In this document: positions 1 to 64,000 of the stretch, one piece after another
How the letters are laid out: every line of letters begins with the position of its first letter
How positions within the stretch are numbered: the stretch's first letter is position 1
Source: Bacteroidota bacterium
Lineage (GTDB): Bacteria > Bacteroidota > Bacteroidia > UKL13-3
Direction: 5' to 3'
Assembly (NCBI GenBank): GCA_027491355.1
Contig: JAIXWI010000038.1
Span: 1-64,000, forward strand
Length of the DNA stretch: 64,000 bases
Position numbers and translations under genes: made by a program
Notes under the pieces: model-generated
The model's database searches: none
What the model saw: only the letters and a program-made list of their open reading frames with translations
Told to the model about the DNA's origin: nothing

Positions 1-60
1 AAGAACTGTAAAACAAGTTTTTAAAGAACTGCCAAATCAATTATTTGATTTTGGTGGGTG

Positions 61-90
61 CAAATATAAGCATCCTTTGTAATAAACAAA
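61..90 (-). promoter_or_regulatory. Leftward Bacteroidota-type promoter
   Basis: On the minus strand a -33 TTTG (87-90) is followed after 18 bases by TATATTTG (61-68), matching the TAnnTTTG -7 box of the Bacteroidota housekeeping sigma factor. It would start transcription near base 54 and drive a gene lying beyond the left edge of the window. No other gene sits in 1-779. This is a motif match only. Confidence 0.5.
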
Positions 91-341
91 GTAATGCTTA
101 AAAAAATGTTGGCGTATTGAGGCATGTTTAAATAATTGATTGCCCTTCACTACAGCTATTTTCGAATTTAATACCAGCTAATTTTTAGTTCATGTTTTAA
201 AGGAAGCTATGAATCAGAGCAGGAATTCATCCTATACGATAGTCGCTAAAATAACTAACGACTGTTGTTCTATTATAAGTGCATTGATGCTTGTATTAAC
301 TCATTCATCATTGCTATGATGTATTTGTATTAATAATCAGC

Positions 342-604
342 GCTTCGTTGGAAGGCTATTGTTCTTTAGATAAGAATTGATAGTTAGGTATGATGCCTTA
401 GGTTGCGCTTCCTTCGGAAGCTTGTGCTCTTTAGATAAGTATTGTCAGGTAGATACGCTTCCTTCGGAAGCTATTGTTCTTTAGATAGGTATTGTTAGGT
501 GGGTACGCTTCCTTCGGAAGCTATCGTTCTTTAGATAAGTATTGCTAAGTGGATACGCTTCCTTCGGAAGCTATCGTATTTTAAACTACGCTTCCTTCGG
601 AAGC
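342..604. repeat. Tandem hairpin repeat field, mostly 50-bp period
   Basis: The perfect inverted repeat GCTTCCTTCGGAAGC occurs at 407-421, 457-471, 507-521, 557-571 and 590-604. The first four are exactly 50 bp apart and the last is 33 bp on. A degenerate copy lies at 342-356. The sequence between hairpins is also conserved (CTATTGTTCTTTAGATAAGT, then TTGTTAGGTGGGTA with small changes), so the repeating unit is the whole 50 bp. On the minus strand each hairpin has a GAA triloop closed by C-G. No open reading frame is credible here. Confidence 0.85.
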
Positions 605-616
605 TATTTTTGAGTG

Positions 617-644
617 GGATTAGCTCCCTGCGGGAGCTGATCCC
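617..644. repeat. Inverted repeat between hairpin field and terminators
   Basis: GGGAT and AGCTCCC pair with GGGAGCT and ATCCC around a TGC triloop. The stem is interrupted by one or two unpaired bases. It has the same triloop design as the neighbouring hairpins but a different sequence. It is not followed by a T-run, so it is probably not a terminator. Confidence 0.55.
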
Positions 645-670
645 AGAGGGGAGGATTCAAACAATTAAAG

Positions 671-698
671 CCAGCAGCTTCGCTGCTGGGATTTTTTT
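671..698 (+). terminator. Rightward intrinsic terminator
   Basis: CCAGCAGC-TTC-GCTGCTGG forms an 8-bp perfect stem (671-689) followed by GATTTTTTT. It points right and would stop readthrough from the left into tRNA-Ser in the antisense direction. No plus-strand gene precedes it in the window. Confidence 0.65.
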
Positions 699-750
699 GT
701 GCTCCAAATTTTACTCAAGCGAGCTTGGTAAAATTTGGAGCACAAAAAAA
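692..750. repeat. Long near-perfect palindrome between opposed terminators
   Basis: A 16-base arm GTGCTCCAAATTTTAC (699-714) is repeated inverted at 728-743. An inner CAAGC/GCTTG pair closes the centre, and T7 (692-698) and A7 (744-750) flank it. The palindrome can act as a terminator in both directions. It is nested within a wider 14-base inverted repeat (659-672 and 767-780). Confidence 0.75.
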
Positions 751-768
751 CCTGCAATGACTTGCAGG
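744..768 (-). terminator. Terminator of tRNA-Ser
   Basis: Read on the minus strand, CCTGCAAGTCATTGCAGG (751-768) makes a 7-bp stem followed by TTTTTTT (744-750). It begins 11 bases past the encoded CCA end of the tRNA, a typical position for an intrinsic terminator. Confidence 0.75.
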
Positions 769-779
769 CTTTAATTGTT

Positions 780-872
780 TGGCGGAGAGAGCGGGATTCG
801 AACCCGCGATACACCTTGACAGCGTATGACGGTTTAGCAAACCGTTGGTTTCAGCCTCTCACCCATCTCTCC
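780..872 (-). tRNA. tRNA-Ser (anticodon GCU)
   Basis: Class II tRNA read on the minus strand. The acceptor stem GGAGAGA (872-866) pairs with TCTCTCC (784-790), followed by discriminator G and an encoded CCA ending at 780. The anticodon arm GGTTTGCTAAACC has loop TTGCTAA and anticodon GCT, which reads AGC and AGU serine codons. A long variable arm, typical of tRNA-Ser, follows, then the T arm with GGTTCGAATCC. Total length with CCA is 93 bases. Confidence 0.95.
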
Positions 873-894
873 GTGGGCTGAAAATTAAGGAAGG

Positions 895-902
895 CAAATC
901 TA
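895..902 (-). promoter_or_regulatory. Probable -7 box of tRNA-Ser
   Basis: TAGATTTG on the minus strand fits TAnnTTTG and lies 23 bases before the tRNA 5' end. A good TTTG -33 box at the right distance is not evident; GTTTA at 916-920 is the nearest. Confidence 0.4.
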
Positions 903-1092
903 AAGATGTTAGGGCTAAACTCCATACTTTTTTTTATTTTTTTTAATCAGGTCAGGGTTTAGATGCACTTATTTTACTAAACGCTTCGTTACTAGTTAAT
1001 TAAAGAAATTAAAAATGATTTTTTAGTAAATTTTCAGAAAATCATACTGAATAAGTGGTTTTAGCTGTTAATTAGTAAGATAATACGCCCAT

Positions 1093-3699
1093 ATGAACAA
1101 AGACATTCATCTCAACTATAAACTCCGCGACTTAAAAGTTTTTTCTTCTACTGAATGGTTGGCTAACAATGAGAAGAAATACAGAACCGTATACGATGAA
1201 TCTGAATGTGGCTTTATTTATTGCGAATGGTCTTTTTACAACAAATTATTCGACGAAAATGATTGGTCGATTGAAGTTTCATTGAAATGTGTAAACATTG
1301 GAAACGGTGATGAAATATGTAAACTACAAGTAGTAAAACCCATTCAAAAAGACGAAAACATTGTTTATATCAGAGAAGGTTGGGGCGTAAAATATCCAGG
1401 TAAATTTTGGGAAAAAGGAATTTACAGGTGGGAAGCTTGGGTTGAAGGTACGCTAGTTGCTGAAAAGATTTTTTATATCATAGACTTGGGCATCGTTTCG
1501 GATACTGTAAACCCGTATTTTGAGGTTAAAAGTGTGAAATTGTATGAAGGACCAGGTGAAAATCTCTTGCATCCAGAGAGAGCATACTTGTATGGTTTTG
1601 ACAGCAAACAAACCCGATACGTATGGTTAGAAATCATGGTTTCAAATTTAATTAAATCAGAAAACCCATGGCCTCTAGAAATTCAATATTTTTTCATGAC
1701 CAAAACTGGTCAACTCAAAGGAGTTATTGAGAATCTGTTGTTCATAGATCCAAGTCAAAACACAGTAGAATTAAATGCGGGCTGGGGAAGTGATGTATTA
1801 GGAACTTGGGCTGAAGATCATTACGATATACTGGTAGTTTTTATGGACCACGTAATTGCAGTAGTACCATTTGAAATTGGCTCAGAAATGATACGTGAGG
1901 AGCTGACTAAAACAACCATTGAACAACCCAAAGAAGTTGCCATTACTAAAGCTGAACAGACACCCAAAAGCATTGAAGATGTGCTGGTAGAATTGGATGC
2001 ATTAATTGGCTTAGATGGCATTAAAAAGAAAATTAGAGAGTATACAACCTATTTAAACTTTATACAACTTCGGCAGGAAAAAGGATTCAAAGATGCTGAA
2101 AAAATTCAGTTACACGCAGTATTTACAGGCAATCCGGGAACAGGTAAAACAACAGTCGCCAAAATGTTGGGTATGATTTACAAACAATTGGGATTGCTTT
2201 CAAAAGGGCACGTAATTGAAGCAGACAGGAGTGATTTAGTAGCAGAATTTATAGGTCAAACTGCACCAAAAACAAAAGAAATCATTAAGAAAGCAAAGGG
2301 AGGAATTTTGTTAGTAGATGAAGCCTATGCTTTGACTCGTAAAAATGATGATTCAAAAGATTTTGGAAAAGAAGCTATTGAAATCTTATTAAAAGAAATG
2401 AGTGATGGTGATGGTGACATTGCCATCATTGTTGCTGGATATCCTAATGAAATGGAAGATTTTTTGGCATCAAATCCTGGTTTAAAATCAAGATTTACCA
2501 TGTTTTATGAGTTTCCTGATTATACCCCTCAAGAATTGATGCAGATTGCTATGTACAGTGCGCAAAAAAGAGGCGTTGTATTTGCTGAAAATGCAGCTCA
2601 ATTGCTTTATAAAAAACTAACAGACGCTTACAGAGAACGTGACAAAATGTTTGGAAATGCACGCTACGTAAATTCCATCATTGATGAAAGTAAAATGAAC
2701 ATGGGTTTACGCATCATGCAAACCAAAGATCCAAAATCATTGACCAAAGAAGAAATTTCTACCATTGAGGCAAACGATATTGAGAAAATTTACAAACGGA
2801 ACGCGCAAAGCATTGCCGATATTCCAATTGATGAAGAACTGCTCAAACAAGCACTCAATACCTTGCATCACATGATAGGATTAGACAGTGTTAAATCTGA
2901 AATAGATGAGCTGGTAAAATTGGTTCGTTTTTACCGTGAAATTGGAAAAGATGTCAGACAAAGTTTTTCTTTACATGCGGTATTTACTGGCAATCCGGGA
3001 ACAGGCAAAACAACTGTTGCCAGAATTTTAGCTCAGATTTATAAAGCATTGGGCATTTTAGAAAGGGGCAATTTAGTAGAGTGTGACCGACAATCTTTGG
3101 TAGGTGGATTTGTGGGTCAAACCGCAATTAAAACTACAGAAGTATTGCAAAAAGCTATGGGAGGTGTATTGTTTATAGATGAAGCTTACGCGCTGAGTGA
3201 AGGTGGCGAAAATGATTATGGTAAAGAAGCGGTTGAAACCATTCTGAAAAAAATGGAAGACAGCAGAGGCCAGTTAATAGTTATTGTTGCAGGATATACC
3301 AATAACATGAAACGTTTTTTAGAATCAAACCCTGGTTTAAAATCTAGGTTTGACAGGGAAATGCATTTTGAAGATTATGATGCATTGCAACTCGACGAAA
3401 TTTGCTTAAAAATGCTTGCAGGTAATTCTATTGTACCTGATACTGATGCTGCTCAACATTTAAAGAAATATTTTGAAAACATATATACCCAAAGAGATTC
3501 ATTTTTTGGAAACGCAAGAACTGTCAGAAAAATAGTTGAAGAAGCTATAAAAAATCAACATCTGAGATTAGCCAAAACGAGTCCAGAAAATAGAACCAAA
3601 GAAATGATTGGTACGTTAACCATTGACGATGTGCTAGAATTTGCATTGGTTCAAGAATCTACACCTAACAAAAAAACCATCGGATTCAAACAAAGTTAA
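1093..3699 (+). CDS. Double AAA+ ATPase of the CbxX/CfxQ (SpoVK/EccA) family with duplicated N-terminal beta domain
   Basis: 868 residues. Two AAA+ modules of the CbbX type follow each other. Module 1 has Walker A GNPGTGKTT at about 346-354 and Walker B ILLVDEAYAL near 408. Module 2 has Walker A at about 633-641 and Walker B LFIDEAYAL near 695. Both end in SNPGLKSRF and FGNARYV/FGNARTV sensor motifs. The roughly 270 residues before them look like two copies of one beta-rich domain: GWGxxxPGxFWExGxYxxEAWVEG at about 95-120 resembles GWGSDVLGTWAEDHYDILVVF at about 229-249. Family members remodel other proteins (Rubisco activase CbbX, type VII secretion EccA). The substrate here is unknown. No signal peptide, so cytoplasmic. 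It stands alone, on the same strand as the two-component genes that follow. Confidence 0.85.
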   Translation: MNKDIHLNYKLRDLKVFSSTEWLANNEKKYRTVYDESECGFIYCEWSFYNKLFDENDWSIEVSLKCVNIGNGDEICKLQVVKPIQKDENIVYIREGWGVKYPGKFWEKGIYRWEAWVEGTLVAEKIFYIIDLGIVSDTVNPYFEVKSVKLYEGPGENLLHPERAYLYGFDSKQTRYVWLEIMVSNLIKSENPWPLEIQYFFMTKTGQLKGVIENLLFIDPSQNTVELNAGWGSDVLGTWAEDHYDILVVFMDHVIAVVPFEIGSEMIREELTKTTIEQPKEVAITKAEQTPKSIEDVLVELDALIGLDGIKKKIREYTTYLNFIQLRQEKGFKDAEKIQLHAVFTGNPGTGKTTVAKMLGMIYKQLGLLSKGHVIEADRSDLVAEFIGQTAPKTKEIIKKAKGGILLVDEAYALTRKNDDSKDFGKEAIEILLKEMSDGDGDIAIIVAGYPNEMEDFLASNPGLKSRFTMFYEFPDYTPQELMQIAMYSAQKRGVVFAENAAQLLYKKLTDAYRERDKMFGNARYVNSIIDESKMNMGLRIMQTKDPKSLTKEEISTIEANDIEKIYKRNAQSIADIPIDEELLKQALNTLHHMIGLDSVKSEIDELVKLVRFYREIGKDVRQSFSLHAVFTGNPGTGKTTVARILAQIYKALGILERGNLVECDRQSLVGGFVGQTAIKTTEVLQKAMGGVLFIDEAYALSEGGENDYGKEAVETILKKMEDSRGQLIVIVAGYTNNMKRFLESNPGLKSRFDREMHFEDYDALQLDEICLKMLAGNSIVPDTDAAQHLKKYFENIYTQRDSFFGNARTVRKIVEEAIKNQHLRLAKTSPENRTKEMIGTLTIDDVLEFALVQESTPNKKTIGFKQS

Positions 3700-3702
3700 T
3701 GG

Positions 3703-3734
3703 GATAGAGAAACGCTTCTATCTCTTAATTTTTT
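3703..3734 (+). terminator. Weak terminator after the AAA+ gene
   Basis: GATAGA (3703-3708) pairs with TCTATC (3717-3722), followed by a T-rich tract (TTAATTTTTTC). The stem is only six pairs, so the call is weak. Confidence 0.4.
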
Positions 3735-3886
3735 CATTAATATTTCTAAACCAGTTCTTAAAATAAATTAGAAACATAGCCATTTTACTGCATTTACATG
3801 ACCTGTTTAAGGATAAACATCGTATAAGACTGTTCGGGGTGATAAAATAAAGTCTTGATTTAATAAATTCGTATAAAGCATCGTAA

Positions 3887-4603
3887 ATGACTAAAGATAC
3901 TGCAGCACATATTTTACTAGTTGAAGACGAGAAACCATTGGCAGCTTTACTTAAAGAAAGCTTGAAACTAGAAGGTTTTACAAGCAGGTATTGTAAAGAT
4001 GGAGAAGAAGCCTGGGATATTTTCAAATCAGAGAAATTTGACCTCTGTTTATTGGATGTAAACATGCCTAAAATGAATGGAATAGAACTTGGTAAACTTA
4101 TCAGAGACAAAGATGCATTTGTTCCCATTTTATTTCTAACAGCAAACTCAAGCGAACAAGAAGTTTTAGATGGATTTGAAATAGGTGCTGATGATTATAT
4201 GACCAAGCCTTTTAGTTTAAAGGAACTGAACGCACGTATTCGGGTGCTTTTGAAGCGAAGTCAAACTCAAAGGAACTTTATAGCTACAGCTACTCCGGAA
4301 GTTTTTCAAATAGACAATTTAACAATAGACATTTCAAACCAATTCATAAAGCATGCTGATGATATTAAAAAAATAAGTAAAACTGAGGCTGAGTTATTGA
4401 AACTTTTTATACAACATAAAAATCAGGTATTAACACGAAATACCATATTGTTGCATGTATGGGGGAGAGATGATTTTTACACTGCAAGAAATTTGGATGT
4501 ATACATTAACAAACTGAGGAAAATCATAAAACTAACAGACCAAACTGAAATCATCAATATACATGGAACTGGTTTTAAACTTGCAGATAAACTAACCAGT
4601 TAA
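3887..4603 (+). CDS. Response regulator, OmpR/PhoB family
   Basis: 238 residues. The receiver domain (about 8-123) has acidic VEDE near the start, phospho-acceptor Asp57 in LLDVNMP, Thr85 in LFLTAN and Lys107 in MTKPF. The C-terminal 100 residues form a winged-helix trans-activation domain, with TEAELLKLF and LDVYINKLRKI typical of OmpR/PhoB. It should bind DNA when phosphorylated by the kinase coded directly downstream. Its stop codon and the kinase start share one base (TAATG), so translation is probably coupled. Target genes cannot be told from sequence. The convergent T9SS gene beyond the kinase is a neighbour but not evidently a target. Confidence 0.93.
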   Translation: MTKDTAAHILLVEDEKPLAALLKESLKLEGFTSRYCKDGEEAWDIFKSEKFDLCLLDVNMPKMNGIELGKLIRDKDAFVPILFLTANSSEQEVLDGFEIGADDYMTKPFSLKELNARIRVLLKRSQTQRNFIATATPEVFQIDNLTIDISNQFIKHADDIKKISKTEAELLKLFIQHKNQVLTRNTILLHVWGRDDFYTARNLDVYINKLRKIIKLTDQTEIINIHGTGFKLADKLTS

Positions 4604-6639
4604 TGCAAGCTAAAATAGTCATACTTTACTGCTGTTTGTTTATTTTTTGCTTCACTAAAATAAGCAATGGACAGGTAGTATCAACAAATCAGGACAGTAC
4701 ACAATTCGAATTAAAAGTAAAAGGCTTATTACAGCAGTTAAAAAACAGCTCAATCAATAACAACGATGCACTCAGCAAACTGAATGAGTATTTAATTGCA
4801 AGTGAAAAAGCAAATGCAATAGATTTACAAATAGACATACTTCAAGCGCAACTTAAAATTGCCCAACAACAATCTAACTACAATTTACAAAGAGAAAAGT
4901 TATTCAAATTAGAAGCTTTGTTCGAACAAGTAAAAGACCCCCTGAACAAGGCACAAGTTGCTTATCAAATTGCAAAAACATACCATACGCAAGGATACCA
5001 ACCAGGAGCTATCAACTATTATTTTCAATCGTTAAAATTGTTTGAAATGCTTGGCAATAAAAATGGACAATTGGTTTGCTACACAGCATTAGGAGATGTA
5101 TATGCACGCATGAAACTCTTTTCTAAATCTATTGAATACAACCTCAAAGGCTTAAAACTTGTAGAACAAAAACAAGATAAATTTGCAGAGGTTTTAATTG
5201 TAGAAAATTTAGCAACCATATACCACAATCAACATAACCCTAAAAAATCGTTCGAATGTTTGATAAAAACATACCGCTTGTACGCCGAAATTGGCAACAA
5301 AGCTGGGGCCTCAAATGCATTGCTCAAAATGGCGCAAAATAGGGCTCAACAAAAATCACTTGAACAATCTAAGAAACTATTCAACCAATCGCTACAAATT
5401 GCAGAATCTATTCATGCAAAACCGCTGATTGCCCAAAATTTAAATGGTTTAGCTGCATTGGCCATTCAAGAAAAATATTATGCAGATGCAGGAGCATACT
5501 ATAAGAGATGCATCGATATTGCCAAGCCTTTGGGATTAAATATTCAATTAGAAGAAGCATATCAGGGTTTATCTAGAATATACCAATCGCTGAATGATGA
5601 AAGCAAAGCCAAAGCTTTCAATGCACTGAGTAAAGAAATTAAAGACTCTATTTACAATGATTCGATTTTAAAAAAAGCTGCCGATTTACAGTTACGTTAT
5701 GAATCAGAAAAAAAACAAAACGAAATTGAGTTGTACAAAAAAAACCAGCTGGTAAATGAACTAAATTTTAACAAAGAAAGGCAACTCAGGTATTTTTTTA
5801 CTGCACTTTCAGCATTGCTTTTAGTTTTGATTGTGGTGGTGTTTTTATTCTATCATCAAAATAGGCGAACAAACCAACGTTTAAACTATCAAAATGAAGA
5901 ATTGCTTTCAAAGAATTCATCTATTGAAAAGCAACAAATACAATTGAGCCAACTCAATGCAGTAAAAGATCGTTTTTATGCAATTGTTTCTCATGATTTG
6001 AGGAATAATTTGAGTACCATGAAATTATATTTTGATTTGATAGCTAACCCAAAGTTTGAAGCGGCAAACCAAAAAGAATTGACTAAAGAAATTGCCTTCT
6101 CTGTTCAAAATACAATAGACTTACTTGAGAATTTATTGGTATGGGTATCGAGTCAATTAAAAGGAATTACCATTCAACCTACCGCAGTTAATTTGAATGA
6201 AATTTGCAACAATACCATCGATTTATTAGGTGGTGCAGCTTCTCAAAAAAATATTAATTTGACTCATTCCATCCCCAGTGATGCTTTGTGTTTTGGGGAT
6301 AAAAATATGATAGAACTCGTAATGAGAAATTTAATTTCTAACGCCATTAAGTTTACTGATGACAATGGTACCATACAGATAAAAAGCGCTATGAATGAAA
6401 ACACCATTAGTTTCAGAGTTATTGACAACGGTGTTGGTATTGCTGCACACAAGCTAGCTAATTTATTTGATGAATATAAAAACAGTAGCACTAAAGGTAC
6501 AGGAAACGAGCAAGGAACCGGTTTAGGATTGATGCTTTGTAAACTATTTGTTGAAGAAAACAATGGCAAAATAAGTGTGAAGAGTGAACAAGGTAAGGGC
6601 AGTGAATTTACAGTCACCTTACCTGTATTCAATGCATAG
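4603..6639 (+). CDS. Sensor histidine kinase with periplasmic TPR domain
   Basis: 678 residues. A signal peptide (about 1-23, ending SNGQ) is followed by tetratricopeptide repeats (about 60-350), for example YHTQGYQPGAINYYFQSLKLFE and its relatives. One membrane segment follows (about 398-420, LSALLLVLIVVVFLFY), then a coiled linker, a HisKA domain with phospho-acceptor His464 in SHDLRNN, and a HATPase domain with N box NLISNAIKF (Asn580), G1 DNGVGI and G2 GTGLGL. The TPR sensor should lie in the periplasm and read protein or peptide partners; the ligand is unknown. It is translationally coupled to the response regulator. The stop lies two bases from the stop of the convergent gene. Confidence 0.93.
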   Translation: MQAKIVILYCCLFIFCFTKISNGQVVSTNQDSTQFELKVKGLLQQLKNSSINNNDALSKLNEYLIASEKANAIDLQIDILQAQLKIAQQQSNYNLQREKLFKLEALFEQVKDPLNKAQVAYQIAKTYHTQGYQPGAINYYFQSLKLFEMLGNKNGQLVCYTALGDVYARMKLFSKSIEYNLKGLKLVEQKQDKFAEVLIVENLATIYHNQHNPKKSFECLIKTYRLYAEIGNKAGASNALLKMAQNRAQQKSLEQSKKLFNQSLQIAESIHAKPLIAQNLNGLAALAIQEKYYADAGAYYKRCIDIAKPLGLNIQLEEAYQGLSRIYQSLNDESKAKAFNALSKEIKDSIYNDSILKKAADLQLRYESEKKQNEIELYKKNQLVNELNFNKERQLRYFFTALSALLLVLIVVVFLFYHQNRRTNQRLNYQNEELLSKNSSIEKQQIQLSQLNAVKDRFYAIVSHDLRNNLSTMKLYFDLIANPKFEAANQKELTKEIAFSVQNTIDLLENLLVWVSSQLKGITIQPTAVNLNEICNNTIDLLGGAASQKNINLTHSIPSDALCFGDKNMIELVMRNLISNAIKFTDDNGTIQIKSAMNENTISFRVIDNGVGIAAHKLANLFDEYKNSSTKGTGNEQGTGLGLMLCKLFVEENNGKISVKSEQGKGSEFTVTLPVFNA

Positions 6640-6641
6640 AT

Positions 6642-9600
6642 TTATTGTCCAATTAAGATAGGTTTCATACAAACCTTGTTTTGAAATTGAATTCTCAAAT
6701 AGTACATACCCAATAAGCCATTTGTATGTATTTGAGCTTGCATATTCTCTATTTGTAATTGTATTGGTACCAATGCCCCTGATTGGTCAAACAAAGTTAC
6801 ATTGAGAATATTTGATTCTATACTTTTAACTGTAACTATCCCATTATTACTAGGATTAGGATAAATCATAATTTTATTCAAATCTTCAAACTCATAAATA
6901 CCAGTAATTGCGAGTTTCTTGAGACCAATTCTTCTATTTTCAGAATAGCTTAAAAATTGTCTGTACTGATCTGATACATTCCAATTGACAAAGACAGAAT
7001 CGTTTGAGGCAGTATTACCCAAATAAAGGTCATATAACTGATTATTTGATAGTGCAAAACGCGTTTGTGAATTTTGCATTTTGTAAGAAATTGTGTCTAG
7101 TAGGTTTTCTGAAATTAAATGCAATTGCTGAACTGCAAATGGATTTGGGTTACTCCATTCAAAAACCAAAGAATCGGTTTGGTTTATCAAATCAGGGGCC
7201 AAATTCAATTGTAAATAAGGAGCAGGTTTGATGATTGCTATTGAATCAAAAATGAGCAATCTGATGAAACTGCCATTTATATCATTCATTGCTTTTAGAG
7301 TGTCATTGTATTCATTTTTACTGAATAAAGCATAAACTTCAACATCAATATTTAAAGTATCACCTCTGTCTAAAGGGTAGTTACTTAAAATATCTGCAAT
7401 TGAAATGTGATACTTTAATTCATTTCCGGCATTTACTTGTTCATATTTGGTGTCATTCAAGCTAACTGATACCACGTATCCAGTTGCATAATCAGAAGCG
7501 GTCCACTTCAATTCAATTGTACCAGTATCATTTGGATTTACAAACATTTTAAAGCCATTCGTTGGATTTAAGATTGAAAAATCACCTAAAATTTTATCAG
7601 CTCTCAAAAGATTCACTTGAATGAAATCTGAAATTTTCAGAGAATTTCCTTGATTGTTAGATGCTATAATATTAAATGTTAATAAAACAGAATCGCCAAA
7701 TTGAACGCCAATGATTTGGGCTAATGAATCTAGAAAAATTGAACTGAGTGTTAAAGCTGTGTCTGATGTATTCACAGTATACAAATGTGTAGAAGCGTTT
7801 GCTTGCAAAACTGAAGTATCAATACTCAAAGCATAGGTATTGGCGTAATTAGATTTTGTCCAACTTATGTTTAAAGCATTTCCCATTTTTCTATTGGCCT
7901 CAAATTTTGTGAGAGATGGATTGATGAATGTAAATTTTTCAGGAATCAAAGGTGATTTTAAATACAAATTCAGAGTTTGAATAGATGGCAATGAATCGTT
8001 TAAGTTTTTGTAAGACCAAAGAGTTAAATAAATAGCAATGGAATCGCCTTTTTTGAGTTTTACTTCATCAGCAAACTGTTTCAATAAACTATAATTTATT
8101 TGATAGGATGTATCTAAATTTGGAAGTGAATACTTTGATAATGCTGATTGTTCAATATTAGCTGTTGTATCAATTGCAATTGCATAAAAGTCAGCGCCAG
8201 ATGAACTTGTCCAGGTCAGGTTCAATGCACTAAAATTTATTGAATCTAAAGCAATCGTCTTGTTATTCAATTGAGTATCTAATGAAAAAGGGTTCAACCC
8301 GATTATTTCATTGTTATTAAAATTGACTTGATTCAACCTTAAATCACCAGTCAATTTTACTATTGCAATTTTTGATTCTGTAAGTTGAGATGCAACAATG
8401 CCGCCTTGATTGGTAGTTAAATTCAGACCATTGTTGTTATTAGTAAGCAATAAAAGTGTTGAATCGTTTTGTAAATGAATACTTGAAACTTGATTAAAAT
8501 CAGTAGGTAATCCATTCTTAATTAAGTCTAAATAATTAGACTTTGTTGCAGGTATGATCTGATTTGTAGCCAATCCAATTTCATTCAGCAGAAGTTCAAC
8601 AGGGCCATTATTTCCATTGTAATTATATATTTTGTTTACGACCGGAGTTGCATTCTTAATAGATAGCTTGCTGATTCTTTTTATTTGTTGAATTTGGTTT
8701 TCTGCTTGTTCATAAATTAAAAATTCTTCATTATTTAATGCAACTATGTCTTCTATTGTCCAATCTGTGGCACTTACGCCCCCCTCTGCACCAGAATTGA
8801 GTACCAAATATGTAGTCAATTCATTGTTGGATGGATTAAAAGCGATTAATCGGTGAATTCTTTCAGTATTAATAATTGAATCGAATTTTAATGGCTTTGC
8901 TGAAATGCTATAAAGTAATTGATTAGGTGTTTGAGTTAGACTCTTAAAACCAAATCCAGGGGTTGTATTTTTTAATTGTTGATCGATGCTAAAATTAGCA
9001 TCTTCTTCGAACGGACTGACTCTTTTGACAATCTTGTAATTCGAATTTAAACATACAAAAGCTGAGCGCATTTCATCAATAAACCAAAAATTATTGTTAT
9101 GTACAATTAACCCGTTTGGATCATAGCCATTTTCTGAATAAGGATTGAGTTTGCTAGTTAAGCTTTGCATACAATCTGAAATGGTATCAGAAAAGAATAA
9201 TTGATTTTTATGCTTGGCCAACGATTCACTTAAATTGCCGTTTATTGATTTCCTAAAATTATAATTAATGGTACGCTCATTTAGAACAGAAAAAAAGTTG
9301 CTATCTGTATTGATATTGATTTTTAAAAGCTTTGGACTCTTACTTGATAAAGGATTTATTTTGATCGCTTTTGTGTCACAAATAATATTGTCCTGTGTAA
9401 TTTCTGAACCTTTACCTGTAAGTAAATAAAATTCATCTTTATTGCCAGTACTGATAATTGATTGGTAGTTCCCTTCAACAATTGTATTCCCATTTAAACT
9501 TGAAAGTATTTGTAACTTTTTAGGTGATATAATTTTAGGTATTGGATGTGCTCTCAATTGAACCAAATCAAACCTGTAATTGCCTGATGTGGCATATGCC

Positions 9601-10193
9601 GAAGTTGTTCCAACATAGCTGCTCCCATTAGGAGAAAACGTAGATACTATTTTTAGTGCAAATAAAGGATTGTTATTTACGCCTGCTACAGAAGAGAAAT
9701 CAGCAGTTCTAAAAATATAAGTATTATTTACCAGTGACCTGTATAAACTATTTGTAGTATCAGTTCCCGGTCCTGTATACTGCATCCAATTCACCCCATC
9801 TATTGTATAGAGTAATTTTACAAATCTGCTTGATGTTGCTGAGTGTCTTTGATACCAAGAAAAAAACAAGTTACAATGGCCTGTGGTACTCATCCTGAAA
9901 ATAATACCTGCAGTATCTCTTCTAGTACCATTAATTGGAAAAGTTGCCAATTGTATAGCAGAATTATCCCCAATACTAGAGGAATCATTTACTACTCCCT
10001 CGCCGTATGTATTGATAACAGCGTCTAATTGAATGGAGCCATTTCCAGTTTGCGAAATTCTTGTTCCGGTTGAAACAGCAGCGTCTGGAACCCTAATTGA
10101 ATCTCTGGTATTGAAAGACCATCTGTAAAGAGTAACTTGTGTGTAACCTATAAAAGGCAACAAACATAATAGTATCAATGTTAACTTTTTCAT
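6642..10193 (-). CDS. Large secreted protein with SusE/FnIII-like repeats and T9SS type A sorting domain
   Basis: 1183 residues. The signal peptide (1-18, MKKLTLILLCLLPFIGYTQ) is followed by a beta jelly-roll-like region (about 20-215) and a long region rich in asparagine and serine that may be propeller-like (about 230-630). Three beta-sandwich repeats of about 118 residues begin near 655, 775 and 895. Each has a conserved W-T-x-S-x-A-x-x-Y-x-x-x-I/V-D core (NLTWTSSSGADFYAIAID, NISWTKSNYANTYALSID, ELKWTASDYATGYVVSV), like SusE or fibronectin III modules. The last 75 residues, starting at IYPNPSNNG, match the T9SS type A C-terminal sorting domain, so it is expected on the cell surface or released. 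No catalytic motif was recognised. A binding or adhesin role is inference. Confidence 0.85.
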   Translation of the reverse strand: MKKLTLILLCLLPFIGYTQVTLYRWSFNTRDSIRVPDAAVSTGTRISQTGNGSIQLDAVINTYGEGVVNDSSSIGDNSAIQLATFPINGTRRDTAGIIFRMSTTGHCNLFFSWYQRHSATSSRFVKLLYTIDGVNWMQYTGPGTDTTNSLYRSLVNNTYIFRTADFSSVAGVNNNPLFALKIVSTFSPNGSSYVGTTSAYATSGNYRFDLVQLRAHPIPKIISPKKLQILSSLNGNTIVEGNYQSIISTGNKDEFYLLTGKGSEITQDNIICDTKAIKINPLSSKSPKLLKININTDSNFFSVLNERTINYNFRKSINGNLSESLAKHKNQLFFSDTISDCMQSLTSKLNPYSENGYDPNGLIVHNNNFWFIDEMRSAFVCLNSNYKIVKRVSPFEEDANFSIDQQLKNTTPGFGFKSLTQTPNQLLYSISAKPLKFDSIINTERIHRLIAFNPSNNELTTYLVLNSGAEGGVSATDWTIEDIVALNNEEFLIYEQAENQIQQIKRISKLSIKNATPVVNKIYNYNGNNGPVELLLNEIGLATNQIIPATKSNYLDLIKNGLPTDFNQVSSIHLQNDSTLLLLTNNNNGLNLTTNQGGIVASQLTESKIAIVKLTGDLRLNQVNFNNNEIIGLNPFSLDTQLNNKTIALDSINFSALNLTWTSSSGADFYAIAIDTTANIEQSALSKYSLPNLDTSYQINYSLLKQFADEVKLKKGDSIAIYLTLWSYKNLNDSLPSIQTLNLYLKSPLIPEKFTFINPSLTKFEANRKMGNALNISWTKSNYANTYALSIDTSVLQANASTHLYTVNTSDTALTLSSIFLDSLAQIIGVQFGDSVLLTFNIIASNNQGNSLKISDFIQVNLLRADKILGDFSILNPTNGFKMFVNPNDTGTIELKWTASDYATGYVVSVSLNDTKYEQVNAGNELKYHISIADILSNYPLDRGDTLNIDVEVYALFSKNEYNDTLKAMNDINGSFIRLLIFDSIAIIKPAPYLQLNLAPDLINQTDSLVFEWSNPNPFAVQQLHLISENLLDTISYKMQNSQTRFALSNNQLYDLYLGNTASNDSVFVNWNVSDQYRQFLSYSENRRIGLKKLAITGIYEFEDLNKIMIYPNPSNNGIVTVKSIESNILNVTLFDQSGALVPIQLQIENMQAQIHTNGLLGMYYLRIQFQNKVCMKPILIGQ

Positions 10194-10261
10194 ACAATTA
10201 CAAATTTATTGAAGGATATGTTACACTATTGTTAAGCATAAGTTAACTATTGCCTATTAAA

Positions 10262-10285
10262 CAATAAAAGCGGCACAAGGCCGCT
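10262..10285 (-). terminator. Terminator after the dockerin-like gene
   Basis: On the minus strand AGCGGC-CTTGT-GCCGCT (10269-10285) is followed by TTTTATTG. It separates the EF-hand protein gene from the T9SS gene downstream. Confidence 0.65.
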
Positions 10286-10312
10286 CATATTGTTTAAATA
10301 AACAACAATTGA

Positions 10313-12034
10313 TTAAGGTTTTGTTACACCTATAAATAAGGTATTGTTATTATCAATCATGATAAAATCATTTCCATCAACAAATCCATCTCCATTTGCA
10401 TCTGTAACTAAATAACCAGAAGCAAAATTGGTATTGTCATTGTCTACATCTATAAAGTCATTCCCATCAACAAATCCATCTTGGTTGATATCTCCACCAT
10501 ATATTGCAAATACATCATCCTCTACCATTACTTGATTGTCACCATAAGCACTTTCGGCTGAAATAGTAAAATCATATGACTTAGAAGCAGCATTCATATG
10601 TACAGGATTTGCACTCCATGTTTCAATTGAATTTCTGTGTTTAACAACCACATAATATTGATTGTTGTACATTGTTCTTGGTAAAGTCATAGAGGTTAAA
10701 CCTGTAATTGACAATGTTGGACTTAATGTTAATTCAACCTCATTGGTTAAAGAATTCACAAAATCAACAGAAATTAAATCTGCATCATTTTCAGTATAAT
10801 TAGATACAGCTGAATTAAACAATGCAGGTGTCATGGTTCTATTGCTAGTAAATATACCTTGTAACAATACACTCAAATCAAATTTAATGGTAGCCGGACT
10901 ATTAGATAGCTGATTCAAATGACTGCTTTGATTTGTAATATCTGACTGCAATTGACTCGCTGAATTGTAGGCAAATATTTTAGTAGGATACGCTTGATTT
11001 GAGGTTGAAAAATTCCAATTAATGCTAGGAACCCCTACAAATTTTTTATTATTAACCAGCCTGATTGTTGCAATTAAAGTACCATCTCCAGTTGTAGCTA
11101 AAACTTTACCATTTGCATAGCCACCAGTTGGAGATTTTGGAGTTAATCTGATATAATTGGGCGATACCAATTCCCAATAAGTTCTACCTGAACCTGAATT
11201 TACAGCAACTGGAGTTTGACCTGAAGTAGTCAATTCACTTGACGAAATAAATACAGTTACATTACCTCCGTTTCTGAAGTTGTTAGAGACTGAAAAACCA
11301 CCTTGAAACTGAGACATGATGATAGGGAAATTATTGATATTTGGATTGGTATTTTTGATATAAACCTTGAACTCATATATGGAATCACTGATGAAAGTAT
11401 CTTGTACCATTTTAGCGATATAAGAAAACCTAGAAACTACAACTGATTGATTCAAGTGAGCACTTTGGTTAGTGATATCAATTTGCTGAGAAGTAGCAGC
11501 ATTGTAAGCAAAAATCTTTGTAGGATAAGCTTGATTTGCTGCACTGAAATTCCATGCTAAATTTGGTGTACCAGAAAAGTTGTTGGTATTAGTTAACCTA
11601 AATCTTGCAACTCTAGTTCCAAAACCAGTGCCAGAAATAACTGTACCATTGGCTAAAATTTTAGGCGTAATCCTGATATAATTTGGATCTGTTAATTCCC
11701 AAAAAGCTCTACCTGAACCAGAATTGGTTGGAGTGGGAATTTGTCCTGCTAACAAACCAGAACTACCTGAAACTACTGAAACATTGATGGTACCACTGTT
11801 TCTAAAAGCAGCAGATAAACTAAAGCCTGCTTGGAATTGAGATAAAACAAATGGAGTAGAACTGGTATTTGTACTTGTATTTTTTAAGTAAATATCAAAT
11901 TCATACACATTGGCAGCTACAAGAGAGTCATTCATAATGACACACTGATATGCTGTTGGAAGTTGAGCATTTGCAGTAAGAACTGCAAATGCTACAATCA
12001 CCAATAATTTAATTTTTAAAATAATGTTTTTCAT
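10313..12034 (-). CDS. Exported protein with two cohesin-like domains and C-terminal EF-hand (dockerin-like) module
   Basis: 573 residues. The signal peptide (about 1-23) is followed by two copies of one beta-sandwich domain at about 24-199 and 200-375. Each contains YEFDIYLKNT/YEFKVYIKNT, SQFQAGFSLS/SQFQGGFSVS, NYIRITPK/NYIRLTPK and QAYPTKIFAYN. The overall pattern resembles cohesin or a related carbohydrate-binding fold; the fold assignment is inference. Residues about 380-505 carry a module shared with the next gene upstream (HRNSIETWSANPV). The end has two calcium-loop motifs, DINQDGFVDGNDF and DANGDGFVDGNDF, typical of dockerin type I repeats. It closes with IGVTKP, without a recognisable T9SS type A domain. 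It lies 27 bp after the 1111-residue gene, probably in one transcript. Confidence 0.8.
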   Translation of the reverse strand: MKNIILKIKLLVIVAFAVLTANAQLPTAYQCVIMNDSLVAANVYEFDIYLKNTSTNTSSTPFVLSQFQAGFSLSAAFRNSGTINVSVVSGSSGLLAGQIPTPTNSGSGRAFWELTDPNYIRITPKILANGTVISGTGFGTRVARFRLTNTNNFSGTPNLAWNFSAANQAYPTKIFAYNAATSQQIDITNQSAHLNQSVVVSRFSYIAKMVQDTFISDSIYEFKVYIKNTNPNINNFPIIMSQFQGGFSVSNNFRNGGNVTVFISSSELTTSGQTPVAVNSGSGRTYWELVSPNYIRLTPKSPTGGYANGKVLATTGDGTLIATIRLVNNKKFVGVPSINWNFSTSNQAYPTKIFAYNSASQLQSDITNQSSHLNQLSNSPATIKFDLSVLLQGIFTSNRTMTPALFNSAVSNYTENDADLISVDFVNSLTNEVELTLSPTLSITGLTSMTLPRTMYNNQYYVVVKHRNSIETWSANPVHMNAASKSYDFTISAESAYGDNQVMVEDDVFAIYGGDINQDGFVDGNDFIDVDNDNTNFASGYLVTDANGDGFVDGNDFIMIDNNNTLFIGVTKP

Positions 12035-12061
12035 TTTACACTGTGTTAAACAGTTTCTTTA

Positions 12062-15000
12062 TTAGAATGGTCTAATAATTTGAATAATGTTTGCAACATT
12101 GTTGTCTACAACTGATAAATCTGAGTTGTCTACAATTCCATCATAATTAATATCTGAAGGAATGTAACCAATAACCGTTTGGTTGTTGCTACAATCAGCT
12201 AAATCAGATGCATCACACAAACCGTCTTTGTTAACATCACCACTAAAAATCAAGGTAACATTACCTGCCGTTTTTGCATTTTCACCATATACATTTGATG
12301 TACCGCAAGCATAACAAATGTCTGTGGCAGGCGTTGCAAATGTATTTCTAATAGCTACTGGCTTAGCACTCCAAGTTTCAATACTGTTTCTTCCTGAAAT
12401 TGCAACGTAAAATGATTTACCCAATTCAGAACTCGGTACATTTACATTACCCACACCATTTGAATCTAAAACAGTTCTGTAAGACTGAACCAACTCAAAA
12501 GGAGAAGTGGTAGTGTACAATCTGATTGTTACCGAATCTGGAACTTGTTTGCCAGTTGATGCATTGTATGTGCCCTCAACAAATGCTTTTACGCTTAAAA
12601 CAGCATTTGCAACTGGAACATATGTAGAATTGGTATAATCGTTGTTAATTGGATCAAAACTAGACCAACCAGCAGTCCAATCTGTAGCACCAAATGCACC
12701 TCTATAGTTAACAGGGGTAATGTTTGGATTGTTACTTAACTTACTAGAGCTTGTAAAACTGAACTTAGACCATTGCGCTGCACCAGATGGTGGTAATAAT
12801 TTTGCTACCGGATTATTGATATCTAAGCCCGTTAGGCCAACTTGTGAAAGTGTAACCGTATCGTTGTTTCTAGCACTGAACCATGAGCGAAGGTTAGCAA
12901 TAGTAGCAAACACTCCAGAACCAATTCTAAATGGAGCATTGGTAGAATTGTTTGCTGTCATATGTGCCATTACATTGTTTCTAAATTCTGAAGAATCACC
13001 ATTTTGGCTACCAGCAACTTCTGTTCCATCTATGAACAAACCTACTCCCCAACCTGCAAATACAGAGTTAAAAATACTCATTTGAGAACCTCTACGAATA
13101 CGAGCGCCTTTACCACCATCACCATTTATTAAACCATTGTATCCAGTTGCTAAAGTTCCATTGAAAGCAGCTCTAGGACCAATCGAGGTTACATTTGAGA
13201 AAATAGCTCTTGTTCTTGGATTTGTATAGAATGAAGAGAATACACCATTTGCAGGAGCATCATTGTTATCAGACTCAAAACCTTCTGAAGTAGAAACTGA
13301 AGGGTTATCAGCAATTTGTGGATCGCGGATTGCCAAGGCAAATTGTACTGTACCCGAATACCCATTGTCTGTATCAAAATCATCATCTAAAGTTTTGTAA
13401 ACAATCAAATTTTTACAATTAACTGTTCCACCAAACCACTCAAATCCGTCATCACCACAATATGAAACCTGAACGTTTTCAACAGTTGTACCACTACCCA
13501 CACCTGCCAAAGTTAAACCATTGGTTTCGTTGTTTGAAGCAAATGCAATACCCGAGAATTCGATACGTACAAATCTGAAAATACCAGAGTTGTCATCACT
13601 CACGTTACCACCAAATAAACCAGCAGCTCCAAATAAACCACCTTCTACTTGACCATAACCAACTGGAAAGTTAACTGGAGCTCTACCACAAATAATTACA
13701 CCACCCCAATCACCTGCTGATCTTGAACCTGCAGCTTGGTCTGAGGTAAACACAATAGGTCTGTTCGCTGTACCCTCTGCAATAATTTTAGCACCTCTTC
13801 TGATAATTAAGATAGCTTTATTGCTAGCATTTTTTACACCCTGAATGATTGTACCAGGTTGAATGGTCAAAGTATAACCACTGTCAATGTTTACTTGGCC
13901 AGATATTTTCCAAATTTTATCGTTAGTCCAAGTTGTATTGGTTGAAATGGTTCCACTTACAACTTGAGCAGTAGGTTGGTAAGTAACTGTATAATCAGCA
14001 TTGATAGGATTCCAGTTGGTCCAACCTTGAGTCCAATCTGTTGAACCGAAAGCACCTCTGTAAGAAACAGGAGTAAAGAATGAGTTAGTCAATTTTGAGG
14101 ATGTAAAACTTGCACCCGTTAATTGCCTAGAACCAGAAGCAGGGATTAATTTAGCCATAGGATTGCTGATATCAAGACCTGTCAAACCTAAGTTAGCTAA
14201 AGTTGTAGTATCGTTGTTTCTAGAGGCAAACCAAGAACGAATATTTGAAATGGTAGCAAACACTCCAGAACCAATTCTAAATGGAGCATTGGTTGAATTG
14301 TTCGCTGTCATATGCGCCATTACATTGTTTCTAAATTCTGCTGAATCACTGTTTTGTCCTGTTGCAGATTCTGTTCCATCAACAAATAAACCTACTCCCC
14401 AACCTGCAAATACAGAGTTCATAATACTCATTTGAGAACCTCTTCTAATACGTGCACCTTTGCCTCCATCACCATTTGTCAAACCATTATATCCAGAAGC
14501 TAAAACTCCAGTGTAAGCAGCTCTTGGACCTATAGATGTAATGTTCGAAAAAGTAGCTCTAGTTCTTGGACTTGTGTAAAACGATGAGAACACTCCATTG
14601 GCAGGAGCATCATTGTTATCTGATTCAAAACCTTCAGAAGTAGAAATTGAAGGGTTATCTGCAATAAGTGGATCACGAACAGATAATCCAAACTGAACAT
14701 TTCCAGAGTAACCATTATCTGTGTCAAAGTCATCATCCAATGTACGGTAAACAACTAAATATTTACAATTTACAGTTCCTCCAAACCACTCAATACCATC
14801 ATCACCGCAGTAAGACACTTGAATGTTTTCAATTGTTGTTCCATTTCCAACTCCAGCCAATGTTAAGCCATTGGTCTCGTTGTTAGATGCAAAAGCAATA
14901 CCTGAAAATTCGATACGTACAAATCTAAGTACACCTGAATTGTCATCACTCACATTGCCACCAAACAAACCTGCAGTTCCAAATAAACCTCCTTCAACTT

Positions 15001-15397
15001 GTCCAAATCCAACAGGGAAATTTACCGGAGCTCTTCCACATATTATAACACCGCCCCAGTCTCCTGCTGACCTTGAACCAGCTGGTTGGTCTGATGTAAA
15101 AACAATAGGTTGACTTGGATTTCCGTTAGCAATGATTTTTGCACCTCTTTTAACAATCAAAACAGCTTTATTTGAGCTATTTTTAATTCCTTTGATGATA
15201 GTACCAGGCTCAATTGTAAGTGCATAACCACTGTCAATATTAACCTGACCACTGATCAAATAAATCGAATCATTGTAAAGCGTTCGATTTTGATAATTCC
15301 CAGCATTCAATGTGCTAGTTGGAGCCTGCGCATAAGCTGAACCTCCCAGGGTTAAGCCAATTAAAGCGAGCAGAAAGAATCGTAGATTCATTTTCAT
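12062..15397 (-). CDS. Exported beta-helix-like protein with internal 450-residue duplication and EF-hand C-terminus
   Basis: 1111 residues. The signal peptide (about 1-24, ending AYAQ) is followed by two very similar units at about 37-485 and 486-930. Each has SGQVNIDSGY, IVFTSDQ, AGDWGGVIICGRAP, VQVSYCGDDG and RRGSQMSI. Repeated short beta strands and asparagine ladders suggest a parallel beta-helix, as in surface adhesins or polysaccharide-binding proteins. Residues about 935-1040 match the SIETWSAKPV module of the gene downstream. The end has EF-hand-like loops GDVNKDGLCDASD and DINYDGIVDNSD and closes IIQIIRPF. No hydrolase signature was recognised. A promoter lies just upstream at 15426-15453, so this is probably the first gene of the transcript. 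Confidence 0.8.
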   Translation of the reverse strand: MKMNLRFFLLALIGLTLGGSAYAQAPTSTLNAGNYQNRTLYNDSIYLISGQVNIDSGYALTIEPGTIIKGIKNSSNKAVLIVKRGAKIIANGNPSQPIVFTSDQPAGSRSAGDWGGVIICGRAPVNFPVGFGQVEGGLFGTAGLFGGNVSDDNSGVLRFVRIEFSGIAFASNNETNGLTLAGVGNGTTIENIQVSYCGDDGIEWFGGTVNCKYLVVYRTLDDDFDTDNGYSGNVQFGLSVRDPLIADNPSISTSEGFESDNNDAPANGVFSSFYTSPRTRATFSNITSIGPRAAYTGVLASGYNGLTNGDGGKGARIRRGSQMSIMNSVFAGWGVGLFVDGTESATGQNSDSAEFRNNVMAHMTANNSTNAPFRIGSGVFATISNIRSWFASRNNDTTTLANLGLTGLDISNPMAKLIPASGSRQLTGASFTSSKLTNSFFTPVSYRGAFGSTDWTQGWTNWNPINADYTVTYQPTAQVVSGTISTNTTWTNDKIWKISGQVNIDSGYTLTIQPGTIIQGVKNASNKAILIIRRGAKIIAEGTANRPIVFTSDQAAGSRSAGDWGGVIICGRAPVNFPVGYGQVEGGLFGAAGLFGGNVSDDNSGIFRFVRIEFSGIAFASNNETNGLTLAGVGSGTTVENVQVSYCGDDGFEWFGGTVNCKNLIVYKTLDDDFDTDNGYSGTVQFALAIRDPQIADNPSVSTSEGFESDNNDAPANGVFSSFYTNPRTRAIFSNVTSIGPRAAFNGTLATGYNGLINGDGGKGARIRRGSQMSIFNSVFAGWGVGLFIDGTEVAGSQNGDSSEFRNNVMAHMTANNSTNAPFRIGSGVFATIANLRSWFSARNNDTVTLSQVGLTGLDINNPVAKLLPPSGAAQWSKFSFTSSSKLSNNPNITPVNYRGAFGATDWTAGWSSFDPINNDYTNSTYVPVANAVLSVKAFVEGTYNASTGKQVPDSVTIRLYTTTSPFELVQSYRTVLDSNGVGNVNVPSSELGKSFYVAISGRNSIETWSAKPVAIRNTFATPATDICYACGTSNVYGENAKTAGNVTLIFSGDVNKDGLCDASDLADCSNNQTVIGYIPSDINYDGIVDNSDLSVVDNNVANIIQIIRPF
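12610..13950 (-). repeat. Second copy of internal gene duplication
   Basis: This stretch codes for residues about 486-930 of the 1111-residue protein. It matches 13960-15300 at nucleotide level over long runs, at an offset of about 1.35 kb. An example is the AACACTCCAGAACCAATTCT segment near 12909 and again near 14257. Boundaries are approximate. Confidence 0.75.
13960..15300 (-). repeat. First copy of internal gene duplication
   Basis: This stretch codes for residues about 37-485 of the 1111-residue protein and is the partner of 12610-13950. The DNA similarity, including silent positions, suggests a fairly recent duplication or continuing gene conversion between copies. Boundaries are approximate. 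Confidence 0.75.
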
Positions 15398-15425
15398 AAT
15401 ATATTGTTGTTAGATAATTTTTGCT

Positions 15426-15453
15426 CAAAAATATATGCTGAAATAGAATCCAA
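15426..15453 (-). promoter_or_regulatory. Promoter of the EF-hand surface protein operon
   Basis: On the minus strand TTGG (450-453 of the 15-kb line) is followed after 16 bases by TATTTTTG (15426-15433), a TAnnTTTG match. The start codon lies 29 bases further on, at 15397. Spacing is slightly short. Confidence 0.5.
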
Positions 15454-15591
15454 TCTTATTCATATGTTACATTATAGTTAAGCCCGAAATATTAAAGATT
15501 GCTTTAAAATTTAGTTGCTTTTTTTTAATGATAGCTTAACAAGGAGCGGTGCTGGTAAAAATAAATTTGTAAAAAAAATAAACCAGTTTGT

Positions 15592-17526
15592 ATGAAGTAC
15601 TATGCGTTACTATTTGCTTTAACCATCACTTTTGTATTTAAAGCCAAAGCTCAAAATCCTGACTACTTAATTTCTATAAGCAATGAAAAATTGAGTGCAC
15701 CTAACGTACTTGAATTTGATTTACATATTAAGTCATTAGGGAACACTCCTTTAGAATATGCTTCATTTCAAGCAGGAATAAATGTATCACCAAAATTTAT
15801 TAATGGAGGAACATTATCTATTGATACCGTAAGTGGAAGCTCTGAATTTAATGTTACAAAGCAGGCTCCAGTAATTAACAAACCAGGTTCTTCATGGGAT
15901 GCTGCTAATAACCGAATTAGAATAATAGCTCAACAACCTCCAGGAGCAGGAAATGGCAAAATTATCAGTCAAAATGGAAATGGTAACAGAATAGCAAGAT
16001 TTAAAATAACCAACTCTGTAAACTTCGACACGTTACTACCAAATCTGGGTTTTAATTTTGGCGCTGCTATTACTTGGACAACTAGAATTTATGCTTATGT
16101 AAATGGTGTATCAACTGAAATTACAGATCAAACTAAAATTGTTAGTAATACAACAAGCATTGTGCTTCAAGAGCCTTTGAACATAGGAAATTCATTTAAA
16201 ATAAATGATGTTCAAACCAATAGCATTCAATTGCAATTGAATGAAAAACAAAATGCGCAAAACGTCATAGTACTTATTAATAAATATCAAACACCTAATT
16301 ATTCACTTAGTGATGGCGAACTATTTAATGTAAGTCAATCTTACAAAGATGCTCAAATTTTAGGTGATAGCAGCAGAGTAGTTTATGAGGGCTCATCAGC
16401 AGGAACAATTGATATTGCAGGTCTTGAAGAGAATAAAAAATATTACTTTGCTGCCTATTTATTCAATGGTATAGATGCTAGTAAAAACATTTTAACAACA
16501 AACTACTTTAAATTGGATACCTCAACCAAGATAAGTACTGTTAACAATCCAAAAATTAATTCTATTTTCCCTTTAACTGGTAATATTTCAGACACCATTT
16601 TAGTAAAAGGAAGTAAATTATTCCCTTATGATTCTGTTTACTTTGGTAAAACTAAAATTAATGTAATTGAACATTTTGGAGATTCAATATTAAGTATAAG
16701 CATTCCAGAAGGAGAATTAAGTAATTTAATTAAGGTTTATACTACATATGGATCAGCTAATTCACCTTCGTATTTTACAATTTTACCAAGTATCAAATTT
16801 ATAGCGTCAAACCCTTTAGAAATTGGTCAAAATGTGACTGTAGATGGTTTAAATTTTGAAGGATTAGATTCGTTGTTAATTGGCAATGTAGCACAAGATA
16901 TTGTTGAATCAAATGACCGTTCAATTACATTTAAATTGAGCTACTACAACATGGACGAAATTGTAAAAATTTATTGTAAAAATGGTTTCGTTGCTTCTAC
17001 ACAAAAAATCAGGTTCAAACCAACAATTTTTGATGTTACCCCAAAGATTGGAACAACCAAAGATCCAATTCAAATAAAAGGGAGAAACTTGTACAACGTT
17101 GATAGCGTAATGATCGGCAATGTAAAAGCTAACATTACTGCAGTATATCCTGACTCTTTGATCTCAATTACTATTCCAAGTATGGCTGTTAAATCCGTAA
17201 TAACTGTATACACACAAAACGGAATAGCTGTAAGCATTGACTCATTGAATGTAATTTCAAGTATTGCTAAAATCAAACAATCAAATCAAATATTAAGCTA
17301 CTTTGATATCAATAACACCCTAAATATCATTTCAAAGGATAAAAATACTTTTATTCAGCAAGTAATCATTTACGATTTAAAAGGGCAATTGATACATCAA
17401 TCAAAAGAAGATTTGATTGGTTTTACTGAATTGGCAATAACTCATGAAGATTTTGAAAAAAATAATTTCATTGTTTTAATCATTAAAACTTCAAAAGGAA
17501 CTTCTGTTAAAAAATTAGTTAAATGA
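15592..17526 (+). CDS. Secreted protein: cohesin-like domain, three IPT/TIG domains, T9SS sorting domain
   Basis: 644 residues. A signal peptide (1-20, ending FKAKAQ) is followed by one copy (about 22-185) of the same beta-sandwich domain found twice in the minus-strand gene at 10313. Shared features are LEFDLHIKS, ASFQAGINVS, NRIRIIAQ and RIYAYVNG followed by ITDQ. A fibronectin-like stretch (about 195-315) follows, then three IPT/TIG domains starting near 321, 400 and 478 (IFPLTGNISDTILVKGSKL, VTPKIGTTKDPIQIKGRNL). The last 70 residues (IYDLKGQLIHQSK to VKKLVK) fit a T9SS type A sorting domain. It overlaps the TonB-dependent receptor gene by four bases (ATGA), so the two are co-translated and probably work together at the outer membrane. 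The ligand is unknown. Confidence 0.8.
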   Translation: MKYYALLFALTITFVFKAKAQNPDYLISISNEKLSAPNVLEFDLHIKSLGNTPLEYASFQAGINVSPKFINGGTLSIDTVSGSSEFNVTKQAPVINKPGSSWDAANNRIRIIAQQPPGAGNGKIISQNGNGNRIARFKITNSVNFDTLLPNLGFNFGAAITWTTRIYAYVNGVSTEITDQTKIVSNTTSIVLQEPLNIGNSFKINDVQTNSIQLQLNEKQNAQNVIVLINKYQTPNYSLSDGELFNVSQSYKDAQILGDSSRVVYEGSSAGTIDIAGLEENKKYYFAAYLFNGIDASKNILTTNYFKLDTSTKISTVNNPKINSIFPLTGNISDTILVKGSKLFPYDSVYFGKTKINVIEHFGDSILSISIPEGELSNLIKVYTTYGSANSPSYFTILPSIKFIASNPLEIGQNVTVDGLNFEGLDSLLIGNVAQDIVESNDRSITFKLSYYNMDEIVKIYCKNGFVASTQKIRFKPTIFDVTPKIGTTKDPIQIKGRNLYNVDSVMIGNVKANITAVYPDSLISITIPSMAVKSVITVYTQNGIAVSIDSLNVISSIAKIKQSNQILSYFDINNTLNIISKDKNTFIQQVIIYDLKGQLIHQSKEDLIGFTELAITHEDFEKNNFIVLIIKTSKGTSVKKLVK

Positions 17527-20372
17527 AGCCATTGATTCGTAAGCTAAGATTTGCTTTTGTATGCATCATCTTTACACTTATTGCCACCCAATCACTTGCC
17601 CAAACAACGAGTTTGAGTGGTAAAATTGTTGACCAAAAAAATGGAGAAGAATTAATCGGAGCAACTGTCAGAATTGCCAATACCTCTATGGGAGCAGCTG
17701 CAGATGTGAACGGACAATACCTTATAAAAAATATTCCTCCAGGTACATATACTATTGAAATATCGTTGGTCGGCTATGTTTCCAAAAGTCTTAAAAACAT
17801 CATCATAGCTGCTGGAGAATCAAAAGTAATCAGTATTGAATTGCAACCCTCAACCAAAGAATTACAAGAATTTGTTACAACTGCTAAAATTGACAGACAA
17901 ACTTCAGGAGGTTTATTGATCCAACAAAAAAATCTTTCAAGCATCTCTGATGGTATTTCATCTGAAACAATTAAAAGATCTCCTGATAAAACCACAGGTG
18001 ATGCTTTAAAAAGAGTGAGTGGTGTAACAGTGCAAGACAATCGCTTTGTAGTGGTGAGAGGTTTAGCTGACCGTTATAATATTGCTTTAATTAATGGAGT
18101 TGATTTACCTACTACTGAGCCTGATAAAAAAGCTTTTTCTTTTGACATCATCCCTTCAGCTCTAATTGACAATATGGTTATTTATAAAACAGCTTCCCCT
18201 GAATTAAGAGCAGACTTTGGAGGTGGGGCTGTTTATGTTACCACCAAAGATATTCCTGAAAGAAAAATTTTCAATTTAAACATAAGCACTCAATACAATA
18301 CTTATACTACATTTAAACCATATGTAGATTACCAAGGAGGAAAATTAGATTTTCTTGGTATTGATGATGGAACCAGAGCATTGCCTAAATCTTTGGCAAG
18401 CTCTAAGGAGTTTGGCAGTGCAAGTATTAATGAAGAGGTTAGAAACTCTAAAATGCTTGGAAATGATTGGGGGGTAAACAATCTAACCTCTCAAATTCCA
18501 GGTTATGGCATTCAGGCCATTTATGGGAATAACTTTAAATTTTTGAACAAAGAATGGGGAGTAATCGCTTCATTTTCTACAAGTTCAACACCTAAAACTT
18601 ATAATAATAATATTTTTACTTATGGTGGAGGTGGTGCTACAAATGATACCATCAAATGGTTCAGTTTAGAAGACAACAGTTATGAAAAAAATCACTTAAC
18701 AGGTATTCTTTTCAACACCTCTGTAAAATTGAATAACAACCATAAAGTATCCTTGAAAAACTTAGCCAATATAAACGGAGAAGATGTTGTTATCAATCGT
18801 TTTGGATACCAAAATGAAAACGGTATTTTTAATTTTGAAAAAGGTTTTGCCAGACAATTCACAAGCAATATTTTTTACAGTGGTCAAGCCAAATACGAAG
18901 GCTACATACCCAGTATCAAATTAAAAATCAATGGAACAATTGGTATCAACAATACCAGCAGAGATATGCCTGGTCAAAAAAGATTGCTGTACAATTCATC
19001 ACTCAATGAATTTGATTCTGTATTTAAAGTGGCCTTTCCAGCCGGTTCACCAAACCCAATGTTATCTGGTATGACCTATACTTACCTTAAAGAAAAAGGA
19101 AACATCAATGCGTTGGATTTAACAAGAACTTTTAAATGGGGTAAATTTAAACCTACTTTCAAAACAGGTTTTTACCAATCTAACAAAGAAAGGACTTTTA
19201 ATGCGCGTGTATTTGGTTGGAGAATGAGTACTAATGTATTCTTAAATCCTAGTTTACTAGAACTAAAACCAGGCGAAATATTTGCAGATTCGAACATTAC
19301 CAAAGACCGTTTTAGAATGAATGAAATTACAAGTAATACTGATAACTATACTGCAGCTTCAAGATTAAACGCTGCTTACTTTAGTGTTGACCATTACTTG
19401 TTCACAAGATTACGTTTGAACTATGGTATCAGGTATGAGAGTTTCAATCAAAAATTAAGCGCTTTTGATCCTTATGTAGCAAGAGACACAACATACGACA
19501 ATACCTACAATAATTTCTTTCCAATTGTAAACCTAACTTACAACATTACTGAGAAAATTAACTTTAGAACATCTTATTCAAAAACAGTGGTAAGACCTGA
19601 ATTTAGAGAAATTGCTCCTTTTACCTATTACGATTACGTGAACAATACCATCACCTATGGTAAAAGTAATTTAAAACCCATTCAAATCAATAATTTAGAT
19701 TTAAGATTTGAAATATACCCTACTGGTGGCCAGGTATTCACATTCACTTATTTCCATAAAACTTTTGAAAATGCTATTGAAAATACCTTTGATTACGGAG
19801 CAGGAAACAGAACAAGAACATTCAATAACATTAAAAGTGTAGAATGTTCTGGTTATGAATTAGAGTTCAGATTGAACCCTGGTATCGTATTCAATGCGCC
19901 ACAAAACGCTATTTCAAGGTATTTTACATTTAGTTTAAACTCGTCTATCATCAATTCAAAAGTTGATTTATCTAATTTGGCAGGTTTGGCAGGAAGTGAT
20001 AACTTCAGACCTCTTCAAGGACAATCTGGTTATTCTGTGAATGCCGGTGTTCTGATTATGCCTCCTAGCGGAAAATGGAACATGAACTTATTGTACAATA
20101 GAATTGGAAGAAGAATGGCATTAGAAGGTGGAAGAGCTGAATTACATATTTGGGAAGTTCCAAGAGATTTGATTGACATTCAATTCAGCTACCAATTAAA
20201 TAAATATGTTACAGTTAAAGCCATTGTGAGCGATATTCTAAACCAATACTACCGTTTTTACAGAGACACTGATTTAGATGGTAAATATACGCCTAACTCT
20301 GCTGATGTGATTACAAATCAATGCCGTTACGGCAGTAACTACAGTTTGTCATTGGCAATTAATTTATTCTAA
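17523..20372 (+). CDS. TonB-dependent outer-membrane receptor
   Basis: 949 residues. The signal peptide (about 1-26, ending SLAQ) is followed by a carboxypeptidase-regulatory-like beta-sandwich (about 30-110, LSGKIVDQKNGEELIGATV). The plug domain (about 135-240) has DALKRVSGVTVQDNRFVVVRG and RYNIALINGVDLPTTEPD. A long beta-barrel follows, ending in SLSLAINLF with a terminal aromatic residue, as expected for Bam-inserted barrels. It lacks the SusC features that go with an adjacent SusD lipoprotein, and no SusD is coded nearby. The partner is the T9SS/IPT protein coded immediately upstream with a 4-base overlap. Substrate is unknown; it might be a glycan, a peptide or a metal chelate. Confidence 0.92.
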   Translation: MKPLIRKLRFAFVCIIFTLIATQSLAQTTSLSGKIVDQKNGEELIGATVRIANTSMGAAADVNGQYLIKNIPPGTYTIEISLVGYVSKSLKNIIIAAGESKVISIELQPSTKELQEFVTTAKIDRQTSGGLLIQQKNLSSISDGISSETIKRSPDKTTGDALKRVSGVTVQDNRFVVVRGLADRYNIALINGVDLPTTEPDKKAFSFDIIPSALIDNMVIYKTASPELRADFGGGAVYVTTKDIPERKIFNLNISTQYNTYTTFKPYVDYQGGKLDFLGIDDGTRALPKSLASSKEFGSASINEEVRNSKMLGNDWGVNNLTSQIPGYGIQAIYGNNFKFLNKEWGVIASFSTSSTPKTYNNNIFTYGGGGATNDTIKWFSLEDNSYEKNHLTGILFNTSVKLNNNHKVSLKNLANINGEDVVINRFGYQNENGIFNFEKGFARQFTSNIFYSGQAKYEGYIPSIKLKINGTIGINNTSRDMPGQKRLLYNSSLNEFDSVFKVAFPAGSPNPMLSGMTYTYLKEKGNINALDLTRTFKWGKFKPTFKTGFYQSNKERTFNARVFGWRMSTNVFLNPSLLELKPGEIFADSNITKDRFRMNEITSNTDNYTAASRLNAAYFSVDHYLFTRLRLNYGIRYESFNQKLSAFDPYVARDTTYDNTYNNFFPIVNLTYNITEKINFRTSYSKTVVRPEFREIAPFTYYDYVNNTITYGKSNLKPIQINNLDLRFEIYPTGGQVFTFTYFHKTFENAIENTFDYGAGNRTRTFNNIKSVECSGYELEFRLNPGIVFNAPQNAISRYFTFSLNSSIINSKVDLSNLAGLAGSDNFRPLQGQSGYSVNAGVLIMPPSGKWNMNLLYNRIGRRMALEGGRAELHIWEVPRDLIDIQFSYQLNKYVTVKAIVSDILNQYYRFYRDTDLDGKYTPNSADVITNQCRYGSNYSLSLAINLF

Positions 20373-20377
20373 TGACC

Positions 20378-20422
20378 AAATAACACTAATCAGACAAACC
20401 ATTTGTTTGATTAGTGTTATTT
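20378..20422 (+). terminator. Strong terminator after the TonB receptor gene
   Basis: A 21-base arm (20378-20398, AAATAACACTAATCA then GACAAA) pairs with 20402-20422 with one mismatch around a CCA loop. It begins five bases after the stop codon. The T-rich end of the stem could serve either direction. Confidence 0.75.
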
Positions 20423-20745
20423 ACATTTTCTTGCAAAAAAGAACCTGAAAGCGTTTAGAATCATCTATCCACAAAGTCAAGTACAGTGGTCTTTAAAATA
20501 CTGTGGTAATATTGTTTGTCAATGATTGAGAAATACTAATTGCCATTCAAACATGGTTGTATTAGATCATCTTTTAGCCAAACCAAATATTTGCTCATGA
20601 TTTAAACTGAACTAACTACATTAATCTCCTTTTGCTAACTATAAAATAAGTACTTTACTTTCAATTAAAAACAAGCTTAAAATAAAACCTTAGAGCCTGT
20701 CAATTAGGCTTTTATTGCAATGAATGAACAGCATTTTGAATGCAT
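20423..20745. other. Non-coding stretch with no recognised feature
   Basis: About 320 bases between the receptor terminator and the terminator of the small Cys/Lys-rich gene. Both flanking genes end here (convergent arrangement). No credible reading frame, RNA gene or repeat was recognised. Confidence 0.6.
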
Positions 20746-20772
20746 AAAAAAAGCCACCCTTTGAGGTGGCTT
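20746..20772 (-). terminator. Terminator after the Cys/Lys-rich gene
   Basis: AAGCCACC (20751-20758) pairs with GGTGGCTT (20765-20772). Read on the minus strand it runs into a T-tract (20746-20752). Confidence 0.7.
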
Positions 20773-20795
20773 TTGTGAAATACTTTAGCTGTAGA

Positions 20796-21134
20796 TTACT
20801 TTTTTTCTTCTGATTTCTCAGGTGCACTTTTTTCACTTTTGTTTGCACAACAAGCTTTCTTTTCTGACGATTTGCAAGATTTTTCTTCTTTCTTGTCTGC
20901 ACAGGCTTTGTCATCTTTTTTACTTTGACAAGACTTATCTTCTTTTTTGTCTTTGCAACATTTGTCATCTTTTTTGCTTTGACAAGACTTTTCTTCTTTC
21001 TTATCACAATGTGTTTTTGCAGGCTTATCAGTAGCAACAGAAGTTTCAGTTACTGTTGTAGTTGTTGTTGTTTGTGCATTAACGCCGATTACCATGAATG
21101 CAACGAATGCTGAGGCTAAAATTAATTTTTTCAT
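20796..21134 (-). CDS. Small exported Cys/Lys-rich repeat protein
   Basis: 112 residues. The signal peptide MKKLILASAFVAFMVIGVNAQ is followed by a Thr-rich linker and a highly charged tail. In the tail a short unit, KSCQSKKDDK and variants (KEEKSCQSKKDDK, KEDKSCQSKKDDK), recurs three or four times. The mature part has nine cysteines, including two CC pairs, and one histidine. This composition would allow metal binding or disulfide cross-linking in the periplasm or on the surface, but that is inference; no named family was recognised. Short direct repeats at DNA level follow the protein repeats. It is a single gene with its own terminator. Confidence 0.75.
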   Translation of the reverse strand: MKKLILASAFVAFMVIGVNAQTTTTTTVTETSVATDKPAKTHCDKKEEKSCQSKKDDKCCKDKKEDKSCQSKKDDKACADKKEEKSCKSSEKKACCANKSEKSAPEKSEEKK

Positions 21135-21199
21135 TGTAGTGTTATTAAATGATATTCAAATTTAACGAAATACTTCTTAATTTATTCTTGTATGTAAGC

Positions 21200-21853
21200 T
21201 TAAATTTCTGCTAATACTGTCTTACCACCTTTAACTTTCTCTTCCAATTGGACATTCACTTTGGTGCCAATTGGTAAATAAATGTCAATCCTTGAACCAA
21301 ATTTAATGAACCCCATTTCTGCACCTTGAACCACCGGTTGGCCTTCTTTTACATACCAAACAATTCTTTTGGCCAATGCTCCAGCTATTTGGCGAAACAG
21401 CACTTCAACTCCATTGTGGTGTTGAATGACAGTAGTGGTTCTTTCATTTTCAGTTGAACTTTTAGGGTGCCAAGCTACCAGATACTTTCCTGGATGGTAT
21501 TTGAAGTATTTGACAATGCCCGAAATAGGATTTCTATTTACATGTACATTAAACGGACTCATAAATACAGAAATTTGTAATCTTTTACCTTTAAAATATT
21601 CAGGCTCTTCTACTTCTTCAATTACAACTACTTTCCCATCTGCAGGAGAAATAACATGCGCAGGATTAATTGAAGTGATAACATTAGGATTTCTGAAGAA
21701 TTGTAAAATAATGACCAAAAATACAATTGACAATGTCATTAAAACATTTTGCAACCAAATGGTTTCAGGCAAAAAATAATGTACTGGCAGGTTAATGACC
21801 AATAAAAACAAAAGGGTTAAAAAAATAGTTGCTTTTCCTTCTCTGTGTAACAT
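21200..21853 (-). CDS. psd: Phosphatidylserine decarboxylase proenzyme (short form)
   Basis: 217 residues, the length of the short PSD-B-like or archaetidylserine-type family. Two N-terminal hydrophobic segments (about 8-45) anchor it to the inner membrane. The HVISPADGKVV motif (about 66-76), FMSPFNVHVNRNP (about 97-109) and the self-cleavage site in IKFGSRIDIYLP (Gly186-Ser187, giving the pyruvoyl group) are all present. It makes phosphatidylethanolamine from phosphatidylserine. cdsA, an earlier step of phospholipid synthesis, lies two genes upstream with gdh between them. Confidence 0.95.
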   Translation of the reverse strand: MLHREGKATIFLTLLFLLVINLPVHYFLPETIWLQNVLMTLSIVFLVIILQFFRNPNVITSINPAHVISPADGKVVVIEEVEEPEYFKGKRLQISVFMSPFNVHVNRNPISGIVKYFKYHPGKYLVAWHPKSSTENERTTTVIQHHNGVEVLFRQIAGALAKRIVWYVKEGQPVVQGAEMGFIKFGSRIDIYLPIGTKVNVQLEEKVKGGKTVLAEI

Positions 21854-21872
21854 ATATGTGTGTTTATTATAA

Positions 21873-21909
21873 CCAAAAAGAGAACAGGGCTAACCTTGTT
21901 CTCTTTTGG
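21873..21909 (-). terminator. Terminator between gdh and psd
   Basis: CCAAAAAGAGAACA (21873-21886) pairs with TTGTTCTCTTTTGG (21896-21909) with one unpaired base. The minus-strand side ends in a T-tract. It follows the gdh stop and separates gdh from psd. Confidence 0.65.
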
Positions 21910-21930
21910 AGTTTGATTGATTTAATACTA

Positions 21931-23208
21931 TTAAAGCCCAAATTTGCCACGTAGTTTTTCTACCTCGGCTACTTTTTCTATTGCAACAACATAAGCAGCA
22001 ATACGCATGCTGATATTGTATTTCTGTGAGGCTGCATATACTCCTTCAAAAGCTGTTTTCATGACACGGTCTGCTCTGCGGTATACACGTTCTTCTGTCC
22101 AGAAATAACCCAATCTGTTTTGTACCCACTCAAAATAACTAACAGTTACACCTCCAGCGTTTGCCAAAATATCAGGAACTACCATAATTCCTTTCTTGTT
22201 CAAGATTTCATCAGCACTTGCGGAAGTAGGTCCATTTGCTCCTTCTACAATTAACTTAGCCTTGATACGGTTAGCATTCTCTTCAGTTATTTGATCTTCC
22301 ATAGCCGCAGGAACCAACACATCAACTTCTAATTCCAACAACTCTGCATTGGTGATTTTTTTACCTGCCTTGAAACCTTCAAGGGTTCCTTTGTTGCCAT
22401 CACGGTATGCAATAGCTTCCTCAACATTGATACCATCTGGGTTATGGTAAGCTCCGCTCACGTCTGAAATAGCAACCACTTTCATGCCTTGAGAAGCCAA
22501 TAATTTTGCTGAAATACTTCCAACGTTACCAAAACCTTGAACAGCAGTTGTTGCGCCAACAGGGCTAATGCCCAATTTAGACAAAGCAGACCTGGTTGAT
22601 ACCATAACACCTCTACCTGTTGCTTCTACCCTACCTAAAGATCCACCTAAAACAACTGGTTTTCCGGTAACTACTGCAGGAGTTGAATGACCAACTAATT
22701 TAGAATATTCGTCCATTAACCAAGCCATTTCCTGTGGACCCGTTCCCATATCTGGAGCAGGAATATCTTTATCAGGACCAAATACATTCACCATTAAATC
22801 AGTGTATGACCTGGTTAATCTTTCTAATTCTCCTTTACTCATGCTTCGTGGATCACATTTGATTCCACCTTTACCTCCACCATAAGGAATACCAACAACT
22901 GCACATTTCCATGTCATCCATGCAGCCAAAGCTTTCACCTCATCCAAATGAACATCCATCGAATAACGGATTCCTCCTTTTGATGGACCCAAGTTCGCAT
23001 TGTGAACTACTCTGAATCCTTCAAATACTTTTACCTTTCCATCATCCATGGTAACAGGTATATTCACAATCACTGCTTTTTGAGGAGCAATTAATACATT
23101 GTAGTCGCTTTCATCGAGTCCGATGATTTTTGCAGCCACATCAAAACGTTTTTTCATTGACTCGAATGGATTCTCCGAGCTGTGTTTAATCACATTGTCA
23201 CCTGCCAT
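21931..23208 (-). CDS. gdhA: Glu/Leu/Phe/Val family dehydrogenase, probably glutamate dehydrogenase
   Basis: 425 residues, usual for the hexameric NAD-type enzymes. The catalytic segment VGIPYGGGKGGI carries the active lysine, and the substrate domain has GGIRYS and PDMGTGPQEMAWLMDEYS. The Rossmann domain starts with AVQGFGNVGS, and NAGGVTVSYFEWVQN is the typical C-terminal motif. It interconverts glutamate and 2-oxoglutarate plus ammonia. Coenzyme preference cannot be read safely. A TAAGTTTG -7-like box lies at 23237-23244 on the minus strand, and a terminator follows the gene, so it is probably its own unit inserted between cdsA and psd. Confidence 0.93.
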   Translation of the reverse strand: MAGDNVIKHSSENPFESMKKRFDVAAKIIGLDESDYNVLIAPQKAVIVNIPVTMDDGKVKVFEGFRVVHNANLGPSKGGIRYSMDVHLDEVKALAAWMTWKCAVVGIPYGGGKGGIKCDPRSMSKGELERLTRSYTDLMVNVFGPDKDIPAPDMGTGPQEMAWLMDEYSKLVGHSTPAVVTGKPVVLGGSLGRVEATGRGVMVSTRSALSKLGISPVGATTAVQGFGNVGSISAKLLASQGMKVVAISDVSGAYHNPDGINVEEAIAYRDGNKGTLEGFKAGKKITNAELLELEVDVLVPAAMEDQITEENANRIKAKLIVEGANGPTSASADEILNKKGIMVVPDILANAGGVTVSYFEWVQNRLGYFWTEERVYRRADRVMKTAFEGVYAASQKYNISMRIAAYVVAIEKVAEVEKLRGKFGL

Positions 23209-23277
23209 TGCTTAGTTTTTTATATTGAAAATTTGACAAACTTAATTGAAATTCTGATAAATAACAGAAACTTTATA

Positions 23278-24090
23278 TTAGATACTGAATAAGAGGTAAA
23301 AATAGACCGCAGGTACTGATAAAAAGATGCCATCAAAGCGGTCTAAGAAGCCTCCATGACCTGGTAAAAAAGTACCACTGTCTTTGATACCAATATTTCG
23401 CTTCAGGAGTGATTCTACCAAATCGCCCATGCTTCCAAAAATAACCACTAACGCACCTGCAACCATCCAATCTGTTCTGCTCAAATCATCCCAAAAATGA
23501 GCCATCACAACTGCTGCGCCAACAGTCAACAAGAGTGAACCTATCAAACCTTCCCAGGTTTTTTTTGGACTGATTCGTTCAAATAACTTGTGTTTACCAA
23601 AAGCCCTACCTGCCAAATATGCAAATGTATCGCTACACCATTGCAAAATAAAAATACCCAAGGGCAAGGTATAACTATAACTCAATGCATTGAAGTATCC
23701 TAAATGCGCCAACATACTCAAAGGAAATGAGATGTACATGATTCCTAAAATTTGAAAGGCCAGTGTTTCAAATTCATTCCCAGTATTTTCAAACAATTTC
23801 ACTACAAACAAGACCAGAAAAACTGGAATCAAGTGGTAAAACCAAGCCAAAGACAAATCATTTTTGATGATGAGGGCAAACATGAGGTTGATAATTGAAC
23901 CAGCTATCACGCCCAAATATTTTTCCAACCAAGACTTGTCTGGTAACATCAATTCATAAAATTCTAACAAACAAAGAAAATTAACCATAAACAACAGTGC
24001 CAAGAAACTCCATGCACTAAAAAGTGTTCCTAAAACCATTGCACTTACGAATACGGTTCCTGTTATGGTGCGTTGCCAAAAATTATTCAT
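23278..24090 (-). CDS. cdsA: Phosphatidate cytidylyltransferase
   Basis: 270 residues with about seven or eight membrane helices. The signature SPKKTWEGLIGS (about 170-181) and the family motif SMGDLVESLLKRNIGIKDSG, continuing to LPGHGGFLDRFDG, are intact, including the Asp residues that bind metal and CTP. It makes CDP-diacylglycerol at the inner membrane. The start overlaps the end of the DUF2007 gene by eight bases, so it belongs to the CPBP-DUF2007-cdsA unit. Confidence 0.96.
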   Translation of the reverse strand: MNNFWQRTITGTVFVSAMVLGTLFSAWSFLALLFMVNFLCLLEFYELMLPDKSWLEKYLGVIAGSIINLMFALIIKNDLSLAWFYHLIPVFLVLFVVKLFENTGNEFETLAFQILGIMYISFPLSMLAHLGYFNALSYSYTLPLGIFILQWCSDTFAYLAGRAFGKHKLFERISPKKTWEGLIGSLLLTVGAAVVMAHFWDDLSRTDWMVAGALVVIFGSMGDLVESLLKRNIGIKDSGTFLPGHGGFLDRFDGIFLSVPAVYFYLLFSI

Positions 24091-24289
24091 TATTCATTAA
24101 ATTAATCAATGCCATTGCTTCTTTTACATCTTGTTTTTGGCAATACACATTTGCCAAACCAAAACTCAAATAAGAAGAATCAATTTTATTTACAATGATG
24201 CTGATAATTCCGGCATCCTCCAATTTGTTTTTTACCACCTCTGCTGCATAAGTGTATGGTGAGCTGAACACAATTTGCCAGTTATTCAT
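24083..24289 (-). CDS. DUF2007-type small protein
   Basis: 68 residues, soluble. The start NNWQIVFSSPYTYAAEVVKNKLEDAGI and the later NVYCQKQDVKEAMALI fit the DUF2007 (putative signal-transducing, PII-like fold) family, usually 65-90 residues. Function is unknown. It overlaps both neighbours by eight bases (CPBP protease and cdsA), a tight co-translated arrangement. Confidence 0.8.
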   Translation of the reverse strand: MNNWQIVFSSPYTYAAEVVKNKLEDAGIISIIVNKIDSSYLSFGLANVYCQKQDVKEAMALINLMNNE

Positions 24290-25223
24290 GAAACAATTGT
24301 CTGTATTGTAATTTGTTTTGCCAATAAAAAAACAACACTATTGATAAAAAGCTAAGTACAGTCATCCAAATTGGAAATTGGTATTGATCGCTAAAAAAAG
24401 GCACATCGGGATATTTTAAGGAAAGATTAAAGGCAATCAGAGCCAATGCATTGTTTACAAAATGAGCCAATACTACAACCCAAATGTTTCCTGAATACAA
24501 ATACAAATAACCCAATCCGGCGCCTAAAACTACCCTCGGAACAAATCCAAAAAACTGCCCATGAATGCCACTGAAAATAATAGCTGTAAACCAAATTGCT
24601 AAATGGTTATTGTAAAAACAAATACGCGTAAAGTTTTGCAAAACTCCCCTAAAAAAGAACTCCTCTGTAATGGCTGGGAGTATTGCAACCACTAATAAAC
24701 TGATAAAAAAACCACCTATTGAATGAGATTGTACCAATATTTTAGTAATGGCCTCTGCTTGGGTTTCCATTGCACGCAAACTTGTTTCAATGGCTTTGTA
24801 TTTTTCAGGAAAAGTAAAACCTTGATTGATTACATTGAGCCAACTGATTAAAGGCATTGCAGCAACTATCAATAACGGCGCAACGAGCAAATAATACATT
24901 TTAAATGGATAAACCACACGTATAAATTGAACCGCCTTTCTTCCAATTGCATTAGGAAATAAAAGAGCCGGCACTAAAAACGTACCTATAGAACCTGCAA
25001 ATGCTTGAAAAAACAAAAGCGCATATTTAGACTGTTCACTTTGTGCAGCTGGATCCAAGGCTTCGGTTAGTTTGATTAAATCTACCCCCATGGTCCATTT
25101 CATAAAAAACACCCCAACCAATGAAAAAATGGAGGTAAAAACCAAAACCATTCCGGCCAAAATCAATAATCTTGAAAAGAAAAACAGAAATCTGTTTCCG
25201 TTTAAAAAATTGGTACCTGTCAT
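24282..25223 (-). CDS. CPBP-family intramembrane metalloprotease
   Basis: About 313 residues from the ATG at 25223; an upstream ATG at 25253 would add ten residues but runs through the dusB promoter. Eight or so membrane helices are visible. The conserved motifs are EEFFFRGVLQNF (paired Glu and Arg), HGQFFGFVPR, and the later HFVNNALAL, which together form the CPBP (Abi, Rce1-like) active site. Bacterial members cleave membrane substrates or help in bacteriocin self-protection; the target is unknown here. It leads the unit DUF2007-cdsA and is divergent from dusB. Confidence 0.87.
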   Translation of the reverse strand: MTGTNFLNGNRFLFFFSRLLILAGMVLVFTSIFSLVGVFFMKWTMGVDLIKLTEALDPAAQSEQSKYALLFFQAFAGSIGTFLVPALLFPNAIGRKAVQFIRVVYPFKMYYLLVAPLLIVAAMPLISWLNVINQGFTFPEKYKAIETSLRAMETQAEAITKILVQSHSIGGFFISLLVVAILPAITEEFFFRGVLQNFTRICFYNNHLAIWFTAIIFSGIHGQFFGFVPRVVLGAGLGYLYLYSGNIWVVVLAHFVNNALALIAFNLSLKYPDVPFFSDQYQFPIWMTVLSFLSIVLFFYWQNKLQYRQLFHE

Positions 25224-25236
25224 CTTTGTATATTTG
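25210..25236 (+). promoter_or_regulatory. Promoter of dusB
   Basis: TTGG at 25210-25213 and TATATTTG at 25229-25236 fit the -33 and TAnnTTTG boxes with a 16-base gap after TTG. The GTG start of dusB is 24 bases downstream. The motif overlaps the start region of the divergent CPBP gene. Confidence 0.5.
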
Positions 25237-25259
25237 TTCCGCAATATACGCATGCAATT

Positions 25260-26255
25260 GTGGTAAAAATTGGAAAAATAGAGTTGGGTGAATTCCCTTT
25301 GTTGTTAGCACCTATGGAAGATGTGAGCGACCCTCCATTCAGGGCTGTCTGTAAAGATGCTGGTGCAGATATGATGTATACTGAGTTTATCTCTTCTGAG
25401 GGATTGATCAGAGATGCCATCAAAAGCAAAAAAAAGTTAGACATTTTTGATTACGAGCGGCCTATTGGCATTCAAATTTTTGGGGGTGACGAAGAAGCTA
25501 TGATGCTATCTGCTAAAATTGTAGATGCCACTGGCCCTGACTTATTAGACATTAATTTTGGATGTCCTGTAAAAAAAGTGGTTTGCAAAGGTGCTGGTGC
25601 TGGCATTTTAAAAGATGTTCCTAAAATGGTTCAACTTACCAATGCAGTTGTTAAATCAACCTCTCTTCCAGTTACAGTTAAAACCAGACTTGGTTGGGAT
25701 GATAGCAGCATCAATATCTTAGATGTTGCAGAACGTTTGCAAGACATTGGCATTCAAGCGCTAACCATTCATGGAAGAACGCGTGCTCAGATGTACAAAG
25801 GCGAAGCCAATTGGACCTGGATTGAAAAAGTAAAAAACAATCCTAGAATTCATATCCCAATTTTTGGAAATGGAGACATTGATTCACCTGAAAAAGCATT
25901 GCAATACAAAAACGAGTTTGGGGTAGATGGGATTATGATTGGACGTGCCGCAATTGGCTATCCATGGATTTTCAACGAAATCAAACACTATTTTAAGACG
26001 GGCGAACGTTTAAACCAACCAGGTATTGAAGAGCGCGTTAACGTTTGCAAAAAACACTTACTCAAATCTGTTGAATGGAAAACTGAAAGACCCGGATTGC
26101 TGGAGATGCGTCCTCATTACAGCCATTACTTTAAAGGTTTAGACCATTTTAAAGAATTCCGTACTCAATTGGTAACATGTTTAGAGTTAGAGGGTATATT
26201 GTCTATTTTAGACCAAATTGAAGCGCATTATCTTAATGAAAAACCTATGGTGTAA
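25260..26255 (+). CDS. dusB: tRNA-dihydrouridine synthase
   Basis: 331 residues, from a GTG start chosen because the family begins with this KIGKIELGEFPLLLAPMED segment. It is a flavin-binding TIM barrel with LLAPMEDVSDPPFR, catalytic Cys102 in INFGCPVKKV, RLGWDD, HGRTRAQMYKG and GNGDI, followed by a helical C-terminal tRNA-binding domain. It reduces uridines of tRNA D-loops using NADPH and FMN. The end overlaps the convergent alpha/beta hydrolase gene by 11 bases. Confidence 0.95.
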   Translation: MVKIGKIELGEFPLLLAPMEDVSDPPFRAVCKDAGADMMYTEFISSEGLIRDAIKSKKKLDIFDYERPIGIQIFGGDEEAMMLSAKIVDATGPDLLDINFGCPVKKVVCKGAGAGILKDVPKMVQLTNAVVKSTSLPVTVKTRLGWDDSSINILDVAERLQDIGIQALTIHGRTRAQMYKGEANWTWIEKVKNNPRIHIPIFGNGDIDSPEKALQYKNEFGVDGIMIGRAAIGYPWIFNEIKHYFKTGERLNQPGIEERVNVCKKHLLKSVEWKTERPGLLEMRPHYSHYFKGLDHFKEFRTQLVTCLELEGILSILDQIEAHYLNEKPMV

Positions 26256-27585
26256 CTATTTGTGTTGTTTTAAGCCAATTCACCATTGCATTGACAACAT
26301 CAATAGCAACATTACCTGGTTGAAGGTATTCGTTCGGATTGGGTTTTCCTTCTCCGGCCATGAATAAATGGTTCAATTGAGGAAAAGACTGAAATGTTGC
26401 ATTTTGCTTTAACCCTATGCAGTCTTTCCAAACTTGGTAATCTTTTAATGTTACTTGGTAATCCCTTTCTCCTTGTAAGATTAAAATTGGCTGTTTTATT
26501 TTTAACACTTGTTTTTGGGGTTGGTACTTTGCGAGGTATTGCCAATAATTCAATGTATAAGGCGGCATTACCTCATTGTCATATTTCATCTGATTTACGT
26601 ATTTACTGGTAGATTGCAACATTCTTTTTAAAATTGGTGCAATTGTATTTGTATCCGCTTGTGAACTATCCAGTGAACTTAAGTAGTTTATTTGTTCCAT
26701 GGCTAGTTCAGGAATTTCTCGGAGCGTTCCAGCAAGTGATATGTATCCTGAAAAACCTTTTACTTTTTGATGAATCAGTGGAATGAGATAACCTCCTTGG
26801 CTGTGCCCAAGCATGACAATTTGTTTGGAATTGATTTCAGTACGTTTTTTTAGCTGATCAATGATATCTTTTAAATCAGCGATGTATTCATTTTGAATGG
26901 TAAATTTTTCTCCATTGATATCTTGCTGCAACAATTTGTCTTGATAGTTCAATGTTCTTTTGTCGTATCTTAAAGCAGCAAAGCCAAAAGAAGCTAAACC
27001 CCATGCCAAATCCTTGTATATCTTATTTGAACCTATTGTTAAATCTTTGTCAACAGGACCAGAACCTGGAACAATGACAACAACTGGCACCTTGTATTTT
27101 ACTTTAGGCAATGTTAAAATACCTGTACCTGAAAAATGTTTTCCGCCGAAAGTAATTTTACGTTCTTCAAACTTTTCGGGATTTACATATTCTGGTGGTG
27201 TATAGTTTATTTTACCGGGAGTTAAAAATAATCCTGCAACCTGATAAATGGAATCAAAACTAACAGACAACACCATTGCTGATTTTTCTGTTTTAATGGG
27301 CATTTTAACCACAATGATTGAATCTAATTGCTGAACCACTTTTGGTTTTGTTTCAAGCGGATTTCCAAAAAATAAAAGTAGCTGACCCCATGTAGACTCT
27401 AAAATTTCCTCACTCAACATCCTTTTCATTTCAGGATTGAATTGTTGATGAATGGCAGCATAATTCTCTTGTATAAACCAATTGTAAATGCTATCGGTCT
27501 TGGCTTGTTCAATTTGGTTTTGTGCAGTCACACTTGTTAAAGTAATGCACATAAACACACAGCAAACTGTTTTAAAAAACTTCAT
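26245..27585 (-). CDS. Secreted alpha/beta hydrolase with DUF3887-like N-terminal domain
   Basis: 446 residues. The signal peptide (about 1-21) is followed by a cone-shaped DUF3887-like domain (about 30-120, FNPEMKRMLSEEILESTWGQLL), then an alpha/beta hydrolase (about 145-440). The nucleophile is Ser262 in GHSQGG, the likely acid is in QGERDYQV, and the histidine is in QLNHLFM. PGSGPVDKD is the usual oxyanion-hole segment. Relatives act as esterases or acyl-peptide hydrolases; the substrate is unknown. The gene follows the HiPIP-like gene but a bidirectional terminator lies between them. Its 3' end overlaps dusB by 11 bases. Confidence 0.88.
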   Translation of the reverse strand: MKFFKTVCCVFMCITLTSVTAQNQIEQAKTDSIYNWFIQENYAAIHQQFNPEMKRMLSEEILESTWGQLLLFFGNPLETKPKVVQQLDSIIVVKMPIKTEKSAMVLSVSFDSIYQVAGLFLTPGKINYTPPEYVNPEKFEERKITFGGKHFSGTGILTLPKVKYKVPVVVIVPGSGPVDKDLTIGSNKIYKDLAWGLASFGFAALRYDKRTLNYQDKLLQQDINGEKFTIQNEYIADLKDIIDQLKKRTEINSKQIVMLGHSQGGYLIPLIHQKVKGFSGYISLAGTLREIPELAMEQINYLSSLDSSQADTNTIAPILKRMLQSTSKYVNQMKYDNEVMPPYTLNYWQYLAKYQPQKQVLKIKQPILILQGERDYQVTLKDYQVWKDCIGLKQNATFQSFPQLNHLFMAGEGKPNPNEYLQPGNVAIDVVNAMVNWLKTTQIVTP

Positions 27586-27606
27586 TAAATTTTTAAGTTA
27601 AGACAT

Positions 27607-27634
27607 AAAAAAAGCCACTTGCGTGGCTTTTTTT
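27607..27634. terminator. Bidirectional terminator between HiPIP-like and hydrolase genes
   Basis: AAAGCCAC (27611-27618) pairs with GTGGCTTT (27623-27630), flanked by an A-run on the left and a T-run on the right, so it can act on both strands. On the minus strand it directly follows the HiPIP-like stop codon. Confidence 0.75.
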
Positions 27635-27635
27635 G

Positions 27636-28010
27636 TTAAGCATCTTTTTTAAACCAAGATTTGCAATTCCCTTCAGCACTAACTGGCCCTTTAATCAATT
27701 GACAAGAACCACATCCAGAGCCGTCTTCTGCTACTTTAAAGAACCTACAATTTGCACAATTCTTTTCCGCATCAGTAGAGAGCGCAACATAGCTAACAGA
27801 CTCTCTTTGTTTGATGTCTGCTTCGCTCAAACCACTTAAATCATTGCAATCTGCTTTTGCAGCAGTTGGTTCTGAACTTGTGGTGTTATTGGTTGTTCCT
27901 TCAGTACTTTCTGAAGATGAAGTTTTAGGTTCATCTCCACATGCTGATAAAACTACAGTTGATGCAGCTGCAGTTACAGCGAAAACCTTTAAAAAATCTT
28001 TTCTTTTCAT
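27636..28010 (-). CDS. HiPIP-like high-potential iron-sulfur lipoprotein
   Basis: 124 residues. The N-terminus MKRKDFLKVF has an RKxFLK near-Tat motif and a lipobox LSAC with Cys24, so a folded, Tat-exported lipoprotein is likely. A Ser/Thr/Glu-rich linker (30-52) precedes a domain with Cys85, Cys88, Cys103 and Cys116 in CANCRFF, SCQLIKG and GNCKSW. This is the four-ligand pattern of high-potential [4Fe-4S] proteins, which carry electrons in the periplasm. Cys100 is an extra cysteine next to the third ligand. The electron partner is not evident from the neighbours. A perfect 18-base palindrome sits directly before the start codon. Confidence 0.85.
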   Translation of the reverse strand: MKRKDFLKVFAVTAAASTVVLSACGDEPKTSSSESTEGTTNNTTSSEPTAAKADCNDLSGLSEADIKQRESVSYVALSTDAEKNCANCRFFKVAEDGSGCGSCQLIKGPVSAEGNCKSWFKKDA

Positions 28011-28028
28011 GGTGTAAATATTTACACC
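28011..28028. promoter_or_regulatory. Perfect palindrome at the HiPIP-like start
   Basis: GGTGTAAATATTTACACC is an 18-base perfect dyad ending one base before the ATG on the minus strand. It could be an operator for a dimeric regulator or a leader hairpin hiding the start. There is no T-run, so it is not a terminator. Confidence 0.6.
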
Positions 28029-28095
28029 GAAATTAAAGAATGATTACAGAAAATTTCAATCAAGAAATAATTTAGAATACATCTACATAATTGAA

Positions 28096-28464
28096 TCAAT
28101 GACTTGATTTTTTTGATGTAGAACCTGAAGACAAACCTTTTAAGGTACGTATCAAATCTGCTTGAGATTCAACTAACCTTTTTAAGTAATCAACTTCTTG
28201 TTCTAAACTTTTGATTTTCTCTTTTGAAACTGAATCGGAGCCCCCTTTGTAAGTAAATACGCCAAGGTCTTCTGTAGATTGAGTCAACACATCGATGTCC
28301 AGGCCAAGTACATCACATATTTTTTTGAGGGTGTAAAAGTTTACCTTACCAGTCTGCTCAATGCTCGAAATGAGAGGGCGAGTTTTGTTAATTTTTTCTG
28401 CTAACTCTGCCTGGGTAATCTTGCGACTGATTCTAGCAACTTTTATTCTTAAGCCTAAATGCAT
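28096..28464 (-). CDS. XRE-family transcriptional regulator with coiled-coil tail
   Basis: 122 residues. An HTH_3/Cro-CI helix-turn-helix (about 5-62) has ARISRKITQAELAEKINKT and ISSIEQTGKVNFYTLKKICDVLGLD. The rest (about 80-115) is a heptad-rich helix, KEKIKSLEQEVDYLKRLVES, probably for dimerisation or tetramerisation. Size and layout fit stand-alone regulators of the Bacteroidota. Repeated GTAACTAA half-sites lie upstream of its own start (28482-28575), suggesting autoregulation. Targets are unknown. It is not paired with a toxin gene. Confidence 0.88.
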   Translation of the reverse strand: MHLGLRIKVARISRKITQAELAEKINKTRPLISSIEQTGKVNFYTLKKICDVLGLDIDVLTQSTEDLGVFTYKGGSDSVSKEKIKSLEQEVDYLKRLVESQADLIRTLKGLSSGSTSKKSSH

Positions 28465-28481
28465 GGGCCAAAGATGGTTAT

Positions 28482-28575
28482 TTAGTTACTTTCATTGCAC
28501 CAATATTAGTTACTTGAAGATATATTTACAAGCCAATTGATTATTATTATGTAAATATTACCAAAACATTACTAA
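28482..28575. promoter_or_regulatory. Repeated TTAGTTAC half-sites upstream of the XRE gene
   Basis: TTAGTTACTT occurs at 28482-28491 and again at 28506-28515, 24 bp apart and on the same face of the helix if roughly two turns are counted. A related inverted copy ATTACTAATAT lies at about 28569-28579. They sit 18 to 115 bases before the XRE start and may be its operator. No other function is apparent in this 158-base gap. Confidence 0.4.
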
Positions 28576-28622
28576 TATCTCTGATTTTCAAACATATCTA
28601 ACATCCTGAATCAAGTATTTTT

Positions 28623-29783
28623 TTAATTCGAAAACCTCAATCCAATATCCAAATACAGTTTAGCATCTGCAGGCATTTCATCAGCAGTTTTTGAAGCTCT
28701 CAAATGCCCCAATCTCACAACAATCAATTTAATATCTGGAACACAAAAAATATATTGACCCAATATTCCTCTTGCATAATAAACAGGATGGTTTTGGTAA
28801 TTTGCCAACCACCATTGGTAACCATAATAATCAACAAACAAACCTGAAGTGTTTATCAACCCAGAGGGGCTGACTGCTGATTGAACATATGATGAATCTA
28901 TGATTTGAAAACCATTCCAATTGCCCTTGTTCATAATCAATTTACCAATCCTTGCAAAATCTCGTGCAGTTGCATAAAAACAACAACTCACTTTTTCCAT
29001 TCCATTGGGTAGGTCTGTTCCCCATTGAGCCGGTAACTCACTTCCAATTTTTGACCACAATTGTTCTGATGCAAACTGTGCAACAGGTTTTTGCGTTACT
29101 TTTTTTAATATCATGCCCAACAATTGTGTATCACCGCCTTTGTAATGGAACAACGTACCTGGCGCTGCAACAATGGTTGGAGACATCACAGTTGCATTAA
29201 CATCTGTTCCGTAATAAGCTTTAGCAGGCCAAGCAAATGGACTGGAATAAGTTTCATTAAAATCTAAACCAGAAGCCATCCACAACAAATGTTTGATGGT
29301 AATATTTCTATAAATTTCGTTGTTTAATTCTGGCAAATATTTACAAACTGGATCATTTACGCTACCAATTAATTGTTGCCTGATAGCTATGCCAATTAAA
29401 ATGGATTGGATTGATTTAGCCATAGAAAAAGAATTACTCAAAAAGGTGATTCCCGCATCATCTGAATAATTCTCGTACAATATGCTGTCATTTTGAATGA
29501 CCAACAAAGCAGAAGTCTTGTAAGAGTCTGCTCCAATTTTCTCTGAAGAATTGAGTGTTAATTTACCGTAACGGCTTGATTTGAGCCAAGGATGTGCAAT
29601 TCCATTATTTACAGTTGAAGATGGAAACTCATTTAAATCATTGATATCAGGACCAGATTTACCCTGAAGAATTGTCAATCGTAAAAGTTTATTCAGGTAT
29701 TGATATCCGCTTGCAAATAGTACTAATTCAAACAATAAAAAAAATGCCAATAACAGTACAAACAGTCTTTTGATAAATTTCAT
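28623..29783 (-). CDS. Serine hydrolase of the beta-lactamase/class C PBP family
   Basis: About 386 residues from the ATG at 29783; an ATG 33 bases earlier would add residues before the hydrophobic segment and is less likely. An N-terminal hydrophobic anchor (KRLFVLLLAFFLLFELVLF) is followed by the beta-lactamase-fold domain. The SxxK motif is SMAK in NSFSMAKSIQSILIG, and the second motif is Tyr in FYATARD. The KTG-like strand is degenerate (VVRLGHL). Family members are peptidases, esterases or amidases of the periplasm; the substrate is unknown. The groEL terminator separates it from the chaperonin genes upstream. Confidence 0.87.
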   Translation of the reverse strand: MKFIKRLFVLLLAFFLLFELVLFASGYQYLNKLLRLTILQGKSGPDINDLNEFPSSTVNNGIAHPWLKSSRYGKLTLNSSEKIGADSYKTSALLVIQNDSILYENYSDDAGITFLSNSFSMAKSIQSILIGIAIRQQLIGSVNDPVCKYLPELNNEIYRNITIKHLLWMASGLDFNETYSSPFAWPAKAYYGTDVNATVMSPTIVAAPGTLFHYKGGDTQLLGMILKKVTQKPVAQFASEQLWSKIGSELPAQWGTDLPNGMEKVSCCFYATARDFARIGKLIMNKGNWNGFQIIDSSYVQSAVSPSGLINTSGLFVDYYGYQWWLANYQNHPVYYARGILGQYIFCVPDIKLIVVRLGHLRASKTADEMPADAKLYLDIGLRFSN

Positions 29784-29814
29784 ACAATGAAGATACAAAA
29801 TGTAAAACAAGTGC

Positions 29815-29845
29815 AAAAAAAAAGCTGAACTTAAAGTTCAGCTTT
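29815..29845 (-). terminator. Terminator of the groES-groEL operon
   Basis: AAAGCTGAAC (29821-29830) pairs with GTTCAGCTTT (29836-29845). On the minus strand it runs into a T-tract (29815-29823), 20 bases after the groEL stop. Confidence 0.8.
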
Positions 29846-29864
29846 TTTATGAATGAGCTACTGA

Positions 29865-31792
<1,928 letters not shown>

Positions 31793-31919
31793 ATTTATAA
31801 ATTTTATATAGTTAAATTAAGCATGTTCATTAGTTCAATCATTATGCCAAGGCAATTTTGCTGACACTTTTTCCTGTTACTATCGCAAATAGAATCCATA
31901 AACTGAAAAAGCGACATGT

Positions 31920-31952
31920 TTTGAAGATGCAACCGAACTTGAATTATATTTG
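31920..31952 (+). promoter_or_regulatory. Promoter of the ECF sigma gene
   Basis: TTTG (31920-31923), a 21-base gap and TATATTTG (31945-31952) fit the Bacteroidota promoter. Transcription would begin near 31959, which rules out a TTG start at 31950 and supports the ATG at 31971. Confidence 0.6.
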
Positions 31953-31970
31953 ACTATTCATTGGTTTTTC

Positions 31971-32534
31971 ATGCGACAAACAGAACAAGACATGATTCAA
32001 GGCTGTATCAAAGGTAATTTGATAAGCCAAAAGCAACTGTACGATCAGTATGCTGGTAAAATGTTAGCTGTTTGTATGCGTTATGCAAGAGACCGAGCTG
32101 AAGCGGAAGACATGTTACAGGAAGCATTCTTGAAGGTATTTCAAAACATTGGTAAATTTAAGTTTGAAGGGAGTTTTGAAGGGTGGATTAGAAGAATCAT
32201 GGTTTTTAGTGCCATTAATTATTACAAGCAAAGAAGCCGGAAATTCAAAGAAGATTTAGACCAACAACACATTGATGTAGCATACAATGAAGAGATCATT
32301 GACCACATTTCTGCAAAAGAGATTATGGATTTGGTTCAACAAATGCCTGAAGGTTACAAAATCATTTTCAACTTATTTGCCATTGAAGGTTTTTCGCACA
32401 AAGAAATTGCAGATGAACTTGGTATTGCTATTGGAACCAGTAAATCTCAATATGCAAGGGCTAAACAATACATGCAAAATTTACTAGCCAAACACCATCA
32501 ATTTAAGTACAAAGACGATACCCATGCAAGATAA
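31971..32534 (+). CDS. ECF-type RNA polymerase sigma factor
   Basis: About 187 residues from the ATG at 31971, chosen because the alternative TTG start lies inside the -7 promoter box. Region 2 (about 15-80) has YARDRAEAEDMLQEAFLKVFQ and FEGWIRRIMVFSAINYY. Region 4 (about 120-172) has MPEGYKIIFNLFAIEGFSHKEIADELGIAIGTSKS, the DNA-binding helix-turn-helix. No extra domain. The 3' end overlaps the next gene by 11 bases, the usual place for a cognate anti-sigma factor. Confidence 0.93.
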   Translation: MRQTEQDMIQGCIKGNLISQKQLYDQYAGKMLAVCMRYARDRAEAEDMLQEAFLKVFQNIGKFKFEGSFEGWIRRIMVFSAINYYKQRSRKFKEDLDQQHIDVAYNEEIIDHISAKEIMDLVQQMPEGYKIIFNLFAIEGFSHKEIADELGIAIGTSKSQYARAKQYMQNLLAKHHQFKYKDDTHAR

Positions 32535-33990
32535 TTTTGAACAACATATCCGTGAAAAATTATTGGGCATTTCAGAATGGCCAACTGAAGCAATTTGGCC
32601 TAAAATTGAAGAAGAGTTGTCTGAAGATAAAATGTTTGAGCATGCCTTAAACCAAAAAATAGAGTCGTATTCTGTGAACATTTCCAATGAAAAAATTTGG
32701 AATAACTTATCAAAAGAACTACAAAAAAAGCATAAAAAAAGAATGCTGATTTGGTTCATTTGTATTGTTTCAGGGGTTAGTGCAAGTATGTTTGGACTGC
32801 TTTATCAATCTAGTGAAAGTTCATTCAAATCAACTGTTAAACCTGTTTCAAGCAACAAATATTCGAATGCTACCATCCAATCTCCAACAAGCTCAGAATC
32901 TCCATTACTGAAGCTTGCAGAAAAAAATGAACCTGTTAAACAAAAACTTTCCATTGAAAATGACATAGCTACAAGCGTGTTGCAGGTTTATAAACAAAAT
33001 AAAATTGATAATGCAGTATTCACTCGAACAATTGCTGAAACAAGTGCCAAACAAATGAATACAACTGAAACTACTCATTTGAGCACCTTGGTAAGCCAAG
33101 AACCTCGAGGTGTAAATCCAAGCAATACTTCAAATAATAGCATTGATAGTATTGGTTCAATTACTGATACGAAGGAAAAACCTGTCGATAAAGAAATTCA
33201 TACAATTGAGGAGTTACCACTTACTACAAAAAAAGATTCTATCGGAAATTTAGTTTACACAAATGGCACCAAATACAGCAAACAAACAGACAAAAAAGCG
33301 GGTAATTGGTCTGTTATTGTAGGACTCGGTTTCAGCTATACTGGCATGCAATTGTTCAGCAATACCAACGATGGTAATTTAACAGCATTAGCTGTTCGAA
33401 AGCAAATTGAAAAACCAGCCTTTGATTGGAACGCAAGCATTTTAATGGCCTATAAAATCACTAACAAATGGCGTATTGCCGCTGGTTTAAACATCAGCAA
33501 TTTCAAACAACAGATCAATTGTGACAAAGAAACTGCGAAAGGACCTACAGTACACCAACAAAATGCAAATGCTTATTTGTTTGTTAACGATACTATTTTT
33601 AATGGTAACCGCTACTCCGTAGAAAACAAATACACCTTCAATGAAATTCCAATTTGGTTTAATTACACCATCAAAGAATCTGAGAAAATTGCTTTAGACA
33701 TTCAATTTGGCTATTCATTGGGCTTATTGTATACGGTAAATGCATTTTTAGTAGACCAAAGTGGGGTTGGCTTTTTAATTGCAAACAAAGCATCCTCTTT
33801 TCCGAGGTTAAATACTGCTCATTTTTTAAACCTTGCTCCTGGCATGGCATTTAAATTGAACAATCAAAATGAATTGGGATTTCAACTCAACTGCAAAACT
33901 GCTATCAATTCTATTGTTTCTGAAAACAAATGGGTACAACAAAGGCCCTATGCTATTGGACTTGAATTGCGTTACAGAAGAAAATTTTAA
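32524..33990 (+). CDS. Membrane partner of the ECF sigma factor, with C-terminal beta-barrel-like domain
   Basis: 488 residues. The N-terminal 75 residues are soluble and helical (FEQHIREKLLGISEWPTEAIWPKIEEEL), resembling the sigma-binding part of anti-sigma factors but without a zinc motif. One membrane helix follows (about 77-98, MLIWFICIVSGVSASMFGLL), then a Ser/Thr/Asn-rich stretch (100-255). The last 230 residues (GNWSVIVGLGFSYTG to LELRYRRKF) alternate polar and non-polar residues and end in aromatic Phe, like small outer-membrane beta-barrels. The 11-base overlap with the sigma gene supports a regulatory link. Anti-sigma function is inference; a second possibility is a porin-family protein that only borrowed the start. 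Confidence 0.7.
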   Translation: MQDNFEQHIREKLLGISEWPTEAIWPKIEEELSEDKMFEHALNQKIESYSVNISNEKIWNNLSKELQKKHKKRMLIWFICIVSGVSASMFGLLYQSSESSFKSTVKPVSSNKYSNATIQSPTSSESPLLKLAEKNEPVKQKLSIENDIATSVLQVYKQNKIDNAVFTRTIAETSAKQMNTTETTHLSTLVSQEPRGVNPSNTSNNSIDSIGSITDTKEKPVDKEIHTIEELPLTTKKDSIGNLVYTNGTKYSKQTDKKAGNWSVIVGLGFSYTGMQLFSNTNDGNLTALAVRKQIEKPAFDWNASILMAYKITNKWRIAAGLNISNFKQQINCDKETAKGPTVHQQNANAYLFVNDTIFNGNRYSVENKYTFNEIPIWFNYTIKESEKIALDIQFGYSLGLLYTVNAFLVDQSGVGFLIANKASSFPRLNTAHFLNLAPGMAFKLNNQNELGFQLNCKTAINSIVSENKWVQQRPYAIGLELRYRRKF

Positions 33991-34172
33991 CGCTTCTTTC
34001 TCAACCCAAAAACCAAAGACAAAACTGCTCCGAATAGCAATGCTTTGAAACCCATTTTGAGCATAGTGTTCCAAGAAAATGGTTCGTTATTGATATAAAA
34101 AGCAAGTATGCTAATGATTACTAAGTAAAGCAAAGTAATTTTTAGAAAACGTGCAAAAAAAACTTTTAACAT
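33987..34172 (-). CDS. Small two-helix membrane protein
   Basis: 61 residues with two hydrophobic helices (about 11-26 and 43-56) and a basic end (GLRKKR). Not a recognised family. It begins three bases after the stop of the subtilase gene, so translation is probably coupled, and its last codons overlap the convergent sigma-partner gene by four bases. A role with the protease, for example as a membrane anchor or immunity-like partner, is only a guess. Confidence 0.65.
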   Translation of the reverse strand: MLKVFFARFLKITLLYLVIISILAFYINNEPFSWNTMLKMGFKALLFGAVLSLVFGLRKKR

Positions 34173-34175
34173 GAT

Positions 34176-35750
34176 TTATTTACCGGTCAATTGATTGGCT
34201 AATTGAATGGCTTCATAGGCATTCACTACTGCTCCTGTTTTACATAACTCCGCTAATTTTACCTTCTTTTTAGTGCCAGGAATTTTTACTTTTTTAGGAT
34301 ATACCAATGCTGATTTTAAAATAATATCCTTTACTTGAATAGCTGACAATTGAGGGTAATAAGACCTCAATAAAGCTGCCAATCCAGCTACAACAGGTGA
34401 TGCCATACTGGTACCACTCATTTCTTCGTATTTATTACCTGGCATGGTTGATAAAATATCTTCACCAGGTGCAAATACATCTACCTTGTTTTTACCATAA
34501 TTAGAAAAACTTGCAGTTAATTCTTTACCCTTTCTCCATGAAGAGGCACCTACTTCTATCCAATTGCTTGCAGGTTGAGAACTTCCTTTAAAATATGCTG
34601 TAGGAAAATTGTTATCAAGCTCTAAGTTTTTGGCATCATTGCCTGCTGCATGCACCAACAAAACATCCTTTGATGCGGCATATTGAACGGCATCATCAAT
34701 CCAGTTTTTATGAGGTGAGAACGATTTACCAAAACTCATATTGATGACCTTTGCGCCATTGTCAACGGCATACCTGATTGCATTTGCAATGTCTTTATCT
34801 CTCTCATCTCCATCAGGTACTGCCCTCAAAGTCATAATTTTGGCTTGTGGGCAAACCCCCTTTACACCTATTTCGTTTCCAATATGGGCACCAATAATGC
34901 CTGCCACGTGTGTACCATGTTCTGGACCAGGACCATTCACCTTGTGATTGCCATAAAATGGGCTGGTGTTTTCATCATCATTATCCCCTACAATGCTTCT
35001 TGGATTGAAAGAAGTGTTTAATTGATAATTAATTGATTTATCTAAGAAGGACTGTGCAGATGAAAGTTGTTTCTGAACAGGTGAATTTTGTTTACCTCCT
35101 GTTTTGGCAATTTGTTTCAAAAACATTTTGGCAAAAAAGTCTAATTTATTGCTGTTTTTAATAGACTTGATTTGATCTATACTTGGATTTTCAGTACCTA
35201 ATACTTTCCTGATAGAGTCCATTCTGGATATGAGTTGACTGTATGAAACTGCACTATTTTTATACCGTAGATAGTTTGACTCGTAATGCTTTTTAGCTGC
35301 TTCAAATTCATGAAACAGAGCCGTATCAACCTGATGAATTTTGACCAAACTATCATAAATGGGCTTTAGTTTTACATATACGCGAACACTTTCGTATGTA
35401 TCAACATCTACATCTCCGTTTTTACCGCCTATGAAATTCCAGCCATTTAAATCGTCTACATATCCATTTCCATCATCATCTATTTGATTGTTTGGAATTT
35501 CTTTTGAATTTACCCACAACTGTGGCATTAAATCTTCATGGTTGATATCTGTTCCGCCATCAATAACAGCAACAGTCACAGCCACACCTTTTTTATTTGG
35601 CAAAAGTTCCTTTAATGCTTTCTCTGAAGATATCCCCCAAATTTTATCTGTTTTTGGGTCTAAATGATGCCAATTTGCGGGTGCAAACTTTTGTGCATTT
35701 GAAAAAAAAGAAAGTGATAGGAATAAGAGGATTGTTGAAAATATACGCAT
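34176..35750 (-). CDS. Subtilisin-like serine protease (S8) with helical insertion
   Basis: 524 residues. A signal peptide (about 1-19) leads into the S8 domain. The triad is Asp64 in VIDGGTD, His278 in EHGTHVAG and Ser448 in SGTSMASP. Between Asp and His there is an unusually long insert of about 150 residues, mostly helical and charged (for example LFHEFEAAKKHYESNYLRYK). No propeptide domain and no T9SS sorting domain are visible; the protein ends soon after the catalytic core (IQLANQLTGK). Expected to be periplasmic or secreted. A 61-residue membrane protein is coded three bases downstream. Confidence 0.92.
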   Translation of the reverse strand: MRIFSTILLFLSLSFFSNAQKFAPANWHHLDPKTDKIWGISSEKALKELLPNKKGVAVTVAVIDGGTDINHEDLMPQLWVNSKEIPNNQIDDDGNGYVDDLNGWNFIGGKNGDVDVDTYESVRVYVKLKPIYDSLVKIHQVDTALFHEFEAAKKHYESNYLRYKNSAVSYSQLISRMDSIRKVLGTENPSIDQIKSIKNSNKLDFFAKMFLKQIAKTGGKQNSPVQKQLSSAQSFLDKSINYQLNTSFNPRSIVGDNDDENTSPFYGNHKVNGPGPEHGTHVAGIIGAHIGNEIGVKGVCPQAKIMTLRAVPDGDERDKDIANAIRYAVDNGAKVINMSFGKSFSPHKNWIDDAVQYAASKDVLLVHAAGNDAKNLELDNNFPTAYFKGSSQPASNWIEVGASSWRKGKELTASFSNYGKNKVDVFAPGEDILSTMPGNKYEEMSGTSMASPVVAGLAALLRSYYPQLSAIQVKDIILKSALVYPKKVKIPGTKKKVKLAELCKTGAVVNAYEAIQLANQLTGK

Positions 35751-35789
35751 GTTATTGTAAAGGTAGGAGGTTATAAAAATCCAATTGAA

Positions 35790-36218
35790 TTAGTCTCTGA
35801 TATCAACTATGTATTCTACCAAATCTGGGCTTGGACCTGTTATTTTAACAAGACCTTTTTTGCCCATTCTAGATAATACAAAAATATTATCCCTTTTATT
35901 GGATATAGACTCGTAGATAGGTTCTAACAAAAGTTCTCCTTGTTCATTGATCAAACCTACAAGTAGATTTAACTCTACTCTTGCCATTCCTTTTTCAAAA
36001 GGCATGATATTGTCGAACTCAGGCTTGATGATTTCTTCACCTGTTGGATCTATGTAACCAACCTTACCTGCTTTGATCACCTTTGCTTTGCCATTTTTGA
36101 ATGGATAAATCACATCGTACCCTTTTAATAATTTACCGCCCACCCTTTTTTGGGCAATTGAATCGGATACAGTAAAGGTCAACAGAAAACCTAATAATAC
36201 AATTGATAAGCCTTTCAT
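35790..36218 (-). CDS. Small exported WG-repeat protein
   Basis: 142 residues. The signal peptide (about 1-22) is followed by short WG-type beta repeats: GKVGYIDPTGEEIIKPEFDN, MARVELNLLVGLINEQGELL and LSRMGKKGLVKITG. The usual Trp-Gly is replaced by variants (VGYID, VGLIN, KGLVK). Function is unknown; such repeats form beta-propeller-like or bound-surface structures. Transcribed alone, in the same direction as the subtilase gene 39 bases downstream. Confidence 0.75.
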   Translation of the reverse strand: MKGLSIVLLGFLLTFTVSDSIAQKRVGGKLLKGYDVIYPFKNGKAKVIKAGKVGYIDPTGEEIIKPEFDNIMPFEKGMARVELNLLVGLINEQGELLLEPIYESISNKRDNIFVLSRMGKKGLVKITGPSPDLVEYIVDIRD

Positions 36219-36318
36219 AAGTTAGCGAATTTATGATAAAACCTCAAAAATCAAATTTATTCATGAATTTAGATGGGAATTTGTTGTTTTAGTGCTCCAT
36301 TTTGATGACATTTAGCAG

Positions 36319-37308
36319 ATGAATGCGCAAATAAGAAATGGTTTGTATTTACTCAGTTTAATCCCCGGGCTAGTATGCATAGCTGGTCTAATTGAGGGAG
36401 CATGGTTTTGTGCCGCTAACCTCATTTTTTCATTAATGGTATTAGGCATTTTAGAATGGCTTTTGCCCTCTAATGAATCTAATTTACACAGCGCTGCTGA
36501 AGATGTCTACCCAGAATTGGTTTTATGGCTTCACATTCCTATTCAAATAGCCTGTGTTTTGACCTTATTCACATGCATATTGAACCATTCTGTTTCAGGA
36601 GGTTATATTGTTCTTGCCGCTTTGAGCACTGGGGTTCAAGCTGGCACATCGGCTGTGGTAGTTGCACATGAATACATTCATAGGAAAAATAAACTCAAAA
36701 AAGCACTAGGTATTTTTTTACTTTTTAGTGCAGGGAATGTTTACTTTTACACAGCACACCTAAAAATTCATCACAAATGGGTTGGAACTGAAAATGACCC
36801 CTCAACTGCCAGACTCAATGAAAGCCTTTATTCATTTTTTATTCGGTCTGTTTGGGGTCAAATCAAAGATTCTTTTTGGCTTGAGAAAAAGCAAAACTCA
36901 TGGTTCAATTGGGTATTGTTACAAATAGGTTTTCAATTTTCATTAATAGGTTTGTTGTATGCTTTTATAGGTATTGAAGCCGTTATTGCATGGATGATTC
37001 ACTCTTTTACTGCAGCATTCTTACTTGAATATGTTAATTATATCGAACATTACGGGTTAACCAGAAAAACAACTGAAAGGGCCACTGAAATGCATAGTTG
37101 GGACTCAAATAAATTAGTGAGCAGGTTTGTATTGGTAGACTTGAGTAGGCATGCCGATCATCATTATTATGCAGCAAAGCCCTATCATGTTTTAAATGCA
37201 TACAATCAAGGCAATAAATTACCGTCAGGCTATGCTGGCTTGTTTTTTATTGCAATCATCCCTCCTTTGTGGTACAAAGTCATTAACCCAAGAATAAGTA
37301 AACACTAA
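36319..37308 (+). CDS. AlkB-family membrane di-iron monooxygenase
   Basis: 329 residues with about six membrane helices. The histidine ligands of the alkane hydroxylase/fatty-acid desaturase superfamily are all present: H117EYIH121, H147LKIHH152, NYIEH244YG and SRH278ADHH282. The NYIEHYG motif points to alkane 1-monooxygenase rather than desaturases. It hydroxylates a methyl end of an alkane or fatty-acid-like chain using O2; the real substrate is unknown. It needs rubredoxin-type electron donors, none of which are in this window. The CoA-transferase subunit gene follows after 18 bases, probably in the same transcript. Confidence 0.88.
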   Translation: MNAQIRNGLYLLSLIPGLVCIAGLIEGAWFCAANLIFSLMVLGILEWLLPSNESNLHSAAEDVYPELVLWLHIPIQIACVLTLFTCILNHSVSGGYIVLAALSTGVQAGTSAVVVAHEYIHRKNKLKKALGIFLLFSAGNVYFYTAHLKIHHKWVGTENDPSTARLNESLYSFFIRSVWGQIKDSFWLEKKQNSWFNWVLLQIGFQFSLIGLLYAFIGIEAVIAWMIHSFTAAFLLEYVNYIEHYGLTRKTTERATEMHSWDSNKLVSRFVLVDLSRHADHHYYAAKPYHVLNAYNQGNKLPSGYAGLFFIAIIPPLWYKVINPRISKH

Positions 37309-37326
37309 AATTTATACCTTTGTAAC

Positions 37327-37980
37327 ATGCTTGATAAATTTGGAATTGCTAAGAGAATCGCTAAAGAACTCAAAGACGGATATTATGTAAATTTGGGAAT
37401 TGGTATTCCTACTTTGGTTGCCAACTATGTTCCAGAAGGTATAGAAGTAATTTTACAATCTGAAAATGGGCTATTGGGAATTGGCCCCTTCCCATTTGAA
37501 GGAGAGGAAGATGCTGACTTAATCAATGCTGGCAAACAAACAGTTACCACTTTAAAAGGTTCTTCCTTCTTTGATTCCGCAATGAGTTTTGGTATGATTA
37601 GAAGCGGTAGAGTTGACCTTACTGTTTTGGGAGCGATGGAAGTTGCTGACAACGGTGACATAGCCAATTGGAAAATTCCCGGTAAAATGGTCAAAGGTAT
37701 GGGAGGCGCCATGGATTTGGTTGCTTCTGCTAAACACATCATTGTAGCCATGCAACATGTCAACAAGGCTGGTGAATCTAAACTGCTACCTGCATGCACA
37801 CTGCCAATAACAGGACTAGGGTGTGTAAAGAAAGTTGTAACAGAATTAGGAGTTTTTGACATAGACCAACGAGGCTTTGTTTTGCTTGAAAGAGCCCCGG
37901 GCATAAGTATAGATTATATCAAAGAAAAAACTGCAGGTAGACTTGTAGTTGAAGGTGAAATTCCAGAAATGGAATTATAA
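37327..37980 (+). CDS. CoA transferase, subunit B (3-oxoacid type)
   Basis: 217 residues, the usual subunit-B length. IAKELKDGYYVNLGIGIPT, the catalytic glutamate in LQSENGLLGIGP, and GGAMDLVASAKHIIVAMQH identify the succinyl-CoA:3-ketoacid CoA-transferase (ScoB) family. The enzyme works as an A/B pair, but no subunit A is coded in the window; upstream is the AlkB-like gene instead. Subunit A must be elsewhere, or the protein works differently. The stop codon lies inside a strong terminator hairpin. Confidence 0.9.
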   Translation: MLDKFGIAKRIAKELKDGYYVNLGIGIPTLVANYVPEGIEVILQSENGLLGIGPFPFEGEEDADLINAGKQTVTTLKGSSFFDSAMSFGMIRSGRVDLTVLGAMEVADNGDIANWKIPGKMVKGMGGAMDLVASAKHIIVAMQHVNKAGESKLLPACTLPITGLGCVKKVVTELGVFDIDQRGFVLLERAPGISIDYIKEKTAGRLVVEGEIPEMEL

Positions 37981-38021
37981 AAGAGGAGGCGCGCAGCAAA
38001 GCTGCGCGCCTCCTCTTTTAT
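37977..38021. terminator. Very strong bidirectional terminator
   Basis: A perfect 21-base stem (37977-37997 with 38001-38021) around an AAA loop. The GC-rich core GGAGGCGCGCAGC is flanked by A/T runs. It serves the CoA-transferase gene on the plus strand, whose stop codon it overlaps, and mdh on the minus strand. Confidence 0.9.
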
Positions 38022-38035
38022 ACGAATAATAAATA

Positions 38036-38977
38036 TTACAATACTCCTATTTCTTTCAAAACATTGTTCATGTTTCTTACTGCATCTGCACTCTTTGCGA
38101 ATGCTTCTTGTTCTGCAGCATTTAGGTTGTAATCTACAATGTTCTCCCATCCATTTTTACCTATTGTAACAGGAACACCTAAACAAATATCAGATTGTCC
38201 ATATTCACCGTTCAAGTTTACACAACAAGGCATGATTCTTTTTTGGTCACGAACAATGCTTTCAACTAACAAAGCCGAAGCTGCTCCTGGTGCGTACCAA
38301 GCAGAAGTACCCAGTAATTTAGTTAATGTAGCGCCCCCTACCATAGTTGCATCGCTAATTTCCTTCAATTGATCTGGATTTAAATAAGATGATACAGGTA
38401 TGCCATTCAATGCTGCCAACCTGGTTAAAGGAATCATGGTAGTATCTCCATGTCCACCTATTACAGTAGCATGAATATCGGTTGTTGGTGCATTCAAAGC
38501 CAAACCAAGGTAACCTTTAAACCTGGCACTGTCTAACAAACCTCCCATACCAATGATTCTATTTTGTGGCAAACCTGTTGCTTTCAGAGCCAAATAAGTC
38601 ATTGTATCCATTGGATTAGAAACTACAACGATGATTGCATTTGGTGAATGTTTCAATACATTTTCTGCAACAGATTTTACAATATTTGCATTGGTTCCAA
38701 TTAACTCTTCTCTAGTCATACCAGGCTTTCTTGGAATACCAGAAGTAATGACCACAACATCTGAGCCAGCTGTTTTGCTGTAGTCATTTGTAGTTCCTGT
38801 AATTCTAGTCTTCATACCTAACAAAGAAGTTGTTTGGTATATATCTAAAGCCTTACCTTCTGCAAAACCTTCTTTTACGTCTAACAATACGACCTCATCG
38901 GCCAATTCCCTGTAAGCAATTACATCGGCAGTTGTAGCACCAACCGCTCCGGCACCAATAACAGATACTTTTGTCAT
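38036..38977 (-). CDS. mdh: Malate dehydrogenase (LDH-like type)
   Basis: 313 residues. The Rossmann start VSVIGAGAVGATTADVI, substrate loop SGIPRKPGMTREEL with the Arg that selects dicarboxylates, VVSNPMDTMTYLA, and active-site His in GGHGDTTMIPL are all intact. It oxidises malate to oxaloacetate with NAD in the TCA cycle. Single gene, convergent with the CoA-transferase gene across the shared terminator. Confidence 0.97.
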   Translation of the reverse strand: MTKVSVIGAGAVGATTADVIAYRELADEVVLLDVKEGFAEGKALDIYQTTSLLGMKTRITGTTNDYSKTAGSDVVVITSGIPRKPGMTREELIGTNANIVKSVAENVLKHSPNAIIVVVSNPMDTMTYLALKATGLPQNRIIGMGGLLDSARFKGYLGLALNAPTTDIHATVIGGHGDTTMIPLTRLAALNGIPVSSYLNPDQLKEISDATMVGGATLTKLLGTSAWYAPGAASALLVESIVRDQKRIMPCCVNLNGEYGQSDICLGVPVTIGKNGWENIVDYNLNAAEQEAFAKSADAVRNMNNVLKEIGVL

Positions 38978-39112
38978 GATTTATAGTTTATGTTTGTTTT
39001 TATTAATTAATAGGCGAAAATAATCAGGATTTTTTGATTGAAAAAATGATTTATGGCATTCTGGTAATTGTAGTGTAAAAAAACTGTATTTATTGAAAGA
39101 ATAGCAGAAGTA

Positions 39113-39143
39113 TTGGCAGGCTTGATTTGATTTTGTAGCTTTG
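39113..39143 (+). promoter_or_regulatory. Promoter of the gldA-led operon
   Basis: TTG (39113-39115), a 20-base gap and TAGCTTTG (39136-39143) fit the -33 and -7 boxes. Transcription would begin near 39150. A TTG codon at 39141 lies inside the -7 box and is therefore rejected as the gldA start; the ATG at 39174 fits. Confidence 0.6.
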
Positions 39144-39173
39144 GCTGCATTTGTTACTTTTAATTCTAAATTC

Positions 39174-40076
39174 ATGTCAATAATTGTTAGTGATTTGGTT
39201 AAAATTTATGGCCAGCAAAGGGCATTAAACGGCATTTCATTTGAGGTGCAACCCGGAGAAATAGTGGGCTTTTTAGGGCCAAACGGTGCCGGTAAATCAA
39301 CAACCATGAAAATTTTAACTGGATTTATTCCTCAAAATTCAGGCACTGCAAGTATTTGTGGCATTGATACCAATGAAAAAGAAACTGACTTTAGAGCCAA
39401 AATTGGCTATTTACCTGAACTCAATCCGTTGTATACAGAAATGTATGTAAAAGAGTTTTTACAATTCAGTGGAAGGCTGATGGGCTTAAACGGCGAAAAG
39501 CTTCACAAACGCATCAATGAAATGATAGTTCGAACCGGATTGAGCAAGGAACAACATAAAACCATTTACCAACTCTCTAAAGGCTACAAACAACGAGTGG
39601 GTTTGGCTGCCGCCATTTTACATGACCCAGAAGTACTCATTTTAGACGAACCGAGCTCAGGTCTTGATCCAAATCAGGTAATAGAAATAAGGAACTTAAT
39701 AAGAGAGATTGGAGAAAACAAAACGGTTTTATTTTCAACCCATATTATGCAAGAAGTAGAATCATTGTGTTCTCGTGTTGTCATTATCAATAGAGGGAAC
39801 ATAGTGGCAAACGATACAGTTAAAAATTTACAAGAGAAAGCAGGACATAAATTTCTCATTCGAGTAGAACTCAAACAGCAACCACAAGTTGAGCTATTTA
39901 AAAACCTAAAAGGTGTTTATAAATGTGAATCAATAGGAAATACTTTGCTCATTGAATCAGATGAAGACATGCGAGAAAAAATTGCAGAGATTGCAGCAAA
40001 TGAGCATAACTTAATATTGAGTATGCAAAAAGAGTTTACCTCATTAGAATCCGTTTTTCAACAACTAACGAAATAA
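39174..40076 (+). CDS. gldA: Gliding-type ABC transporter ATP-binding subunit GldA
   Basis: 300 residues. ABC ATPase domain with Walker A GPNGAGKST (35-43), signature LSKGYKQRVG, Walker B VLILDEPSSGLDPNQ and switch His in FSTHIMQEVE, then a C-terminal extension of about 80 residues. Sequence and neighbours (permease GldF, then GldG) identify the GldA-GldF-GldG complex needed for gliding in Flavobacterium johnsoniae. Many Bacteroidota that do not glide also carry it. Its exact substrate is not settled. It starts the operon and ends four bases before gldF. Confidence 0.92.
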   Translation: MSIIVSDLVKIYGQQRALNGISFEVQPGEIVGFLGPNGAGKSTTMKILTGFIPQNSGTASICGIDTNEKETDFRAKIGYLPELNPLYTEMYVKEFLQFSGRLMGLNGEKLHKRINEMIVRTGLSKEQHKTIYQLSKGYKQRVGLAAAILHDPEVLILDEPSSGLDPNQVIEIRNLIREIGENKTVLFSTHIMQEVESLCSRVVIINRGNIVANDTVKNLQEKAGHKFLIRVELKQQPQVELFKNLKGVYKCESIGNTLLIESDEDMREKIAEIAANEHNLILSMQKEFTSLESVFQQLTK

Positions 40077-40080
40077 AAAT

Positions 40081-40809
40081 ATGTTTGAAATTATCCGCAA
40101 AGAAATAAGGGGTTTCCTAAGTTCCCTTATTGCATATGTAGTCATGTTAGTTTTTTTAATTGCAACAGGTTTGTTCAATTGGGTACTACCTGATATCAAT
40201 ATTTTCGACAATGGTTATGCAAACCTTGACAGCTTATTTGGCATGGCACCGTGGCTATTGGTGTTCTTAATTTCAGCAATAACGATGAAAAGTTTCAGCG
40301 AAGAAAAAAAGAATGGAACCATTGAATTGTTAACTACCAAACCTGTCAGTGATTTGGAAATTATTTTAGGTAAATATTTTGCGGGTATTTTATTGGTACT
40401 GTTTACCATTTTACCTACCCTCATTTATTGGTATAGCATTGATCAATTGAGTGTACCAAAAGGAAATATTGACACTGGTGCTTTGTTAGGCTCTTATTTA
40501 GGTTTGTTTTTAATTAGTTCATGCTTTGTAGCTATTGGTATTTTTGCTTCATTGATCAGTGAAAACCAAATTGTATCTTTTGTGAGCTGCATGTTCATTT
40601 GTTTTGCTTTGTATTGGATTTTTGACTTGATAGCAGATTTTAAGCTGTTGGGCAAGTTTGATTCATTGGTCAGTGCATTAGGAATACAATCACATTATCA
40701 GTCTATCAGCAGAGGTGTTTTGGACTCTCGTGATTTGATTTACTTTTTAAGTATAAATTGCTTGTTTATTAGTGCTGGCAAATTGGTTTTTGGAAGCAGG
40801 AAGTGGTAA
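40081..40809 (+). CDS. gldF: Gliding-type ABC transporter permease GldF
   Basis: 242 residues, six membrane helices, ABC-2 permease type. The start MFEIIRKEIRGFLSSLIAYVVMLVFL and the segment AITMKSFSEEKKNGTIELLTTKPVSD (the coupling region) are characteristic of GldF. It sits in the inner membrane with GldA. gldG follows after 21 bases. Confidence 0.93.
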   Translation: MFEIIRKEIRGFLSSLIAYVVMLVFLIATGLFNWVLPDINIFDNGYANLDSLFGMAPWLLVFLISAITMKSFSEEKKNGTIELLTTKPVSDLEIILGKYFAGILLVLFTILPTLIYWYSIDQLSVPKGNIDTGALLGSYLGLFLISSCFVAIGIFASLISENQIVSFVSCMFICFALYWIFDLIADFKLLGKFDSLVSALGIQSHYQSISRGVLDSRDLIYFLSINCLFISAGKLVFGSRKW

Positions 40810-40830
40810 TCACTTTTAATACACTTACAC

Positions 40831-42540
40831 ATGAAAAAGAACGGGAAAAAGAACTATAAATACCTTAGCATTCTTGAATTTTTAATTGTATCGGGAATTG
40901 TTTTGCTTTTAAATTTAGTATTGGCAGATCACTTTTTCAGACTGGATTTTTCAAAAGAAAAAAGATACAGTCTTTCTGATGCAAGTAAAAAAATGGCATC
41001 AAAAGTTGATGCTACCATGTATTTCAAGGTATATTTAGAAGGAGAATTCCCTGCCGGTTTCAAACGTTTAGGAAAATCTGTAAAAGAAATATTAGATGAA
41101 TACAGCATATACAGTAACAATAAAATACAATATGAATTCGTCGACCCTTTTGAAGGTACAGATGCTAAGAAGAACAATGATATCATTCAAGAACTTGGTT
41201 CAAAAGGTCTGCAACCAACCAATGTTCAAGTAAACAAAGAAGATGAATTTGCGCAGAAAATAATTGTTCCTGGTGCATTGGTATATTACAGAGGAAAAGA
41301 ACTGCCTATCAATTTTTTAAAAAATCAATTTGGCCAAAATCCAGAAGAAGTTATCAATAGTTCAATTGAGTTATTAGAATACGAAATTAGTAACCTACTT
41401 AGAAAAGCTTTACTTGTAAAATCTAAGAAAATTGCCATCATAGATGACCATGGAGAATTGGGTAAGTGGGACATTGCAGAAGCTCAAGCCATGTTAGGTG
41501 ATTTTTACCAAGTTGAGCGTTTACCATTGTCTATTCAAGTACCTGAAAAATTGAATGAATATGCAGGTATTATCATAGCTAAACCACGATTTGAATTTCC
41601 TGGCTTTGATCAATTTAAAATTGACCAATACATCATGAACGGTGGTAAAGTTCTTTGGCTCATAGAGTCTCAGCATGCAGAGATGGATAGCCTTAGATCT
41701 GGAAATTTATTTGTAACAACATCCTACCCAACAAAACTGGAAGATATTTTATTCAGGTATGGCGTACGCTTGAAACCTGGAATTGTTCAAGATTTACAAT
41801 GCAATGCAATTCCTGTTTTGAGCGGTATGAGAGACGGAGTACCTCAACAAAAATTATTGCCTTGGCCATATTACCCAGTTGCTGCACCTTTAATTGACCA
41901 CCCAATTGTAAAAGGAATAGACCCTGTTTGGTTCCAATTTACGGCATCAATAGACACCTTAACTAACCAACAAATTAAAAAAACAGTTTTATTGCAAAGC
42001 TCACCTTATTCAAGAATCATCAGTGCGCCAGCTAGGGTTGATTTAAATGTATCTCGCCTGGATTTACAACCTGAAATGTTTAGGAGAAAAAGCAATGGTA
42101 ATTTTGCATTAGCTGTTTTATTGGAAGGAACTTTCAATTCAATATTTGAATATAGATTTGATGCTCAAAAAAATCCTGGTATCGCATTCAAAAACAAAGT
42201 AGAAAACAACAAAATGATTGTCATTGCAGATGGAGATGTCATCCGTAACCAATACAAACAATCAACTGGAGAAGTTTTTCCTTTGGGTTTTGACAGGTAC
42301 ACCAACGAACAATTTGGCAACAAAAAATTCATCCAAAACTGTATCGATTACCTGTGTGATGACAGCGGCATTATAGAAGTAAGGGCTAAAGAAATTACGC
42401 TTCGTTTGTTAGACAAAGGCAAAATTAAAAAAGAGAAAATTTATTGGATTTTGCTCAACACCTGCTTGCCACTTATTTTTATTCTAATTTTTGGACTAAG
42501 CAATCATTATATCCGCAAAAGAAAATATACCAAACAATGA
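40831..42540 (+). CDS. gldG: Gliding-type ABC transporter substrate-binding-like protein GldG
   Basis: 569 residues. An N-terminal membrane helix (about 11-31) is followed by a large periplasmic ABC_transp_aux/DUF-type domain (about 35-520) with LGKWDIAEAQAMLGDFYQVERL and an end helix (about 541-560, YWILLNTCLPLIFILIFGL). This topology and its place after gldF identify GldG. It is the partner of GldA-GldF in the periplasm. The stop overlaps the next gene's ATG (ATGA). Confidence 0.92.
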   Translation: MKKNGKKNYKYLSILEFLIVSGIVLLLNLVLADHFFRLDFSKEKRYSLSDASKKMASKVDATMYFKVYLEGEFPAGFKRLGKSVKEILDEYSIYSNNKIQYEFVDPFEGTDAKKNNDIIQELGSKGLQPTNVQVNKEDEFAQKIIVPGALVYYRGKELPINFLKNQFGQNPEEVINSSIELLEYEISNLLRKALLVKSKKIAIIDDHGELGKWDIAEAQAMLGDFYQVERLPLSIQVPEKLNEYAGIIIAKPRFEFPGFDQFKIDQYIMNGGKVLWLIESQHAEMDSLRSGNLFVTTSYPTKLEDILFRYGVRLKPGIVQDLQCNAIPVLSGMRDGVPQQKLLPWPYYPVAAPLIDHPIVKGIDPVWFQFTASIDTLTNQQIKKTVLLQSSPYSRIISAPARVDLNVSRLDLQPEMFRRKSNGNFALAVLLEGTFNSIFEYRFDAQKNPGIAFKNKVENNKMIVIADGDVIRNQYKQSTGEVFPLGFDRYTNEQFGNKKFIQNCIDYLCDDSGIIEVRAKEITLRLLDKGKIKKEKIYWILLNTCLPLIFILIFGLSNHYIRKRKYTKQ

Positions 42541-43532
42541 ACAAAAAAATCAGCTATCTATTGATAGGCACACTTTTGCTGTTGGCAATCATTTATGTAT
42601 TTAATTTTTCTAAAAAATGGAACAACGTAAAAATTACCTCTGATGAAATTGCCTTAACAGACACCTCTGTAATTGATCATGTTTTTTTAGCAGATAAAAA
42701 TGGTCACACCATAGATTTGTTAAAACAAACAAACAACGAATGGAAAGTAAACAATCATTTTACCGCAGACCCATCTAAAATAAATTTATTACTTGCAACC
42801 ATTCATGACATGCGTGTTCAAAGACCAATAGATGAAACGCAACACAATACCATCATTGCAGATTTATCGAGTAGAGGCATTAAAGTAGAATGTTACAGTA
42901 AAGGCAATCATATCAAAACCTTTTATATTGGATCAGAAACTGCAGATAAAATTGGTACATTTTATTTTGAAGCATCTAGGAAAGAACCCTTGATTGTTCA
43001 CATACCCGGATTTGTAGGTTATTTAACACCTCGTTTCATCATCCAAGAAATAAAATGGAAAGACAAATTGGTTTTTGATGATGACCAACAAAGTATTGCA
43101 AGCATTTCGGTGCAATATCCAATGAACAATGCACTCTCCTTTGCCATCAAAAACAAGCAATTGTACGATTCAAAAAACATACCACTTTCTGCAGATACAA
43201 ACCGAATCAAACATTACCTGAATAGTTTCAAAGGTCTTTACCATGAAGCCTACCTTGACTTTGCAACACCTGCACAAATTGATTCAATTAAACAATTGGT
43301 ACCCTTTTGTAATATCATATTAGAAAGAACTAACAATCAACAAACACGATTGCGTTTGTATTTCAAAAAATCCGATAAAAGAACCAAATCTCAATTTGAT
43401 GAGAACAAGCAACCCAACGAAACAGACCCTGAAAGGTTTTGGGGTATTATAGACGATGACAAAGAGTTGGTAAGCATACAAACATTTAATTTTGGGAAAA
43501 TCATCAAAACGAAATTAGATTTAAGTAACTAA
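42537..43532 (+). CDS. DUF4340-type membrane-anchored periplasmic protein
   Basis: 331 residues from the ATG at 42537, which overlaps the gldG stop by four bases; an earlier in-frame ATG lies deep inside gldG and is rejected. One N-terminal membrane helix (about 5-22) precedes a periplasmic domain with repeated beta-alpha units (KWKDKLVFDDDQQSIASISVQYP). The layout fits DUF4340 proteins, which usually follow GldG-like ABC auxiliary genes. It is translationally coupled to gldG and probably belongs to the same complex; its role is unknown. Confidence 0.8.
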   Translation: MNKKISYLLIGTLLLLAIIYVFNFSKKWNNVKITSDEIALTDTSVIDHVFLADKNGHTIDLLKQTNNEWKVNNHFTADPSKINLLLATIHDMRVQRPIDETQHNTIIADLSSRGIKVECYSKGNHIKTFYIGSETADKIGTFYFEASRKEPLIVHIPGFVGYLTPRFIIQEIKWKDKLVFDDDQQSIASISVQYPMNNALSFAIKNKQLYDSKNIPLSADTNRIKHYLNSFKGLYHEAYLDFATPAQIDSIKQLVPFCNIILERTNNQQTRLRLYFKKSDKRTKSQFDENKQPNETDPERFWGIIDDDKELVSIQTFNFGKIIKTKLDLSN

Positions 43533-43556
43533 TGGCTTTTACCTATTTTTGAATCA

Positions 43557-44834
43557 ATGGAGCAGCATTCTATCATCATTATTATTTGTTCAATTTTATT
43601 TTCAGCTTTTTTTGCTGGAATAGAAATTGCATTCATATCTGCCAATAAATTACTCATTGAGTTGAAAAACAAACAAGGTAGTTTATCTGCAAAAATATTG
43701 TCTCCGTTTGTCAGTAACCCCTCAAAATTCATCAGCACAACACTGGTTGGGAATAATATTGGGCTTATTGTATATGGAATCTACATGGCTAAAATTTTAG
43801 AAACTCAGCTTATAAATTGGTGGCAGCCATTTGAACACAACCATTATTTATTGGTTTTTTGTCAAACTATCCTATCAACTTTAATTGTACTAATTACTGC
43901 TGAGTTCATTCCAAAAGTATTGTTCAGGATCAACCCTGATTCTTTACTAAAAGCACTTGCCATTCCATTTTTACTGTTTTATTATTTGTTCTGGCCAGTA
44001 GTCCGTTTCATTAATTGGCTTGCTGAAATAATCATGAATAAATTATTAAAAGTAGATTTTTATGAGACCAGTCCTGCCTTTACCAAAGTAGATTTAGACC
44101 AATACATTGCTCAAGTTCAAGAAAATGATTTACCTGATGATGCAGATGTAGATACCGAGATGTTTAAAAATGCGCTCGATTTTTCAACCGTAAAAGTGAG
44201 AGATTGCATGACCCCAAGACCAGAATTGATTAGCATGGACAGTCGGGTAAGTGTAGATGAATTGTATGCTAAGTTTATTGAAACCGGTTTGTCAAAAATT
44301 CTCATATTTGAAAAAACACCAGACCATATCATAGGTTATGTACACCAAAAAGATTTGTTTAAAAAACCTACTCATATCAAATCTATTCTCATTCCTATTG
44401 AAATAACAACTGAAACCATGTCGGCAATGGAAATGCTTAATAAATTTTCAAAATCAAGAAAAAGCATTGCACTTGTTGTGGATGAATTGGGCGTAACAGC
44501 TGGGATCATTACAATAGAAGACATTATGGAAGAGGTATTTGGTGAAATAGAAGATGAACATGATGTAGAAGATTTAATTGAACAACAATTGACTACGGAT
44601 GAGTTTAGGTTTTCAGCAAGGCATGAAATCAGTTATTTAAACGACACATATAAACTGGGAATCCCTGAGGGAGAATACCACACATTGGGTGGTTTTATTT
44701 TTGCATACTATCAAAGTTTTCCTCCTGCTGGGGAGCAAATAAACATATTGAATTTTGATATATTCATCGAATCTGTCAATAATTCAAGAATCAATTTGGT
44801 AAAGCTTACCAAACTGGATAAAACTCAAGAATAA
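43557..44834 (+). CDS. CNNM/CBS/CorC membrane protein (HlyC/CorC or GldE family)
   Basis: 425 residues. Four membrane helices of the CNNM domain (about 4-160) are followed by a pair of CBS domains (about 205-325, VRDCMTPRPELISMD and IIGYVHQKDLF) and a C-terminal CorC_HlyC domain (about 340-420) with GGFIFAYYQSFPPAGEQ. Relatives export Mg or Co, and the gliding protein GldE has the same domain layout. Sitting just after the gldAFG genes makes a GldE-like role worth testing, but I cannot distinguish the two by reading. A 24-base gap separates it from the previous gene. Confidence 0.85.
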   Translation: MEQHSIIIIICSILFSAFFAGIEIAFISANKLLIELKNKQGSLSAKILSPFVSNPSKFISTTLVGNNIGLIVYGIYMAKILETQLINWWQPFEHNHYLLVFCQTILSTLIVLITAEFIPKVLFRINPDSLLKALAIPFLLFYYLFWPVVRFINWLAEIIMNKLLKVDFYETSPAFTKVDLDQYIAQVQENDLPDDADVDTEMFKNALDFSTVKVRDCMTPRPELISMDSRVSVDELYAKFIETGLSKILIFEKTPDHIIGYVHQKDLFKKPTHIKSILIPIEITTETMSAMEMLNKFSKSRKSIALVVDELGVTAGIITIEDIMEEVFGEIEDEHDVEDLIEQQLTTDEFRFSARHEISYLNDTYKLGIPEGEYHTLGGFIFAYYQSFPPAGEQINILNFDIFIESVNNSRINLVKLTKLDKTQE

Positions 44835-44863
44835 AACCAATTCAACTTTAATTGGTTATTCTT
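44829..44863 (+). terminator. Terminator after the CNNM/CBS gene
   Basis: AACCAATT (44835-44842) pairs with AATTGGTT (44850-44857), and the stem extends partly through AGAATAA/TTATTCTT. No long T-run follows, so efficiency is uncertain. Confidence 0.45.
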
Positions 44864-44880
44864 GTATTACATCAACAAAT

Positions 44881-45507
44881 ATGATTAAAAATATTTTGTT
44901 TGACCTTGGTGGCGTTCTATTGAATTTAGACCAAAATAAAACAGTAACAGCTTTCGAACATATAGGGCTCACAATTCAAAACAATCAGGAACTTTCTGAC
45001 CTCATGTTAGATTTTGAAAATGGAAAATGTAGCGAGTTACATTTTATTTCAACATTAAAATTAGCGGCAAATGAAGGAACAACTGAGCAACAAATTATTG
45101 ATGCTTGGAATGCCATGCTCCTTGAGTTCCCTGCATTTAGGGTAGAAATACTTAAAGAGTTAAAACACACTTATAAACTCTATTTATTTAGTAATACAAA
45201 TGCGATACATCTTTCAGCAGTATTGAACTATACAGACACAATTTTTGGGAAAGGTGTATTTGAGAGTTTGTTCGATGAAGTCTATTATTCGCACCAAATA
45301 GGTATGCGTAAACCTGAAGTGGAAGCATTTCAAAAAGTAATGCAATTGGCCAATATCAAAGGACATGAAACTTTTTTTATTGATGACAGCATGACAAATA
45401 TAACGGGTGCACAAAAAGCTGGTTTACATACCATTTTGGCAAAACACCCAATAGAAAAAAACTTTAAAAAAATTCTAATGCAAATGGCTACAAGTGTATC
45501 AACTTAA
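44881..45507 (+). CDS. HAD-superfamily phosphatase
   Basis: 208 residues. Motif I is FDLGGVLLNLD (Asp nucleophile, with Gly at the usual second acid position as in YihX-type enzymes), motif II is LFSNTN, motif III Lys is in GMRKPEVEAF, and motif IV is FFIDDSMTNI. A helical cap (about 15-85) is present. Relatives dephosphorylate sugar phosphates or similar small molecules; the substrate is unknown. Its last 20 bases overlap the convergent caspase-like gene. Confidence 0.88.
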   Translation: MIKNILFDLGGVLLNLDQNKTVTAFEHIGLTIQNNQELSDLMLDFENGKCSELHFISTLKLAANEGTTEQQIIDAWNAMLLEFPAFRVEILKELKHTYKLYLFSNTNAIHLSAVLNYTDTIFGKGVFESLFDEVYYSHQIGMRKPEVEAFQKVMQLANIKGHETFFIDDSMTNITGAQKAGLHTILAKHPIEKNFKKILMQMATSVST

Positions 45508-46057
45508 ATTCTAGGCGATTCATTAATGAACTGTAATTTTGTTTCAGCGTAGCCTCTACTCTTCTTACATCTAAAAACTCTTGAAACATATCTATCAATA
45601 AAATATCAAAGACTGAACTCTCTACAAATGGCAACTCCTTGCCAAATCCACAAACACAAAGCGCATTTGTTTTCTTTAAAAAGCGTTTGATATGTCTTTT
45701 ATCAGTATTGAGCGTTTGACAGCTTCCAAAATGTATGATTCTATTGTGACAATTGGGTCCTAGCATATCAGCCAATGCATCTAAATGCAAAGGAGTTTTA
45801 TTGATAAGAATTTGACCTGGTTTGCCATGAAATGCGAGATACAAAATAGAATAATTGCTATAGCGCTTCAGTTGCCACTGCATTAAATAATATTCCAAAT
45901 TTTCAATGGTGCCACAGTTTCTATGTATAAAATCTATATTTCTATTCTGTTTCAAAAAAAGCAATGCAGCCATGATGCTGTTTTGTTTTTTGAGATCTTT
46001 ACTCCAATCTCCTTCTAAACAAAATACTTCTTTTTGATAAGCCTTTGCAATTTTCAT
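45488..46057 (-). CDS. Small caspase/CHAT-like protein (resembles DUF6642)
   Basis: 189 residues from the ATG at 46057; an ATG 24 bases upstream sits next to the ftsZ terminator and is less likely. Two hydrophobic strands end in the pair expected of clan CD cysteine peptidases: His77 in ILYLAFHGKPG and Cys113 in RIIHFGSCQTL. The order and spacing (strand-HG, then strand-xSC) are those of caspase, gingipain and CHAT folds. There is no signal peptide and no extra domain, so a cytoplasmic enzyme or a relative without activity is possible. The resemblance to DUF6642 is from memory. It lies after ftsZ, beyond a terminator, and overlaps the HAD gene by 20 bases. Substrate is unknown. Confidence 0.7.
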   Translation of the reverse strand: MKIAKAYQKEVFCLEGDWSKDLKKQNSIMAALLFLKQNRNIDFIHRNCGTIENLEYYLMQWQLKRYSNYSILYLAFHGKPGQILINKTPLHLDALADMLGPNCHNRIIHFGSCQTLNTDKRHIKRFLKKTNALCVCGFGKELPFVESSVFDILLIDMFQEFLDVRRVEATLKQNYSSLMNRLEFKLIHL

Positions 46058-46073
46058 AGGTTTGTAAAATAAA

Positions 46074-46095
46074 AAAGGCATCTACCGATGCCTTT
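46074..46095 (-). terminator. Terminator of the dcw cluster after ftsZ
   Basis: AAAGGCATC (46074-46082) pairs with GATGCCTTT (46087-46095) around TACC. On the minus strand it is followed by a T-rich tract. It begins seven bases after the ftsZ stop. Confidence 0.8.
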
Positions 46096-46101
46096 GAATG
46101 A

Positions 46102-47886
46102 TTAGTCTACATTGTCGTGCAGAAAAGTATTGTTGCTTTTCAATTCAGGTTTGCCCGAACCATCTTCAAACAAACTCAACCTCGATACTTGCGATGCAGA
46201 AGAATGTGGAACTTCATCTAATCTTTTTTGTCTTCTTTTATAGGCTGGTTCCTTTTCTAAATCCCTCAAGCCTTGTGAAGAATTGATATTCAGATTCAAT
46301 TCCTTTAACTCTTTGATTCGCAATATTTGTTGTTCAATTTTCTTTTCAGCTTCTTCAAAAAATGGATCTTCATGAAAATCTAACAAAGAATGTTGAATAA
46401 AAACTTCTTTCTTTTCTGATGCCTCAATTGGCTTATTTGTCTGTTGAAATTCATCTTGATTGAGCTCAACAGGATTGACAAATGGCTCTTGCGGCAATTC
46501 ATTCTGAATAGTATTCAGTTCAATCTCTAAGTTGATGTTCTCTGTAAATTGATTGTCTATATCCTGATTGAAATTGACAGCATGAATTGGGTCTGATTCA
46601 TTTTCTTTGAATTCATTGTTTGAAATGTCTTCATTAGAAGCCTCAAGACTGTTATTGTTTATATTGAATGTTTCAAATGTAAATGATTGTGTGTGTTCCT
46701 CTTCAAATAAAAAATGCTTTACATTATCAATTGGAGCTTCATCTATATTTGGTGTTGCCTCATCTATTGAAGATTGTGGTGAATCAATTTCAGGTGCTAC
46801 AACCGTATCTGCTATTGCATTTGAAGCCTCAGGTTCTGTGATTAAAGGCATAACAATTGTTTTTTGAACTGCTTGTACCGGCTCTACCTCAATCAATTTA
46901 TTTTCGTATTTACCAGATTCGAAGCCTGTTGCAACCAATGTGATGGCAATTGCCTCACCTAAATTTTCATCATATGACGTACCAATAATCATCTCGGCTT
47001 TGTTGCCACTTTCTTCTTGTATGTAGTTTGAAATAGCTTCAAATTCATCCATTAATAATTCGTGAGTGCCTTTAGCTGAACTGATATTGAGCAAAATATT
47101 TTTAGCCCCTAAAATTTTGTTGTCATTCAGAAGTGGTGAATTCAATGCTGCCTTTACAGCAGCCAATGCCCTGTCTTGACCAGCCGCAGAAGCCGAACCC
47201 ATAAGTGCCACACCACTTGATTTCATTACTGTTTTAACATCCTCAAAATCTACGTTAATTTCACCTGGATAAGTAATGACTTCTGCAATTCCTTTTGCAG
47301 CGGTATTTAGGATTTCGTTTGCCTGAGAGAAAGCCTGACTCATAGGCAAATTACCATACATCTCTTTAATCTTGTTGTTGTTAATGACCAACAAACAATC
47401 AACAGATTTCTTCAGGGCTTCAATGCCTTCTTCAGCAAAACTGATTCGTTTTTTTCCTTCAAACGAAAAAGGAGTAGTAACAATACCTACTGTAAGTATG
47501 TCTAAATCTCTGGCAATTTTTGCAATGATTGGAGCGGCTCCAGTACCTGTACCACCACCCATTCCAGCAGTAATAAAGAGCATTTTGGTATTGACTCCTA
47601 AAGTTTCAATAATGTCTTCAACGGCCTCCATAGCAGATTGTTTGCCTACTTCTGGATTTGCACCAGCTCCTAGTCCGTTTGTTAAACTTGCTCCTAATTG
47701 AATTTTATTGGTAATTGGACTGGCTTCTAGTACTTGCAAGTCGGTATTGCAAATGATGAAATCTACACCTTTAATGCCCTGTGAATACATGTAATTAACA
47801 GCATTTCCTCCACCACCACCTACACCAATAACTTTTATAATTGATGAGCGCTCTCTTGGCATATTGAATTTAATAGAACTTTCCAT
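46102..47886 (-). CDS. ftsZ: Cell division GTPase FtsZ with long C-terminal linker
   Basis: 594 residues, against about 380 in E. coli. The GTPase domain (about 12-320) has GVGGGGGNAVNYM and the tubulin signature GGGTGTGAAPIIAK. After it comes an acidic, Asn/Glu/Gln-rich linker of about 200 residues (335-540), then a basic/helical end with PAYKRRQKRLDEVPH and SQVSRLSLFED, probably the conserved C-terminal peptide that binds FtsA. It polymerises into the Z-ring at midcell. Last gene of the cluster, with a terminator after it and ftsA 26 bases before it. Confidence 0.97.
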   Translation of the reverse strand: MESSIKFNMPRERSSIIKVIGVGGGGGNAVNYMYSQGIKGVDFIICNTDLQVLEASPITNKIQLGASLTNGLGAGANPEVGKQSAMEAVEDIIETLGVNTKMLFITAGMGGGTGTGAAPIIAKIARDLDILTVGIVTTPFSFEGKKRISFAEEGIEALKKSVDCLLVINNNKIKEMYGNLPMSQAFSQANEILNTAAKGIAEVITYPGEINVDFEDVKTVMKSSGVALMGSASAAGQDRALAAVKAALNSPLLNDNKILGAKNILLNISSAKGTHELLMDEFEAISNYIQEESGNKAEMIIGTSYDENLGEAIAITLVATGFESGKYENKLIEVEPVQAVQKTIVMPLITEPEASNAIADTVVAPEIDSPQSSIDEATPNIDEAPIDNVKHFLFEEEHTQSFTFETFNINNNSLEASNEDISNNEFKENESDPIHAVNFNQDIDNQFTENINLEIELNTIQNELPQEPFVNPVELNQDEFQQTNKPIEASEKKEVFIQHSLLDFHEDPFFEEAEKKIEQQILRIKELKELNLNINSSQGLRDLEKEPAYKRRQKRLDEVPHSSASQVSRLSLFEDGSGKPELKSNNTFLHDNVD

Positions 47887-47912
47887 GATTATTTATTTTA
47901 AAGGCTCAGTGA

Positions 47913-49232
47913 TTAAAAGTCTTGTAAGTTGTCATTGTTCTCAAACAAGTGCTTCTTTCCATTTTCAATAATTTTTTGAAAAAAGTTAAAGGGTCCACTT
48001 TTAGGTTTTTCTGATGATTGCATAGGTTGCTCTACCTCCATTTCAACTTGATCTAGCGATTTCAAACCTTTCATCATCAACCCTACTCCAGTTGCGTACA
48101 TTGGGCTTTTTATTTCTTCTAAAAATGCTGTTTTTCCCAAATGTTCATTGGCATAACCAATACGGGTATCTATACCAGTAACAAATTCTACCAATTTATC
48201 GAGGTGTTTGAGTTGAGAGCCCCCACCTGTAATTACAATACCTGCGTTGAGTTTTTTCTCTAAACCAGAGCTTTTAATTTCATACAATACTGATTCAAAA
48301 ATCTCTTCAACACGAGCTTGAATCACATGTGCTAAATTTTTTACCAAAATTTCTTTTGAAGGTCTTCCTCTCAAACTTGGCAAGCTTACCACTTCATTGT
48401 CTTTGTTCTCACTAGCCAATGCTGATCCAAATTTAACTTTCAATAACTCTGCATGTGCATTCAAAACGTTGCAACCTTCCTCAATATCTCTTGTAATAAT
48501 TTGCCCCCCAAATGGAATTACTGCTGTATGTCTGATGATACCTTTTTTAAAAATTGCTACATCTGTTGTACCACCTCCTATATCAACCAAGCAAACCCCT
48601 GCATCCATTTCCTCTTGCGACAATACAGCCTCTGCCGATGAAAGTGGTTCTAAAATTAAATCTGCTATTTTTAAATCTGCTCTTTCAACACTTCTAGTAA
48701 TGTTTCTAATGGCATCGACGTTACCAGTAATGATGTTGAAATTTGAACTCAACCTGACACCTGACATACCAACTGGGTCTATGACATCTCCTATATCATC
48801 AACTGTATATTCTTGAGGCAAAACATGAATAATGGCATCACCAGGAGGCAACGCCAAATTATATGTATCTCTGGTAAGTCTGTCTACATCTTCTTGACTA
48901 ATTTCAGTATCGCTGTTGGTTCTACTGATTGAGTTTTGGTGTTGTAAACTTTTAATGTGTTGACCTGCAATTCCTACATGCACGCTGTTGATTTCTATGC
49001 GCATATTTGGACTGTTTTTTAACAAAGAAGCTTTTGCTTTCTCTATGGCATCTATGATGGCAGTTTTTGTACGCTCAATGTTGCGCACTTCACCTCTGAT
49101 TACACCTAAGCTTTCAGATTTACCCATAGCAAGTACTTCAACCTTTCCGTGCTCATTGCTTTTACCTACAATGGCACAAATTTTTGTAGTCCCAATATCG
49201 AGACCCACCACTACTTTTAACTCGTTTGACAT
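47913..49232 (-). CDS. ftsA: Cell division protein FtsA
   Basis: 439 residues. Actin-like ATPase: VVGLDIGTTKICAIVG (phosphate 1), the SHS2/1C subdomain (about 85-165), VCLVDIGGGTTDVAIF (phosphate 2) and GIVITGGGSQLKHLD. The C-terminal part (GPFNFFQKIIENGKKHLFE) carries an amphipathic helix for membrane binding. It tethers FtsZ to the membrane. Two bases separate it from ftsQ. Confidence 0.97.
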   Translation of the reverse strand: MSNELKVVVGLDIGTTKICAIVGKSNEHGKVEVLAMGKSESLGVIRGEVRNIERTKTAIIDAIEKAKASLLKNSPNMRIEINSVHVGIAGQHIKSLQHQNSISRTNSDTEISQEDVDRLTRDTYNLALPPGDAIIHVLPQEYTVDDIGDVIDPVGMSGVRLSSNFNIITGNVDAIRNITRSVERADLKIADLILEPLSSAEAVLSQEEMDAGVCLVDIGGGTTDVAIFKKGIIRHTAVIPFGGQIITRDIEEGCNVLNAHAELLKVKFGSALASENKDNEVVSLPSLRGRPSKEILVKNLAHVIQARVEEIFESVLYEIKSSGLEKKLNAGIVITGGGSQLKHLDKLVEFVTGIDTRIGYANEHLGKTAFLEEIKSPMYATGVGLMMKGLKSLDQVEMEVEQPMQSSEKPKSGPFNFFQKIIENGKKHLFENNDNLQDF

Positions 49233-49234
49233 AA

Positions 49235-50038
49235 CTAAGCCTTAATTTTTTTACAAACTACCTGAGATTTGAACCTCAAATCGATGGTGCTATAATTGTC
49301 CCATCCTATGCGGTTCAAGGCCTCTTTATAAAATACTTTTAATTTTTCGAATTTATCGGACATGTCTTCTGTACTTCCCAAAACAATTTCAAAATCGCCT
49401 ATTTTAGGTATGAGTACCAATTCATTTCCTGCTCTTACAAATATCTGTTCAATTAGTGCCTTTAGAAAAGGGTCGTTATCAACAAAAGTTGCTACTTTAA
49501 AGAGTTCATTTCCTACAAAAGAATACACAGTGTCTTCTTTCTCAAAGCGTTCAAAAATGTTACCATTTGCAAATAAAACTCTATGAACATATTGATCACT
49601 TAATGGAAATTTTACCCCATACTTATCTATGTAAAACTGCATGCCATCATACCTTTCTACACGCACAATGGGGATTCTTTGTTGCATTTCAATTGTTAAC
49701 TTTCCATCAATACTGGCAAATACTTGTGCTGATGCAACCCAAGGCAATTGTTTCAAGCACGCTTCCATTTTTAAAATATTCAGTCGAGCCATGGCTGTCC
49801 CTTCAATTTTTCGATTCTTTTGAACGTTTTTAGTAAGCAATTCCAGAACTTGTTTTTTATTAACAAACTTTTGATCCTGAGGAAAAATATGAACTGAAAT
49901 ATGGTTACATTTTTGAGACGCCTCTTTTTTGAAACCTACAACATAAGCAAATACAAAAAAAACAAATAAGCTCATCCAAAGTAGTATACGACAAGCCTGC
50001 TTGATCTTTTGAACGGTATGTGGTTTTAATTTAAACAC
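49235..50038 (-). CDS. ftsQ: Cell division protein FtsQ (DivIB)
   Basis: 267 residues. One N-terminal membrane helix (about 17-34) is followed by a POTRA-like region (about 45-115) and the FtsQ beta domain (about 120-240, ERYDGMQFYIDKYGVKFPLS). It links cytoplasmic and periplasmic divisome parts. It overlaps murC by eight bases. The protein is weakly conserved in the family, so the call rests on both topology and position. Confidence 0.92.
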   Translation of the reverse strand: MFKLKPHTVQKIKQACRILLWMSLFVFFVFAYVVGFKKEASQKCNHISVHIFPQDQKFVNKKQVLELLTKNVQKNRKIEGTAMARLNILKMEACLKQLPWVASAQVFASIDGKLTIEMQQRIPIVRVERYDGMQFYIDKYGVKFPLSDQYVHRVLFANGNIFERFEKEDTVYSFVGNELFKVATFVDNDPFLKALIEQIFVRAGNELVLIPKIGDFEIVLGSTEDMSDKFEKLKVFYKEALNRIGWDNYSTIDLRFKSQVVCKKIKA

Positions 50039-51416
50039 CTTTTAATAATCCTTGACGAAGTGGTTCAATTAATGTATCAATGTCTCCAGCTCCTAGTAAA
50101 ACAAACAAACTTGGCTGATTGGCAACTACCTGCTTAACTAACGCTTCTTTTGAGAGCAGTTGTTTGTGTTCGAGTTGAATTAAATCGAGTAAACTTTCTG
50201 ACGTAACACCAGGTATTGGTAATTCTCTTGCAGGATAAATATCCAATAAATAAAGCTGGTCAGCTTTTGACAATGCCATTGCAAATTCTGACATAAAATC
50301 GCGTGTTCTACTGAACAAATGCGGCTGAAAAGCTACATGCATTTTACATTCAGGATACATTGTTTTTACTGAATTTAAAATGGCTTTAATTTCTTCTGGA
50401 TGGTGAGCATAATCATCAATAAAAATGAGTCCATCGTGTTTAACAATGTATTCAAATCTTCTTTTAACTCCTTTAAACGATGCCAATGCAATACGGAGTT
50501 CATGCTCACTCAAACCACATTTCAATGCAATTGCAGAGGCAGCTACCGCATTTTCAATGTTATGCAATCCTGGAATACCAAGTGATAAGTCTTTGAATTG
50601 TTTACCAAAATATGTTAAGTCAAACAAATTGGCATCACCGTTGATGCGAATATTTGATGCGTAAACACTTGCCTCACTAGAAAATCCGTAGGTAAAAAAT
50701 GGCTTTTGCAAGTCCATTCCTATTTCTAAACCATGTTTGATAAAAAGGGTCCCGTTTGCATTGACTTGATTGGCATAAGCAATAAAAGATGATTTAAAAG
50801 TATCATGGGCTCCATAAATGTCTAAATGATCTGCATCAGTTGATGTAATCACTGCCATTTGAGGGAACAGAGTTAAAAAAGACCTGTCAAACTCATCGGC
50901 TTCAACCACTAAAAGCTTTTCCGATTTTGATTTATCTGGTAGCAATAAGTTGCTTCCGTAATTAACTGAAATTCCTCCTAAAAATGCAGCACAATCTAAA
51001 TGGCTTTGCTTTAACAAATGCGCCAACAATGTGGATGTAGTTGTTTTTCCGTGTGTACCTGCAATGCCTATTGTATCAAATGATTGACTGAGCAGACCCA
51101 GTACTTCAGAACGTTTTAAAATTTGAAATCCGTTTGTTCTAAACCAATGCCATTCTTGATGATCTTTAGGAATAGCCGGAGTAATAACAACCAATGTATT
51201 TGAAAACTGTAAATCTAAAGATTGAGGCAGCGCAGGATGATCTTCAAAATGAATTTGAATACCCTCGTTGATCAATTGATCTGTGAGAGGTGTTGGTGTT
51301 TTATCATAGCCAAAAACTTGTATACCTAAATGATTGAAATAGCGGGCGATGGCACTCATTCCAATACCACCAATACCTAAAAAATAGGCTTTTTGTATTT
51401 GGTTAATTGATTGCAT
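50031..51416 (-). CDS. murC: UDP-N-acetylmuramate--L-alanine ligase
   Basis: 461 residues. The Rossmann start AYFLGIGGIGMSAIAR, ATP loop GTHGKTTTSTLLAH, VVEADEFDRSFL and IDDYAHHPEEIKA identify MurC. It adds the first residue, L-Ala, to UDP-MurNAc in the cytoplasm. It overlaps murG by 14 bases. Confidence 0.97.
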   Translation of the reverse strand: MQSINQIQKAYFLGIGGIGMSAIARYFNHLGIQVFGYDKTPTPLTDQLINEGIQIHFEDHPALPQSLDLQFSNTLVVITPAIPKDHQEWHWFRTNGFQILKRSEVLGLLSQSFDTIGIAGTHGKTTTSTLLAHLLKQSHLDCAAFLGGISVNYGSNLLLPDKSKSEKLLVVEADEFDRSFLTLFPQMAVITSTDADHLDIYGAHDTFKSSFIAYANQVNANGTLFIKHGLEIGMDLQKPFFTYGFSSEASVYASNIRINGDANLFDLTYFGKQFKDLSLGIPGLHNIENAVAASAIALKCGLSEHELRIALASFKGVKRRFEYIVKHDGLIFIDDYAHHPEEIKAILNSVKTMYPECKMHVAFQPHLFSRTRDFMSEFAMALSKADQLYLLDIYPARELPIPGVTSESLLDLIQLEHKQLLSKEALVKQVVANQPSLFVLLGAGDIDTLIEPLRQGLLKGV

Positions 51417-52509
51417 GTGTGTTGACTAATTGAAGGGCTTCTTTTGCAATAAGTTGAGCAGCATCTGGCTTGGAAAATGTAGCAATATGATTGGCTAAGG
51501 AAGTCTGTTTATTGGTATCTGAAAGCAATCCCAAAACCGTCGTAATTAATTCTTGGTTTGCTGCAGCATCTTTAACCATTAAGGCTGCATTTTCATTTAC
51601 CAATGCCAATGCATTTTTGGTTTGATGGTCTTCAGCAACATTTGGTGATGGCACTAAAATGAGTGGTTTGGCTACAATTGCAATTTCTGCTATTGACAAA
51701 GCACCTGCTCTGGAAACAACAATATCAGCCATCGCATAAGCTAAATCCATTTCATAGATAAAATTTCGGACTACTAAATTTGGATGGTTTAATTGATCGG
51801 CGGCTGGAAAATTATTGCCTTTTTGCCAAATGAGGTTATAGCCAGCGTTGGTTAACTGCTGCCAATTGTTAAACAATGTTTGATTTATGGTTCTGGCTCC
51901 TAAACTACCTCCAATAACCAAAACAGTTTTCTTGGTTTCATCCAGTTTAAAAAACGCTACTGCTGCTGATTTTTTAGCGTTTGCACTCAGAATATCTGTT
52001 CGAACAGGATTACCCGTTAAAACAATTTTAGCTGCTGGGAAAAACCTATCCATTTGGGAATAAGCTACCGCAACTTTCTTTGCTTTATTTTTTAACAGTT
52101 TATTGGTAATGCCCGCATAGGAATTTTGTTCATGAATCATTACCGGAATTCCTCTCATCCATGCTGCAAACATCATGGCTCCACTTGCATAACCTCCAAA
52201 CCCTATTGCTAAATCAGGTTTGAATTGACCAATCAACAACCATGATTTTAAAACAGCTACAATTACCTTAAAAGGAAACAACATATTTTTAATACTCAAG
52301 CTCCTTTGCAAACCACTGATCCACAAACCAACAATTGGATAACCTGCTTTAGGAACTTTTTCCATTTCCATCCTGTCTTTTGCACCAACAAACAAAAACT
52401 CAACCGCACCATTCAATTCTTTTTCAATGGCCTGTGCAACCGCAATAGCCGGATAAATGTGTCCGCCTGTTCCACCTCCACTAATGATGATTCGTAGTTT
52501 GTTTTTCAT
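51403..52509 (-). CDS. murG: UDP-GlcNAc transferase MurG (lipid II synthase)
   Basis: 368 residues. GT28 family: ISGGGTGGHIYPAIAVA, the acceptor site GFGGYASG and HEQNSYAG, VIGGSLGAR, and SRAGALSIAEI. It adds GlcNAc to lipid I at the inner face of the membrane. ftsW lies 11 bases before it. Confidence 0.97.
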   Translation of the reverse strand: MKNKLRIIISGGGTGGHIYPAIAVAQAIEKELNGAVEFLFVGAKDRMEMEKVPKAGYPIVGLWISGLQRSLSIKNMLFPFKVIVAVLKSWLLIGQFKPDLAIGFGGYASGAMMFAAWMRGIPVMIHEQNSYAGITNKLLKNKAKKVAVAYSQMDRFFPAAKIVLTGNPVRTDILSANAKKSAAVAFFKLDETKKTVLVIGGSLGARTINQTLFNNWQQLTNAGYNLIWQKGNNFPAADQLNHPNLVVRNFIYEMDLAYAMADIVVSRAGALSIAEIAIVAKPLILVPSPNVAEDHQTKNALALVNENAALMVKDAAANQELITTVLGLLSDTNKQTSLANHIATFSKPDAAQLIAKEALQLVNTHAIN

Positions 52510-52520
52510 ACAAATGCTGC

Positions 52521-53702
52521 TTATTTTTTGTCAGGCAATGAATTTTCTTCCTCTACATATCTACTCACGCTCATGATCATTCCAAATGCCATACTTGTTA
52601 TGATAATTGAGGTACCACCCTTACTAACCAAAGGCAATGTGAGACCAGTAACAGGAAATAAATTGACTGCTACTGCCATATTTATCAATGCTTGCATTAC
52701 CAGAGCAAATGACAATCCAACTGCAACCAAGGCTCCAAATGCTTTTGGACTTTTGATAATAATTCTAAACGCCCTGTACAAGAAAAATAGGTACATCAAT
52801 AAAAGAAAAACACCACCAATCATTCCATACTCCTCTATGATGATGGCATATATAAAATCAGAGTAAGCCTCTGGTAAAAAATTCCTTTCTGTACTTTGAC
52901 CAGGGCCTTTGCCCCAAAAACCTCCATTAGCAATGGCAATTTTAGCATGGTCGTTTTGATAAGAAACATCACTATCTTTTGTTGGTTTAGAGTAATTTTC
53001 TATGCGGTGTTTCCATGTTAAAATTCGACCAAAAGGTTTCAGAAACTTGTCTGGTGTTTTAAATACGATGATTCCAAATAACAACAAGGCTAGTAATGCC
53101 GGAACAATAATGTATGAAATGTGCTTGATGGTTACCCTGCCAATAAACATGATTACAAAACAAGTAGTAGCCAAAACCAATGCTGTAGACAAATTATTAG
53201 GGGCAATCAACATACATACCAAACAGATGTGAGCCATGATGGGAAGAGACCCTTTTTTAAAATCTTTGATATCATCCTGTCTTTTGGCCAATTCACTGGC
53301 TATAAATAAGATGAGGGCAACCTTTGCTACTTCAGATGTTTGAAAAGTAATGCCTAAAAAAGGAATGGTAAGCCAACGCTGGGCATCATTGATTTCAGAG
53401 CCAACAAACAAAGTCAATACCAATAATATATAAGAGACATAGAGCACTAATTTTGCCACTTTCATAAACATTTTATAATGGATGCTGTGAATGTACAACA
53501 TCACATAGCCCCCAATTAACAAATAGGCCAGCTGTTGAAAGAGAAAAACTTCTGCGCTACCTCCATGTTTGGCATAGGCCAAGGCACCTGTAGAACTATA
53601 CACTGCCGCTAAACCCCAAAACGAGAGTATGGCAATGATAGCCCACATGAATGGATCTCCTTTAGGTTTAATCCGTTCCCAGTTGAGTAGCTTGGCAATC
53701 AT
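52521..53702 (-). CDS. ftsW: Septal peptidoglycan polymerase FtsW (SEDS family)
   Basis: 393 residues with about ten membrane helices. The SEDS motifs QRWLTIPFLGITFQTSEVAKVALI and SDFIYAIIIEEYGMIGG, with the essential acidic residue, are present, and GLTLPLVSKGGTS is near the end. It polymerises septal glycan together with the class B PBP coded downstream in the same cluster. Confidence 0.96.
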   Translation of the reverse strand: MIAKLLNWERIKPKGDPFMWAIIAILSFWGLAAVYSSTGALAYAKHGGSAEVFLFQQLAYLLIGGYVMLYIHSIHYKMFMKVAKLVLYVSYILLVLTLFVGSEINDAQRWLTIPFLGITFQTSEVAKVALILFIASELAKRQDDIKDFKKGSLPIMAHICLVCMLIAPNNLSTALVLATTCFVIMFIGRVTIKHISYIIVPALLALLLFGIIVFKTPDKFLKPFGRILTWKHRIENYSKPTKDSDVSYQNDHAKIAIANGGFWGKGPGQSTERNFLPEAYSDFIYAIIIEEYGMIGGVFLLLMYLFFLYRAFRIIIKSPKAFGALVAVGLSFALVMQALINMAVAVNLFPVTGLTLPLVSKGGTSIIITSMAFGMIMSVSRYVEEENSLPDKK

Positions 53703-53707
53703 AACAA

Positions 53708-55054
53708 TTATATTTGCTTTACTGCCGCTTTAAATTGACGACCTCTGTCCTCGTAATTTTTGAACAAATCAAAACTAGCACATGCAGGAGACAACAAAAC
53801 AGTTTCACCTGTTTTGGCCATTTTAGAAGCTACATGTACTGCTTCTTGAGCTGAACTTGTATTGATGATTAAATCTACACAACCGCCAAATGCCTCGTGC
53901 AACTTTGAATTGTCCAAACCCATACAAACTAAAATACGTACTTTCTCTGCTACTAATTGTTTGAGCATTTCGTAATCATTGCCTTTGTCAACGCCGCCAG
54001 CAATCCATACGGTTGGCTTATCCATACTTTCTAAAGCATACCAAGTAGAATTGACATTGGTTGCTTTTGAATCATTGATGTAATCTACACCGCGAATGGT
54101 AGCCACTTTTTCTAATCTGTGTTCAACATTTTGAAAGTCCATCAAGCTCTCTCGAATGACTTCTTTACGAATATTGAGTGCCTGACCAATAATAGCTGCT
54201 GCCATTGAGTTGTAGGCATTGTGTTGCCCTTTAAGAGAAAATTCAGATGTATTCATGGTTAATTGGTTATTGTTATCGTTTGTAAGATTGGCATACATGA
54301 TACCTGATTGAATGTATGCGCCAGGTAAAAATTTATTGTTCAATGAGAATGGATATGCTTTTGCATTGAGTTGAATTTGCTGTATTTTATCATGAATCAA
54401 TGCATCATCTGCACAATAAACAAAGACATTCTCATGCGTTTGATTTTGTAAAATCCTGAACTTGGCATTGATGTAATTTTGAAGATTGTAATCATATCTG
54501 TCTAGATGATCTGGAGTGATATTACACAAAACCGCAAAATCTGCTTTGAATTGATACATATTATCGAGCTGAAAACTTGACAATTCCAAAACGTAATAAT
54601 CATAATTGCCTGATGCTACTAAGCGTGCAAAACTTATTCCAATATTGCCACCAACTGCAACGTTTAAACCCGCTTTTTTGAGCATGTGGTAAATGAGTGA
54701 AGTGGTAGTTGTTTTGCCATTTGTTCCAGTAATACAAATTGTTTGAGCATTGGTAAATCTGCTTGCAAATTCAATTTCTGATACAATTGGAATATTTAAT
54801 TTTAAAACAGCTTGTATGAGTTCATTTTTATCGGGAATACCAGGGCTTTTAATGACTTCAAATGCATTTAATATCAATGCAGGTGTGTGTCCATTCATTT
54901 CAAACGGAATACCTATTTGATTCAATTCATCTTGGTATTTTTGCGCAATAGGACCAGCATCAGAAACAAACACTTCATAACCCATTTTATGGGCCAATAA
55001 AGCTGCTCCTGTTCCGCTTTCTCCGCTACCTAATATGACTATGCGCTGTTGCAA
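53708..55054 (-). CDS. murD: UDP-MurNAc-L-alanine--D-glutamate ligase
   Basis: 448 residues. IVILGSGESGTGAALLAHKMG, ATP loop [41 protein letters not shown] and the C-terminal LLSPACASFDLFKNYEDRG identify MurD. It adds D-Glu in the cytoplasm. It lies five bases before ftsW. Confidence 0.97.
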   Translation of the reverse strand: MQQRIVILGSGESGTGAALLAHKMGYEVFVSDAGPIAQKYQDELNQIGIPFEMNGHTPALILNAFEVIKSPGIPDKNELIQAVLKLNIPIVSEIEFASRFTNAQTICITGTNGKTTTTSLIYHMLKKAGLNVAVGGNIGISFARLVASGNYDYYVLELSSFQLDNMYQFKADFAVLCNITPDHLDRYDYNLQNYINAKFRILQNQTHENVFVYCADDALIHDKIQQIQLNAKAYPFSLNNKFLPGAYIQSGIMYANLTNDNNNQLTMNTSEFSLKGQHNAYNSMAAAIIGQALNIRKEVIRESLMDFQNVEHRLEKVATIRGVDYINDSKATNVNSTWYALESMDKPTVWIAGGVDKGNDYEMLKQLVAEKVRILVCMGLDNSKLHEAFGGCVDLIINTSSAQEAVHVASKMAKTGETVLLSPACASFDLFKNYEDRGRQFKAAVKQI

Positions 55055-55057
55055 GAA

Positions 55058-56314
55058 TTACCTAATTTTAAGTGTGATAATGGTGAATATGGCCAACATG
55101 ATTCCAATAATCCAGAACCTGGTTACAATTTTGGCTTCATGGAAACCACTTTTTTGATAATGGTGGTGCAGTGGTGACATTTTAAAAATGCGCCTACCTT
55201 CTCCGAATTTTTTCTTGGTGTATTTGAAATAACTTACCTGAATCATAACAGATAAATTTTCTATCAAGAATATGCCGCACAAAATAGGAATCAACAATTC
55301 TTTTCTCACTACCAATGAAAAAGAAGCAATGATTCCTCCTAATGCCAAACTACCTGTATCGCCCATAAAAACCTGAGCAGGAAATGCATTGTACCACAAG
55401 AAACCTACACAAGCACCTACAAAAGCGCCCGCAAAAATCACCATTTCTTCTAAGTGTGGGATGTACATGATGTTGAGGTATTTTGAGAAAATAATATTGC
55501 CACTTACATAAGCAAACACGCCTAACACTACACCTATTATTGCAGAAACTCCTGCTGCCAATCCGTCTATCCCATCGGTTATATTTGCACCATTTGAAAC
55601 AGCAGTGATAATGAAAATTACAACCAATAAATAAATCCAATAATTATAGTCTTTGTATCCATCACCCATGAATTTCAGCAAATCTGCATAGTCAAATTCT
55701 GATGATTTAAAGAATGGTATTGTAGTCGTTGTAGCTTTGGCATCTTTAACCATCATTAATTCGTTGTCCATTAATTTGGGTGTCAACTGATTTTCTTTAA
55801 TAAACGATTCTGTTAATTCACTCGCTTTGTAAAACTCTTTTGTTTTTACATGTTCATTGAAATACAAAGTAGTTGCCACAATAAAACCCAAACCTATTTG
55901 CCCTAGTATTTTAAATCTTCCTGCTAAGCCTTCTTTATTTTTCTTGAATACTTTAATATAATCGTCCAAGAAGCCAACAACTCCTAACCATACTGTTGAA
56001 ACCAACATCAATAGTATGTATACATTGTTAACCCGAGCAAACAATAAAGTAGGAATTAAGATCGCACCTAAAATAATCAAGCCTCCCATTGTTGGGGTTC
56101 CCTTCTTCTCCTTTTCACCAGCCAAGCCTAGGTCTCTAATTTCATCACTTACCTGAAGCTTTCTTAAACGAGCAATTAAGGTTTTTCCAAAAACCAACGA
56201 AATCAGTAACGACAAAATAATTGCCAGTGAGGCTCTGAATGAGATGTATTGAAACATCCCTGCTCCAGGAAAATTAAAATGGCTGTCTAAATAATTGAAT
56301 AAATAATACAACAT
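55058..56314 (-). CDS. mraY: Phospho-MurNAc-pentapeptide transferase MraY with long insertion
   Basis: 418 residues, about 60 longer than the E. coli enzyme. Ten membrane helices; conserved [15 protein letters not shown] (metal-binding Asp pair), [25 protein letters not shown] and [12 protein letters not shown]. The extra length is an insert at about 157-225 with a helical, charged sequence between two membrane segments. It makes lipid I at the inner membrane. The insert recurs in related bacteria as far as I know; its function is unknown. Confidence 0.96.
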
Positions 56315-56319
56315 ATATT

Positions 56320-57804
56320 TTATTGGTTTGTCGGTTTAAATAGGTCAAACATTTCCATCAAAATTGCTTTGTCATCGAAAGGATATTTTATCCCATTTAT
56401 TTCTTGGTAATGCTCATGTCCTTTTCCAGCAATTAAAATTACATCTCCTTTTAAAGCCATACTTACAGCCAACTTTATTGCTTCTTTTCGGTCTGACATT
56501 CGCACTGTTTTTTTGAAATGAATGGGCTTTACTCCTGCTTGCATTTCATCCAATATGAATTCAGGATTTTCATTTCTAGGATTGTCTGAAGTAAAAATTA
56601 CTTTGGAACTGTGACTAGTAGCAACATCAGCCATGATTGGCCTTTTGGCAGTATCTCTGTTACCACCACAACCAATTACTGTAATGAGGTTTTCATTGCC
56701 TGTTCTAATTTGATTGATGGTTCCTAAAATATTCTCTAATGCATCGGGGGTATGCGCATAATCGATGATACCATGAACGCCATTTGAAGACCTACAGTAT
56801 TCAAATCTTCCTTTCACTGGTTGTAAACTCGATAAATGGGTAATGATATCAGTTTTTGATTTACCCAATAAAAATGCTGCTCCATACACAGCCAATAAAT
56901 TATAAGCATTGAAATGACCAACCAATCTAAACCAAGCCTCGTGTTCATCTATATGAAGGAGCATGCCATTGAAATCATTCTCTAGCAATTTGGCTTTAAA
57001 ATCTGCATTGTTTTTGAGAGCATAAGTATACCTGGTAGCCTTGGTATTTTGTAGCATGACCAATCCATTTTTATCATCTTTATTTACCAGCGCAAATGCA
57101 TCTATATTGGCCTCATCAAATAATTTCTTCTTTGCACAGATATAGTTTTCGAAGGTTTGGTGATAATCTAAATGATCGTGTGTAATATTTGTAAACACCA
57201 TCCCAGCAAAATGCAAACCTTTTACACGTTCTTGGTGAATGGCATGTGAGCTAGCTTCCATGAAACAATACTCACAACCTTGTTCTACCATCTTCAACAA
57301 CAGTTGATTGATAGCAATTGAATCGGGTGTAGTATGGGTAGATGGAATAACCTGATCGTTGATTTGATTTTGAACAGTTGAAAGCAATCCAACATTGTGA
57401 CCAAACGACCTGAATAAGTTAAAGAGCAAAGTAGCTACTGTTGTTTTTCCATTGGTACCTGTAATTGCAACTAATTTTAATTTGGCAGAAGGAACGCCAT
57501 AAAATTCAGATGCAATGAATGCCATTGTAGCCGAGGTATCTGCTGAACCTAAAACTGCAATGGAGGGACTCAACGGATTTTCAAAAACATGTGTTTCTGA
57601 AACTACTATTGCAGAACAGCCTGCAGCAATTACTTGTTCAATGTAATTGTGACCATCTGCTTGGGTTCCCTTGATAGCAAAAAATACACTACCTGCATGG
57701 GCTTGCCTTGAATCGAAACACAAGCTATCAATTACTTGATTCAAGTTACCTTGGGTCTTGACTGCTGGAATTGCAGCAATGATATGTGCTAAATTTTTGC
57801 TCAT
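56320..57804 (-). CDS. murE: UDP-MurNAc-tripeptide synthetase, meso-DAP type
   Basis: 494 residues. ATP loop [21 protein letters not shown] and the C-terminal recognition motif DNPRNE (Asp407-Arg410). DNPR is the signature of enzymes that add meso-diaminopimelate instead of lysine. It overlaps the PBP gene by four bases (ATGA). No murF is coded in this cluster. Confidence 0.97.
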
Positions 57805-59951
57805 GCTTTACCTAATTGCAATACAATTTTTTTAACCTGTTTAATGGGAGTATTAGGAGGTACTGATTGTTTAGCAACTTTTCCGGATCCTATCACTTGA
57901 ACCTGAACACCTTTGCTTTCGAATAAATACAAAGCATCTTTTATGCCCATTCCTTTTACATCTGGCACCAATTCAATATTGTAATCAATTGACTTATAAC
58001 CCAAATTATTGCCATAGTTTGAAGTTTCAGCCCAATCTGCTTCTTCATTGGTAGAGTCGATTTTGAGCAATCGTTTGCTTTCAAAAACTGACATAATTTG
58101 CTTCAAATCATTTGTAAATATTTTTGAAATAGCAGGCAAATGAACAGCACTATCGATAGCTATTTTTGATTTCAAATCGGTATGCAATTGAATGGAAGTT
58201 GCATAAACTTTATCAGCGATATCCTTGAAAACAGGCAATGCAACTTTTGCTGCATAGTATTCTTTTAAAGGTTTGCTGATTAAAACCATGCAAGAATATT
58301 TGGGCGCATCTGCCGGGAAATAACCGCAAAATGAAGCCCTATAAAATTTTTTACCGCCACTGTTATAACCTTTACCATCATTGGCAATGATGGCAGTACC
58401 TGTTTTTCCAGCATAGCTATAAAATTCACTTTTGAAACCTGATGCTGTTCCTCTGGCAACAACTCCTTCCATCATGTCGCGGAGTTGCTTCAAGGTAGCA
58501 TCAGAACAAATTTTTTCTACTAAAACTGTTGGCTTGTATTGTTTAACCGTTTGACCCGCATCAGTGATGTTCGTTACAAAAAGTGGTTTTACTAACTTAC
58601 CATTGTTAGCTACGGCGTTGTATACACTCAACAACTGTAAAGGTGTAAAGCTCAAACCATAGCCAATACTCATAGAAGGCAATGAAGAACAAGACCACAT
58701 GGGATTATTTGGATTCAATACTGATGGTTTTGTTTCACCAGCAATTTGCAATTTCAATTTATTGGTCAGATTTAACTGTTCAATGCGTTTGTAAAATGCA
58801 GATGGATTTTTTTGATAAAAACGAACAACTTGTTTGGCTATACCTATGTTAGAAGAATGTTCAAACGCCTCTTGCATAGAAATAGTAGCAGTACCTTCGT
58901 GCGAATCATGCATGGTATAGTTACAAAAAGTTTTAACCCCATTTTCTACATCTACTTTATCTTTTGCCGTAACAAATCCATCCTCTAGCATTGACAACAT
59001 AGAGATCAATTTCATGGTTGATCCAGGTTCAGTACTTCTAGCAACAGCATAATTGTATTTTTCGGTATAAGAACCATCTGATTCTCTGGTTAAATTTGCC
59101 ACAGCTTTAATATGCCCAGTTGCCACTTCCATTAAAATAGCAGTTCCCCACTCTGCACCTTCTTCAACCAATTTATTCATGAGTGATTGCTCAGTAACAT
59201 CTTGTAAATTCACATCTATAGTTGTATAGATATCCTTTCCTTCTTGAGCTTCAATAGAATTTTCATCGTCAATAGGAATCCAAGTACCACCAGCAATTCT
59301 TTGCATTACTTGTTTGCCACTTTTACCACTTAGCATAAAATCAAAACTGCCCTCTAAACCAACTTTTGCAACTCCTATTTGTGTAAATCCAATGGTACGC
59401 TCAGCCAACATTTCAAAAGGTTTTTCTCTTGTTGTACGCTCTGTTATTAACAGTCCACCTTTGTATTTTCCTAGTCGGAAAATTGGAAACTTAGTTAAGC
59501 GTTGCATTTGCCTGAACGAGATTCTACCTTTCAATAAAAAATACCTGTTTTTAGTTTTTTTAATTTTGACAAACAGGCTTTTGTAAGCTTTTGCACTCCT
59601 GTCTTTGAACTCGTTGGCCATGCAAATGGCTAATGAATCTAAATCATTTTCAAAATTATCATTAGCTACAAACCCTTTTGCTTGACCATCAACTCTGATA
59701 TCATATATGGGAACTGAACTAGCTAAAAGATTGCCATTGCAGTCAAAAATATTCCCTCTTATCGGATCTATTTCAAATACATGTGTACTGAATTCATTGG
59801 CCTTGGCTTTCCACTTGTCAACTTCTTTGACTTGAATTTTGAATACATAATACACCACAGCCATCCCAAACAAGAACATGCCTGTAAAAACAAGAATTGC
59901 TCTGATCAGAATTGACTTTCTGTTATTGGTTGTATTACTCACCTGACTCAC
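57801..59951 (-). CDS. ftsI: Septal class B penicillin-binding protein FtsI (PBP3) with PASTA domain
   Basis: 716 residues. An N-terminal membrane helix (about 14-32) is followed by the dimerisation domain and the transpeptidase domain. The domain has Ser311 in PGSTMK, SSN in EHSSNIG and KTG in YAGKTGTA. The last 60 residues (VPDVKGMGIKDALYLFESKG) form a single PASTA domain, common in Bacteroidota septal PBPs and in Gram-positives. It cross-links septal peptidoglycan with FtsW. It overlaps murE by four bases and the FtsL-like gene by one. Confidence 0.96.
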   Translation of the reverse strand: MSQVSNTTNNRKSILIRAILVFTGMFLFGMAVVYYVFKIQVKEVDKWKAKANEFSTHVFEIDPIRGNIFDCNGNLLASSVPIYDIRVDGQAKGFVANDNFENDLDSLAICMANEFKDRSAKAYKSLFVKIKKTKNRYFLLKGRISFRQMQRLTKFPIFRLGKYKGGLLITERTTREKPFEMLAERTIGFTQIGVAKVGLEGSFDFMLSGKSGKQVMQRIAGGTWIPIDDENSIEAQEGKDIYTTIDVNLQDVTEQSLMNKLVEEGAEWGTAILMEVATGHIKAVANLTRESDGSYTEKYNYAVARSTEPGSTMKLISMLSMLEDGFVTAKDKVDVENGVKTFCNYTMHDSHEGTATISMQEAFEHSSNIGIAKQVVRFYQKNPSAFYKRIEQLNLTNKLKLQIAGETKPSVLNPNNPMWSCSSLPSMSIGYGLSFTPLQLLSVYNAVANNGKLVKPLFVTNITDAGQTVKQYKPTVLVEKICSDATLKQLRDMMEGVVARGTASGFKSEFYSYAGKTGTAIIANDGKGYNSGGKKFYRASFCGYFPADAPKYSCMVLISKPLKEYYAAKVALPVFKDIADKVYATSIQLHTDLKSKIAIDSAVHLPAISKIFTNDLKQIMSVFESKRLLKIDSTNEEADWAETSNYGNNLGYKSIDYNIELVPDVKGMGIKDALYLFESKGVQVQVIGSGKVAKQSVPPNTPIKQVKKIVLQLGKA

Positions 59952-60328
59952 TAATAGGTAATTTTACTTGGTGGATTTTTTAATTCTTTGATACCTGTAT
60001 TTTCTAGTTTTTTTGCCAATTCACTTTGGCGGCTTTCACTCATTATTTCACTCAAAACAGTGATGTACTCACTCCTTAAGTCTTTCATTTCATATTGAAG
60101 TTTGTTGGTTGTTCTGATTGTTTTTTCAGCATAGTGACTGTTGTATATAAACAATACCACTAACAAAAACACATAAACCATAAAGGGCAGTTGACTGGTC
60201 AGCTGTTCTTTAGACAAACTAAAATCAAAATCTGCAATGCGCTTTACTTTTTCAGTTAAGCGGATACCTTCATTTTCTTCAGGCTTTGGTTTTGGTTCTG
60301 TTTCGTTATGTGGAATAATTTTATTCAA
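59951..60328 (-). CDS. FtsL-like cell division protein
   Basis: 125 residues. A Pro/Glu-rich cytoplasmic start (about 1-48) is followed by one membrane helix (about 49-62, FMVYVFLLVVLFIYN) and a periplasmic coiled coil (about 68-110). Sequence similarity in this family is low; the bitopic layout, the coiled coil and the position between rsmH and ftsI support FtsL. It would act with FtsQ and FtsB in the divisome. Confidence 0.85.
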   Translation of the reverse strand: MNKIIPHNETEPKPKPEENEGIRLTEKVKRIADFDFSLSKEQLTSQLPFMVYVFLLVVLFIYNSHYAEKTIRTTNKLQYEMKDLRSEYITVLSEIMSESRQSELAKKLENTGIKELKNPPSKITY

Positions 60329-60333
60329 AACGA

Positions 60334-61245
60334 CTATTTCTTTTTAGCAATTCTCAACTTAGCACTCCTAGACCTTGGATTGATTTGCAGCTCGTGTTCT
60401 GATGCTGTGATGACTTTTTTTTGAACTTGTTCAAATGGTTTGATGACGTTGCCATAAAAATCTTTCTCTTGCACCCCTTGAAAATTACCTGAGGCCATAA
60501 AATTCTTCACCAATCTGTCTTCTAAAGAATGGTAACTCATCACTACTAAATGCCCACCTGAAGCCAATACTTCAGCCGATTGTTCCAAAAATTTTTTCAA
60601 AACTTCCATCTCTCTATTCACTTCAATCCTGAGTGCCTGAAATACTTGAGCAAAAAATTTATAATCTCCGAATTTTGGTGTATGTGTTTTGATGGCTTCT
60701 TTTAAATGCAAGACCGTTTTTATTTCTTGTTGGGTTCTGTAGGCCACAATTGATGACGCTATAGAACGTGCATTTTTTAGTTCTCCGTACAAATAAAGCA
60801 TATCAGCCAATTGTTCTTGGGTACAGGTATTGAGCAAATCTGCTGCATTCTTTCCAGTTGAGGCGTTCATTCTCATGTCTAATTCAGCATCGTCAAAACG
60901 AAAAGAAAAACCCCTACCCGCTTCATCAAATTGGTGAGATGAAACACCTAAATCAGCCAATATACCATTCACTGGAATACAATTCTGATATGCCAAATGA
61001 TTGGCCATGTATTCAAAGTTTTGATCTATAAAATATAAACGTTGGTCTTTTGGCACATTCAATTGAGCATCTGCATCCTGGTCAAAAGCAACCAATTTGC
61101 CGTTTTCACCCAATTGAGCCAAAATAGCGTTTGAATGCCCACCACCACCAAAAGTTACATCTACATAAATACCTTTAGGATCTATGGCAAGTGCCTCCAT
61201 ACATTCATTGAGCATAACAGGAGCATGGTATTTAGTTTGCATCAT
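60334..61245 (-). CDS. rsmH: 16S rRNA (cytosine-1402-N4)-methyltransferase
   Basis: 303 residues. The SAM-binding DVTFGGGGHSNAILAQLG, GILADLGVSSHQFDEAGRGFSFR, and SYHSLEDRLVKNFM are diagnostic of RsmH (MraW). It methylates C1402 of 16S rRNA. It overlaps mraZ by 14 bases. Confidence 0.97.
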   Translation of the reverse strand: MMQTKYHAPVMLNECMEALAIDPKGIYVDVTFGGGGHSNAILAQLGENGKLVAFDQDADAQLNVPKDQRLYFIDQNFEYMANHLAYQNCIPVNGILADLGVSSHQFDEAGRGFSFRFDDAELDMRMNASTGKNAADLLNTCTQEQLADMLYLYGELKNARSIASSIVAYRTQQEIKTVLHLKEAIKTHTPKFGDYKFFAQVFQALRIEVNREMEVLKKFLEQSAEVLASGGHLVVMSYHSLEDRLVKNFMASGNFQGVQEKDFYGNVIKPFEQVQKKVITASEHELQINPRSRSAKLRIAKKK

Positions 61246-61702
61246 TGCCCTCCTTTTTTCTGTTGCTCATCACTTCTTCAGCAAGTGCACTGAAATCTGA
61301 AGGCTCTTCGTTCAACATTTTTTCGTACTCCTCTTTGTTCCAAACTTCTATTTTGTTGCCGTATGCCAATAAAATGAGTTCGCCTTGAAGGTTGGCATAT
61401 TCTTGAAGTGATTTTGGTAACAATACCCTTGAAGCATTGTCCATATCTAATTTAGATGCACCTCTTAAAAAGTAACGCTTAAACATGCGTTCTTTTTGAA
61501 TGTAATCACTCAGCTTATTTATTTCTGAAGCTATTTGTTGCCATTCGTTGCTTGGGTACAATACACAACACTTTTCAAAACCACGGTTAATAAAAAATGA
61601 ATCGGCTGCTTCTTTAGGAAGCTGCTTCTTAAGGGCAGTTGGAATCATTAACCTCCCTTTGGCATCCATTTTACATTCATATTCTCCGTGTAACTGTGTC
61701 AT
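61232..61702 (-). CDS. mraZ: Transcriptional regulator MraZ
   Basis: 156 residues from the ATG at 61702; an in-frame start 66 bases earlier lies in the operator region and would add a non-conserved segment. Two AbrB-like repeats are present, GEYECKMDAKGRLMIPTALKK and the second ASKLDMDNASRVLLPKSLQ. MraZ binds direct repeats before its own operon and tunes dcw transcription. Such repeats are found at 61743-61766. First gene of the cluster. Confidence 0.96.
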   Translation of the reverse strand: MTQLHGEYECKMDAKGRLMIPTALKKQLPKEAADSFFINRGFEKCCVLYPSNEWQQIASEINKLSDYIQKERMFKRYFLRGASKLDMDNASRVLLPKSLQEYANLQGELILLAYGNKIEVWNKEEYEKMLNEEPSDFSALAEEVMSNRKKEGNDAN

Positions 61703-61742
61703 GTTTTTAAGACAATCGCATGGTAAAAATAGAAACTTATTT

Positions 61743-61768
61743 CCACTTTTCACCACTTTTCCCCACAT
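61743..61768 (-). promoter_or_regulatory. Probable MraZ operator
   Basis: On the minus strand GTGGGGAAAA, GTGGTGAAAA and GTGGAAATAA follow each other; the three GTGG units are exactly 10 bp apart (CCAC on the plus strand at 61743, 61753 and 61763). Known MraZ sites are direct repeats of TGGGN or AAAGTG at about one helical turn. The box is 41-66 bases before the mraZ start and would overlap a -33 region if TATTTTTA at 61724-61731 is the -7 box, consistent with autorepression. Confidence 0.75.
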
Positions 61769-61772
61769 TCAC

Positions 61773-61824
61773 ATATCAACAGGAGTTATCAACACACATG
61801 TGGATAGCTTCTAGCTATGGATAA
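61773..61824. promoter_or_regulatory. Cluster of four DnaA-box-like nonamers
   Basis: ATATCAACA (61773-61781), TTATCAACA (61786-61794), TGTGGATAG (61799-61807, inverse of CTATCCACA) and TATGGATAA (61816-61824, inverse of TTATCCATA). Each differs from TTATCCACA by one or two bases. They lie directly upstream of the MraZ operator, in a 350-base gap between mraZ and the TPR lipoprotein gene. Confidence 0.5.
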
Positions 61825-61988
61825 ATCTAAAAGAGACAGAATTCTATTTTGTGTTTAATAAAAATACTGATGTTGAAAACTGAATTGAAATTTTGGCATG
61901 AACCAATACAAAATATTTACCTCAACCATTAAAAATGGTTGACACAGCCTTAAAAAAAAGCACTGAACTCGAAGTAAATTTTTGTAAC
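61825..61988. other. AT-rich gap with one hairpin
   Basis: No reading frame. A perfect hairpin TCAACCATT-AAA-AATGGTTGA lies at 61922-61942, followed 12 bases later by A8. The sequence from 61855 to 61870 is nearly all A and T. Nothing else was recognised. Confidence 0.5.
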
Positions 61989-62018
61989 AAAAAACCTGAA
62001 ACCCTTTGAAATAAAGGG
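61989..62018 (-). terminator. Terminator after the TPR lipoprotein gene
   Basis: CCCTTT (62002-62007) pairs with AAAGGG (62013-62018). On the minus strand it is followed, after a few bases, by TTTTTT. The stem is short. Confidence 0.5.
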
Positions 62019-62052
62019 ATAAAGACAATCGTACGGTTAATGCTTTTGTTTT

Positions 62053-62556
62053 TTATTCCTGTCCTTCGTCTAAAAGGAGCTCCTCAGGAGATTCGCCCAT
62101 GTGATTGAGCGAAAACTGAGCATCAGCAGCCAATTCGCCTTTTGGATACTTATTGAGAAATACTTGATAGGCCGTTTTAGCAGCATTAAAATCTCGCAAA
62201 CTATTTTCTAGAGTATAAGCCTTTAAAAAGAGGGCTTCTTCCACCAAATTTGACTTTGGGAAGTTCTTTAACATAGAGTCCAAATGCTGAATGGCGGATT
62301 TGGGCTCATCTAAATAAATACAACGTTGTGCAGCCTTGAATAAAAATTCAGCATTTTGTGGATCACCTGGATATTTGATAACAAAATCCAAATAAGCATT
62401 TTTTAGCTGGCCAATTAAAGTATCACTAAAAGTACTGTCATTGGCCTCAAGGTCTCTGATACTAGCCAACTGTTTCTCTTTAGGAGACTGACATGCCATT
62501 GAAAGCATTAAAATAGCCAAAACACTGAAAATACTTATTTTAATTTTACTGAACAT
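62053..62556 (-). CDS. TPR-containing outer-membrane-type lipoprotein
   Basis: 167 residues from the ATG at 62556; an ATG 24 bases upstream would put extra residues before the signal peptide. The lipoprotein signal (MFSKIKISIFSVLAILMLSMAC, lipobox LSMAC) is followed by TPR-like helices (about 55-150) with PGDPQNAEFLFKAAQR, FPKSNLVEEALFLKA and YPKGELAADAQFSL. This resembles the BamD/YbgF (CpoB) group, but too short for a sure call. Transcribed away from pheT; its terminator lies at 61989. Confidence 0.8.
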   Translation of the reverse strand: MFSKIKISIFSVLAILMLSMACQSPKEKQLASIRDLEANDSTFSDTLIGQLKNAYLDFVIKYPGDPQNAEFLFKAAQRCIYLDEPKSAIQHLDSMLKNFPKSNLVEEALFLKAYTLENSLRDFNAAKTAYQVFLNKYPKGELAADAQFSLNHMGESPEELLLDEGQE

Positions 62557-62679
62557 GGTATTGATAATTGAACAGTACAAAATAAACGTAAAATCAAATG
62601 GAGCATCCTATGAAGTTTCCACAAAAAAGCATGCACCTGGTCTTTGTTTTCCTTATTTTTGTTCGATTATTTGGAAAAA

Positions 62680-64000
62680 ATGAAGATAAGTTACAAATGG
62701 CTCAAACAATTCATTGCAATTGAGCACGATACAGAACAACTTGATCAATTACTAACAGGTTGTGGCCTTGAAGTTGAAGATATTTCAGCATTTAACTCAA
62801 TACCAGGAGCCTTAGCGGGCATTGTTATAGGGGAAGTTATAGAAAAATCGCAACACCCAAATGCAGACAAACTAAGTGTTTGCAAGGTAAACATAGGAAA
62901 CGGTGAAATTAAGCAAATAGTATGTGGTGCACCCAATGTTGCCGTTGGACAAAAAGTGTTGGTTGCAACAATTGGAAGTACGGTTTATCCTACAGGAGCT
63001 GAGCCTTTTGAGATTAAAAAAGCAAAAATTAGGGGTGAACTCAGTGAAGGTATGATCTGTGCAGAAGATGAGTTAAGCCTTGGAAATAGCCACGAGGGCA
63101 TCTTAATACTTCCATCTGATTATGAAGTTGGCAAACCAGCATCAGCCTATTTTGACATTTACCAAGATCAAACAATTGAAATAGGTCTAACTGCAAACAG
63201 AGGAGATGCAGCAAGTCATCTAGGAGTTGCCAGAGATTTAAAAGCACTGACAGGAATTCCAATTCAAATGCCAACAATTGTAAATCAGTCCGGTGAAAAA
63301 GAGAACCCTATAAAAATCAGCATCCTACACAACGATGCCTGTAAGCGATATTGTGGCATATATATCAGCGACGTTGAAGTGAAGGAATCGCCAAGTTGGC
63401 TAAAAAATAAACTTCAATGCATTGGACTGAAGTCTATCAACCATGTTGTTGATATCAGTAATTATGTATTGCACAGTCTTGGTCAACCCTTACATACTTT
63501 TGATGCTGATCAAATTAAAGGCAAAGCGTTATTTGTAAAACAAGCCAATGCAGGGGACCTATTCACAACATTAGATGGCGTTGAACGTAAACTTACTGGT
63601 GTTGAATGTATGATTAGTGATTCAGAAAGTAATTTAGCTTTGGCTGGTATTTTTGGCGGTTTGCATTCAGGTATTCAAACAACTACCAAAAATATATTCA
63701 TTGAAAGTGCATTTTTTGATAGTGGAATCATTCGAAAAGCAGCAAAAACGCATGGGCTCAGCACAGATGCTAGTTTCCGTTTTGAAAGAGGAGTTGATCC
63801 TGCTATTGCATTGTATGCCGCACAATGGGCAGCATCTTTAATTGTTGAAATTGGAGGGGGAGACATTCACAAGGCTGCCGATGTTTACCCAAATCCTATA
63901 TTGCCACATCAGGTTGTATTTCATCCAAATAAATCTAACGAGTTAATTGGACAAGAAATTCCTCTTGCACGTGTAAAAGAAATCCTAACCCGATTAGATA
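62680..64000 (+). CDS. pheT: Phenylalanine--tRNA ligase beta subunit (partial, cut by window end)
   Basis: The first 440 codons are in the window, from ATG at 62680; the full-length subunit has about 800. MKISYKWLKQF is the usual start. The tRNA-binding OB domain (about 40-155) has IGEVIEKSQHPNADKLSVCKV, PNVAVGQKV and SEGMICAEDELSL. The B3/B4 editing domain (about 200-370) has NRGDAASHLGVARDL and GGLHSG, and the B5 domain starts near 395. The beta subunit binds tRNA-Phe and edits mischarged Tyr; catalysis needs the alpha subunit, which is not coded nearby. A TATTTTTG -7-like box lies at 62654-62661. Confidence 0.96.
   Translation, partial: MKISYKWLKQFIAIEHDTEQLDQLLTGCGLEVEDISAFNSIPGALAGIVIGEVIEKSQHPNADKLSVCKVNIGNGEIKQIVCGAPNVAVGQKVLVATIGSTVYPTGAEPFEIKKAKIRGELSEGMICAEDELSLGNSHEGILILPSDYEVGKPASAYFDIYQDQTIEIGLTANRGDAASHLGVARDLKALTGIPIQMPTIVNQSGEKENPIKISILHNDACKRYCGIYISDVEVKESPSWLKNKLQCIGLKSINHVVDISNYVLHSLGQPLHTFDADQIKGKALFVKQANAGDLFTTLDGVERKLTGVECMISDSESNLALAGIFGGLHSGIQTTTKNIFIESAFFDSGIIRKAAKTHGLSTDASFRFERGVDPAIALYAAQWAASLIVEIGGGDIHKAADVYPNPILPHQVVFHPNKSNELIGQEIPLARVKEILTRLD

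Follow-up and report, generated by a model that had tools for sequence, protein, structure and literature searches.

Gene content of the locus

The window, i.e., the whole 64,000-nt stretch of DNA that was analysed, belongs to the genome of an uncultured Bacteroidota bacterium, of 2.44 Mb in 44 contigs. Its minus-strand gene at 6642..10193 encodes protein A (1183 aa), a secreted protein with a type A sorting domain of the type IX secretion system (T9SS; TIGR04183, 33.6 bits), which is encoded next to protein B in three congeneric genomes and not in genome G346 (synteny; L108, L109). Protein B (10313..12034, minus strand; 573 aa) comprises a signal peptide, two cohesin-like domains of what we term class 2 (domain 1, 11435..11965; domain 2, 10901..11434) and a class-1 unit of X-module plus dockerin (XDoc; 10316..10900) that ends in ..TKP at the stop codon. 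The two calcium loops of this unit, DINQDGFVDGND (10457..10492) and DANGDGFVDGND (10367..10402), have the dyads GN/GN.

Protein C, encoded next on the same strand (12062..15397; 1111 aa), consists of a signal peptide, two beta-helix repeats and a class-2 XDoc. The repeats (13901..15340 and 12596..13906) are 81% identical to each other, a feature of the body of C that the first-pass annotation of this DNA had not mentioned. The XDoc of C (12068..12625) ends in ..IIRPF; its loops, DVNKDGLCDASD (12203..12238) and DINYDGIVDNSD (12119..12154), carry the dyads AS/NS and are spaced by 28 residues, not 30. A divergent intergenic region of 194 bases (15398..15591) separates C from the plus-strand gene for protein D. 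A promoter scan of this region gave matches at chance level only; candidate TAnnTTTG-like sequences, resembling Bacteroidota -7 boxes, lie at 15427-15434 upstream of C (minus strand) and at 15562-15569 upstream of D (plus strand).

Protein D (15592..17526, plus strand; 644 aa) has a signal peptide, one class-2 cohesin-like domain (15646..16167), IPT/TIG domains and a C-terminus resembling a T9SS sorting domain (17251..17523). The first-pass annotation had assigned D a T9SS domain outright. Its C-terminus scores under every curated cut-off (16.5 bits vs 40 for type C, 15 bits vs 23 for type A), with the G323 orthologue reaching 30.3, and we regard a T9SS domain in D as probable; the clear type A tail of the neighbourhood is that of protein A, not D. 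Protein E (17523..20372, plus strand; 949 aa) is a TonB-dependent receptor with carboxypeptidase-regulatory and plug domains, and its start at 17523 overlaps the end of D at 17526 by 4 bases. Past the receptor gene, the minus strand contains short, repetitive, lysine/cysteine-rich open reading frames (20690-21134), of which the one at 20796-21134 begins with a signal peptide.

Predicted folds of the repeated domain and the C-terminal unit

The cohesin-like domain, ~175 aa long, occurs at residues 24-200 and 201-378 of B and at residues 19-192 of D. Relative to the first copy in B, identity is 52% for the second copy and 40% for that in D, and local alignment scores of the three lie 22-61 standard deviations above shuffles, which bears out the earlier claim that one beta-sandwich domain is present twice in B and once in D. 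Structure prediction of this domain against cohesins had been named beforehand as a check, and the outcome was cohesin-like: in the AF2 model (31 relatives aligned; pLDDT 79.6, pTM 0.81), each of the five top Foldseek matches in the PDB was a cohesin (E 1.0e-3 to 1.8e-3, probability 0.99-1.0). Ten of the 12 best PDB matches (probability 0.97-1.0) were cohesins, the other two being the endoglucanase CelQ, and the best cohesin matches came from Ruminococcus, Pseudobacteroides and Acetivibrio. These E values are modest, at about 1e-3, with TM-scores of 0.41-0.52 and CBM2/CBM3 folds close behind. On the strength of the model, the repeated domain is predicted to adopt the beta-sandwich (jelly-roll) fold of cohesins.

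Pfam and NCBIfam returned no family for B and TIG domains for D, leaving the cohesin-like domain unrecognised, and the cohesin family PF00963 had no match in B or D, nor was it among the families listed for 25 cohesin-like proteins. A search of PDB sequences with a profile of the domain yielded no cohesin and nothing relevant, and the grounds for the assignment are thus its fold, its partners and its context. Cohesin-like proteins have one such domain each (two in B), nearly always placed after the signal peptide. Recognised PF00963 cohesins are present in only 5 of the 64 genomes of the order; at G000:C5:14256-16619 (L304:5575-15444), two secreted proteins of 1445 and 1835 aa carry them together with T9SS signals, and TIGR04183 matches are present at G000:C5.

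At their C-termini, B and C share a 195-aa module (34% identity, z=30), and both end in two DxNxDGxxDxxD calcium loops, confirming the EF-hand, dockerin-like ends already reported for two of the proteins. The module N-terminal of the EF hands forms a single unit with the loops, a point absent from that report. AF2 modelled the unit with high scores (51 relatives; pLDDT 96.5, pTM 0.92), and its best fold match was the type II X-dockerin 2b59_B (E 2.5e-4; TM 0.63 by target length), spanning both X-module and dockerin, followed by 4fl4_I. 2b59_B is the X-dockerin of a type II cohesin-dockerin complex and 4fl4_I that of a ternary scaffoldin complex. As modelled, the EF-hand end is predicted to be an X-module packed before a dockerin.

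An alignment profile of the loops matched dockerins among the PDB sequences from E 3.9e-7. Plain phmmer of B against the same sequences returned dockerins only, at E 0.3-0.8, so that the alignment profile was needed; the single-sequence match of C to Pfam Dockerin_1 was weak (13.6 bits vs a cut-off of 22.9), and Pfam and NCBIfam miss the XDoc module. The loops are spaced by 30 or 28 residues in 42/42 XDocs, with a helix after each loop in the model (149-160 and 180-190), and the last profile residue is proline in all 42. Within the order, the XDoc runs up to the stop codon or ends a single residue before it; in proteins from named metagenome-assembled genomes (MAGs), it ends no more than four residues from the stop in 118 of 124 cases. 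The 14 XDoc proteins scanned contain fn3, PKD, nucleotidase and BNR domains and beta-strand repeats, many of them carrying fn3, PKD or Ig-like domains, and none belongs to a cellulase or xylanase family.

Genomic distribution, sorting signals and loop dyads

The genomes compared are mostly metagenome-assembled. Within the order, XDoc and cohesin-like domain are found in the same 11 of 64 genomes and in none of the others; the window genome alone has seven XDocs and five cohesin-like domains. The 11 genomes represent four genera, and identical sets would be expected from random placement with a chance of 1.3e-12. In genera g142 and g148, where presence is patchy (2/19 and 3/10), the sets coincide as well (chance of 4.9e-5 with these two genera only). 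SprA, the T9SS pore, is encoded in 64/64 genomes of the order and in 31/31 XDoc genomes outside it. Its universal presence in the order rules out that the co-occurrence merely tracks T9SS, and the pairing of XDoc and cohesin-like domain is therefore no by-product of that system. Part of the co-occurrence may reflect transfer of both genes as one cassette.

At nine loci (L101-L107, L112, L114), a cohesin gene directly follows an XDoc gene on the same strand. Outside the order, such a gene lies directly behind one XDoc gene, or behind a series of three or four, in G172, G236, G268 and G295; at L149 and L154 (G236, G295), three or four XDoc genes in a row precede one cohesin-like gene of ~1245 aa. 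Most XDocs of XDoc-rich genomes are not beside a cohesin gene (9/110 are), and the comparison of this figure with 6/597 at dockerin-picked loci is biased by locus choice and is not our main evidence.

Of 297 genomes spread across the phylum, 32 have XDoc-like ends, the window genome counted. The cohesin-like profile matched in eight genomes of this sample, six of them with XDoc, the weak matches without XDoc being in G148 and G228; it had no match in 26 of the 32 XDoc genomes. Distant XDoc genes are often followed by one for a secreted protein of 270-440 aa with an N-terminus that matches the cohesin-like profile (probability of 93.6% and 95.2% for two groups, vs 0.06% for control T9SS proteins), while some neighbours are not cohesin-like. 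We rejected the explanation that these matches reflect the signal peptide only, as the alignments begin past it and the controls reach just the 0.06% given above. Between the two groups themselves, the match is weak and mostly confined to the signal peptide, which makes the extension to distant neighbours less certain; for some genomes this profile-profile comparison, a weaker kind of argument, is the sole one for a cohesin partner. In distant Bacteroidota families (L142, L152, L161-L165, L167, L168), the XDoc gene is followed by one for a ~440-aa protein that ends in ..ELSRA..K.QLLR and has no T9SS signal, often with an OmpA-like gene (..NRRVEI..) next; this protein is possibly another means of anchoring a cohesin-like partner.

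Sorting signals are distributed unequally between the two kinds of protein: TIGR04183 matches 15 of 25 cohesin-like proteins vs 0 of 14 XDoc proteins. The beta-helix body of C recurs in 56/64 genomes of the order, typically encoded by the gene after an E-like TonB receptor, and in 20/20 homologues scanned from other genomes, all beside TonB receptors, a T9SS type A domain (TIGR04183) stands in place of the XDoc. In the lineage of the window (G000, G322, G323, G346), this body bears the XDoc, and the cohesin gene D precedes the receptor. A second swap is found in a PF00963 cohesin protein family, which has an XDoc in G347 (L312, 765 aa) and a T9SS-like end in G000 (L304), G322 (L314) and G315 (L315). 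At L284-L303, a TonB receptor and a duplicated beta-helix T9SS protein form a gene pair conserved in the order.

In cellulosomal dockerins, loop positions 10-11 help decide the partner. Contacts at position 11 have been described, and dual binding in clostridial dockerins is supported by two-fold internal symmetry (PMC5429695). Among class-1 XDocs, 34 of 38 have the same dyad at positions 10-11 of both loops (shuffle maximum 18). The dyad is fixed per genome: the window genome and two congeners have GN, G346/G347 have FN, G297/G307 have FS, G321 has FL and G331 has SG. In a further 98 XDocs from 34 named MAGs, the loop-1 dyad is common to 46% of within-genome pairs vs 3% of pairs between genomes (shuffle maximum 13%). 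Indeed, in its loop part, the B XDoc of G346 shares up to 77% identity with other XDocs of that genome vs 41-42% with orthologous B, and a clade of B XDocs was rejected (AU p 1.2e-6), so that the XDoc of B follows its genome and not its orthologues. A receptor shared by the XDocs of one genome and specific to it predicts just such a genome-fixed dyad repeated in both loops; recent duplication may account for part of the sharing within genomes.

Trees split the cohesin-like domains into a B/D class (class 2) and a generic class, the latter borne mainly by T9SS proteins, and the XDocs into a generic class that includes B (class 1) and a C class (class 2) with a spacing of 28 and the asymmetric dyads AS/NS. 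Class-2 XDocs are found only in genomes with class-2 cohesins, which is the ground for the wiring proposed below, from C to B and D.

A candidate docking system and its alternatives

We propose, with a probability of about three in four, that a cohesin-dockerin system docks proteins without a T9SS tag onto T9SS-exported anchors. Secreted proteins without a T9SS signal would end in an X-module and a calcium-stabilised dockerin, the N-terminal cohesin-like domain of an anchor protein would bind this dockerin and hold the XDoc protein at the cell surface, and the C-terminal T9SS domain of the anchor would carry the anchor across and fix it to the outer membrane. Both the physical binding of XDoc to cohesin-like domain and the surface location of the docked proteins are what we infer from the patterns above. 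Judged by sequence, these patterns suggest that many Bacteroidota species may use the same docking for proteins without the usual type IX export tag.

The first-pass annotation had envisaged a cohesin/dockerin-like surface system linked to a TonB receptor. Its core is supported by the predicted cohesin fold, the predicted X-dockerin, co-occurrence and adjacency; the system looks like one of surface anchoring and not like a scaffold of repeated cohesins, since most cohesin-like proteins have one cohesin. The 4-base overlap of D and E stands, and a TonB link is retained because the family of C normally adjoins a TonB receptor and bears a T9SS tail; the system itself extends across entire genomes and numerous Bacteroidota families and is no feature of a single TonB locus.

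Two readings would do without this docking. The X-dockerin end could itself be a T9SS export signal, i.e., a further kind of C-terminal domain (CTD) that the translocon would recognise directly, with the cohesin-like domain as an unrelated fellow traveller. Its exactly C-terminal position and final proline, its replacement of a T9SS CTD in two families and its being found only in genomes with SprA all speak for such a role, yet a plain export signal needs neither an X-dockerin fold nor a genome-specific dyad repeated across two loops, nor would it have to occur in exactly the same genomes as a cohesin-fold protein and next to it, and we hold this reading to be improbable. Alternatively, the EF-hand end might be no more than a cap stabilised by calcium, and the beta-sandwich might serve adhesion in general, with both part of one family of large surface adhesins. 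Calcium loops and beta-sandwiches are common in bacterial adhesins, fn3, PKD and Ig-like domains are present in many XDoc proteins, and the Foldseek matches of the beta-sandwich include CBMs. A cap, however, leaves unexplained both the genome-specific residues at loop positions 10-11 and the all-or-none co-occurrence of two domains on different proteins, which makes this reading very improbable in our estimation.

As to how the docking would be wired, class-1 XDocs, borne by six proteins with GN in both loops, would find their partners in T9SS type A cohesin proteins encoded outside this locus, and the class-2 XDoc of C would pair with the cohesins of B and D. Protein B, probably an adaptor scaffoldin with its two class-2 cohesins and one class-1 dockerin, would dock to an anchor that bears a generic cohesin. 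D would keep C, the beta-helix protein, beside receptor E, which C would thus reach by docking where its homologues are attached via their own T9SS signal, and C and E may form an uptake pair. Taken alone, this assignment of class 1 and class 2 seems to us an even bet. In a variant of docking that need not exclude it, the B/D cohesins would bind class-1 dockerins and C would dock elsewhere, e.g., to the PF00963 cohesins at G000:C5. Six of the seven dockerins of the window genome are indeed generic, and of the five genomes with a C-type body, four have PF00963 cohesins (G000, G322, G323, G347); but the class-2 XDoc lies at one locus with class-2 cohesins, the two are present in the same genomes, and G346 has both without a PF00963 match. 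We regard this variant as possible, if doubtful.

If the pairing is true, a cohesin-dockerin system of this phylum has escaped Pfam and NCBIfam, and both location and partner could be predicted for many large surface proteins in which no sorting signal is recognised. A study of rumen Bacteroidetes identified no cohesins or dockerins, consistent with other Bacteroidetes genomes (PMC5831590). The pairing would also raise the question by which route proteins that exchanged their CTD for an X-dockerin reach the surface: docked to a T9SS carrier, by direct recognition, or through other export. The boldest version, in which XDoc proteins would cross the outer membrane through the SprA pore docked to a T9SS-tagged cohesin partner, with the codes choosing the carrier and the phylum gaining a second surface route, strikes us as rather unlikely. 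The literature searched contained neither a described T9SS-cohesin system in Bacteroidota nor piggyback T9SS export.

A cellulosome is rejected, as there are no fitting enzymes among the scanned proteins and no cohesin array (one per protein, two in B). That cohesin and dockerin modules exist outside cellulosomes is the subject of a 2009 paper, taken here as cited in PMC8542988, which shares that idea with the present proposal. With T9SS type A/C sorting domains (TIGR04183, NF033708), the XDoc has in common that a C-terminal module would take a surface protein to the outer membrane, and the two are interchangeable among homologues; the XDoc fold differs, however, with CTD matches in 0/14 proteins. 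The TonB receptor and beta-helix T9SS gene pairs of the order are homologous to C (about 45-49% identity) and E (33-37%), whereas here C has an XDoc for the CTD, is divergent to E, and the cohesin gene D lies before E.

The closest report concerns a putative cellulosome-like complex of Candidatus Stygibacter of the Cloacimonadota, with a predicted scaffoldin that combines cohesins and a T9SS C-terminal domain, and enzymes with C-terminal dockerins (PMC8542988). In that complex, cohesins and dockerins are recognised by InterPro, and the scaffoldin, of 3,755 aa, combines such modules in tandem with CBMs; here, in contrast, the families are unrecognised, there are one or two cohesins, the cargo is mostly surface proteins and the evidence includes a genome-wide recognition code. 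The type II cohesin/X-dockerin pair of Clostridium thermocellum (the XDoc of CipA; PDB 2b59, 4fl4) resembles the present one in its C-terminal X-module plus dockerin with two calcium loops and, as proposed here, in devoting an X-dockerin to the cohesin of an anchoring protein, and the predicted folds match. Identity over the X-dockerin is 14%, the proposed anchor here would be a T9SS-exported outer-membrane protein rather than an S-layer protein, and the cargo is not cellulolytic, with mostly one cohesin per protein.
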